Shown: positions 1-37,988, numbered from the stretch's first letter. The stretch: DNA of 37,988 nucleotides from an uncultured Hyphomicrobiales bacterium (GCA_903851305.1 CAINNX010000115.1:1-37988); one strand, 5' to 3'. The notes: generated by a model not told the origin, from the sequence alone. Translations and numbers: made by a program.

Positions 1-1
1 G

Positions 2-124
2 CTTCTTCGACTGCCAGGTCAAGGGAACCGAGAGCTTATCGCAATCTCAGCCACCTCAACAGGTTACGGAAAGTTGCACTTCGAAGTTGAATCTACGAAT
101 AATAAACGTTGCGCAAAATTGTAA
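2..124 (+). other. Open frame entering from the left edge, unrecognised
   Basis: A reading frame is open from the window edge and ends at TAA 122-124, giving about 40 residues. It runs antisense to the 3' end of the truncated ecfG. The tail reads roughly LIAISATSTGYGKLHFEVES and I do not recognise it. It may be the end of a neighbouring gene whose arrival truncated ecfG, or simply chance. Only the sequence to the left of this window can decide. Confidence 0.2.
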
Positions 125-326
125 AAAGCCAAGCAGGAAAATTAGTGCCCTCGACGAAGGAGCCAAGATTGCTCCAGGCTTTCACAAGAGTTTCCTGCAC
201 CAGATCATCGGCGCGATCAGGATTGCCAGACAGTGACACAGCAAAGGCGCGCAAACTCGGGATCGCCGCAAGGAGATCTGATTTGAGCTGTGGGCTCGCC
301 TGCATGCGTCCGGAGCGCTCTGTCAC
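93..326 (-). pseudogene. ecfG: EcfG-type ECF sigma factor, truncated after region 2
   Basis: The 77 residues match the N-terminal half of EcfG, the sigma factor of the alphaproteobacterial general stress response. Sigma region 2 is clear (LLAAIPSLRAFAVSLSGN, then ADDLVQETLVKAW and FPAWLFTILRNVYYS). EcfG proteins are usually about 170-190 residues, and here a TAG stops the frame just where region 2 ends. None of the three minus-strand frames in the remaining 92 bases gives region 4, the part that binds the -35 element. The ATG overlaps the nepR stop by 4 bases (ATGA), the usual nepR-ecfG coupling, so the gene was once normal. The break could be a real deletion or insertion, or an assembly junction. 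A functional EcfG elsewhere is likely, because the target promoters nearby are intact. Confidence 0.75.
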
Positions 327-661
327 ACTTGATCCCCAGATCCAGGCGCCTTGTCCGCATCATCCGTGTCGAGTTCATTCAAAAGTTCGAGAAAACGGTC
401 CGGGATCGGCTGGTTGAGCACATCATCATAGACGGACTTCAGCTGCCGCTCGATATAGGTCTTCAGATTCGGCCCCGTGGATGCCACATCACCTTTGATG
501 TCTTGTATTTGCTCTGTTTTCTTCTCTGGCAGGTCCTGAGCTGCCAGATGAGGGGGCGGCCCAGCTACTGCATGCGCAGCTGCACCGCGGCCACTGGGCG
601 TTTGCAGAGGCCGCGCCGAAATAGCGCTGGGCTTCTTCCGGGTTCTGCTGTTTTCGTCCAT
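323..661 (-). CDS. nepR: Anti-sigma factor NepR
   Basis: NepR holds EcfG inactive until phosphorylated PhyR binds NepR instead (partner switching). The C-terminal half carries the NepR core: IERQLKSVYDDVLNQPIPDRF followed by LELLNELD, the two helices that contact the sigma factor or PhyR. The first 60 residues are low-complexity and poorly conserved, as is usual. The length, 112 residues, is somewhat above the typical 60-90, so a later start is possible, but an AAGGGG stretch lies upstream of the ATG at 661. The gene overlaps ecfG by 4 bases and is divergent from phyR. A perfect EcfG-type promoter lies about 80 bases upstream, implying autoregulation. Confidence 0.88.
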   Translation of the reverse strand: MDENSRTRKKPSAISARPLQTPSGRGAAAHAVAGPPPHLAAQDLPEKKTEQIQDIKGDVASTGPNLKTYIERQLKSVYDDVLNQPIPDRFLELLNELDTDDADKAPGSGDQV

Positions 662-740
662 GCTTTCAATCCCCTTAGCTCGGGATGCCCCTCGCGAACA
701 CCCTTTGCCAGCCCCAGTCAGCCTTGCTCAGTGTGGCTTA

Positions 741-766
741 AACGCGCGAAGCTGGGAGCAAGTTCC
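741..766 (-). promoter_or_regulatory. EcfG-type promoter of nepR-ecfG
   Basis: Read on the minus strand, GGAAC (766-762) is followed after 17 bases by CGTT (744-741). This is an exact match to the known EcfG consensus GGAAC-N16/17-CGTT. It faces nepR and leaves a leader of roughly 75 bases, consistent with positive autoregulation of the stress sigma operon. Confidence 0.85.
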
Positions 767-775
767 ATCAGCACT

Positions 776-800
776 GGAACCTAAGCTGCTTTATGGGGTT
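776..800 (+). promoter_or_regulatory. Probable EcfG-type promoter of phyR
   Basis: GGAAC at 776-780 is followed after 16 bases by GGTT at 797-800, one mismatch from the CGTT -10 element. It sits 45 bases before the phyR start. Its -35 lies only 9 bases from the -35 of the divergent nepR promoter. Confidence 0.65.
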
Positions 801-844
801 AAATAAAGATAGCTCAAAGTCAGTCAGCAGGGGCAAGTTTCAGC

Positions 845-1657
845 ATGTCGGTTTCGCAGGCGATTTCCTCGCATATCCCCTATTTGCGCCGGTTTGCACG
901 CGCATTATCTGGAAGCCAGGCCAGTGGCGATGCGTTTGTCCTTGCAACTCTTGAGACAATTGTGAGCGACCCCTCCAGGTTTCAAGCTCAAACAGATGCG
1001 CGCACGGCGCTCTATCGGGTCTTTCTGAACGTATGGGCTTCCACACCAGCCAACCAGATCAGGGAAGATGAAAGCCCAGCAACGGATGAAGCTGGCGCGC
1101 GCCGCAATCTGGATGCGATCTCCTTGCGTCCGCGCGTTGCTTTTTTGCTGTCGTCGCTTGAAGGGTTCGATACGGACGAGGTAGCCAAGGCTTTGGAATG
1201 TTCTCCCAATGAAGCGCGTGCCCTAATCGATGATGCGAGTAAGGAAATTGCCGATCAGATCCGCACTGACGTGCTGATCATCGAAGACGAGCCCTTTATT
1301 GCACTCGATCTGCAAACCTTGGTCGAGGATCTTGGTCACCATGTGATCGGCATTGCCCGCACCCACAAAGAAGTGGTGAAAAGCATTGAGACACACAAGC
1401 CAGGTCTCATTCTAGCCGACATCCAATTGGCCGATGGCTCATCGGGGCTAGAGGCCGTCAATCAAATTCTGGGCAATATGGAAGTGCCCGTGATTTTCAT
1501 CACCGCCTATCCCGAACGCTTCCTCACCGGCCAGCCGCCTGAGCCAGCTTTCCTGATCACCAAACCTTTTGGCGTCGATTCATTAAAGGCTGTAATCTCA
1601 CAAGCGCTGTTTTTCGATCGCCGCTCCCGCCGCGCAGAGAACGAGAGTCTCACCTGA
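845..1657 (+). CDS. phyR: General stress response regulator PhyR
   Basis: PhyR is the anti-anti-sigma response regulator of the general stress response; when phosphorylated it sequesters NepR and frees EcfG. Residues 1-135 form the sigma-like domain (ISSHIPYLRRFARALSGS at the start, then a region-4-like helix pair with LLSSLEGFDTDEVAKALECS). Residues 141-258 are a receiver domain with acidic pocket E147-D148-E149, phospho-acceptor D192 (LILADIQLADG), T220 and K240 (ITKPFG). The 270-residue length is typical. The gene is divergent from nepR-ecfG, the standard arrangement. No HWE/HisKA2 PhyK-type kinase was seen here. PhyR appears intact even though the adjacent ecfG is broken. Confidence 0.95.
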   Translation: MSVSQAISSHIPYLRRFARALSGSQASGDAFVLATLETIVSDPSRFQAQTDARTALYRVFLNVWASTPANQIREDESPATDEAGARRNLDAISLRPRVAFLLSSLEGFDTDEVAKALECSPNEARALIDDASKEIADQIRTDVLIIEDEPFIALDLQTLVEDLGHHVIGIARTHKEVVKSIETHKPGLILADIQLADGSSGLEAVNQILGNMEVPVIFITAYPERFLTGQPPEPAFLITKPFGVDSLKAVISQALFFDRRSRRAENESLT

Positions 1658-1796
1658 ACCAAAGGCTTGATCTGCAAAAAGGTCGGGGGATGTCATAAAT
1701 TGACAGGCCAGACTTCAAATCAAGGCGCGTCAGCAGGGTTTCTGGTCCGGTTGTCCAGAAAACTTTCCGTTTTTTCGAAAAAATCTCGGTTTTGCA

Positions 1797-1822
1797 GGAA
1801 CCTTAAGCACCAGCTTCGCGTT
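1797..1822 (+). promoter_or_regulatory. EcfG-type promoter of the KGG-repeat gene
   Basis: GGAAC at 1797-1801, a 17-base spacer and CGTT at 1819-1822 match the EcfG consensus perfectly. The downstream start codon lies about 40 bases away, so the leader is short. This directly ties the next gene to the general stress response. Confidence 0.85.
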
Positions 1823-1864
1823 CCCTATTGGTCATCTTGACCGCAACACATGCGAGAGACTGCT

Positions 1865-2143
1865 ATGGAAGAGGAAAAAAAATCCCTGCGCGGGTTTGCC
1901 GCTATGAGCCCCGAGCGCCAAAAAGAAATCGCCCGCAAGGGTGGTGAGAGCGTGCCCAACGAAAAGCGCAGCTTCTCACAAAACCCCTCACTGGCAGCTG
2001 ATGCTGGACGCAAAGGCGGGCAGAACGTCAACCCGTCCAAGCGTTCCTTCTCCCAGAATCATGAGCTCGCTTCAGCAGCTGGGCGTAAGGGCGGACACGC
2101 CTCGCATGGTGGCAAAAAGGCCGCCACTGTTCTGGCCAAATAA
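1865..2143 (+). CDS. KGG-repeat stress-induced protein (Con-10/GsiB-like)
   Basis: A small, very hydrophilic protein of 92 residues built from three KGG units (EIARKGG, DAGRKGG, AAGRKGG) separated by KRSFSQN spacers. This is the stress-induced KGG motif found in GsiB of Bacillus and Con-10 of fungi. Such proteins are thought to protect the cell during desiccation or osmotic stress, with no known enzyme activity. I prefer the ATG at 1865, which has a GAGAGA stretch upstream; an in-frame ATG at 1850 would add five residues. The perfect EcfG-type promoter upstream and the position next to phyR place it in the stress regulon. A strong hairpin follows the stop. Confidence 0.85.
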   Translation: MEEEKKSLRGFAAMSPERQKEIARKGGESVPNEKRSFSQNPSLAADAGRKGGQNVNPSKRSFSQNHELASAAGRKGGHASHGGKKAATVLAK

Positions 2144-2175
2144 ACCGCCAAACAATTTAAGGACTGCGTGACCTC

Positions 2176-2212
2176 ATAAAATAGCGCCGCAACATGTGCG
2201 GCGCTATTTGTG
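2176..2212. terminator. Bidirectional terminator hairpin
   Basis: A perfect 12-bp stem (2179-2190 with 2198-2209, AAATAGCGCCGC) encloses a 7-base loop. It lies between the KGG gene and the converging cysG. The T-run is better on the minus strand (TTTTA), so it probably ends cysG transcripts and may serve both sides. Confidence 0.7.
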
Positions 2213-2234
2213 GCCACCAGCAATGACGCACAAC

Positions 2235-3674
2235 TCAGGTCGGCTCGCCCGGCGATGGCAGCGGCGGTCCTGCCAGTGCGGCACCAATCAGCACCAGACA
2301 AGGACCTGTGGGGCGCGCTTGAGCAATCCGCTCAGGTAATTGTGCAATCATGCCTGCTATGCGTCGCTCATCAGGCCAGGTGGCACGTTCAACGACCACC
2401 GCAGGCGTTGCAGGATCAAGTCCCTCCGCCAGCAACCGCGCGACAAGCAGCGGCAAGGTCTTCACACCCATGTAAACAACGGTGGTCGCACGCGGGTCGG
2501 TCAGCGCAGCATAGGAAAGATCATCAGGCAATCGTCCATCATGGGCATGTGCTGTGATGAATTGCAGACGACGTGCCACTTTGCGCTCTGTGAGCGACAG
2601 ACCGAGCGACGCTGCAGCACCAGAGGCGGCTGTTACACCAGGGATAACTTCCACGGGAAAGCCCGCAGCAGTGACGCCTTCGATCTCTTCACCAGCGCGA
2701 CCAAAAACCATGGGGTCGCCACCTTTGAGACGCACCACGCGTTTTCCGTCACGCGCCAGTGACACAAGCAGAGCGGTAATATCATCTTGTGTGCAAGAGG
2801 GTTTGTAACCACGCTTTCCAACCGCAATACGTGTTGCTTCGCGCCGTGCCGCATTGACGGTCTGTGGCGACACGAGATCGTCATACAATACGACGTCAGC
2901 CGATTGTAGCGCGCGCACAGCCTTCACGGTCAAGAGATCAGGATCACCCGGCCCCGCCCCCACAAGCACCACAGAGCCTTTTGGGGCATCGCTTGATTGC
3001 TCGTCACTGACGCGCAGAAGATCGACCAGATCACTATTTTGTGGGGATTGATCCGCTTTTGCAAAAGCCAGAGCTGTGAAACGCTCCCAAAAAGCGCGGC
3101 GCCCACGGAATGGTAAATTGCGTGACTGCACCGATGCACGCCAACCCTTTGCGGCCTGCGCCCAGCTGCGCAAACCTTGCGGCAAAATAGATTCAATCCG
3201 TGCGCGGATTTCCTGCCCGAAGACAGGTGCGGCCCCATCGGTTGAAATGCCAATCACAACGGGCGAACGCTCGACGATGGAGCCAAACTGAAAGTCACAG
3301 AATGCAGGCCGATCAATCACATTGACCGGGACACCTGCGACGCGCGCGGCCGCGCAAAAACGTGTGGCCTCATGATCGCTTTCAACATCGCCAATTGCCA
3401 GTGCAGCGCCATGCAGATCGGCAGGCTCCCACGCGCGCGCGATCCACATGAGTGTGGGCAAATCTCGCAACGTCTCACGCATTTTATCGGATAGGCTGGC
3501 TGCAAAAACATGCACCTGCGCTCCGGTGGCCGCCAGCAATTCGGCTTTCCAGGCTGCACCCTCAGTCCCCCCCACCAAGACCACACACTTGTCTGTCAGC
3601 CGGAAGAAAACGGGGAGTGTCGCCAACGCCGACAGGCGCGCGAGGGGGGCTGGATCAGGCTGGCGCGGTCTCAT
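2235..3674 (-). CDS. cysG: Siroheme synthase CysG (fused dehydrogenase/chelatase and methyltransferase)
   Basis: CysG converts uroporphyrinogen III to siroheme, the cofactor of sulfite and nitrite reductases. Residues about 20-215 are the SirC-like NAD-binding and ferrochelatase part (FFRLTDKCVVLVGGTEGAAW). Residues about 232-470 are the SAM uroporphyrinogen III methyltransferase, with VLVGAGPGDPDLLTVKAVRA, VVRLKGGDPMVFGRAGEE, VIPGVTAASGAAA and the closing GPCLVLIGAAL. The length, 479 residues, suits the fused enzyme. The usual cysteine and sulfite reductase partners are not adjacent; about 90 bases separate it from the dehydratase gene upstream. The cytosolic function is secure from the motifs. 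Confidence 0.95.
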   Translation of the reverse strand: MRPRQPDPAPLARLSALATLPVFFRLTDKCVVLVGGTEGAAWKAELLAATGAQVHVFAASLSDKMRETLRDLPTLMWIARAWEPADLHGAALAIGDVESDHEATRFCAAARVAGVPVNVIDRPAFCDFQFGSIVERSPVVIGISTDGAAPVFGQEIRARIESILPQGLRSWAQAAKGWRASVQSRNLPFRGRRAFWERFTALAFAKADQSPQNSDLVDLLRVSDEQSSDAPKGSVVLVGAGPGDPDLLTVKAVRALQSADVVLYDDLVSPQTVNAARREATRIAVGKRGYKPSCTQDDITALLVSLARDGKRVVRLKGGDPMVFGRAGEEIEGVTAAGFPVEVIPGVTAASGAAASLGLSLTERKVARRLQFITAHAHDGRLPDDLSYAALTDPRATTVVYMGVKTLPLLVARLLAEGLDPATPAVVVERATWPDERRIAGMIAQLPERIAQARPTGPCLVLIGAALAGPPLPSPGEPT

Positions 3675-3764
3675 AGGCAGCGGGCTCCGGTGAACACCCC
3701 TGCTCTAGCGCCAATGCACCAGGTCTGTCCATCTGCACGCAACAGGGCGCGGCCTTACGAACCA

Positions 3765-4133
3765 TCAGTCCTTGTAGGAGATATAGGCATAGGGGGGCTC
3801 TTGCGGCGTGCCTTCCAAGGCACCGCCCAATGAGGTGGGTTGCCACATGATGAGCTTTTCAATCGCAATGGCGAGCTCGACATCCTTGAGCGTAATACCG
3901 CCTGCATCATGCGTGTTGAGACGCACGGTGACCGCAGGATAGGTGACATGTAGATCAGGATGGTGCCAGGCAGCTTCGGCCAGATGACCAATGGCATTGA
4001 CCGCCATCAGCGTGCCTTTCCAGCCATTGGTTTTATAGGTGCGCTCCAGCGCACCTTTGACATGCGACCAGCGCGGCAGATCGCGCTGAAGGTGCGCGCG
4101 AATGACATCGTCAGACAAAACCTTTGAAGTCAT
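3765..4133 (-). CDS. phhB: Pterin-4a-carbinolamine dehydratase
   Basis: The enzyme dehydrates 4a-hydroxytetrahydrobiopterin to recycle the cofactor of aromatic amino acid hydroxylases. The family signature is clear: AEAAWHHPDLHVTYPAVTV with the active-site His pair and Pro, then LNTHDAGGITLKDVELA. Length is 122 residues, with a C-terminal tail of about 25 residues (from MWQPTSLGG) beyond the usual end. No phenylalanine hydroxylase gene is nearby, so its in vivo role may be pterin recycling for another pathway. It lies 16 bases downstream of the cytochrome c gene on the same strand and may be cotranscribed with it. Confidence 0.9.
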   Translation of the reverse strand: MTSKVLSDDVIRAHLQRDLPRWSHVKGALERTYKTNGWKGTLMAVNAIGHLAEAAWHHPDLHVTYPAVTVRLNTHDAGGITLKDVELAIAIEKLIMWQPTSLGGALEGTPQEPPYAYISYKD

Positions 4134-4149
4134 CCGCGCGCTCCCAACA

Positions 4150-4545
4150 TTACTTCTTTTTGCCGTCCTTATCGAACTGCTTCAGATAAGCGACAAGATT
4201 GTCGATTTCGGTTTCGTTGGTGATGCCAGCGAAGACCATCTTGGTGCCGGGCACTTTGGCGCGCGGGTTTTTGATATATTCCTTGAAGGTCGCTTCATCC
4301 CAAGTCAGGCCCGAGCCCTTGTTGGCGTCTGAATAATTGTAACCTTCCACCGAACCCGAATGACGGCCGATCACACCATTGAGGTTGGGGCCAACGCTGT
4401 TCTTGGCGGTTTCGCCAATCTGATGGCACGCGCGGCACTTTGCAAAGCTCTTTTCGCCTGCTTCAGCATCCTGAGCCATGGCCTGTCCGGCAAAACCGAT
4501 CAGGGCGAAAGCGGCGGCCGCAGCCAGAGAAGTCTTGAATGTCAT
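4150..4545 (-). CDS. Periplasmic class I c-type cytochrome (c2/c550-like)
   Basis: A small electron carrier exported to the periplasm. A signal peptide occupies about residues 1-24 (basic start, Ala-rich core, AMA cleavage site). The heme site is KCRACHQ, GPNLNGVIGRHSG follows, and the distal ligand Met is in PGTKMVFAGI. Length of 131 residues fits cytochrome c2/c550. An AAGGAGA Shine-Dalgarno precedes the ATG. It could donate to cytochrome oxidase or another periplasmic reductase; the partners are not in the window. Confidence 0.93.
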   Translation of the reverse strand: MTFKTSLAAAAAFALIGFAGQAMAQDAEAGEKSFAKCRACHQIGETAKNSVGPNLNGVIGRHSGSVEGYNYSDANKGSGLTWDEATFKEYIKNPRAKVPGTKMVFAGITNETEIDNLVAYLKQFDKDGKKK

Positions 4546-4996
4546 GTGTTCTCCTTAGAGAAACGCCAGAGCAATCTGGGTTGTCTTCATATTAAGCGCA
4601 GCCGTGCGCCGATCAAGACATAAGTCGGTCCTCGTTCTGCGAAGATAACAACCAGCGTCTGGGCGGCACATTGAAGGCCAAGCATCTTTGAGCTTACGAG
4701 GGGAACAGGGCAGCGGATGCGGCCAGACATCAATGACGGCCCACATTTAAGCCCCACCCCGACCCGTCAGTCCCCCATGGCGTTCGGGCCTGACAAAAGC
4801 CTCACCTGAATGCCCACAGCAGCATCACAAAGCATTCAATAATTGAGCTAATTCTATATAAAACCATAGAAAATTGCCCTTAGGGCCGTTAACTATTTTG
4901 GGAACAATTGTAACTATTTGGTTCACAAAAGTTAAAATACGTTTACGTTTGTGTGGTGCAACAAAGCGCATGCGCGAGCGGCGGCGGAGTAAGAGT
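4546..4996. other. 450-base intergenic region between cytochrome c and rpfF
   Basis: No gene is supported here. The right half (about 4835-4950) is AT-rich compared with the rest and should contain the rpfF promoter, but I could not fix -35 and -10 elements with confidence. A GGAAC at 4901 lacks a CGTT at the right distance, so it is not an EcfG promoter. Confidence 0.6.
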
Positions 4997-5965
4997 ATGG
5001 CGTATTTTGATCTTTCTACGGGTGGGCATCTGCGCGCCATGCCCGGCAACACATTGCCTTTCATGAAGCCGGACCGGATCCGGCCCCGACTATCCGAACT
5101 CAAAAAAATCGAGGCGAGCTCGTCCCAATTTCCACAGCTCGGCCTGCGCGAACTCGACATTCGCTTCGATAAAGCCACCAACGCCATGTGGTGCGCGATG
5201 CGCCCATCAGGCCCCCCGAGCTTCACACCTTCCATGTTGCGGGAGCTGATCAGCCTGCGCCGCGCGATCCAGACTTACACGCAAGGCAGGGATAACCAAG
5301 ACAAGCTGCGCTTTTTTATAGGCCGATCGGATGTCGCTGGCATTTATAACCTGGGCGGCGATCTCGATCATTTCGTTGCAATGATCCGCCAACGCGACCG
5401 CGAGGGCTTACGCGCCTATGCGGTTGATTGCTGCGATGTTGCCTATCACATGACAACCGGCTTTGACTCATCTGTTCTGACCATCGGCCTTGTGCAAGGA
5501 GATGCGCTCGGCGGAGGCTTTGAAGGCGCAATGTCTTTCAACATTCTGGTCGCGGAACGCAAAGCCCGTATGGGACTGCCGGAGATATTGTTCAACCTTT
5601 TTCCCGGCATGGGTGCCATGAGTTTTCTGACCCGCAAAGTCGGCTTGGCTATTGCCCAGCGTATGATCATGTCGGGAAAGATCTACACAGCCGAAGAACT
5701 TCATGAAATGGGCGTGGTCGATATTCTGGTTGAGGATGGCGCAGGTGAAGATGCTGTTTGCAAATTCATAGCTGGAGGCCAGACACGCCACCGGCTACAT
5801 CTCGCCTTGGCTCAGGCACGCCAGCGCGTTCTCCCGCTCAGTTTTGAGGAGCTGCGCGACATTACCGACATCTGGGTCAATACCGCCATGCAGCTTGGTG
5901 AGAATGATTTGCGTCGTATGGAACGGTTGGCAGCTGCCCAACGAAAACGTCTGGCGCGTGCGTGA
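4997..5965 (+). CDS. rpfF: DSF (diffusible signal factor) synthase, RpfF family
   Basis: RpfF is a crotonase-fold enzyme that makes cis-2-unsaturated fatty acid signals by dehydrating 3-hydroxyacyl-ACP and releasing the acid. The family signature is strong: YNLGGDLDHF, ALGGGFEGAMS, GLPEILFNLFPGMGAMSFL and the distinctive C-terminal ITDIWVNTAMQLGENDLRRM. The two catalytic glutamates of RpfF (E141 and E161 in Xanthomonas) correspond to E176 and E196, with the same 20-residue spacing; ordinary enoyl-CoA hydratases lack the NLFPGMGA block. I chose the ATG at 4997 (322 residues, GGAG 9 bases upstream) rather than an in-frame ATG 41 codons earlier with a basic, unrelated lead. The N-terminus is about 30 residues longer than in Xcc. 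It converges on the rpfC-like gene with 3 bases between stops. Confidence 0.93.
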   Translation: MAYFDLSTGGHLRAMPGNTLPFMKPDRIRPRLSELKKIEASSSQFPQLGLRELDIRFDKATNAMWCAMRPSGPPSFTPSMLRELISLRRAIQTYTQGRDNQDKLRFFIGRSDVAGIYNLGGDLDHFVAMIRQRDREGLRAYAVDCCDVAYHMTTGFDSSVLTIGLVQGDALGGGFEGAMSFNILVAERKARMGLPEILFNLFPGMGAMSFLTRKVGLAIAQRMIMSGKIYTAEELHEMGVVDILVEDGAGEDAVCKFIAGGQTRHRLHLALAQARQRVLPLSFEELRDITDIWVNTAMQLGENDLRRMERLAAAQRKRLARA

Positions 5966-5968
5966 CAC

Positions 5969-8059
5969 CTAAGCCTGTGAGAGATGAGGTTGCAGCGCCT
6001 CGCGCGCTGCAAAAAAATCTGCTTCAAGTGCGTGCAATTGAACAAGACCATCAAGGGCAAGCTCGTGGGCTTCAATCGTACGCAACATCAGACACCGTTG
6101 AAAAATTGCCTGCGCACCGACATTGGCCGCACATGAGCGCAAAGCGTGCGCATGATCACGAAAACTCGCGACATCCTGCATCTGCACGGCCTGCTGCAGG
6201 TTTTGCAAAACACCTGCAGCATCACTGACAAATTGTGCAACAATATCTCGTACAAAATCTTTGCCACCCAGCTTTTCAAGATCACACAAGGCGCGTGGAT
6301 CGACGGCGGGTGATCCATCGGCTTGAGCTATTTGCCTGCTCTCAACCTGATGAACAACAGGTGCAGACACGGGCGCCACGATGCGCGCGTGGCGGGCAAC
6401 AGCTTCCAGAAGTGCCTTGGCTTCTATAGGCTTATTCAAACAAGCAACCATGCCAACTTCTGCGCATTTGCGCGCGCTGTCCTGTGTGGCATCTGCTGTC
6501 AGAGCCACAATCGGCGCACGCTCCTGCCCCAGCATGGCGAAGGCGTAGAACTTGGACGCATCAAGCCCGTTCATCACCGGCATATTGAGATCCATCAGGA
6601 CCAGATCAAAATCGTCCTGCAACAATAGATCAACAGCTGCATCGCCATTTTCAACAATCATCACTGAATGACCGCCCTGCTCCAGAATGCGCGCAATGAC
6701 CATTTGATTGGTGCGGTTGTCTTCAGCCACCAGAATATGCAAAGGGCGCGACGCAGCGCTGAGGCCATCCGACACATGCGGCAGCGGGGCTTGTGCCAGC
6801 CCCACATCCATCTCGAACCAAAAAGTCGATCCACGACCGAGCGCACTTTGCACACCTATGTCGCCACCATGCGCCTGGACCAATTGTCGCGCAATTGACA
6901 GACCAAGGCCTGTGCCACCAAAACGATCAATGATCGTCTCGTCTGCTTGTGTGAATGATTCAAAAATTCGCGCCTGTGCTTCAGGCGCAATGCCGATCCC
7001 TGTGTCAGTGACATCAAACCGCAAGCGGATGTTTTCCTCCGCGCACGCCGTAACCTGAACTGCCATGCGCACATAGCCGCGTGTGGTAAACTTGACCGCG
7101 TTGCCACATAAATTAATCAACACTTCTTCAAAATGCCGCATAGAGCCCAACACAAACTGCGGCACGTCCTCATCAATTTGCAAAAAGAGATCAATACCCT
7201 TGGCCTTGGCCTGCACATCCAGCATGGCGCAGGTGTCAGCGAGCAATTCATGCAGATCAAAGACATTCATCTGCGGTTTTTTGCCGATTTCCATACGCGA
7301 CAAATCAAGCAGGGAATTGATGAGACCCAGCAGCGAGCGACCTGATTTACCAATGATGCGCGCCATATCAGCCTGCTCAGGCTCAAGCTTGGTGCCAGCC
7401 AGCATATCGCTCAACCCAATGACGGCGTTGAGCGGCGTGCGCAGTTCATGGCTTATGGAAGCAAGAAACAGACTTTTCGCGCGACTGGCTTCTTCTGCCT
7501 GACGCTTGGCCTCTGACAGGCGGCGGATGAGAACGGACACATAGACCGGCAAGATCACCAATGCGAGCAAGAGCCCGGCACTTAATTCGCGATTGTCACG
7601 CCAGAATGGCGTGGTGATGATGACCATTAAAAAACCAAAAAAGCCAACAATAGCTGATACAAAAAGGTATTTCACACCAAAGCGGAACCCGTTGCCGAAA
7701 ATGGCCCAGAGTAAAATCGGATAGGTGAAAGCCGTCAGCTCATCACCCGAATGTAGGAGATAAGCGACACAGCCTATATCAATCGGAATACCGAGATAGC
7801 GACGAAAGCGCGAGACACCTGGATGCCAAAGCAAATGCGCAAAAAGAAACAGCGTCGCAACCGTGAAGGCGACAAAATACAGGCCGACTTGTTCCAGATA
7901 ATATCTATGCTCGTCGCTGCCACCCAGATGCCCAATGAACAGCGCCAGAAAAGCAATCATGCTGAGCGCCAGACGGCTCAACGTCAGCTCATGTTCGCTA
8001 TCAGGCCGCGCTGACAAGCGCAGCTTGATCCAGGCAAAGAGTCGCGCCAAGATGTGCAT
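5969..8059 (-). CDS. rpfC: RpfC-like hybrid sensor histidine kinase
   Basis: A membrane sensor of DSF-type signals, 696 residues from the ATG at 8059. The N-terminus ([13 protein letters not shown]) resembles RpfC just before its membrane part. About five membrane segments follow (residues 30-180), including [11 protein letters not shown]. HisKA has H204 ([12 protein letters not shown]), the HATPase domain runs about 305-420 ([19 protein letters not shown]), the receiver 440-555 has D490 and K543, and a C-terminal HPt domain has H638 ([15 protein letters not shown]). This TM-HK-REC-HPt order is that of RpfC. Longer starts (8095, 8122) would overlap the upstream gene's end; the chosen start is 8 bases after it, so the genes are probably cotranscribed. 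In Xanthomonas RpfC also binds and restrains RpfF. Confidence 0.88.
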
Positions 8060-8067
8060 GATATCTC

Positions 8068-9846
8068 TCAAGCGCTGGCGGCGAGCTGCGGCCATTGCGC
8101 AGCCAGAGCGATGAAATCCCAAGCTGGCACAGGGCGTCCAAAATAATAGCCTTGAGCTTCATCACACCCCTCATCGCGCAAGCGGGCCAATTGCTCAGGC
8201 GTCTCCACACCCTCCGCCACGACTTTGAGTCCAAGGCTGTGGCCGAGCGTGACAATGGCCCGGACAATTGCTGCATCATTTGAATCTTGCGTCAGATTGC
8301 GCACAAAACTCTGATCCACCTTGAGCCGATCAACGGGGAAATTTTTGACATAGGACAGCGAAGAATAACCTGTGCCGAAATCATCAATGGAGACATGCAC
8401 ACCCATATCGAGCATTTGCTGTAGATCAGCGGCAACCGCATCAAAGTCTCTGACCACAATGCTCTCGGTCAGTTCAAGATCAAGCAATTCTGGGGTGAGC
8501 CCACTCTCCTGCAACACGCTTTTGACCAAGTCAGGCATATTGCGTTTGCGAAATTGCACAGGCGACAAATTGACACTGACACGCAGCGGCAGACCCATAT
8601 CCTGCCAACCACGCGCTTCACGGCAAGCCTCGCGCAGCACCCATTCGTTGAGCGGGATGATCAGGCCATTTTCCTCGCAGCGTGTCAGAAAAACGCCTGG
8701 ACCAACAATGCCATTGCCGGGTCTGTTCCAACGCAGCAAGGCTTCCGCACCAATAATATCGCCGCTACGCATATCAATTTGTGGCTGGTAGTAGAGCAGG
8801 AATTCGTCATTTTCTAACGCGCGCCGCAATTCTCCATCCAGTAATGCATCATTGCGTGCGCGCATTTGCATATCGGCAGCATAAAAACAAAAGGCATTAC
8901 CCTGCTCGCCCTTAGCGCGATACATGGCCAAATCGGCATTTTTCAAAAGGTCTTCACCATCAAGTCCATCATCAGGATGAATGGCAATGCCAATGCTGGC
9001 ACTGGTGCGCAGTCCGCTATTTTCAAAATCAGACGCCTCCGCCACCACATCCAGAATGCGGCGGGCAAATTCTGCGGCATCTTCCCCTGAAGTGACTTGT
9101 GCTTGCAAAATTGCAAATTCATCGCCGCCCAAGCGCGCCAAAGTGTCTTGCGCGCGGATAGCTTGACGCAACCTGTCGCCCACATGGCGGATGAAGCGAT
9201 CGCCTGCCGAATGTCCCAGCACATCATTGACTGCTTTGAACCCGTCGAGATCGAGCATATGCAAGGCAAAAGGCTGATCGCCCCGCCGCGAACGGGCAAT
9301 GAGACGTCGCATGCGCTCATGCAAAAGTGTGCGATTGGGTAGATCTGTTAGCGGATCATGGTGCGCCAGATGGCGCAAATGGCCTTCGGTTGCCTTGCGT
9401 GTCGTAATATCAAGAGCACTGGTGAGTACTGCTGTCACTTGGCCTGTCAAATTTTTTAACGGTGATTTTGTGGTGAGCAAAACACGGACATCACCCCGGG
9501 CATCGACAATTTCTTCTTCAAAGGGTGGCAGCGCTTTGCCGGTTTCAAAGACCATCCGGTTAAGCGCCATCGTGCTTTCGCCGTTTTCGGCACCAAAAAC
9601 GTCTTGCAGGCTCTGGCCAATTTTCTTGTCAGCCTCAAAGCCAAATAGCTCCGCTTTGAAAGCATTTACGAAGATCAGATTACCATCGGTGCCAGCCGCG
9701 CATATAGCCACAGGCAGAGTGTCAATCACTTGTGCCAGACGCTCACGGGAATCGCGCAACGCCCATTCTCGTGAACGCTCGCTATGCTCCAATTCGCGTT
9801 CCAGCGTGACGGCGCGGCTCGCCAGTAATTTTTGCTGCTTGTGCAT
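8068..9846 (-). CDS. PAS-GGDEF-EAL cyclic di-GMP enzyme, probably the C-terminal part of a split REC-PAS-GGDEF-EAL protein
   Basis: The 592 residues begin with a coiled linker (RAVTLERELEHSERSREW), then a PAS domain (about 35-150), a GGDEF diguanylate cyclase domain (about 160-325) and an EAL phosphodiesterase domain (about 335-585). The GGDEF motif at 240-244 is intact, with an inhibitory RxxD site (R231-D234) exactly five residues before it. The EAL domain keeps EALLRW (368-373), NLSPVQF, ELTES, DDFGTGYSS and AEGVET, so both activities look competent. The ATG at 9846 falls inside the A4 run where the upstream receiver frame should continue, and the linker reads on naturally from that receiver. 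It is followed directly by rpfC. PAS-GGDEF-EAL is also the core of the Burkholderia DSF receptor RpfR. Confidence 0.9.
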   Translation of the reverse strand: MHKQQKLLASRAVTLERELEHSERSREWALRDSRERLAQVIDTLPVAICAAGTDGNLIFVNAFKAELFGFEADKKIGQSLQDVFGAENGESTMALNRMVFETGKALPPFEEEIVDARGDVRVLLTTKSPLKNLTGQVTAVLTSALDITTRKATEGHLRHLAHHDPLTDLPNRTLLHERMRRLIARSRRGDQPFALHMLDLDGFKAVNDVLGHSAGDRFIRHVGDRLRQAIRAQDTLARLGGDEFAILQAQVTSGEDAAEFARRILDVVAEASDFENSGLRTSASIGIAIHPDDGLDGEDLLKNADLAMYRAKGEQGNAFCFYAADMQMRARNDALLDGELRRALENDEFLLYYQPQIDMRSGDIIGAEALLRWNRPGNGIVGPGVFLTRCEENGLIIPLNEWVLREACREARGWQDMGLPLRVSVNLSPVQFRKRNMPDLVKSVLQESGLTPELLDLELTESIVVRDFDAVAADLQQMLDMGVHVSIDDFGTGYSSLSYVKNFPVDRLKVDQSFVRNLTQDSNDAAIVRAIVTLGHSLGLKVVAEGVETPEQLARLRDEGCDEAQGYYFGRPVPAWDFIALAAQWPQLAASA

Positions 9847-10211
9847 TTTAGCAAATTGCGAGCACGGGTTACAAATTCATGGTGGTCGACGGGCGAATTG
9901 AGAAAATCAGTAGCGCCGGCTTCAAGGGCCCGCAGTCGAAAGCTGCGCTCTTCATAAACAGTAATCACCACAACCGGGACATCGATAGAGGATGGCAATT
10001 CCCGAAAGCGCCGAATGAAGTCAGCGCCATCCATCTCGGGCATTTTATAGTCGGTGATGACGAGATCGGGCGTTTGATGGGCAAGCCAATCCAAAGCCTC
10101 TTGCGGATCGCCAAATGCGTGCACCGTCACATCCTCTTCGATGGACGTGGCCAATCTGGCAAAAATATTCCGGTTCGAAATCCGGTCGTCGAGGATAACG
10201 ATGAGAGACAT
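9726..10211 (-). CDS. RpfG-like receiver domain, out of frame with the following PAS-GGDEF-EAL
   Basis: From the ATG at 10211 a receiver domain of about 120 residues is readable: acidic pocket D8-D9, phospho-acceptor D54 (DLVITDYKMPEMDGADF), T84 and the end FVTRARNLLK. It resembles the RpfG receiver in its FGDP, YKMPEMDG and RNLL parts. The conserved Lys of the KP motif is replaced: residues 104-107 read LNSP. After LLK the frame runs about 40 residues of non-family sequence to a stop at 9726, entirely inside the next gene. One extra A in the AAAA at 9847-9850 would join it to MHKQQKLLAS of the GGDEF-EAL protein. So the separate ORF end is probably an artefact of a frame change; -1 slippage on A-AAA is the other option. 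Confidence 0.7.
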   Translation of the reverse strand: MSLIVILDDRISNRNIFARLATSIEEDVTVHAFGDPQEALDWLAHQTPDLVITDYKMPEMDGADFIRRFRELPSSIDVPVVVITVYEERSFRLRALEAGATDFLNSPVDHHEFVTRARNLLKCTSSKNYWRAAPSRWNANWSIASVHENGRCAIPVSVWHK

Positions 10212-10607
10212 GAACGCGCCCGGTGCAATCTTTAAAAAAACAAAGTCGGGACAACGAAAAAAGGTTCTGCCATCCGACAGGCCCATGATCGGGTAATTGT
10301 CTTAATCAATCGCATATGTCGCAATTTGTGAAACATTATGCTTCACAAATTACTCCCCGTTGTTTCTGCTAAACAAAACAAAACTTTCTGCCGTGTCGGC
10401 AGCCTTTGCACGGTGCTCTCTGTTTACTTGTCCTTAACCGCATGTGTTCGCAACGACCCTCAGACAAGCGCGAGCTTTCGAGCCTCTGACGTTAGCAAAG
10501 CAAGCGGGGCATGTGGCTTAGTCCCCAATTTCCCTTTCTGCCGCACAGGGCCTATAGGTCTGTCCATTGGGATTGTGAATTGCACGATCAAGATTGCGGA
10601 GAGAGCC
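10212..10607. other. Intergenic region upstream of the receiver gene and a small hypothetical gene
   Basis: About 395 bases between divergent genes. A frame in phase with the downstream gene is open from an ATG at 10338 and contains a stretch like a lipoprotein signal (ending LSLTAC), but there is no clear ribosome site. I treat it as leader. No repeats or convincing promoter motifs were identified. Confidence 0.45.
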
Positions 10608-10838
10608 GTGGCGAAAAAACAAACTTCCAAAAGCGAATTCGTGCTCTTCGATGTGACATACGAAGATGGCTCACGCCGCTCCAACCGCCGCGTCCCTAGC
10701 GATGTCGTGGGTGGCCTCGATGGAGATGAGCCAGCACGCTCTGTGATTGAAGCGCAAGATCGTGAGATTGCGGAAAAATCCGGCCAACCGCCCCTGCGCA
10801 TCAAAAGTCTGCAACGCGCAGGCGCAACGAAGAAATAA
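10608..10838 (+). CDS. Small conserved-looking hypothetical protein
   Basis: A GTG start at 10608 with GGAGAG just upstream gives a 76-residue, highly charged soluble protein beginning VAKKQTSKSEFVLFDVTYED. It has a compact beta-like start (FVLFDVTYEDGSRRSNRRVP) and a helical, charged end (ARSVIEAQDREIAEKSG). I do not know its function; the size and composition are reminiscent of small uncharacterised alphaproteobacterial proteins. A longer reading from ATG 10338 (166 residues) is possible but joins unlike sequences. A terminator follows immediately. Confidence 0.6.
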   Translation: MAKKQTSKSEFVLFDVTYEDGSRRSNRRVPSDVVGGLDGDEPARSVIEAQDREIAEKSGQPPLRIKSLQRAGATKK

Positions 10839-10840
10839 AA

Positions 10841-10866
10841 AAACGGGCGCTTCAAGCGCCCGTTTT
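10841..10866. terminator. Bidirectional intrinsic terminator
   Basis: The stem CGGGCGC (10844-10850) pairs with GCGCCCG (10856-10862), flanked by an A-run on the left and TTTT on the right. It lies between two converging genes (10608-10838 plus, 10876-11166 minus), so it can serve both. Confidence 0.85.
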
Positions 10867-10875
10867 GGTATTGGC

Positions 10876-11166
10876 CTAGTCTTCGTCTTCCTCATCATCA
10901 ATATCGATGAGAAAGACCACACATGGTTCGTCTTCGTCATCCATGTCATCGTCATCCAGATCATCCGCCTCATGGAACTCGGCCTTTTCGTCCGGCGTTG
11001 CCGGGCGCAGGGTGACCGGTGTCTGGCCATTCCAAACTGGCTTGCCATTGCTTTCCATGACCATGAGGTCATCGAGGAACTCTTCGCTTTCGATCAAGTC
11101 ACGCGCTTGATCTTCTTGCGCATTGGTCACCGCTATGGCGCGGCCGTCGATCTCTACAGTGAACAT
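10876..11166 (-). CDS. Small hypothetical protein with a very acidic C-terminus
   Basis: The ATG at 11166 has a good GAGGAGA site; the longer frame to 11208 does not. The product is 96 residues. The first 65 are a small mixed-fold region (FTVEIDGRAIAVTNAQEDQA, then LMVMESNGKPVWNG). The last 30 residues are dominated by Asp and Glu (DDLDDDDMDDEDE, then IDIDDEEDED) around a short hydrophobic CVVFLI strand. No family is recognised. The acidic tail could bind cations or mimic nucleic acid, but nothing in the context shows this. Confidence 0.65.
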   Translation of the reverse strand: MFTVEIDGRAIAVTNAQEDQARDLIESEEFLDDLMVMESNGKPVWNGQTPVTLRPATPDEKAEFHEADDLDDDDMDDEDEPCVVFLIDIDDEEDED

Positions 11167-11356
11167 GGTCTCTCCTCGGCTGGCTCGATAGCAAACAAAC
11201 TCGCGCAACCACCGCTTGTATGCAAGTGGCCCGTGATGCGGGTGCAGGCCATAAAAGTAAATGAAAAGTTAACGCCGCGACAGAAGGCCGCCGCATAAAA
11301 TTAGGGCTTGCAGAGAAAACTGATTCGCCAGCAAACTAGGTTCGTCATTAACAATC

Positions 11357-11372
11357 GAAAGGAGGTGATCCA
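11357..11372 (+). promoter_or_regulatory. Exceptionally long Shine-Dalgarno sequence
   Basis: GAAAGGAGGTGATCCA is the reverse complement of the 16S rRNA 3' tail (TGGATCACCTCCTTTC); the match continues one base into the GTG codon. AGGAGG is 7 bases from the GTG at 11373, the optimal spacing. Ordinary sites pair over 4-7 bases. Confidence 0.7.
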
Positions 11373-11441
11373 GTGTCTCATTGTCACAAGCCGGAGCTTT
11401 GCAACTGGATCCATGCCTCCGCTGAGGTGGGCGTCGGTTAA
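11373..11441 (+). CDS. Putative 22-residue micropeptide
   Basis: Starting at the GTG placed ideally behind the extended Shine-Dalgarno, 22 codons lead to TAA at 11439. The peptide has two Cys and three His in its first 14 residues (SHCHKPELCNWIH), a spacing that could hold a metal. A strong terminator follows 26 bases later, so ribosome site, ORF and terminator form a compact unit. Whether the peptide matters, or the RNA acts by binding ribosomes, cannot be told. I do not recognise a family. Confidence 0.45.
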   Translation: MSHCHKPELCNWIHASAEVGVG

Positions 11442-11467
11442 GCGCAACCGCTGCGGCAAAGACAATG

Positions 11468-11502
11468 GAGGGGCTGTCTCGGGGCAGCCCCTCTTTGTTT
11501 TT
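11468..11502 (+). terminator. Rho-independent terminator
   Basis: A 9-bp perfect stem (GAGGGGCTG 11468-11476, CAGCCCCTC 11485-11493) with an 8-base loop, followed by TTTGTTTTT. It ends the short transcript carrying the 22-codon ORF. Confidence 0.9.
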
Positions 11503-11612
11503 CTGAAAAAACCCATGTGGGCCCGCCACCTGTTCATTGAACGACGTTCGGCGGCGCCTCTTGCATGGCCCAGCTATTTGAGGGCATAGATTTCGCAACC
11601 CAAGAGGTTTTG

Positions 11613-12599
11613 ATGCGTTTTCTTGTCACCGGATCAGCTGGCTTTATAGGCTTTCATCTTTGCCGCAAGCTGATGGCGCTCGGCCATGAGGTGACAGGCC
11701 TTGATGGCATGACGGATTATTATGATCCGGCCTTGAAGCGCGCACGCCACGCAGAACTTGCCACATCAAATCTCTTTCAAGCGCATGAATTCCTGTTGGA
11801 AGATGAGAGCGCGTTGCGCCTTCTCGTTGCGGATACACGCGCTGATATAGTCGTGCATCTGGCCGCCCAAGCAGGCGTGCGCTATTCGATGGAAGAACCA
11901 CGCTCTTATGTCGATGCCAACATCATCGGCACATTCAATCTGCTTGAAGCCTTGCGCGCGCAGCCGGTGCAGCATTTCCTGATGGCTTCAACCAGCTCCG
12001 TCTATGGCGCGAATCCGACACCCTTTGCGGAATCTGACCGCACAGACCACCCCTTGTCGTTTTATGCAGCGACCAAGCGGGCAACAGAATCCATGGCGCA
12101 TTCTTATGCGCATTTATGGAAACAGCCGACCAGCGTTCTTCGCTTCTTTACCGTTTACGGGCCGTGGGGCCGCCCGGATATGGCGCTGTTCAAATTCACG
12201 CGCGCCATTCTGGAAGGCAAGCCAATTGATATTTACAACGGCGGCCAGATGCAGCGCGACTTTACCTATATCGAGGATTGCATTGAAGCGATTGTGCGAT
12301 TGGTGCCACTTGCGCCGGAACCCTCCGCTGAAGCCAACGGCTCACCCGCAGCCCCTTGGCGCGTGATCAATATTGCTGGCGGCACGTCTGTGGAGCTTGA
12401 CGCCTATATTCGTGCCATTGAACAAGCGACAGGCCGCAGCGCCATTCGCAACGATTTGCCGATGCAGGCAGGCGAGCCGCAAACGACACTGGCAGCGACC
12501 GGCGTGCTCGAAAAACTCACCGGCTTTTTGCCGCGCACGCCCGTTGAAGAGGGCGTGCGGGCTTTTGTTGATTGGTATCGCGGCTTTTACAAACTCTGA
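11613..12599 (+). CDS. UDP-glucuronate 4-epimerase-like NAD-dependent epimerase
   Basis: An extended short-chain dehydrogenase that would interconvert UDP-glucuronate and UDP-galacturonate for polysaccharide synthesis. The ATG at 11613 directly precedes the Rossmann motif FLVTGSAGFIGFHL. Catalytic elements are the Ser/Thr in STSSVYG and the YAATK pair. The block RFFTVYGPWGRPDMALFKF is typical of the LspL/Cap1J-type uronate epimerases, as is QAGVRYSMEEP. The length, 328 residues, is usual. No other polysaccharide gene is nearby. Its stop codon abuts the converging old yellow enzyme stop with no spacer. Another UDP-sugar epimerase specificity is possible. Confidence 0.85.
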   Translation: MRFLVTGSAGFIGFHLCRKLMALGHEVTGLDGMTDYYDPALKRARHAELATSNLFQAHEFLLEDESALRLLVADTRADIVVHLAAQAGVRYSMEEPRSYVDANIIGTFNLLEALRAQPVQHFLMASTSSVYGANPTPFAESDRTDHPLSFYAATKRATESMAHSYAHLWKQPTSVLRFFTVYGPWGRPDMALFKFTRAILEGKPIDIYNGGQMQRDFTYIEDCIEAIVRLVPLAPEPSAEANGSPAAPWRVINIAGGTSVELDAYIRAIEQATGRSAIRNDLPMQAGEPQTTLAATGVLEKLTGFLPRTPVEEGVRAFVDWYRGFYKL

Positions 12600-13679
12600 T
12601 CAGCCAAGTGCGGGATAATCCGTATAGCCCGACACATCGCCTCCATAAAATTTTGCCTGATCCCATTCATTGAGCGCAGCGCCCGTCTGGAACCGTGCGA
12701 CGAGATCGGGATTGGAGATGAACAATTTGCCAAAAGCCACGCAATCTGCCCGTTTGTCGTTGATCGCCTTGGCAGCGCTGGACGCCTCATAACCCGCATT
12801 GGCCATGTAAGCACCAGCAAAAACATTGCGCAGACCGACAAAGTCAAAGCGCGGTCCATCCGCTGCCTGCGATTCATTGACATGTAAAAATGCCAGTTTC
12901 AGCGCGCTCAATTCCTGCGCGAGATACTGGAAGAGTGGCGCCGGATTGCTGTCGCTCATGTCATTTGCAGGTGCCGCAGGCGAGATGCGGAATCCCACAC
13001 GCGAAGGCTCCCAGCTTTCCAAAACAGCGCGCGTCACTTCAAGCGCGAAGCGCGTGCGATTTTCAATCGAGCCGCCATATTCATCGGTGCGGTGATTGGA
13101 GCCATCGCGCAAGAATTGATCGATCAGATAGCCATTGGCGCCGTGAATTTCGACGGCATCAAATCCAGCACGCTTCGCATTGGCCGCCGCTTTGGCATAA
13201 TCGCGCACGATCGCCTTGATTTCGGCCTGTTCCAACGCGCGCGGGGCGGATACATCATCAAAGCCATGGGCGAGATAGGTCTTGGTTTTGGCAGCAATGG
13301 CACTAGGCGCCACAGGTGCGTCGCCATTGGGTTGCAGCGACACATGCGAAATGCGACCCACATGCCAAAGCTGCAAAGCGATGCGCCCGCCTGCTTGATG
13401 CACAGCCTGCGTGACAAGCTTCCAGCCTTCCACCTGCGCGTCCGAATAGATGCCTGGCGTGTTGAGATAGCCTTGGCCCTGCTGTGAGATCTGCGTGGCC
13501 TCGGTAATGATCAACCCGGCGCTGGCGCGCTGGCGATAATATTCGGCATTGAGTGCGCGCGGCGCGAGCGTTGTGGGCTCAACGCGATTGCGGGTCAGCG
13601 GGGCCATGACAATCCTGTTGGGCAGATCCAGGCTCCCGATACGTACGGAAGAGAAAAGAACAGACAGGTCATCGCTCAT
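12600..13679 (-). CDS. Old yellow enzyme family FMN-dependent ene-reductase (NemA-like)
   Basis: Reduces activated C=C bonds, or nitro and electrophilic compounds, with NAD(P)H. The ATG at 13679 precedes the family start (LFSSVRIGSLDLPNRIVMAP). Further marks are LQLWHVGRISH, FDAVEIHGANGYLIDQFL and RTDEYGGSIENRTRFALEV. The 359-residue length fits the NemA/OPR class. An in-frame extension upstream runs through the palindromic operators and is rejected. Two palindromes just upstream suggest a dedicated repressor, probably responsive to electrophiles, but no such regulator is adjacent. Confidence 0.93.
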   Translation of the reverse strand: MSDDLSVLFSSVRIGSLDLPNRIVMAPLTRNRVEPTTLAPRALNAEYYRQRASAGLIITEATQISQQGQGYLNTPGIYSDAQVEGWKLVTQAVHQAGGRIALQLWHVGRISHVSLQPNGDAPVAPSAIAAKTKTYLAHGFDDVSAPRALEQAEIKAIVRDYAKAAANAKRAGFDAVEIHGANGYLIDQFLRDGSNHRTDEYGGSIENRTRFALEVTRAVLESWEPSRVGFRISPAAPANDMSDSNPAPLFQYLAQELSALKLAFLHVNESQAADGPRFDFVGLRNVFAGAYMANAGYEASSAAKAINDKRADCVAFGKLFISNPDLVARFQTGAALNEWDQAKFYGGDVSGYTDYPALG

Positions 13680-13706
13680 GTCACGCGTCTCCGGCTTTAA
13701 ATGAAA

Positions 13707-13736
13707 ATAGCGCGCTATCCAAGAATAGCGCGCTAT
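13707..13736. promoter_or_regulatory. Twin palindromic operator upstream of the ene-reductase
   Basis: The perfect 12-base palindrome ATAGCGCGCTAT occurs at 13707-13718 and again at 13725-13736, centre to centre 18 bases. It lies 28 bases upstream of the ene-reductase start. Two close symmetrical sites are typical of a dimeric repressor such as a TetR, ArsR, MarR or HxlR family member. Confidence 0.75.
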
Positions 13737-13795
13737 GTCCTTCGCCTGCCGGAGCTGATGCGTCAATGACGAATGATTTTCGTCAAATCGCCGCC

Positions 13796-14086
13796 TTATT
13801 TAGAAACACCATTGTCAACGGGCTGGCGGACAAAGTTCGGCCACCATTGTTGGAGAATGGCCGGATTTTCACCCGGGCGTGTCTCGGCCACCCGATCAAT
13901 GAAGGCCGATAGCTCGGACAAATGCTCAATCTCCCGGTGGAGCAGCTCAAGAGCCGCATGAGTGCCGACTTCCATCTCGTCACAGACACTGGCCCGCGCC
14001 AGATCAGACACGGCATAGTTCAAGTCGATCAAAGCAACGCCGAAATGGCGCCGCGCAGATTCAAAATTCTCGTCAAAAGCCTTCAT
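13796..14086 (-). CDS. Hypothetical protein, helical
   Basis: A 96-residue acidic protein that appears mostly alpha-helical (FESARRHFGVALIDLNYAVS, then ALELLHREIEHLSELSAFID). No signal peptide, membrane segment or known motif is visible. It lies upstream of the ene-reductase on the same strand, separated by the twin operators, so it is probably not in the same transcript. The 268 bases beyond its start (14087-14354) are AT-rich in the middle and hold no gene I can support. Confidence 0.5.
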   Translation of the reverse strand: MKAFDENFESARRHFGVALIDLNYAVSDLARASVCDEMEVGTHAALELLHREIEHLSELSAFIDRVAETRPGENPAILQQWWPNFVRQPVDNGVSK

Positions 14087-14354
14087 TTCTTTGAGCCTCG
14101 TCCCAGATCAAAATAAAACCGAGGGCGGCAATGGTTACGCAACCCAGCCCGGCGGCAACAGACACACAATAGCTCAAGTTTTTTAAATGTGCCGTTTACA
14201 GTTACAAAAATTGCAAAAAAAGTTATAATAAAACTGCAGCTTGGCCATAACATAGCTGGAGCGCAGCTATTCCGTAGCGAGAGCTTGGCCCTTATTTGTC
14301 GTTTTTTAGGCAAAATAGCCCGTTTTGGGCACAAGCCTCGCTTGCACCACCGAA

Positions 14355-15746
14355 TCAGCTTGTCGGCTCGATCTTGCGTCCGGCCAGCACAGACCCTGCC
14401 TCGGAGGGCAATCGCAGGAAGCTGAAAATCGAGCCTGCCGAGACCAGACCGATCAAGGCAAAAGCCACGGCAAAGGCACTCACTGGCAGGCGGGTCGCCT
14501 CGCCCGCCACTTGGTGCAGAATGATGGCCGAGACTGCTACGCCCATGGTGAGCGACAGCCGCTGAGCCAATTGCGAGAAGCTTGTCGCATGGCTCATATC
14601 AGCGCGCTCGACATCAGCAAATGCAATGGAATTGATTGCGGTGAAGGCGAGTGAGCGCGACACGCCGCCCAGGAAAATCACAGCCATCATGATCCAGATC
14701 GGCAGGTCAGCGGTGAAAAAGGCGCAAGCGCCAATCGACAGACTGGCCAACAGTCCATTCCAAACCAGCACCGGCCGATAGCCGAAGCGTCGCAAAATGT
14801 GACGCGACAGGGTGCGCATACCAAGCGACCCAACAGCAGACAAAAAGGTCAGTGCGCCAGATTGAATGGGCGAATAGCCAAAACCCTCTTGCATCAAGAG
14901 TGGCAAAAGAAACGGCATGGCGCCCACGCCCAAGCGAAACAGCGAGCCGCCCGTGACGCTGACACGGAATGTACGCAAGCGCATCAGGCTCAGATCCATG
15001 ATCGGATTGGGCACGCGTCGCGCATGCCAGACATAGAGCAGCAGCATGATCAGACCGCCACCCAGCAGGCCCAGACCCAAAGCATCCGGATCTTGTTTGG
15101 CGAAAGCCGTATCGAGCCCAAATACGGTCGATGCCAAACCGCATCCTGATAAAACAAAACCGATCCAGTCAAACGGCTTCACACCCTCTTCGCGCATATC
15201 GTCGATATATTTCCCGGCCAGAAAAAAACCGAGAATGCCGACGGGCACATTGATCCAGAAAATGCCGCGCCAATGCGAATAGGTGGTGATGATGCCACCC
15301 AGCAAAGGCCCAATGATCGGACCAATCACTGATGGCACACCCATGACCGCCATGGCGCCTACAAGTTCTGACTTGGAAACCGAGCGCACGAGAATGAGGC
15401 GCCCGACAGGTACCATCATCGCGCCACCAAACCCCTGTACCACACGCGCCATAATCAATTGATTGAAATCTTGCGCCAGACCGCAAGCCATCGACGAGAC
15501 CGTGAAGATAACAATCGCGGCACGAAAAATGACACGCGCACCATATTTGTCAGCCACCCACCCGCTCATCGGCAGAAAAGCAGCAACCGCGAGCAAATAG
15601 GCGGTGATCGCCAGATGCAGACGCAAAGGCGGTTCCCCGAAAGAGGCCGCAATGGTCGGCAAAGCGGTCGCCAGTGACGTCGAATCGAGATTTTGCATGA
15701 AGAGGGCGCAAGCTACGATCAGCGGAATGATCACATGGCGCTCCAA
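14355..15746 (-). CDS. MFS multidrug transporter, DHA2 (EmrB/QacA) type
   Basis: A proton-driven inner-membrane exporter, 463 residues with 12-14 predicted membrane segments. The N-terminal ALFMQNLDSTSLATALPTIA is the DHA2 motif D1, followed by GWVADKYGARVIFRAA (motif A) and VQGFGGAMMVPVGRLIL. The start appears to be TTG at 15746 or GTG at 15734, both behind a GA-rich ribosome site. It lies 30 bases downstream of nikR, so the two are probably cotranscribed. That would put the exporter under a NikR-like regulator, which is unusual. The substrate is not predictable. Confidence 0.88.
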   Translation of the reverse strand: MERHVIIPLIVACALFMQNLDSTSLATALPTIAASFGEPPLRLHLAITAYLLAVAAFLPMSGWVADKYGARVIFRAAIVIFTVSSMACGLAQDFNQLIMARVVQGFGGAMMVPVGRLILVRSVSKSELVGAMAVMGVPSVIGPIIGPLLGGIITTYSHWRGIFWINVPVGILGFFLAGKYIDDMREEGVKPFDWIGFVLSGCGLASTVFGLDTAFAKQDPDALGLGLLGGGLIMLLLYVWHARRVPNPIMDLSLMRLRTFRVSVTGGSLFRLGVGAMPFLLPLLMQEGFGYSPIQSGALTFLSAVGSLGMRTLSRHILRRFGYRPVLVWNGLLASLSIGACAFFTADLPIWIMMAVIFLGGVSRSLAFTAINSIAFADVERADMSHATSFSQLAQRLSLTMGVAVSAIILHQVAGEATRLPVSAFAVAFALIGLVSAGSIFSFLRLPSEAGSVLAGRKIEPTS

Positions 15747-15776
15747 CCTCTTCTCCCTCTCTTTTGTGCGCGCGCC

Positions 15777-16244
15777 TTAAAGCGCAGGCGTTGAATGTGT
15801 GTGGGCGTGCCCGTCATCATCATGGGCATGCGTATCGCCGCCATCACGAATGGGCACCAGATTGACCTGGCCAAAATGCACGCCACGCTCAGCCATGGTC
15901 TGCGCCGCCAGCTTGCGCACCGCATCGGTGTGGCCACGCAACAGCGTCACTTCCATGCAATGATGATGATCAAGGCGTGTGCGCATGGTCGAAATGGTCA
16001 GATCGTGATTTTCATGATGTGCCCGATCCAACCGCATGGCGAGATCGCGACCATCATAATCGTAAACATACGAGACCGCCGCCACACAACGATGCGTTGA
16101 GGGGCCAGCACCTTCCGAGCGCACCAGTGCATCACGCACAAGATCGCGCACAGCTTCCGAGCGATTGGAATAGCCCTGCCGCTCCATGAATGCGTCAATG
16201 GCGGCTGCAAACTCGTCATCAAGGCTGATGGTCAGGCGCTGCAT
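15777..16244 (-). CDS. nikR: NikR-family ribbon-helix-helix metalloregulator with altered metal ligands
   Basis: NikR dimers and tetramers bind DNA through an N-terminal ribbon-helix-helix (MQRLTISLDDEFAAAIDAFM, then GYSNRSEAVRDLVRDAL) and nickel through a C-terminal ACT-like domain (VSYVYDYDGRDLAMRL). The 155-residue start at 16244 matches the family exactly. By alignment with E. coli NikR, the ligands H76 and C95 are kept as H77 and C96, but H87 and H89 are replaced by R88 and R90 (STMRTRLDHHHCME). A His-rich tail (about 138-150, THAHDDDGHAHTH) extends beyond the usual end. It precedes an MFS exporter rather than nickel uptake genes. It may sense another metal or use His93-95 instead. Confidence 0.88.
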   Translation of the reverse strand: MQRLTISLDDEFAAAIDAFMERQGYSNRSEAVRDLVRDALVRSEGAGPSTHRCVAAVSYVYDYDGRDLAMRLDRAHHENHDLTISTMRTRLDHHHCMEVTLLRGHTDAVRKLAAQTMAERGVHFGQVNLVPIRDGGDTHAHDDDGHAHTHSTPAL

Positions 16245-16272
16245 GGCTTTGCTCCTCGCAAGGACAGCTTGC

Positions 16273-16299
16273 AAAAAAGGGGCGCTTTGCAGCGCCCCT
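16273..16299 (-). terminator. Rho-independent terminator of the TPP-enzyme operon
   Basis: On the minus strand, AGGGGCGCT pairs with AGCGCCCC (stem 16279-16286 with 16291-16298, 4-base loop), followed by TTTTTT. It lies just after the stop of the TPP-dependent enzyme and before nikR. Confidence 0.9.
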
Positions 16300-16307
16300 C
16301 TTGAATA

Positions 16308-18071
16308 TCAGGTGCTGCGGTGACCGGTTGAGGCCGCGCCACGCTCTTCGCCCGGTTCGATGTGAACATCGATCAGGCAGACGCCGCCCTTCTTCAACAC
16401 ATCCACACCGCGCTTGATCGCGGCATCCAGTTCGGCCGGTGTCTTCACCGGGCCAATGCCAACCGCGCCCTGCGCTTCGACAAATTTCGCAAAGTCGAGA
16501 TCGGGGTCGGCGATGCGCTGGCCGATCCAACGGTTCTGCGCCGGACGCTCACGACGCACCGCAATCGTTTCCTGATGCAGCTCGTCGTTGAAATAGGAGC
16601 GGTTGTTGTTGATCAGCACGAGCAGCGGAATGCGGTGACGCGCCGCCGTCCAGATGGCATGGCCACCCATGGCGAAATCGCCGTCGCCCAGAATCGCTAC
16701 TGTGTGGAGATCCTTGTCGAGATTGCCGACAGCTGCACCCACGGACAGAGCCGGACCCGAACCAATGCCACCGCCGCCGTCTTTGCCAAGATAAGCGCGC
16801 GGATGACGGAAAGGCCACAGATCAGCGGTCCAGCCACGGCAGATGGCCGCAAGCGAAACCTTATCGGGATCTTCAAAAGCTGCACGCAGGCTGACTGCCA
16901 GCTGATCCATCGTCACGCGAGTTGGATCAATCTTGACGTCCTTGCGCTCAGCCTTCTGCCAGCAATCTTTCTTGCCATCGCCCAACTCTGCATTGAGATC
17001 ATCAATGACGGAGTCAGATGAAGCCGCCATGAAAATATCGGATTCTGGCAGCGCCTGATAATTGGCATGCGCACCATTGTGCAGATATTGGTCCATCGCG
17101 GTGGCGATGACCTTGGCGCCGATCTTGCCGTCTGTCTTGATGCGCAGAGCGCTGGCCAGATCGGTCCATTCCAGCGCCAGAATGACGTCAGCCTGTTCCA
17201 GAATGTCGACGATGCGCTTGGGCGCACGACCAACCTGATTGAACGGCGCTGCGACATGGCAGGGATGATCAGTTGGGAAAGATGAGCGGTTCTTCAGATC
17301 GGTGAAGACAACAGCGCCCAGACGCTCGACGAGTTTGATGCGCGCCTGCCAGCCGCTTTCGCTCCAGTCGGTCTTGCCGAGCAGGACGACCGGACGCTTG
17401 GCGTCTTTCAGAGCAGCCACAGCTGCATCGAGATCAGCCTTGGCAGCGCGCGCAGGCGCGGGTGCCTTCAGGCGATTGAGATCGGGCCATTCCGGCTGCT
17501 TCTCAAGGCTCGATTCCTGCAAGCCTGCATCGAGGCAGATATAGACAGGTGCCTTGGGCTCGGAACGCGTGATGATATTGGCGCGCGCCATGGCTTCCAC
17601 CAGCGCATCAGGTGACGAGGGCTGGTTATCCCACTTGATGAAGTCGCGGATGATGCCCGCCTGATCGGCAGAGGTATGGATCCAGTCGATCCAGGGGCGA
17701 CGCAGCGCGGCGTCGACAGGGCCTGTCGCACCCAGCACAAACATCGGTGCACGGTCGCACCAAGCGTTGTATAGCGCCATCGAGCCATGCATCAGGCCGA
17801 CGTTGGAATGCAGCACGCAAGCCATCGGCTCGCCGGTCGCCTTGGCATAGCCATGCGCAATGCCCACCGCATGATCTTCATGCAGACACAACAGCATCGC
17901 GGGATCGACATTGCCCAGATGATTCACAAGGGAATCGTGCAGACCGCGATAGCTCGCACCGGGGTTGAGGCTGATATATTTGAAGCCGAAACGGCGCAGC
18001 ATTTGCGCGGCGACATCGCTGCCAAATCCAACCTTGGTGTCGACCTTACCCTCTGGACGATCTGTCAGCAT
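16308..18071 (-). CDS. Thiamine pyrophosphate-dependent enzyme (acetolactate synthase/benzoylformate decarboxylase superfamily)
   Basis: The three TPP-fold domains are all visible in 587 residues. The N-terminal Pyr domain carries the activating glutamate E65 in CLHEDHAVGIAHGYAKATG. The central domain is about 205-345. The C-terminal PP domain has GDGDF (462-466) and NNNRSYFN (488 on), the Mg-TPP signature. Such enzymes decarboxylate 2-oxo acids or ligate them; this one is a divergent member without a clear match to acetolactate synthase. The ATG at 18071 has an AGGGAGA site. It is last in a probable operon with a GST and two TTT binding proteins, so it may act on a 2-oxo acid produced in the ring-cleavage pathway. 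The precise reaction is unknown. Confidence 0.85.
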   Translation of the reverse strand: MLTDRPEGKVDTKVGFGSDVAAQMLRRFGFKYISLNPGASYRGLHDSLVNHLGNVDPAMLLCLHEDHAVGIAHGYAKATGEPMACVLHSNVGLMHGSMALYNAWCDRAPMFVLGATGPVDAALRRPWIDWIHTSADQAGIIRDFIKWDNQPSSPDALVEAMARANIITRSEPKAPVYICLDAGLQESSLEKQPEWPDLNRLKAPAPARAAKADLDAAVAALKDAKRPVVLLGKTDWSESGWQARIKLVERLGAVVFTDLKNRSSFPTDHPCHVAAPFNQVGRAPKRIVDILEQADVILALEWTDLASALRIKTDGKIGAKVIATAMDQYLHNGAHANYQALPESDIFMAASSDSVIDDLNAELGDGKKDCWQKAERKDVKIDPTRVTMDQLAVSLRAAFEDPDKVSLAAICRGWTADLWPFRHPRAYLGKDGGGGIGSGPALSVGAAVGNLDKDLHTVAILGDGDFAMGGHAIWTAARHRIPLLVLINNNRSYFNDELHQETIAVRRERPAQNRWIGQRIADPDLDFAKFVEAQGAVGIGPVKTPAELDAAIKRGVDVLKKGGVCLIDVHIEPGEERGAASTGHRST

Positions 18072-18117
18072 ATTCTTGTCTCCCTGCGTGCTGTGTTTTT
18101 TTGCGTTTTTGAGGCTC

Positions 18118-18144
18118 CTCTTCTCGCTTCAGGGGCGAGAAGAG
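18118..18144. other. Intercistronic hairpin
   Basis: A perfect 10-bp stem CTCTTCTCGC (18118-18127) and GCGAGAAGAG (18135-18144) with a 7-base loop lies in the 113-base gap between the GST and TPP genes. No T-run follows on either strand, so it may act in RNA processing or stability, or attenuate transcription. Confidence 0.6.
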
Positions 18145-18184
18145 TCAACTTTAGTTCTAGCTGGGCACCCCGCGAATAGGGCGC

Positions 18185-18808
18185 TCAGATGAGCCCCTCA
18201 TCGGACAGCGCCTTGGCCACGGCCGGGCGCGCCTTCATGCGTGCATAATGGGCAGCCAGATGGGCAGGCAGTGGCTGTTTCAGTCGCTCGGCCACCCAGA
18301 ATTCGAGATAGAAGAGCGCCGCATCGGCAATGCTCATCTGCGCGCCACCCAGATAATCCTTGCCCGCCAACTCGCCATCGAACCAGACAAGGCCCTTGTC
18401 GACGATCTCCTGTCCGCGCGCTTTCACGGCGGCCTTGTCAGCTTCTGTCGGGGTAAAGGCTTCCGGCTTCCAGATGCGGGTGAAACCCTGCATATGCAGT
18501 GAAGCGCAAACATAATCCATCGCCTCCAGCGTGCGCGCAAACTGCTCCTTCTCCAGAGAGAGCAAGCCCTTGTCGGGGCTGTTGAGCGCAAGCCAAGCGG
18601 CAATCGCGGGCCATTCGGTGAGCACCGTGCCATCGTCGCGCATCAGCGCGGGCACTTTGGATTTCGGATTGATTTTCACATAATCTGGTAAAAATTGCTC
18701 ACGCGTGGCGAGATTGACCTTCACCAATTCAAACGGCGCGCCAATTTCTTCGAGCAATATGTGAATGCCAAGGGCACAAGAGCCCGGCGCATAAAACAGC
18801 TTGTTCAT
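18185..18808 (-). CDS. Glutathione S-transferase family protein
   Basis: A 207-residue cytosolic GST. The N-terminal thioredoxin-like domain (1-80) starts MNKLFYAPGSCALGIHILLE, with a beta-class-like Cys at 11, and has the cis-proline in KSKVPALMRDDG. The helical C-terminal domain contains MSIADAALFYLEF. In catabolic clusters such enzymes can isomerise ring-cleavage products (maleylpyruvate type) or conjugate electrophilic intermediates. It lies 12 bases after a TTT binding protein and upstream of the TPP enzyme, so it belongs to that operon. The exact reaction is not shown by the sequence. Confidence 0.9.
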   Translation of the reverse strand: MNKLFYAPGSCALGIHILLEEIGAPFELVKVNLATREQFLPDYVKINPKSKVPALMRDDGTVLTEWPAIAAWLALNSPDKGLLSLEKEQFARTLEAMDYVCASLHMQGFTRIWKPEAFTPTEADKAAVKARGQEIVDKGLVWFDGELAGKDYLGGAQMSIADAALFYLEFWVAERLKQPLPAHLAAHYARMKARPAVAKALSDEGLI

Positions 18809-18820
18809 GATGATCCTCGT

Positions 18821-19834
18821 TTATTTGGGCTCGGCAATAATGGCTGCCAGCTTATCAGCAATCGGCTTGGGGGTCGCGACAATATCCGCCACGATTTTAG
18901 CAAGATCCGCGCCCGAGACAGGATTGATGTCGAGCCGTTCGCGTGCGGCTTCATCCAGAAAGGCCTTGTCCTTGACCATGGCCTCAAAACCTTGGCGCAA
19001 AGTGGCCAGACGAGCTGCGGGCATGTCAGGCGGGCCAAACAGCGGACGTCCAATGGTGGCGGGCGCAGAAATCAAACGCAGCACAGCGCGGTCATCGTCA
19101 TTCTTAGCCAGATCAAGCAACAGTGGCACATCCGGCAAGTCCGCAGCTTTGGTCAGGCCAATCTGCACAAGAATATTGATCTTCTTGTCTTTGATCCAGT
19201 CAGACTTGGTGCCTTTCCACGACGACCATGGGTTAGAGCCACGCGAACCAATCTCGCCATTTTCCATGGCAAGATTCATCTCGTTGCCACCGGGATAGCC
19301 CTGCACAATTTTGAATTTGGTGCCGAGGATCGCATTCATCACCTGCGGCAATTGTGCCGATGTATTGGGGCCTGTTGCGCCAACGATGACTTCTTTTTGC
19401 CTGGCGTCCTGAATGGTCTTCACACCGGTCGTGTGCCACGTCACAGCCGTGTTGTTGTCAGCCGATGGATTGCCGATCCAGACAAATTTGTTCATGTCGA
19501 ACTGGATTGTCGTATCGCCAATCGCCTGTTGCAATACGAGTGACTGATCCGCCATGGCGATGGCTGTGCCATCCTTGGGTGCGACTTTGAAAATATATCC
19601 AGCAACCACACGGCCGCCGCCGCCCGCCATATTCTTGGGCACGAAATTCGGATTGCCGGTCATGTAATTGCCCATGAAGCGGGCAACCAACCGCGCATAA
19701 GTGTCATAGCCGCCGCCGGGCGCATAGCCGATGAACAGGTCAACCGTCTTGCCTTTGTAGAAATCGGCATCCTGCGCGAGCGCGGGAACTGACAGAAGCG
19801 TTGCGGACAGAAGAGCAGCAAAAGTCTTTTTCAT
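18821..19834 (-). CDS. TTT-family (TctC/Bug-like) periplasmic binding protein, copy 1
   Basis: A 337-residue substrate-binding protein of a tripartite tricarboxylate transporter. A signal peptide covers about residues 1-20 (MKKTFAALLSATLLSVPALA). Then DFYKGKTVDLFIGYAPGGGYD and FVPKNMAGGGG mark the first lobe, with VAPKDGT further on. It is a close paralogue of the next gene upstream, with the same blocks in the same order (IGNPSADNNTAVTWHT, QGYPGGNEMNLAMENGE, LVQIGLTKAADLPDVPLLLD), indicating tandem duplication. No TctA/TctB is in this operon; the only pair in the window is at 31047-33074. Confidence 0.9.
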   Translation of the reverse strand: MKKTFAALLSATLLSVPALAQDADFYKGKTVDLFIGYAPGGGYDTYARLVARFMGNYMTGNPNFVPKNMAGGGGRVVAGYIFKVAPKDGTAIAMADQSLVLQQAIGDTTIQFDMNKFVWIGNPSADNNTAVTWHTTGVKTIQDARQKEVIVGATGPNTSAQLPQVMNAILGTKFKIVQGYPGGNEMNLAMENGEIGSRGSNPWSSWKGTKSDWIKDKKINILVQIGLTKAADLPDVPLLLDLAKNDDDRAVLRLISAPATIGRPLFGPPDMPAARLATLRQGFEAMVKDKAFLDEAARERLDINPVSGADLAKIVADIVATPKPIADKLAAIIAEPK

Positions 19835-19865
19835 TTTTATTTGTCCTTTTTATCGGCTGCGCCGT

Positions 19866-19890
19866 CCCTCTCCCGCTTGCTGGAGAAGGG
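19866..19890. repeat. Fragmentary copy of palindromic repeat family B
   Basis: CCCTCTCC and GGAGAAGGG form an imperfect hairpin between the two TTT binding protein genes. It resembles the outer arms of the fuller copies at 28054-28175 and 29840-29960 but lacks their middle. Confidence 0.4.
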
Positions 19891-19905
19891 CGCGCCCCAC
19901 AATCA

Positions 19906-20934
19906 TCACTTCTTGTCACGATCAATCAGCGAGAGAATGGCTGCCAGACGGTCGCGCACGGGCTTGGGTGTGTCGATAATATCGGCCACCACCTTCTGCA
20001 GCTCAGCGCCTGAAATAGGATTGATGTCGAGACCGGTTTTTTTGGCTTCGTCCAGGAAAGCCGCATCTTTCATGGTGGCATCAAACGCATCACGCAAAGC
20101 CTTGGTGCGATCCTCTGGCACATTGGGCGTCGAGAAGATCGGGCGCCCGACGGAGGGTGGCGCCGAGACCAGCCGCAGGGCCAGACGATCATCTTCATTC
20201 CGGGCCAGATCCACCAGCAGTGGCACATCCGGCAAGTCAGCGGTCTTCGTCAGGCCAATCTGCACGATGATATGCATCTTCTTGTCGCGCACCCAATCTG
20301 GCTTGCTGGCTTTCCACGACGCCCAGCTGTTTGAGCCACGCCCCGCCACTTCACCATTTTCCATGGCGAGATTGACTTCATTGCCACCCGGATAGCCCAT
20401 GATGATTTTGAATTTCGTGCCGAGCAGCGAATTCATCACCTGCGGATATTGCGCTGATGTGTTGAAGCCGGTTGCGCCAATGGCAATTTCCATTTTCTGC
20501 GCATCCGCCACCGTTTTCACGGGAGACGTGTGCCACGTGACAAGCGTATTATTATCAACAATCGGATTGCCGATCCACGTGAACTTGCGCGTGTCGATGG
20601 TAATGCCCGCGTCCCCCACCGCCTGTTCGAGCGGCATGGATTGGTCCACGGTGGCCAGCACCGTCCCATCTTTCGGTGCGACATTGTAAACATAATTGGC
20701 GGCCACACGGCTGCCAGCGCCCGTCATGTTCTTAGGGACAATGCGCGGCTTGCCGGGAATATGCTCGCCCATGAAGCGCGCCACAGTGCGCGCATAAATG
20801 TCATAGCCACCACCGACCGAAAAGCCGATGACCATGTCGAGCGACTTGCCCTTGTAGAAATCAGCGGGCGATTGCGCAAAAGCAGGGCTTGCGAGCAACA
20901 TTGTGGTGACAGGAACCAACAAAATTTTCTTCAT
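19906..20934 (-). CDS. TTT-family (TctC/Bug-like) periplasmic binding protein, copy 2
   Basis: Same family as the preceding entry, 342 residues from the ATG at 20934, which has a GGGAGGA site. The frame stays open upstream to 21186, but that extension translates repeat A1 and is rejected. A signal peptide (MKKILLVPVTTMLLASPAFA) precedes DFYKGKSLDMVIGFSVGGGYD and IVPKNMTGAGSRVAANYVYN. The two copies differ enough (for example in residues after IGNP and near the C-terminus) to suggest separate ligands or affinities. It sits downstream of the araC gene on the same strand, with repeat A1 between them. Confidence 0.9.
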   Translation of the reverse strand: MKKILLVPVTTMLLASPAFAQSPADFYKGKSLDMVIGFSVGGGYDIYARTVARFMGEHIPGKPRIVPKNMTGAGSRVAANYVYNVAPKDGTVLATVDQSMPLEQAVGDAGITIDTRKFTWIGNPIVDNNTLVTWHTSPVKTVADAQKMEIAIGATGFNTSAQYPQVMNSLLGTKFKIIMGYPGGNEVNLAMENGEVAGRGSNSWASWKASKPDWVRDKKMHIIVQIGLTKTADLPDVPLLVDLARNEDDRLALRLVSAPPSVGRPIFSTPNVPEDRTKALRDAFDATMKDAAFLDEAKKTGLDINPISGAELQKVVADIIDTPKPVRDRLAAILSLIDRDKK

Positions 20935-20955
20935 TTTTATTCCTCCCTTTTCTTC

Positions 20956-21040
20956 CGTCATTGCGAGGAGCCGAAGGCGACGCGGCAATCCAGAAGCAAC
21001 ACGTGAGGCTCTGGATTGCTTCGCTTCGCTCGCAATGACG
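20956..21040. repeat. Palindromic intergenic repeat family A, copy 1
   Basis: 85 bases bounded by CGTCATTGCGAGGAG and the inverse CTCGCAATGACG, with an inner inverted pair GCAATCCAGA / TCTGGATTGC. Nearly the same element occurs at 26350-26430 and 35782-35866. It lies between araC and the TTT binding protein genes. Confidence 0.9.
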
Positions 21041-21055
21041 GACTTTTTATAAACC

Positions 21056-22096
21056 TCATCCCCGCAACATGCGGCGTGTTTCGGTTGGCGATTCCCCAAA
21101 AGAAGCGCGATAATCGCGCGCGAACTGGCTCGTGCTGGGATAGCCAACCGATCCCGCCACCGCACGGATCGAGACACCGCGCCCATCTATCAAGGCGCGG
21201 CGCGCAGATGACAGGCGCACATCGCGCAAGAAATTCATCGGGCTCGCGCCACGATATTTGCGAAAGCCATATTGCAGCGTGCGGGCTGACACGCCTGAGC
21301 CTTCTGCAATGCGCGCCATATCCAGCGTTTCTGAAAAATGCTCACGAATGAAACGCTCGGCGCGGCGCATATAGGCTGGCACAATGCGATAGCGCTCATG
21401 GATCGGGCGGCGCTCAACTTCGTGGCGCATCGAGCGCAGCACCAGCTGCAAAAGCACGCGCTCCACTTCAAGCCCGACCGCTGGATCAGAAAAAGCCGAG
21501 TTCTCGCCCTCCAGATCGCGAATGATCATTTCGACAAAACGCGCCAGCGTGGCGGCTTCTTTCAGGTCAATCAGGGTGAGAGCTGGAAAGTGCAACACGC
21601 CATCGGGGCCAGAAAAGGCCTCGCGCGTGACACTCTGGTCGAGCGCATCGCGGTCCACCATGATGTTGAGAAGGACGCTTGGGCCCTCCCATTTGCGCCG
21701 TGTCTCACCAGCGGCCGACACGACCAAAGCGGAGCCCGGCGCCACATCAATCCATTCACCGGCCTGTCGAGCCTGAAACGTCCCCCGTAAAGGAATGTGC
21801 AAAGCCATATGATGATCATGGCCCCGCCAGGTGGAGGTCTCGCAGGGCCCCTCGCAATCCCAGGAGAGGAATTTGAGGCTCATCCGGCCCACCCGCGCCT
21901 CGGCACCCTTAAACCCATAGAAATGCGCTGGATTTTCAATTTCGAAGGTGCAGCGGCCGCGCGACATGTCCAAAATCATGCGCCGTGCCGCGCCCGCATC
22001 AGCCGCCAGCGGTGCCCCCGCCCGACTCGCCAGATGGGCGCAAGTCTCGACCCAGCCCGCAACGGGGGTCGCCATAGCCTCAATGAGCCCGGTCAC
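21056..22096 (-). CDS. AraC-family transcriptional regulator
   Basis: 346 residues from a GTG at 22096 behind AGGGAGAG. The C-terminal 100 residues are the AraC double helix-turn-helix: AERFIREHFSETLDMARIAE, then SARTLQYGFRKYRGASPMNF and YPSTSQFARDYRASFGESP. The N-terminal 200 residues form a cupin-like effector domain of the AraC-binding-like type found in regulators of aromatic catabolism (HIPLRGTFQARQAGEWIDVA). It is divergent from the rib-monooxygenase operon and heads the TTT-GST-TPP operon, so it probably activates one or both. Direct repeats in the shared upstream region are candidate binding sites. Confidence 0.92.
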   Translation of the reverse strand: MTGLIEAMATPVAGWVETCAHLASRAGAPLAADAGAARRMILDMSRGRCTFEIENPAHFYGFKGAEARVGRMSLKFLSWDCEGPCETSTWRGHDHHMALHIPLRGTFQARQAGEWIDVAPGSALVVSAAGETRRKWEGPSVLLNIMVDRDALDQSVTREAFSGPDGVLHFPALTLIDLKEAATLARFVEMIIRDLEGENSAFSDPAVGLEVERVLLQLVLRSMRHEVERRPIHERYRIVPAYMRRAERFIREHFSETLDMARIAEGSGVSARTLQYGFRKYRGASPMNFLRDVRLSSARRALIDGRGVSIRAVAGSVGYPSTSQFARDYRASFGESPTETRRMLRG

Positions 22097-22168
22097 AGAT
22101 GCTCTCCCTACCCAATTTTATTTGGATCACCCCTCTGAGGGGGCAACTTACCCCCAAGGATGCGATTT

Positions 22169-22206
22169 CTTGCGCTCTGCGTCAAACTCTTGCGTTTTGC
22201 GTAAAG
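22169..22206. promoter_or_regulatory. Direct repeats, candidate AraC operator
   Basis: CTTGCGCTCTGCGTCAAA (22169-22186) and CTTGCGTTTTGCGTAAAG (22189-22206) repeat with a period of exactly 20 bases, two helical turns. A further TGCG lies in phase at 22161. This fits an AraC-family dimer binding in tandem, between araC and the divergent operon starting at 22335. Confidence 0.65.
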
Positions 22207-22334
22207 TCAGGGCTTTGTCCGGCCCAGTGAGTCATTGACCACCCTCTGGGGTCACGGCACGCTCATCTTCAACAGAGGGTTAGGCCTTTCGGGCCTGATC
22301 CTGCAACCGCCGGGTTCCGGCAAGCTGGCTTTTC

Positions 22335-23480
22335 ATGTCCCCTCATTCTGCATTTCTTTCGCCCATCGAAGACGTCATCGAAGACGCGCGCCAGGGCCGT
22401 ATGTTCATCCTCGTCGACGACGAGGGACGTGAGAATGAGGGCGATCTTGTGATCCCCGCCGAGAAGGCGGATGCCGATGCGGTCAATTTCATGGCCAAAT
22501 ATGGCCGTGGCCTGATCTGCCTGTCGATGACGCGCCAGCGCACCCAGCAGCTCGGCCTGCAAATGATGGCACCGAAAAACGATGCGCCCCATCAAACGGC
22601 TTTCACCGTTTCGATTGAAGCGGCCGCGGGCGTCACCACCGGCATTTCCACCGCCGACCGTGCCCGCACCATTGCCGTCGCCATTGATCCGGCCATGGGC
22701 AAGGCTGATCTGGTCTCGCCCGGCCATGTGTTTCCGTTGGTCGCCCAAGATGGCGGCGTGCTGGTGCGCGCAGGTCATACAGAAGCCGCCGTCGATATTT
22801 CGCGCCTTGCCGGCATGAATCCATCAGGCGTGATCTGCGAGATCATGAATGATGACGGCACCATGGCGCGCATGCCTGATCTGGTGACATTCGCGCGCGA
22901 GCATGATCTCAAGATCGCCACCATCGCCGATCTCATCGCCTATCGCCGCCGCAATGAAAAGCTGGTCGAGGCAGTCGCTGAGACGCAGATCACCAGCCGT
23001 TTTGGTGGCGCATTCAAAGTGAAGATCTATGCCAACCGCATTGATCATTCCGAACATATGGCGCTGGTCTGCGGCGATATTTCCGGCAATGAGCCGGTGC
23101 TGGTGCGCATGCATCAGGCCAATCTGCTGGCCGATGCTTTGGGCGACAATACGCAAAGCCAGTTTGCAGGCGGCGAAGCCCGTGCACGTGGCAGCGAGCT
23201 CGAAGCTTCCATGCGCCTCATCGCGCAAACGGGCCGCGGCATTATCGTGATCATCCGAGATCCGTCCTCCACCGCGCTGTCACGCGCTGTACGCGAGCGC
23301 GAAGGCCAGAAATCGAGCCTGCCTATCCATGAATTGCGCCAATATGGCGTGGGTGCGCAGATCCTGTTTGATCTGGGCGCGCGCAACATCATTTTGCTGT
23401 CCAACACCAATCGAACAGTTGTCGGCCTTGATGGCTACGGCATTTCGCTGGTCGGCCAGCAACCGATACCCAGCATCTAA
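22335..23480 (+). CDS. ribB: RibB-type 3,4-dihydroxy-2-butanone-4-phosphate synthase with a degenerate GTP cyclohydrolase II domain
   Basis: Residues 1-205 are DHBP synthase, which turns ribulose 5-phosphate into the four-carbon precursor of riboflavin. The metal-binding DDEGRENEGDL and RAGHTEAAVDISRLAG are intact. Residues 215-381 have the GTP cyclohydrolase II fold, but the zinc site is gone: the usual Cys-containing segment is replaced by RMHQANLLADALGDNT with no cysteines. Such RibBA-like proteins retain only the RibB activity. It is first in an operon with a luciferase-type monooxygenase and two hydrolases, so it probably raises flavin supply for the flavoenzymes. I see no FMN riboswitch in the 238-base leader. 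Confidence 0.88.
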   Translation: MSPHSAFLSPIEDVIEDARQGRMFILVDDEGRENEGDLVIPAEKADADAVNFMAKYGRGLICLSMTRQRTQQLGLQMMAPKNDAPHQTAFTVSIEAAAGVTTGISTADRARTIAVAIDPAMGKADLVSPGHVFPLVAQDGGVLVRAGHTEAAVDISRLAGMNPSGVICEIMNDDGTMARMPDLVTFAREHDLKIATIADLIAYRRRNEKLVEAVAETQITSRFGGAFKVKIYANRIDHSEHMALVCGDISGNEPVLVRMHQANLLADALGDNTQSQFAGGEARARGSELEASMRLIAQTGRGIIVIIRDPSSTALSRAVREREGQKSSLPIHELRQYGVGAQILFDLGARNIILLSNTNRTVVGLDGYGISLVGQQPIPSI

Positions 23481-23520
23481 AGCGCGCAAAAAAGCGCAGC
23501 CTCAAAAGAAGGACAAAAAA

Positions 23521-24303
23521 ATGTCAGGGAGTGGGAACGTTCAGAAGATCACGGTTGCGGGGCTCGCAATCGAAATCGAACGGCGCGGCTCCGGCCGCCC
23601 GCTGGTCCTGTTGGCCAGCGAAGAGCAGCTCGAAAACGGCGCTGCCTTCATCGATGATCTGGCCAAAAAGTTTGAGGTGATCATGCCGGCTGCGCCCGGC
23701 TTTGGCACATCGGATCGCCCGGACTGGCTGGCCAACCCGAATGACCTCTCCTACGTCATGCTCGACGTCATCGATGCGCTTGACCTGAAAGATGTCACGC
23801 TCGTTGGTTTCTCGCTGGGTGGCTGGATCGCCGCTGAAATGGCGATCAAGAGCACCGCGAGAATCGCCAAGCTTGTTCTGGTCGATGCCTATGGCGTGAA
23901 AATCGGCGGCGCCTGGGATCGCGATATCATGGACATCTGGACGTCCCTTCCTGCCAAGGTGGCGGCTGCCAAATGGGCCAATCCGGAAAACGGCAAGCGT
24001 GATTTCTCGGTCATGGATGATGCCCAGCTCACCGCTGTGGCGCGCAATATGGAAAGCTTCGCGCGCTTCTGCTGGTCGCCCTACATGCACAATCCAAACC
24101 TGCGCCATCGCCTGCATCGCGTGAACGTTCCCACGCTCTTTATCTGGGGCGAAAAGGACGGCATCACGCCGCTGGCCTATGGCGAGGCCTATTCGAAACT
24201 CGTGCCCGGCGCGAAATTCGTGAAAATCGCGAATGCTGGTCACTATCCGCACCTTGAGGCGACAGACGCGTTCATGTCTGCGCTGAACGGCTTCATCAAC
24301 TGA
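23521..24303 (+). CDS. Alpha/beta hydrolase (MhpC-like fold), first in the monooxygenase operon
   Basis: 260 residues from the ATG at 23521, behind AAGGAC. The catalytic triad is visible: Ser in VGFSLGGW, Asp in WGEKDGITP and His in NAGHYPHLE. An oxyanion region (LLASEEQLE) replaces the usual HG motif. In meta-cleavage pathways such enzymes split C-C or ester/amide bonds of the ring-opened product. It lies 40 bases after ribB and 28 before the monooxygenase. The substrate is unknown. The nucleophile loop and general length fit the MhpC/BphD-like or haloalkane-dehalogenase-like superfamily. Confidence 0.88.
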   Translation: MSGSGNVQKITVAGLAIEIERRGSGRPLVLLASEEQLENGAAFIDDLAKKFEVIMPAAPGFGTSDRPDWLANPNDLSYVMLDVIDALDLKDVTLVGFSLGGWIAAEMAIKSTARIAKLVLVDAYGVKIGGAWDRDIMDIWTSLPAKVAAAKWANPENGKRDFSVMDDAQLTAVARNMESFARFCWSPYMHNPNLRHRLHRVNVPTLFIWGEKDGITPLAYGEAYSKLVPGAKFVKIANAGHYPHLEATDAFMSALNGFIN

Positions 24304-24331
24304 TTTTTGGAAAACCTAGGGAGGGTTGAAC

Positions 24332-25501
24332 ATGCGTGCCTGGCACTTTACCGAAATGCCCTATCCAAACCTGCCGCCGCTCGAAGATCTGTCGACCATG
24401 CGCGTGTCGCTGGCCAACAAGCACTTCGATCCGAAGATTGGTGCGGATCTCTACAACCGCTATCTCGACGAATATATGATCGCCGATGATCTGGGTCTCG
24501 ACCTGCTCTGCAATGAGCATCACCAGACCGCAACCTGCATCGATGTCGCCGCTCCGCTGACGGCCGCCATTCTGGCGCGCCAGACGTCAAAGGGTCGCAT
24601 CTGCATTCTCGGCAATCCGATTGCCAATCGTGGTGACCCGATCCGTATCGCCGAAGAAATGGCGATGATCGATTGCATCTCGAAGGGCCGTCTTGATGTC
24701 GGCTTCGTGCGCGGCGTGCCGTATGAAGTGTTCGCAGCCAATTCCAACCCGACCGAAACAGTTGATCGCCTCTGGGAAGGCATCGATCTGTGCGTGAAGG
24801 CTTGGGGCGCTGTGGACGAGCCTTTCAACTTCGAAGGCCGCTTCACCCATCGCCGTGCGGTGAACCTCTGGCCGCGCCCCTATCAGACGCCGCACCCTGC
24901 GATCTGGATGACGGGTTCGTCTGATCTTGAAAACATCAAAAAGGCAGCGGCACGCGGTTATGTCTTCGCGACCTTCTTGCAGCCGCACACGAAAGTGAAG
25001 TGGATGTTCGACGCTTACCGTTCAGCCTATAATGATACGGGTCTGCCCGGTGGCGGTGGCACGGCTTACATGCCGCTCGTCTTCACAGCCGATACGGAAG
25101 AAGAAGCCGAGAAGGGTGCACGCGAGCTGACCTGGTATCTCAATGCCAAGACAGAACCGCAGTATCGCAATCCTCCGGGCTACGTGCCGGTCGACTTCAA
25201 CGTGAATGCGCTGAAGGGAACCTTCACGGGCCGTACCGATGCGATGCGCGCCAAGACGATGGAATTCCTGAAGGAAGAAGGCGTCATGGTTTATGGCACG
25301 CCCGACAGCGTCGCCAAGCAGATCAAGCGCCTTTACGAACTCGTCGGCGGCTTCGACCACCTGCTCATGATGCAGCAGGCTGGCTGGCTTGATCATACAC
25401 GCACGGTGAAGAGCATGTCGCTGTTTGCCAAGGAAGTGTATCCGCAGATCAAGGATCTCGCACGCACGCAGCCGCTCAACACCAAGGCTGCCGCAGAATG
25501 A
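24332..25501 (+). CDS. Luciferase-like (LLM class) flavin-dependent monooxygenase
   Basis: 389 residues from the ATG at 24332, with AGGGAGGG six bases upstream; an in-frame TTG at 24326 is less likely. The TIM-barrel luciferase-like pattern is clear: LDLLCNEHHQTA, RICILGNPIANRGDPIRIAEEMAM and ISKGRLDVGFVRGVPYEV. These enzymes use reduced FMN from a separate reductase to oxygenate or cleave their substrate; no flavin reductase is seen nearby. It overlaps the next hydrolase by 4 bases (ATGA), so the two are translationally coupled and likely act in sequence. The substrate is unknown. Confidence 0.9.
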   Translation: MRAWHFTEMPYPNLPPLEDLSTMRVSLANKHFDPKIGADLYNRYLDEYMIADDLGLDLLCNEHHQTATCIDVAAPLTAAILARQTSKGRICILGNPIANRGDPIRIAEEMAMIDCISKGRLDVGFVRGVPYEVFAANSNPTETVDRLWEGIDLCVKAWGAVDEPFNFEGRFTHRRAVNLWPRPYQTPHPAIWMTGSSDLENIKKAAARGYVFATFLQPHTKVKWMFDAYRSAYNDTGLPGGGGTAYMPLVFTADTEEEAEKGARELTWYLNAKTEPQYRNPPGYVPVDFNVNALKGTFTGRTDAMRAKTMEFLKEEGVMVYGTPDSVAKQIKRLYELVGGFDHLLMMQQAGWLDHTRTVKSMSLFAKEVYPQIKDLARTQPLNTKAAAE

Positions 25502-26343
25502 GCGCCTCTCACTTCGTCTCCATTGACGGGGTGAGGACGCATTACATCGAGGCGGGCGCCGTTCATCGTGGACGGCGCCCTTCTCTTTTGCTCCTGCACT
25601 CTGCAGAGTTTGGCGGCGCCGCCGAGCTCTCCTGGGAATTCAATCTTGATGCCCTGAGCGCGCATTATCATTGCATCGCTCCCGACCATCTGGGCTTTGG
25701 CCGCACCGACAAGATTTTCGATTTCAATGGCCAGTTCAATCGCCGCATTGAACACATCCGCCGTTTCATCGAAATCATGTGTCTGGGCCCTGTGCATGTC
25801 ATGGGCTCATCCATGTCGGGTGGTCTGTGCATGACTGTGGCGGCCCGCGACAATCCGGACTGGCCACTGCGCTCAGTCACCTGCTGCTCAGGCGGGGGTG
25901 ACGCGCCCAATAATGAAGCGCGCAAGACACTCAACACCTATGACGGCACGCGGGAACATTTGCGCAAGATCGTCGAAGTCATGTTTGTCGATCCCAAATG
26001 GGCGCAGGACGAGGCCTATCTTGATCGGCGTCTTGAACTCGCCAATCTGCCGGGCGCCTGGGAAGCGACAGCGGCCGCGCGCTTTAAAGCGCCGTTCCGC
26101 GATGGTTCGGGTGATCGGCGTGAACGCGACGCACTCAACTATGGCAACATCAAAGTGCCTGTGCTGGTCTTCGCAGGCCGCCATGACACATTGCGCGAGC
26201 CCGGCTACACGGACGGCTTCGTGCCAAAAATTCAAGATTGCGAATTGCATGTGTTCGAAAATGCCGGCCACATGGGCAATATCGAATGCGCGGATGAGTT
26301 CAATGCGCGTGTGTTGCAATTTTTGAAAAAAGTGGACGGATAA
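25498..26343 (+). CDS. Alpha/beta hydrolase, second copy, coupled to the monooxygenase
   Basis: 281 residues. Candidate triad: Ser in MGSSMSGGL, Asp in AGRHDTLRE and His in NAGHMGNIE. The oxyanion part reads LLLLHSAEFGG, and PDHLGFGRTDK is the typical strand-turn. It differs clearly from the first hydrolase in the same operon, so the pair is not a recent duplication. Translational coupling to the monooxygenase suggests it hydrolyses that product. It converges with the MhpA-like gene; repeat A2 fills the gap. Confidence 0.87.
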   Translation: MSASHFVSIDGVRTHYIEAGAVHRGRRPSLLLLHSAEFGGAAELSWEFNLDALSAHYHCIAPDHLGFGRTDKIFDFNGQFNRRIEHIRRFIEIMCLGPVHVMGSSMSGGLCMTVAARDNPDWPLRSVTCCSGGGDAPNNEARKTLNTYDGTREHLRKIVEVMFVDPKWAQDEAYLDRRLELANLPGAWEATAAARFKAPFRDGSGDRRERDALNYGNIKVPVLVFAGRHDTLREPGYTDGFVPKIQDCELHVFENAGHMGNIECADEFNARVLQFLKKVDG

Positions 26344-26349
26344 TTTCTT

Positions 26350-26430
26350 CGTCATTGCGAGCAAAGCGAAGCAATCCAGAGGCAGTATATGTGGCTTTCT
26401 GGATTGCTTCGCCTGCGGCTCGCAATGACG
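26350..26430. repeat. Palindromic intergenic repeat family A, copy 2
   Basis: 81 bases, CGTCATTGCGAGCAAAGCG at one end and CTCGCAATGACG at the other, with the inner GCAATCCAGA / TCTGGATTGC pair. It lies between two converging genes, leaving 6 and 2 bases on either side. Confidence 0.9.
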
Positions 26431-26432
26431 AA

Positions 26433-28028
26433 TTACTTCATCAATCCAATTAAACCCTTCGCCATTTCTACAAAAGTCCCCGGCGTCTGCGCCTTTTCGA
26501 CCTTCATGGCGAGCGCCACATAGCGGTCGGGGCGCAGCAGGATCAGCATGTTTTTGGCGCGCTTGGTGATCTCGCCCATGTGGTTGTCGAGATCACGCCC
26601 CTCAACAATCCCCTCATGACGCATTGGCTCAAGATTGATCTTTTGCGGCACAATGGCGATGCGCGGAACCTGTCCCAGACCCAGCGCTGAGGGATCGATT
26701 GCGGCTGCCAGCGCCTGCGCATCTTTGCCCAGCGCGACCACGGCAAAACCAGACGCCGCCACATCATCAAAGCGCAGACGCGTGCCGTCATGGGTCGCCA
26801 AGGTTGGTTGCGGTAACATGCGGCCTGACAGATTCAACCCGCCATCCTTGGCGATAAAGCCATCCTGATAAAACGGCTTGGGCTTGTATTTCATCTGCGC
26901 AAAATAAGCCTGCACCGGCGGCACAAGGCTGGCCAAGCGAAACGCATTTTGCACGAAGAAAGCCTGACGCTCGGACGTCGGCATCATGATGCGACCCATA
27001 TTCATCGCCAGTTCGATCAAGGCCCAGGCATGGGGCGAACGCTCGCGCTCATAGGTCGTCAGCAATCCTGCTCCCATCTGCCCGCGCACAACGGCTGCCA
27101 GCTTCCAGGCCAGATTATGCGCATCGCGCAGACCGCTGTTCATCCCCTGCCCGGCAAAGGGTGGCGACAAATGCGCGGCGTCACCCGCCAGATAAATGCG
27201 CTTTGAATTCCACTTGTCGGCCTTGCGCGCATGAAACGCATAGACCTGACGGCGTACCACGGGCGAATCTGCATCAGGGCCAGCAGCGGCCAAAAGAGCG
27301 CGCACAAATTCAGGCGAGGCGGCAAGCTCTTCATCTTCGCCTTCATGCAGCATGAATTCATAGCGGCGAATGCCGCCCGGCCCCGGCAATGTGATGAAGG
27401 GGCGCTTGGGATCACACATCACGCGTGTCTGGCGCATGCGTTCTTTGGTCGAGGCAAGATCGACGATGATCCATTTCTGATGATAGGTCGAGCCCACCAG
27501 ATTGGCACCGATCACTTTGCGCAAAGTGGAGCGCGCACCATCGGACGCCACCACATAGGAGGCTTCCACCGTGACATCGGCATCGCCATGGCGCAGGCGC
27601 AAAACAGCGCCGCTCTCGTTTTCACTCACGCTCTCGCATTCGTGCTCAAACAAAAGCGTCACATGCGGGTAGCGGTCCAGATGCGCGCGCAAAGTGGCTT
27701 CGAGCTTGGGCTGCGTAAATGCATTGCGGCGGGGGAAACCATATTCGCGCGTCGTCGGCTCGACTTTTGAAAAGCAAATGCCCGCTGGCGTGAAATAATT
27801 GGAGCCATAATCCAGCGCAACATTTTCAATAATCTCGCGATCCAGACCAATCGCCTGCATGGTGCGCAGAGCTTCATCATCAATAGAGACGGCGCGCGGT
27901 TGTGTCACGGTGCTCGCATTGCGCTCAATGAGAATGACCTTCACACCTGCTTGGCCCAGCAGATGCGCCATCGTCATGCCGGTTGGCCCAGCGCCGACAA
28001 TGGCAATATCGCAAGTGAGATGCGTCAT
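26433..28028 (-). CDS. FAD-dependent aromatic hydroxylase, MhpA-like
   Basis: 531 residues of the class A flavoprotein monooxygenases, which hydroxylate phenolic rings with NAD(P)H and O2. The FAD fingerprint DIAIVGAGPTGMTMAHLLGQ is at the start, the DG motif is VVASDGARSTLRK, and the GD motif is IYLAGDAAHLSPPFAGQGMN. A C-terminal thioredoxin-like extension (after about residue 400) matches the MhpA/phenol hydroxylase group. It is the third gene of a probable operon with the extradiol dioxygenase and IclR regulator. A catecholic product would be the natural substrate of that dioxygenase. The aromatic substrate itself is not evident. Confidence 0.9.
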   Translation of the reverse strand: MTHLTCDIAIVGAGPTGMTMAHLLGQAGVKVILIERNASTVTQPRAVSIDDEALRTMQAIGLDREIIENVALDYGSNYFTPAGICFSKVEPTTREYGFPRRNAFTQPKLEATLRAHLDRYPHVTLLFEHECESVSENESGAVLRLRHGDADVTVEASYVVASDGARSTLRKVIGANLVGSTYHQKWIIVDLASTKERMRQTRVMCDPKRPFITLPGPGGIRRYEFMLHEGEDEELAASPEFVRALLAAAGPDADSPVVRRQVYAFHARKADKWNSKRIYLAGDAAHLSPPFAGQGMNSGLRDAHNLAWKLAAVVRGQMGAGLLTTYERERSPHAWALIELAMNMGRIMMPTSERQAFFVQNAFRLASLVPPVQAYFAQMKYKPKPFYQDGFIAKDGGLNLSGRMLPQPTLATHDGTRLRFDDVAASGFAVVALGKDAQALAAAIDPSALGLGQVPRIAIVPQKINLEPMRHEGIVEGRDLDNHMGEITKRAKNMLILLRPDRYVALAMKVEKAQTPGTFVEMAKGLIGLMK

Positions 28029-28053
28029 GGTGTCAAAGCTCCAACGTGACGTG

Positions 28054-28175
28054 CATCCTTCTCCCTTGGGGAGAAGGTGTCTGCGAAGCAGACGGATGAG
28101 GGGTTACAACAAGAAAAGTCAAAGCGTATTCCCTCATCAGTTGGCTCCGCCAACAGCTTCTCCCGACGGGAGAAG
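28054..28175. repeat. Palindromic repeat family B, copy 2
   Basis: Two hairpin ends, CTTCTCCCTTGGGGAGAAG and CTTCTCCCGACGGGAGAAG, flank an inverted CGGATGAGGGG / CCCTCATCAG pair. It occupies the gap between the MhpA-like and IclR genes and supplies the last codons and stop of the IclR frame. Confidence 0.8.
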
Positions 28176-28910
28176 CGGGCCGCGCGCCTGATGATCGTGA
28201 TTGAGCAGACTTTCAATCTCATGAGCAGCGCTCATCACCAAATGCCGCAGACGGTCTTCGCGCGCGCCAGCGAGGCGATGGCTCTCGACAACGAGCGACA
28301 GCGAGGCAACCAAACCCTCCGCCTCGCAGACAATCGGCACCGCAATGCCCGCAAGACCTTCGTCAATCTCACCGCGCCCGAGACAAAAACCAGCGCGGCG
28401 AATGGCTGCCAATTCGGGACGCATCGCCTCCACGGCCTCAACACCAATCAGCTTTGACAGCCGTTTGCCAGACAGGCGCGCGAGAATGGCTTTGGAGGTT
28501 GCGCCTTGCGTCAACGGCATGGGTCGTCCGCGTTCGTAACTGGGCGAAAAAGATGCGTCCGCAGATGCAAAGTCAGCAATGCACATGACTTCGCGCCCAT
28601 AGAGGCGACAGAGCAAAGCCACACCCGGCACACCTGCGCCATGCACAATGGCGCGCAACACATCGGCGCTTGCGCGCATCAGCGGATCAGTCAGGCGCGT
28701 CAAGCGATCAAACTCGATGAAAGCAGGGCCGAGGCGATAGCGCGCCTCGGCTGACATTTCGACAAGCCCCTCGCTCAGGAGATCTCGCACGGTGCGATAG
28801 GCTGTGCTTTGCGGAACCTGCAAGGCATCAGCCATTTCAGCCACGGTCCATGTTGGCATGCCTTCAGAAAAAAGGCGCAACACAGCCATATATCGCGCGA
28901 GACCAGCCAT
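28137..28910 (-). CDS. IclR-family transcriptional regulator
   Basis: 257 residues. The winged helix is at the N-terminus (TVAEMADALQVPQSTAYRTV) and the GAF-like effector domain follows (AIVHGAGVPGVALLC, PLTQGATSKAILARLSGKRL, AGIAVPIVCEAEGLVASLSL). IclR regulators commonly control aromatic ring-cleavage operons. The ATG is 6 bases after the dioxygenase stop, so it is cotranscribed with it. The last 15 or so residues (LLPSGEAVGGAN) are encoded by repeat B, meaning insertion of the repeat changed the natural C-terminus. Confidence 0.9.
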   Translation of the reverse strand: MAGLARYMAVLRLFSEGMPTWTVAEMADALQVPQSTAYRTVRDLLSEGLVEMSAEARYRLGPAFIEFDRLTRLTDPLMRASADVLRAIVHGAGVPGVALLCRLYGREVMCIADFASADASFSPSYERGRPMPLTQGATSKAILARLSGKRLSKLIGVEAVEAMRPELAAIRRAGFCLGRGEIDEGLAGIAVPIVCEAEGLVASLSLVVESHRLAGAREDRLRHLVMSAAHEIESLLNHDHQARGPLLPSGEAVGGAN

Positions 28911-28916
28911 TTTGCC

Positions 28917-29750
28917 TCAGCTGCGCAAGATGCCCTTGCCCCACAGATTGAGCGTGCGCTCGGCATGCGGCCATTCCTTCACAGGACGGTCGTGAATGAT
29001 TTCGAGCTCAGCCGAAATCTCGATCCAATTGCCATCGGGATCGACAATGAAGATGAAGAGATTATTGCCCGGACCATGTCGCCCCGGTCCCCACATCAAT
29101 TGAATGTCCAGCGTTGCCAGATGATCGCACCAGTCGCGAATGACGGTCCAATCACCCGCTTCATAAGAATGATGGTCCACACCCACGCGGTCTGAACGGA
29201 AGCAAGCCAGCGAGTGATGCTCGTGGTTTGAGCGGGTGAAGATGGTCGCCACTTCGCCATTGGGCTTGCGCACGCGATCCGACACAGCAAAGCCGAGTTT
29301 TCCAGCATAGAATGCCTCAATCGCGTCCGGGTCATGGGTTGCGAGCGTCAGATGTTGTGTGGGGCCCTTCAGACCTTTCAGACCTTCTGGGTCTTTCTTG
29401 GCCAGACCAAAGACTGCCTTGTTGCCATCAGGGTCAACCACCGCAAAAGCGTAATCCATGAAAACCGAGGCCTCGTCTTGGGGATTAAGGCCTTCCTTGG
29501 TGGCGCGTTCGCGCATCAGGCGCAGGCCATCAGCATCGCGGCAGGCAAAGGCGCCCAGCGCAAGCTTCTTGTCCTGGCCTTGCGAAACGATCAGGCGGCG
29601 CTCGGGTCCGCGGCAAATATAGACCGCACCCTGCCTCTCGACCTGCATCTGCATGGCATCGCCATAAAACTTGGCGAGCCGCTGCGGGTTGGAGCTCTGC
29701 AATTCAATGTGGTGGAGATAAGTGCCGGCATGAAGCGCTGTATAGGTCAT
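28917..29750 (-). CDS. Type I extradiol dioxygenase (VOC superfamily)
   Basis: 277 residues in two VOC modules. The N-terminal module (10-115) is structural. The C-terminal one carries the Fe(II) 2-His-1-carboxylate set: H133 in TQHLTLATHD, H193 or H194 in GVDHHSYEAGDW and E244 in NWIEISAELE. The stretch WGPGRHGPGNNLFIFIVDPD is typical of catechol-type meta-cleaving enzymes. It would open a catecholic ring made by the adjacent MhpA-like hydroxylase, the product being hydrolysed by an alpha/beta hydrolase. A strong GGGAGGA site precedes the ATG; this is the first gene of its operon. Confidence 0.9.
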   Translation of the reverse strand: MTYTALHAGTYLHHIELQSSNPQRLAKFYGDAMQMQVERQGAVYICRGPERRLIVSQGQDKKLALGAFACRDADGLRLMRERATKEGLNPQDEASVFMDYAFAVVDPDGNKAVFGLAKKDPEGLKGLKGPTQHLTLATHDPDAIEAFYAGKLGFAVSDRVRKPNGEVATIFTRSNHEHHSLACFRSDRVGVDHHSYEAGDWTVIRDWCDHLATLDIQLMWGPGRHGPGNNLFIFIVDPDGNWIEISAELEIIHDRPVKEWPHAERTLNLWGKGILRS

Positions 29751-29839
29751 GAAAGTCCTCCCTTTGCCCGCAGGCTAGGAGAGCGCCAAAAGGGAGTCAA
29801 TTCATATTTCTCATTTTTTGAGAATACCGCCAGTGCCGG

Positions 29840-29960
29840 CCCTTCTCCCGCTGGCGGGAGAAGGTGGTTGCCGGAGGCAAAGGGATGAGGGCATTTCCGC
29901 CGCACTCACCCTCACCCGTCACGCTTCGCGTGCCACCCTCTCCCGCAAGCGGGAGAGAGG
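29840..29960. repeat. Palindromic repeat family B, copy 3
   Basis: About 120 bases with hairpin ends CTTCTCCCGCTGGCGGGAG and CTCTCCCGCAAGCGGGAGAG, and an inner GGGATGAGGG. Same layout as 28054-28175. It lies in the 221-base gap between the dioxygenase start and the TctC gene end. Confidence 0.8.
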
Positions 29961-29971
29961 AGTAACACACC

Positions 29972-30934
29972 TTACTTCGACGCATCCTTCAGCACAGGCG
30001 TCCAACGCGCGACTTCCTTGCCCACAAACTCGCCCAGCCATTGACCGCCGCGTTCAGTCTTGGTGGGCAAGACAGCACCCAGCTCGAGCAAACGGCCCTT
30101 GGTGGCCTCATCATCAAGCGCCTTGTTGAGTGCGTCCGTCAGCGCGGTCATAACCTCCTTGGGCGTGTCCTTGGGTGCGAAAATCGCGTTCCAAGCGGTC
30201 ACCTGATAATCAGGCATGCCCGCTTCAACTGTCGTTGGCACGTCGGGGAGTGCTGGCGAGCGCACGGGGGTCGCGATCGCATAGGCCTTGATGGAACCCG
30301 CCTTGATCTGCTGCACGAGGTTGACGATCTGGTCGCACATATAGTCGACCTGACCCGACACAAGATCATTCAAAGCCGGCCCTGTGCCGCTGTAAGGCAC
30401 GGCTGTTGGCTTGATGCCGAGCTGGCTGTTGAACATGATGCAGGTCATGTGGGACACAGCGCCAATGCCCGCATGCGCCTGATTCACCTTGTCAGGATTG
30501 GCCTTCAGATAGGCCATCATTTCTTTCAGATCTTTGGCCGGAAAATTCTTCTTGCCCACAATCAGGATAGGAGTGCCAGCGGCCATACCAACCGGCTCGA
30601 AATCTTTCACCGGATCATATTTCAGATTGGCGTAGAGGGCGGGGGCTGCACCATGCGTGCCCATATGGCCCATCATAATGGTGTAGCCATCATTCTTCGA
30701 TTGCGATGCGCGCGTAATGCCCGTAGTGCCGCCAGCACCGGCGACATTTTCAACGACGATCTGCTGGCCAAGCGTCTTGGACATATGCTCGCCCACAATG
30801 CGCGCGACAATGTCTGTCGGTCCGCCCGCAGCAAACGGGACGATCATCGTAACAGGACGGTTGGGATAAGATTGGGCCTGCGCAGCGCCGGCCATCATCG
30901 CTGTGGCGGCAATCGCCAAGACGAGCTTCTTCAT
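29972..30934 (-). CDS. TTT-family periplasmic binding protein TctC-like
   Basis: 320 residues from the ATG at 30934 (GGGAGC site); the upstream in-frame extension is not coding. Signal peptide about 1-20 (MKKLVLAIAATAMMAGAAQA), then the Bug/TctC signature YPNRPVTMIVPFAAGGPTD, NVAGAGGTTG, GAVSHMTCIMF and PYSGTGPALNDLVSGQVDYM. It binds a carboxylated substrate in the periplasm for the TctAB permease. It is the last gene of the tctB-tctA-tctC operon and is of a different subgroup from the two tandem copies at 18821-20934. Confidence 0.93.
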   Translation of the reverse strand: MKKLVLAIAATAMMAGAAQAQSYPNRPVTMIVPFAAGGPTDIVARIVGEHMSKTLGQQIVVENVAGAGGTTGITRASQSKNDGYTIMMGHMGTHGAAPALYANLKYDPVKDFEPVGMAAGTPILIVGKKNFPAKDLKEMMAYLKANPDKVNQAHAGIGAVSHMTCIMFNSQLGIKPTAVPYSGTGPALNDLVSGQVDYMCDQIVNLVQQIKAGSIKAYAIATPVRSPALPDVPTTVEAGMPDYQVTAWNAIFAPKDTPKEVMTALTDALNKALDDEATKGRLLELGAVLPTKTERGGQWLGEFVGKEVARWTPVLKDASK

Positions 30935-31046
30935 GCAATTTGCTCCCACTCTTTCAGTCGGACCATTCGTCGGCCCTTGCAAAAGAATATGGGTGGGATC
31001 ATTGGGCGACGGAAGAGACTCCCTCGCCCAATGCCGCAAATGTGAA

Positions 31047-32549
31047 CTACTCGGTGAAGACTTCGTCGCGACCCTTTTGGATCGACGGCAACAGCGCAAT
31101 CGCCAACATGACAACCGCGACCAGCAGCAAGCCGGCAGAAACCGGGCGCTCGATGAAGGTCGAGAAAGATCCGCGCGACAGGATCAAGGCCTGACGCAGT
31201 TTTTCTTCCATCAACTTGCCAAGCACAAATCTCAGCAACATGGGTGCTGGCTCGAAACCGAATTTCAACAATGTATAGCCGACCAAGCCGAAGAAGGCTG
31301 TGAACAGCACGTCACTGGTGGAATTGTTGATCGAGTAAATGCCGATGCAGCAGAAGATCATGATCGCCGGGAACATCATGCGATAGGGCACCTGCAGGAG
31401 CTTCACCCACAGGCCGATCAGCGGCAGGTTGATGATGACAAGCATCAGATTGCCAAGCCACATGGACGCAACCATGCCCCAGAACAATTCCGGGTTCTTG
31501 GTCATCACCTGCGGACCCGGAATAATGCCGTGAATGGTCATCGCACCGACCATCAGCGCCATCACCGCATTGGGCGGAATGCCAAGTGTCAGCAAGGGAA
31601 TGAAGGCTGTCTGCGCGCCGGCATTGTTGGCTGATTCAGGCCCCGCCACGCCTTCAATCGCACCGCGGCCAAAGCGCTTTGGATCTTTCGCGATCTTCTT
31701 TTCGACCGTGTAGGACGCAAACGGACCAAGCACCGCGCCATTGCCCGGCAGAATGCCAAGAACAGCGCCGATGAGCGTGCCACGCAGGATCGGGAAATAA
31801 GACTGGCGGAAGTCATCCTTGCTTGGCCACAAACGGCCAATGGCAGCACGCACAACGTCACGCGTCTCCGGATTTTCCAGATTGCGGACAATTTCTGCAA
31901 AACCGAAAATACCCATGGCAAGAACAGCAAAGTCGACACCATCCGACAGATCTTGAATACCAAGCGTCATGCGCTCCTGACCTGTTTCAAGGTCGGTGCC
32001 GACCGTTGCCAGCAACAGGCCGAGCAGGATCATGCACATGGCCTTCAGAATCGAACCGCGTGCCAGCACCACCGCAAACACAAGACCCATGATCATCAGC
32101 GAGAAATATTCGGCTGGGCCGAACAGCTGCGCCAATTTCGTCAACGGCTGACCAAGAGCGGCAATGAACAGCGTGGCCACAGTGCCCGCAAAGAACGAAC
32201 CCATAGCCGCCATGCCCAGCGCCACACCGGCGCGGCCCTGCTTGGCCATCTGGTGACCATCGAGCACGGTGACGACCGAAGTCGCTTCACCGGGAATGTT
32301 GACCAGAATGGCGGTCGTTGAACCACCATATTGCGCGCCGTAGTAAATACCGGCCAGCATGATGAGCGCGCCCGTCGGATCAAAGCCAAAGGTGATGGGC
32401 AGGAGCATCGCAATGGTGGCGATGGGGCCCACACCCGGCAACACGCCAATCAGCGTGCCAACCATACAACCAACGAAACAGAGGAAAATATTATTGAGCG
32501 TCAGCGCAACGCCAAAGCCCATCGCGAGATTGCCGAGGAAAGCTTCCAT
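31047..32549 (-). CDS. tctA: TTT-family large permease subunit TctA
   Basis: 500 residues with about 10-12 membrane segments. The TctA signature is clear: GVLPGVGPIATIAMLLPITF, GIYYGAQYGGSTTAILVNIP and LIGAVLGILPGNGAVLGPFA. It forms the inner membrane channel with TctB, driven by the ion gradient. The three-gene order tctB, tctA, tctC with an 18-base gap between tctB and tctA is standard. It may also serve the two orphan binding proteins at 18821-20934. Confidence 0.95.
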   Translation of the reverse strand: MEAFLGNLAMGFGVALTLNNIFLCFVGCMVGTLIGVLPGVGPIATIAMLLPITFGFDPTGALIMLAGIYYGAQYGGSTTAILVNIPGEATSVVTVLDGHQMAKQGRAGVALGMAAMGSFFAGTVATLFIAALGQPLTKLAQLFGPAEYFSLMIMGLVFAVVLARGSILKAMCMILLGLLLATVGTDLETGQERMTLGIQDLSDGVDFAVLAMGIFGFAEIVRNLENPETRDVVRAAIGRLWPSKDDFRQSYFPILRGTLIGAVLGILPGNGAVLGPFASYTVEKKIAKDPKRFGRGAIEGVAGPESANNAGAQTAFIPLLTLGIPPNAVMALMVGAMTIHGIIPGPQVMTKNPELFWGMVASMWLGNLMLVIINLPLIGLWVKLLQVPYRMMFPAIMIFCCIGIYSINNSTSDVLFTAFFGLVGYTLLKFGFEPAPMLLRFVLGKLMEEKLRQALILSRGSFSTFIERPVSAGLLLVAVVMLAIALLPSIQKGRDEVFTE

Positions 32550-32567
32550 GATGAAAAATTCTCCGGC

Positions 32568-33074
32568 TTAGAAAGGAAAGATCGGCTCAAGCAACGTGCC
32601 AATCACCGGGATCGGCAGGCGCAAAAGCGTCTTGAAAAGAAGGATACAGATGATGGTCATCGCGATCGAAAAAATCGTCGCTTCTTTCAGCTTGAATTCA
32701 TCGCTCGCCATCATGCCGAAAATCATCGACACGGGACCGGCAATCATCAAGCCGCAGGTGCGGATGAGCAGCGCGAACAGAATAATGCCGCCGAACACGA
32801 AGAACGGACCACGCAGCGACCAGCGCTCCAAACGCGGACCTGTCTCAAACAGTGAATAGATCACCATCATCAGGCCGCCGACGCCAAGCAGCGTGACCAG
32901 CGCCAAGGGCAACATGCCAGGCCCCAGCGCGCGCAACGTGCCACGCGGCAGATCAAGTCCCTGCCAATAGAAAAACAAAGCAATCGCCATCAGGAATAGG
33001 CCTGCGCCCAACTCTTGTGTGGACTTGATTAGCCCTGGCGATTGGTCTTCGGACGGTGCAACCTGGCCCGACAT
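32568..33074 (-). CDS. tctB: TTT-family small permease subunit TctB
   Basis: 168 residues from the ATG at 33074, which has an AGGAGGA site; an earlier ATG at 33107 would hide that site. Four membrane segments are visible (for example GAGLFLMAIALFFYWQGL and FGGIILFALLIRTCGLMIAG). PRGTLRALGPGMLPLALVTL is the family hallmark. It is the first gene of the transporter operon. Confidence 0.92.
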   Translation of the reverse strand: MSGQVAPSEDQSPGLIKSTQELGAGLFLMAIALFFYWQGLDLPRGTLRALGPGMLPLALVTLLGVGGLMMVIYSLFETGPRLERWSLRGPFFVFGGIILFALLIRTCGLMIAGPVSMIFGMMASDEFKLKEATIFSIAMTIICILLFKTLLRLPIPVIGTLLEPIFPF

Positions 33075-33228
33075 GCTTTCATCCTCCTGATTGAACAAAG
33101 AGGACAAGCTGCAAACTCGTTTGGGACTGCGCGTCTATCCTCCCTGATATTCCGCACCGCAAATTTAGCGGCTAGCCCACCGTCTCGCCAAGACTTCACG
33201 GGGGCAGAGCGACCAAAGTAGGATATTT

Positions 33229-34179
33229 TCAAAATCCATGTGCGCGGGCTGATCTGATTTCCGAAAGATAAGCGCCGAAGCCAGACACAATGTCGTGAAC
33301 GGGTCGCCAATCTAGGTTTTGTTTAGCTGCGCTGATCGAAAGTGGGGCGGACTTGTTTTTAGGCGGCTCGCCCGGCTCAATCTCAATTTCCAAAGCCGGA
33401 CAATGCTGGCGCACAGCTTCCACAACCTCTGCAAAAGACGTCACAAAGCCATTGCCGATGTTAAAAACACCCCCAGCCGCTGCGGGTTTTGTCACAGCCC
33501 GATCAACCGCACGACCCATATCATCGGCATAAACATATTCATTGGCCATGGTCTCGGCCGAGGGGATGCACGCCTTGCGTCCTGCAAGCCCCGCCTCCAG
33601 CAAAGCCTGCATTTTGGCGCCGCCCGATGACCCCGCCCAGAAATGTCCGAAGCCATAGACATTGGCTGGCCGCAGCATGACGAGCTCGAACTTGTGCAAA
33701 TCGGCATAGGCCTCCAGGAGCACTTCCTTAGCCACTTTGAGATTGCCATAGCCACGCCCAGCGCCACGTGGAAAACTTTCATCCACTCGGCCTGGCATCT
33801 CACGACGTGTGTCATAGACACCAAAGGTGGAGATATGGACGAGGCGGCGTAGGCCCGCCAGCCGCATCACTTCAGCCACATTGCGGGTGCCACCCAGATT
33901 GATATCAAAAGCCAGCGACAGTGATTGCTGCACGCGTCCTCCGATCAATCCGGCGGTGTGAACAATGGTCTCAATCTTGTGCTTTTTCACCGCGTCCAGC
34001 AGGGCCGGCAGATCGCGCACATCGCCGCGCACCAGCTCCGCTTTTCCTTTGCCGCATTTGAAATCGATGAAGCTCTGGCGCGACTCGGGGTCGAAAAAGA
34101 TGATCTTCTCCCCCCGCTGGATGGCGTGCCGCGCGAAAGATGTGCCCACGAGGCCCGCCCCCGTCACCAAAACACTCAT
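33229..34179 (-). CDS. NAD-dependent epimerase/dehydratase family protein
   Basis: 316 residues. Rossmann motif VLVTGAGLVGTSFARHAIQ at the N-terminus, then VHTAGLIGG, HISTFGVYD and a catalytic YGNLK (YxxxK). LRPANVYGFGHFW marks the substrate side. A sugar nucleotide or another hydroxy compound could be the substrate; in a catabolic setting it might oxidise an alcohol intermediate. It is divergent from the isochorismatase-like gene (137-base gap) and lies upstream of the tct operon with a 154-base gap. A GGGAGG site precedes the ATG. Confidence 0.85.
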   Translation of the reverse strand: MSVLVTGAGLVGTSFARHAIQRGEKIIFFDPESRQSFIDFKCGKGKAELVRGDVRDLPALLDAVKKHKIETIVHTAGLIGGRVQQSLSLAFDINLGGTRNVAEVMRLAGLRRLVHISTFGVYDTRREMPGRVDESFPRGAGRGYGNLKVAKEVLLEAYADLHKFELVMLRPANVYGFGHFWAGSSGGAKMQALLEAGLAGRKACIPSAETMANEYVYADDMGRAVDRAVTKPAAAGGVFNIGNGFVTSFAEVVEAVRQHCPALEIEIEPGEPPKNKSAPLSISAAKQNLDWRPVHDIVSGFGAYLSEIRSARAHGF

Positions 34180-34317
34180 AGCCTGCCTCCCTGTCCCGCC
34201 TTGGGCGTTGTTTCATCCCAGTGTCCGCCCCTGTTTCCGCCCCAGTCTCCGCCCATTGTGCGAGGCGGGGCAAGCCCCTATCCTCAAGGACCGCAAAAAC
34301 AAGAAAAGGAGAGGCGC

Positions 34318-34962
34318 ATGGCCAAAATATCACGCATGGAAAAAGAGCTGTCGGCAGAAAACACCGGGCTCATTATGTTCGACAGCCTCAACGGTTATTT
34401 GCACCCGCGCGATCCCGCCAAACAGAAATTCCTCGCTGACCGCAACATTCTGCCCAATATGCAGCGTCTCCTCATGGGCGCGCGCAAGGTCGGCATGACC
34501 GCCTTCTACCCCTCCGGCCATCATGCGCCTGATGGCTCCGACACCGTTTTGCGCCTGACCGACACAGATATGGATCTGGGCTCGACCAGCGCGCCTGACG
34601 CCGTCATCAAACCGCGCTTCTATGGCGATTCCACAGATGCAGAAGTGGCGCCAGAACTCGCCCCCGCCAAAGGCGATGTGATGGTGCCCAAGCATCGCTG
34701 GAACTCTTTCTTCCAGACCGACCTCGAATTGCAGATGCGCGTGCGCGGCATCGTCAACATCATCATCTGCGGCGGCTCGACCGATGTGGGCATTGCCTCC
34801 ACCGTCTTTGCCGCACGCGATCTCGACTTCGGAATTGTGGTCGCACGCGATGCCTGTTTCTCGGCGCGCGGCAACAACAACGAGTTTTTCATGGACCGCG
34901 TTTTCCCGCGCATGAGCCGCGTGATGAATGTGGATGATATTGTCGCGCTGATGCGCGCCTGA
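34318..34962 (+). CDS. Isochorismatase-like hydrolase with Gly in place of the catalytic Cys
   Basis: 214 residues from the ATG at 34318 with AAGGAGAGG upstream. The Rossmann-like core fits the isochorismatase superfamily: D22 (LIMFDSLNGYLHP), K125 (VMVPKHRWNSFF) and the cis-peptide loop CGGSTDVGIASTVFAARDLD. The nucleophilic Cys of amidases in this family (usual pattern TDVCVxST) is Gly158 here. True isochorismatases such as EntB and PhzD likewise have Gly and hydrolyse a vinyl ether without Cys. So it is probably not an amidase; it may hydrolyse an enol ether. It is 11 bases before the dienelactone hydrolase in one operon. Confidence 0.85.
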   Translation: MAKISRMEKELSAENTGLIMFDSLNGYLHPRDPAKQKFLADRNILPNMQRLLMGARKVGMTAFYPSGHHAPDGSDTVLRLTDTDMDLGSTSAPDAVIKPRFYGDSTDAEVAPELAPAKGDVMVPKHRWNSFFQTDLELQMRVRGIVNIIICGGSTDVGIASTVFAARDLDFGIVVARDACFSARGNNNEFFMDRVFPRMSRVMNVDDIVALMRA

Positions 34963-34973
34963 GGGAGAGAAAA

Positions 34974-35777
34974 ATGACTTCGATCGAAACGAAGGAAATC
35001 ACCTGCTCGAACGGCATGCCCGCCTTTCTGGCCAAGCCCGCCGGATCCGAGCGCCGCCCCGTGGTCGTGCTGATGCATGAGCGCTACGGCCTCGTGCAGC
35101 ACACGCGCGATCTCGCCAAGCGTTGCGCGAGCGATGGTTTTGCTGTGCTCGCCCCGAACTTCTTCTTCCGCCACCCGGATCAGCCCAAGCTCAATTGCGG
35201 CGATGGCCGCTATGACATGAGCGATATGGAAGCTCTGGAAAATATCGATGCGGCCATCAAAGCCATGTCGAATGAAGCCGGTGCCGACATGGAAAAGGTC
35301 GCTGTCGCTGGCTATTGCCAGACAGGCCGCCATCCGCTGGTCTATGCGGCTGAACGCAAGATCACGGCTGCAATCGTCTGGTATGGCGCCGCTTCCAAGC
35401 GCGAATGGGCGATCAATGAACGTCAGCCCAAAACATTGGACGACATTCTGGCGTCCCTCGATTGCCCGGTGTTTGGTGCCTTTGGTGCATCTGACCACAT
35501 TATCGCGATTGAAGATGTGCAGCGCATGCGCAATTGCCTTGAGGCCAACAAGAAGGGCTATGACATCCACGTCTACGCCGATGCCCCGCACGGCTGGCTG
35601 AATGACACCATGCCGGGCCGCTATCGCAAGCCGCAGGCCGAACAGGGCTGGGCCGATCAGCAGAAGTTTTTAGGCCGCGTCTTGTCTCCGAACTGGACGC
35701 CCGATCCGGTTTTCCAGGCCTACGATTGCTCGTTTGCCAAGGCTTACGACTTTTTGAAGAATGTGCGGCTTGAGTAA
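34974..35777 (+). CDS. Dienelactone hydrolase family protein
   Basis: 267 residues. The family's Cys-His-Asp triad is in place: C115 (VAGYCQTGR), D174 (FGASDHIIA) and H206 (DAPHGWLND), with E36 in LMHERYGL at the same position as the E36 of classical DLH. Dienelactone hydrolases open lactone rings to maleylacetate-type products in aromatic breakdown. A C-terminal stretch of about 30 residues (from GRVLSPNWTPD) is longer than usual. Cotranscribed with the isochorismatase-like gene. Confidence 0.9.
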   Translation: MTSIETKEITCSNGMPAFLAKPAGSERRPVVVLMHERYGLVQHTRDLAKRCASDGFAVLAPNFFFRHPDQPKLNCGDGRYDMSDMEALENIDAAIKAMSNEAGADMEKVAVAGYCQTGRHPLVYAAERKITAAIVWYGAASKREWAINERQPKTLDDILASLDCPVFGAFGASDHIIAIEDVQRMRNCLEANKKGYDIHVYADAPHGWLNDTMPGRYRKPQAEQGWADQQKFLGRVLSPNWTPDPVFQAYDCSFAKAYDFLKNVRLE

Positions 35778-35781
35778 TCCT

Positions 35782-35866
35782 CGTCATTGCGAGGAGCAAA
35801 GCGACGAAGCAATCCAGAAAGTTACACGTGAGGCCTCTGGATTGCTTCGCTTACGCTCGCAATGAC
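35782..35866. repeat. Palindromic intergenic repeat family A, copy 3
   Basis: 85 bases, CGTCATTGCGAGGAG to CTCGCAATGAC, with the inner GCAATCCAGA / TCTGGATTGC pair. It fills the gap between the dienelactone hydrolase and nadC genes, which converge. Confidence 0.9.
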
Positions 35867-35877
35867 AACCTAAACCG

Positions 35878-36726
35878 TCACCCGATCTCAATATCCAATC
35901 CCAAATCCAAAATCGGCGCCGAATGCGTCAGCGCGCCCGATGAAATGAGATCCACGCCCGTCTCGGCAATCTCTTTCACGCTGCCACGGTTGATGCCACC
36001 AGACGCCTCGAGCTTCACCTTGCCCTTGGCCATCGCGACAGCCTCGCGCATCTGCTCGACATTCATATTGTCGAGCAACACAAAGTCCGCGCCCTCGCTG
36101 ATCACTTCGCGCAGCTGATCGAGCGTATCGACTTCAATCTCGACTTTCACCAGATGACCGGCTGCAGCTTTCGCCGCGCGCAAAGCCGGGCGAATGCCGC
36201 CTGCCACCGCAATGTGATTGTCCTTGATCAGCACCGCATCATCGAGACCAAAGCGATGGTTCATGGCCCCGCCACAGCGCACGGCATATTTTTCAAAAGC
36301 ACGCAAGTTAGGCGTGGTCTTGCGTGTGCAGCAGATCTTCGCATTCGTATGGGAGACCAGCGCCACAAATTCTGCCGTCATCGTTGCAATGCCTGACAGG
36401 CGGCAGGCGTAATTCAACGCGACACGCTCCGCCGTCAAAATCGCGCGTGCATTGCCCTTGATCCGCGCCACCGGCGTCTTGGCTGGCACATGCGCGCCTT
36501 CCGCCACCAGCGGCTCGAACGAGAGCATGGGATCAATCAGACGAAACGCGGCTTCCGCCAGAGGCAGGCCGCACACGACACCGCCCTTGCGCGCTGCCAT
36601 GACAGCAGAGGCCTGCATGTCGGCTGGAATGGTCGCCATGGTGGTGATGTCGCCTGCTTGGCCGAGATCCTCATCCAGCGCCGCGCGCACGGCATTTTCG
36701 AGCAGGATCGGATTAAAGAAAGCCAT
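35878..36726 (-). CDS. nadC: Nicotinate-nucleotide pyrophosphorylase (quinolinate phosphoribosyltransferase)
   Basis: Joins quinolinate and PRPP to nicotinate mononucleotide with loss of CO2, a step in NAD synthesis. The motifs are canonical: DEDLGQAGDITT, CTRKTTPNLRAFEKYAVRCG, NHRFGLDDAVLIKDNHI, KVEIEVDT, VLLDNM and LEASGGIN. The 282-residue product starts at either of two adjacent ATGs (36726 or 36732). It lies 26 bases behind the MarR gene in an operon with a dihydrodiol-dehydrogenase-like gene rather than with nadA/nadB. It may be the housekeeping enzyme or serve a pyridine pathway. Confidence 0.93.
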   Translation of the reverse strand: MAFFNPILLENAVRAALDEDLGQAGDITTMATIPADMQASAVMAARKGGVVCGLPLAEAAFRLIDPMLSFEPLVAEGAHVPAKTPVARIKGNARAILTAERVALNYACRLSGIATMTAEFVALVSHTNAKICCTRKTTPNLRAFEKYAVRCGGAMNHRFGLDDAVLIKDNHIAVAGGIRPALRAAKAAAGHLVKVEIEVDTLDQLREVISEGADFVLLDNMNVEQMREAVAMAKGKVKLEASGGINRGSVKEIAETGVDLISSGALTHSAPILDLGLDIEIG

Positions 36727-36752
36727 GGTCATGGATGTGGTCCTAATGAAAA

Positions 36753-37325
36753 TCAGTCAGCTTTATTACGCGAAGGCTGCGCGCCAGACAAACGCCCCGC
36801 CACCTCACGCGTGGAGGGGATGCGGCGGTTGTCACCCGCCGCCTGGTCTTCATCACGCGCCAGATTGTCGATCATGGCGAGCAGCGCCTTGCGCATCGCA
36901 GCAATCTCGCGCTCGTCCAGACCATCCACCGCAATGGCATTGACCTCTTCGGCCAGCGGCACAAGCTTGTCTTTCAGCGATTGGCCAAGCGGGGTGAGAT
37001 GAATGAACACCTGCTTGCGATCACCCGGCTTCTGACGACGCTCGACATAGCCGAGCTTCTCCATCGCTTTCACAGCGGAAAACGTCGTGGGCTCCATCAC
37101 GCCAGCCAGATCCGACAAAGCGCGCTGCGCAATGCCATCGCCGTTCCACAAAATGCGCAAAAAGGTCCAATGGCCAAAGGACACGCCGTGCTCTGCCAGC
37201 CGCATCTGCAAGGCGCGCCCCAGACCACGTGACGCATCCTTGATGAGATGCGCCAGTCGATCATCAGGCACGGCTTCGCGCCAATGATGCTGAATGACTT
37301 GGGCAAGGCCGCCGCGCTTGCTCAT
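36753..37325 (-). CDS. MarR-family transcriptional regulator
   Basis: 190 residues. The winged helix is central: SFGHWTFLRILWNGDGIAQR, then LSDLAGVMEPTTFSAVKAME and YVERRQKPGDRKQVFIHLTP, where GDRKQ is the wing. MarR proteins usually repress their own operon and respond to aromatic acids. The C-terminus carries an extra charged tail of about 25 residues. Its ATG overlaps the stop of the upstream dehydrogenase gene by 4 bases. Confidence 0.92.
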   Translation of the reverse strand: MSKRGGLAQVIQHHWREAVPDDRLAHLIKDASRGLGRALQMRLAEHGVSFGHWTFLRILWNGDGIAQRALSDLAGVMEPTTFSAVKAMEKLGYVERRQKPGDRKQVFIHLTPLGQSLKDKLVPLAEEVNAIAVDGLDEREIAAMRKALLAMIDNLARDEDQAAGDNRRIPSTREVAGRLSGAQPSRNKAD

Positions 37326-37988
37326 GCGCGTGCTCCCGTGCCGATTTGATGGCTCATAAAAATCTCACGCCCCTCGCGCGCCGATTGCAACAATGCAAGG
37401 CAGACTTCCATGGTTGCCAGCGACCATTCACCCGAATGCAGCGGCGCGACATTGTCAAAGACCGCCGCGAAGAGTTCATCGACCACTTCACTGCGCGGAA
37501 TTTTGGGCGGATCAAGCGTCAAAAACGCTTGCTCAAGATCGCCATAGACACGCACACCATCGCCAAAAGCGCGCAGATCCGCGCGCTCACAACTGGCGGT
37601 CAGAAAACCAAAGGTCTGATGCTGTCGCCCGCTCACCTCCGACAGATCGGTATAAGCAGAACCGCCATAATTGCGGGCATTTTTCAGCGCCGACTCTTCC
37701 GCCAGATTGCCCGAGGCCAGAATAGCCTTGCGTGCCGCGCCATAATTTTTCGGGTCTTTCTTCAGCCCAAGCTCATTCGTCCAGTCGAGCAGCTCATCGC
37801 TGTCAAAATGCGCATGGCCCGAATAGGTCATGGTTGCGCTGACGCCATTCTCGAAGGTGAGAAAGGCATTATACGCACCCTCCGTCGGGCGCGCCTCATC
37901 CCACACGCCCGTCATGGCACGCACGCTCTTCACGCGCCCACCAGCGATCAAGCGGATCATCTCCACCTGATGGGGTGCCTGATTGTAA
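37322..37988 (-). CDS. Gfo/Idh/MocA-family oxidoreductase, 5' part beyond the window
   Basis: Only the C-terminal 222 residues are in the window; the frame is open through the right edge (NQAPHQVEMIRLIAGG reads on from there). The piece holds the substrate domain of Gfo/Idh/MocA proteins: SVRAMTGVWDEARPTEGAY, LTFENGVSATMTYSGHAHFD, and YGGSAYTDL. From memory these blocks resemble phthalate 4,5-dihydrodiol dehydrogenase (Pht4-like). The NAD-binding N-terminus is not seen. It is the first visible gene of an operon with MarR and nadC. Confidence 0.8.
   Translation of the reverse strand, partial: YNQAPHQVEMIRLIAGGRVKSVRAMTGVWDEARPTEGAYNAFLTFENGVSATMTYSGHAHFDSDELLDWTNELGLKKDPKNYGAARKAILASGNLAEESALKNARNYGGSAYTDLSEVSGRQHQTFGFLTASCERADLRAFGDGVRVYGDLEQAFLTLDPPKIPRSEVVDELFAAVFDNVAPLHSGEWSLATMEVCLALLQSAREGREIFMSHQIGTGARA

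Follow-up and report, generated by a model that had tools for sequence, protein, structure and literature searches.

A conserved DSF-type locus with an RpfG-type receiver and an exchanged output in an alphaproteobacterium

Background

To which signalling circuit should an alphaproteobacterial locus be assigned that encodes an RpfF-like synthase and an RpfC-like sensor next to an RpfG-like receiver and a PAS-GGDEF-EAL protein? Accounts of DSF signalling usually distinguish two core circuits: that of xanthomonads, built on RpfC-RpfG, and that of Burkholderia and enterobacteria, built on RpfR (PMC4504480). In many alphaproteobacteria, among them plant, soil, marine and acetic-acid genera, RpfF and RpfC occur together with an output that matches neither circuit. 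If these loci work as proposed here, DSF-type signalling extends to a large class usually left out of such accounts, and the exchange of outputs behind the receiver would offer a natural experiment on the rewiring of the same signal to or away from c-di-GMP.

Here we analyse such a locus at positions 4997-10211 of a window of 37,988 nucleotides, the whole stretch of DNA studied, from an uncultured Hyphomicrobiales bacterium. The locus is real, conserved and of DSF type with an exchanged output; it is a variant of the known circuits, not a new system. The main finding is an RpfG receiver with an exchangeable output and not the uniqueness of the layout. The nearest named relatives are Beijerinckiaceae MAGs. 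We consider it likely that the host is a Beijerinckiaceae-like alphaproteobacterium and that the locus is a DSF-family quorum-sensing system leading from RpfF via RpfC to an RpfG-type receiver with an exchanged output, a function suggested by protein families with known chemistry from Xanthomonas and Burkholderia.

Results

Gene layout and the RpfF homologue

ORF calling yielded rpfF on the plus strand, followed on the minus strand by a hybrid kinase, a PAS-GGDEF-EAL frame and a receiver. Pfam assigned ECH to rpfF, HisKA, HATPase, REC and Hpt to the kinase, PAS, GGDEF and EAL to the third ORF, and a receiver to the fourth. rpfF and rpfC converge, their stop codons being separated by 3 bp, and the receiver and PAS-GGDEF-EAL are encoded just upstream of rpfC. 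The first-pass annotation as a DSF-type locus in which a receiver/PAS-GGDEF-EAL family replaces the HD-GYP regulator was thus supported, RpfF and RpfC both being present.

The rpfF homologue (4997..5965, plus strand; ATG at 4997, stop at 5965, GGAG about 9 nt upstream of the ATG) encodes a predicted crotonase-fold DSF synthase of 322 aa, as judged by the ORF, the PRK08788 profile (352 bits), PDB matches and a tree. Its best PDB matches were the RpfF structures 6dgn, 5fus and 3m6m (E about 1e-50), which we take, partly from PMC6361424, to be those of Cronobacter, Burkholderia and Xanthomonas, respectively; the next crotonase followed at 3e-14. Two catalytic glutamates 20 residues apart, the hallmark noted at first reading, were confirmed as Glu176 (codon 5522..5524, plus strand) and Glu196 (5582..5584, plus strand), both invariant in 17 homologues and corresponding to E141 and E161 in the numbering of Xcc RpfF (PMC9040811). 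A tree of 127 crotonases, built by a quick method and containing long branches, separated the RpfF clade from the other six crotonases of the genome with 100% SH-aLRT support. The crotonase of the window lay inside this clade, in keeping with its first-pass identification as RpfF, and the characterised RpfF proteins fell among the alphaproteobacterial ones. Window RpfF is about 50% identical to order-level relatives and further from the characterised synthases.

The RpfC homologue

The rpfC homologue (5969..8059, minus strand) encodes 696 aa from the ATG at 8059, while its open frame reaches further, to a TTG at 8122. The annotated TM-HK-REC-HPt sensor beside rpfF was recovered as TM input-HisKA-HATPase-REC-HPt by ORF, Pfam and a match of its REC to the solved RpfC REC 3m6m_D (E 1.5e-23). 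In Xanthomonas RpfC, DSF is sensed by the 22-residue N-terminus, with R15, D17, S18, E19 and Q22 being essential (PMC5391125). Alignment to these residues placed R15, D17, S18 and E19 in the R-P-D-S-E codons of residues 18-22 of the RpfC homologue (7994..8008, minus strand). The motif R18-P-D-S-E22-H-E-L25 thus keeps 4 of the 5 Xcc sensing residues, the equivalent of Gln22 being Leu. Across 46 RpfC homologues the position of E19 does not vary; the residues equivalent to D17, R15 and S18 are retained in 38, 30 and 19 of them, respectively, and the Gln22 position is occupied by Met, Ile or Leu in 44.

The membrane input domain (7508..8059, minus strand) was modelled by AF2 with a pLDDT of 92.9 and in the model shows six long hydrophobic helices; a structure search with this model gave no fold match below E=1. 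The mean number of K+R along the domain alternates strongly, from 4.8 at the N-terminus through 0.3, 2.8, 0.04, 1.4 and 0.5 to 1.9 at the C-terminal end. Following the positive-inside rule, the N-terminus and the sensing motif are therefore probably cytoplasmic, a topology deduced from aligned homologues in a set without Xanthomonas RpfC itself. In the published model, Xanthomonas RpfC is drawn with five helices and its sensor is putatively placed in the periplasm (PMC5391125), and PhoA was not found in the text of that paper.

Support for a DSF-type pair

The presence of rpfF and of the RpfC input domain is strongly coupled. Both were found together in 29 of 101 related genomes, rpfF alone in 3 and rpfC alone in 2 (Fisher p about 1e-19, a value that is only indicative because the genomes are related and not independent). 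This co-occurrence excludes a chance pairing. Two alternatives to a DSF-type reading were weighed. If the crotonase were a metabolic enoyl-CoA hydratase without any role in signalling, its low score against the NCBIfam RpfF equivalog NF053515 (211 bits, cut-off 550) would be accounted for. On the same model, however, 254 aa of RpfF from Burkholderia cenocepacia scored just 173 bits, below the protein of the window; hence, the cut-off is not decisive for DSF synthases in general. Together with the placement in the RpfF clade, the ranking of the PDB matches and the conserved neighbourhood with RpfC, this makes a purely metabolic enzyme extremely improbable. A related alternative holds that RpfC senses a cue other than DSF and that rpfF was retained for another fatty-acid role. 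The changed Gln22 position and a six-helix input domain lacking a solved fold match would fit this view, but the retained R-x-D-S-E, including the invariant E19 equivalent, and the coupling of both genes render it very unlikely. A DSF-type pair of synthase and sensor thus remains the preferred reading.

Receiver and output domains

The receiver open frame (9726..10211, minus strand; ORF, Pfam) comprises the receiver domain at 9849-10211, followed by about 40 out-of-frame residues up to the stop at 9726. The receiver is 47-49% identical to the REC of RpfC-adjacent REC-HD-GYP proteins (loci L100 and L144), whereas its identity to the receivers of RpfC itself is 34% at best. Furthermore, the linker after the receiver is common to RpfG-type proteins and the lineage of the window. 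By these sequence comparisons the receiver is assigned to the RpfG type.

The PAS-GGDEF-EAL open frame (8068..9846, minus strand; ORF, Pfam) encodes 592 aa and includes a PAS within 9381-9816, a GGDEF domain at 8896-9366 with the motif GGDEF and the I-site RAQD, and an EAL domain at 8131-8832 with the motifs EAL and DDFGTG, all on the minus strand. Among 71 distinct relatives the DDFG motif of the EAL region is intact in all, EAL in 70 and a canonical GGDEF in 63. Judged from their sequences, the GGDEF and EAL catalytic motifs of the window protein look intact. Since PAS-GGDEF-EAL stands in the place of the HD-GYP output, which is absent, the output protein is not classed as RpfG.

A one-base frame break

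As read, the window does not encode a fused regulator. Receiver (9726-10211) and PAS-GGDEF-EAL (8068-9846) lie in two frames that overlap by 121 bases. Of the first-pass description of an RpfG-like receiver joined to PAS-GGDEF-EAL, both parts thus hold for this sequence but their junction does not. The break maps to 9846..9850 (minus strand), where one base is absent in alignment to relatives: the window reads TTGCT-AAAATGCAC and L039, which is the closest relative whose gene is intact and is 95% identical over PAS-GGDEF-EAL, reads TTGCTCAAAATGCAC. The corresponding codons are CTC AAA ATG CAC in L039 and CTA AAA TGC in the window, which places the missing base near 9848. In 78 of 78 comparable loci, 23 from related genomes and 55 of the set of named loci, receiver and PAS-GGDEF-EAL form a single uninterrupted ORF. 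Comparison of about 12 kb with L039 and L040 showed no other break in a true coding frame. In G012, the closest relative, both neighbouring pieces are present and the contigs end before the junction.

Relative to L039, the receiver had a dN/dS of 0.051 and PAS-GGDEF-EAL one of 0.026; relative to the closer G012, a dN/dS of 0.024 was obtained over the last 352 codons. Such low values in both halves indicate a gene that either was broken very recently or is in fact intact. In combination with the 78 fused loci, a dN/dS of about 0.03-0.05 argues that the break is either an assembly error or a very recent mutation. An assembly error in this 186-contig genome is our first reading and the somewhat more probable one; a recent mutation uncoupling the receiver from its output comes second, and the least probable reading is a split gene that still works. 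In the last case two proteins would be made by restart at the ATG at 9846 or by frameshifting. This ATG coincides with the break and starts the frame of 592 aa, and purifying selection on both halves would agree with two functional products. However, no Shine-Dalgarno-like stretch precedes the ATG, the fusion in all comparable loci speaks against a conserved frameshift element, and the level of constraint is that expected of a gene intact until recently, so that we regard a functional break as quite unlikely.

The PAS domain and RpfR

The domain order PAS-GGDEF-EAL beside rpfF recalls RpfR, and at first reading direct ligand sensing by the PAS had been considered on this basis. The resemblance is confined to the domain order. 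The PAS is not preceded by an FI domain; in the relatives, the receiver stands there. BDSF is contacted in RpfR by S169, N172, Y183, R187 and N202 (PMC6361424), and when the window PAS was aligned with RpfR of Burkholderia and PdeR of E. coli, 0 of these 5 residues were conserved. The output protein is therefore not classed as RpfR, and direct ligand sensing by the PAS is unsupported. RpfR was also absent from the PDB sequence matches of the PAS up to E=10 and from the best 50 fold matches listed for its AF2 model (pLDDT 89.7), to which many PAS/LOV structures match at similar scores. LOV structures ranked high by fold, but at 14-24% identity, as is the case for PAS domains generally, and the LOV cysteine motif was not seen in the window PAS sequence; a LOV photoreceptor was set aside.

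A circuit with two sensors, in which the PAS, like that of RpfR, would itself bind the fatty-acid signal, could nevertheless be argued from the good model and from the PAS_4-type fold, given that the Xcc kinase RpfS binds DSF via a PAS_4 domain (PMC4504480). The PAS_4 domain is, however, also kept where the output is a histidine kinase and is hence not specific to the RpfR design. Considering this together with the missing FI domain, contact residues and RpfR matches, we hold a second sensor to be unlikely and prefer RpfC as the sensor of the locus.

Distribution and exchange of outputs

The neighbourhood survey proposed with the first-pass annotation revealed the same layout in 55 of 80 named loci, a set that is biased because it was picked by similarity to window RpfF; REC-PAS-HK was found in 7 and REC-HD-GYP in 2. 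Genomes bearing the layout belong to Hyphomicrobiales, Sphingomonadales, Acetobacteraceae, Inquilinus, Pseudovibrio and others, and include isolates of Microvirga, Gluconacetobacter, Methylopila, Sphingomonas and Pseudovibrio. The earlier description as a hybrid therefore overstates the rarity of the layout, which is common across several alphaproteobacterial orders and is one of three or more output variants. When the alphaproteobacterial class was sampled evenly, the RpfC input domain was present in 24 of 386 other genomes, with a REC-PAS-histidine kinase partner in 19, REC-PAS-GGDEF-EAL in 4 and no partner in 1 (Pfam-checked).

Mapping the four output types counted onto the RpfC tree by a quick method gave a minimum of 5 changes. 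Further variants among the relatives are L042, which has lost its EAL domain, and L126, which is REC-PAS only. In other alphaproteobacteria (L061, L063 and, from Methylobacterium radiotolerans, L151), rpfF is accompanied by a membrane-anchored PAS-GGDEF-EAL protein without RpfC. No paper on RpfF-RpfC with a REC-PAS-GGDEF-EAL layout was found in the open-licence PMC literature, which by its scope is weak evidence.

Discussion

Relation to known systems

In Xanthomonas the operon of rpfC and rpfG is convergent with rpfF (PMC4504480). The locus of the window shares with this plant-pathogen system gene order and directions, the catalytic pair of RpfF, the domain order of RpfC, RxDSE, and the RpfG-type receiver with its linker. 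It differs in the output, PAS-GGDEF-EAL instead of HD-GYP, in the Leu at sensor position Gln22, and in that rpfB and rpfH were not seen adjoining; moreover, a profile search found no HD-GYP (HD_5) protein in the genome. The RpfF-RpfR systems of Burkholderia and Cronobacter likewise have PAS-GGDEF-EAL near rpfF on the opposite strand, but RpfR carries an FI domain in place of a receiver and BDSF-contact residues absent here, and RpfC is lacking. In Leptospirillum, which is not a xanthomonad, rpfF-rpfC-rpfG likewise combines RpfF, RpfC and a response regulator, although as a one-directional cluster with HD-GYP output (PMC8357829). Other alphaproteobacteria such as Denitrobaculum (L119/L182) share rpfF/rpfC and the receiver-PAS front half of the partner protein, whose HisKA-HATPase output is, in contrast, not directly a c-di-GMP enzyme.

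Proposed circuit

RpfF most likely makes a cis-2-unsaturated fatty acid. RpfC would sense this compound via its N-terminal RxDSE motif and the membrane helices and then autophosphorylate, and the phosphate would pass from its own REC via HPt to the RpfG-type receiver. As the receiver is fused in this lineage to PAS-GGDEF-EAL and not to HD-GYP, phosphorylation is expected to set the balance between synthesis and breakdown of c-di-GMP. This balance is probably shifted towards breakdown, because EAL is the more conserved half. In addition, the RpfC receiver may restrain RpfF, as in Xanthomonas.

We tentatively put forward, as a quite possible generalisation, a third core circuit for DSF signalling in alphaproteobacteria, in which the RpfC phosphorelay acts on a conserved RpfG-type receiver whose output was swapped repeatedly (HD-GYP, PAS-GGDEF-EAL, PAS-histidine kinase, GGDEF alone or no output), and one fatty-acid signal would thereby drive different second-stage outputs depending on the lineage. 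RpfC may in this circuit perceive the signal in the cytoplasm, with six helices and the motif inside.

In the genome of 2.76 Mb (186 contigs, completeness score 100%), two GGDEF and two EAL matches were found that correspond to the same two proteins, along with one PilZ protein. The locus of the window accounts for one of these two detected c-di-GMP turnover proteins and, given their small number, it may dominate c-di-GMP control in this bacterium.

The membrane input domain of RpfC (window 7508-8059, minus strand) is predicted by the structure model to consist of six helices. The positive-inside pattern suggests that the DSF-sensing N-terminus of this RpfC is cytoplasmic. In contrast, the published RpfC model has five helices and a putative periplasmic sensor. 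A fold search with this domain against solved structures returned none that was similar, and no match below E=1.

Among the alphaproteobacteria of the even class sample carrying the RpfC input domain (loci L168-L191), the most frequent RpfC partner was REC-PAS(-PAS)-HisKA-HATPase, a histidine kinase output without a c-di-GMP domain. In genome G032, a close relative, the output protein (locus L042, 5057-6499) is truncated after GGDEF; its EAL domain is cleanly absent, and rpfC directly follows.

The alphaproteobacterial layout also occurred in records titled Mycobacterium sp. KBS0706 (L109) and Burkholderiales bacterium MAG (L071), which group with Inquilinus and Hyphomicrobiales, respectively, in the RpfC tree. 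These are probably mislabelled records or transfers. RpfF-like genes were furthermore found on plasmids of Bosea and Methylibium, with no annotated RpfC or RpfR nearby. An RpfF-like crotonase was also noted under NZ_CP060058.1 (22421-23035) and NZ_CP060062.1; the plasmid is 99.8 kb long and carries the label Escherichia coli, with human faeces as its source.

Elsewhere in the window, a KGG stress-repeat protein identified by domain match (PF10685; 1841-2140, plus strand) adjoins PhyR (845-1657), and the two likely constitute a general-stress pair.
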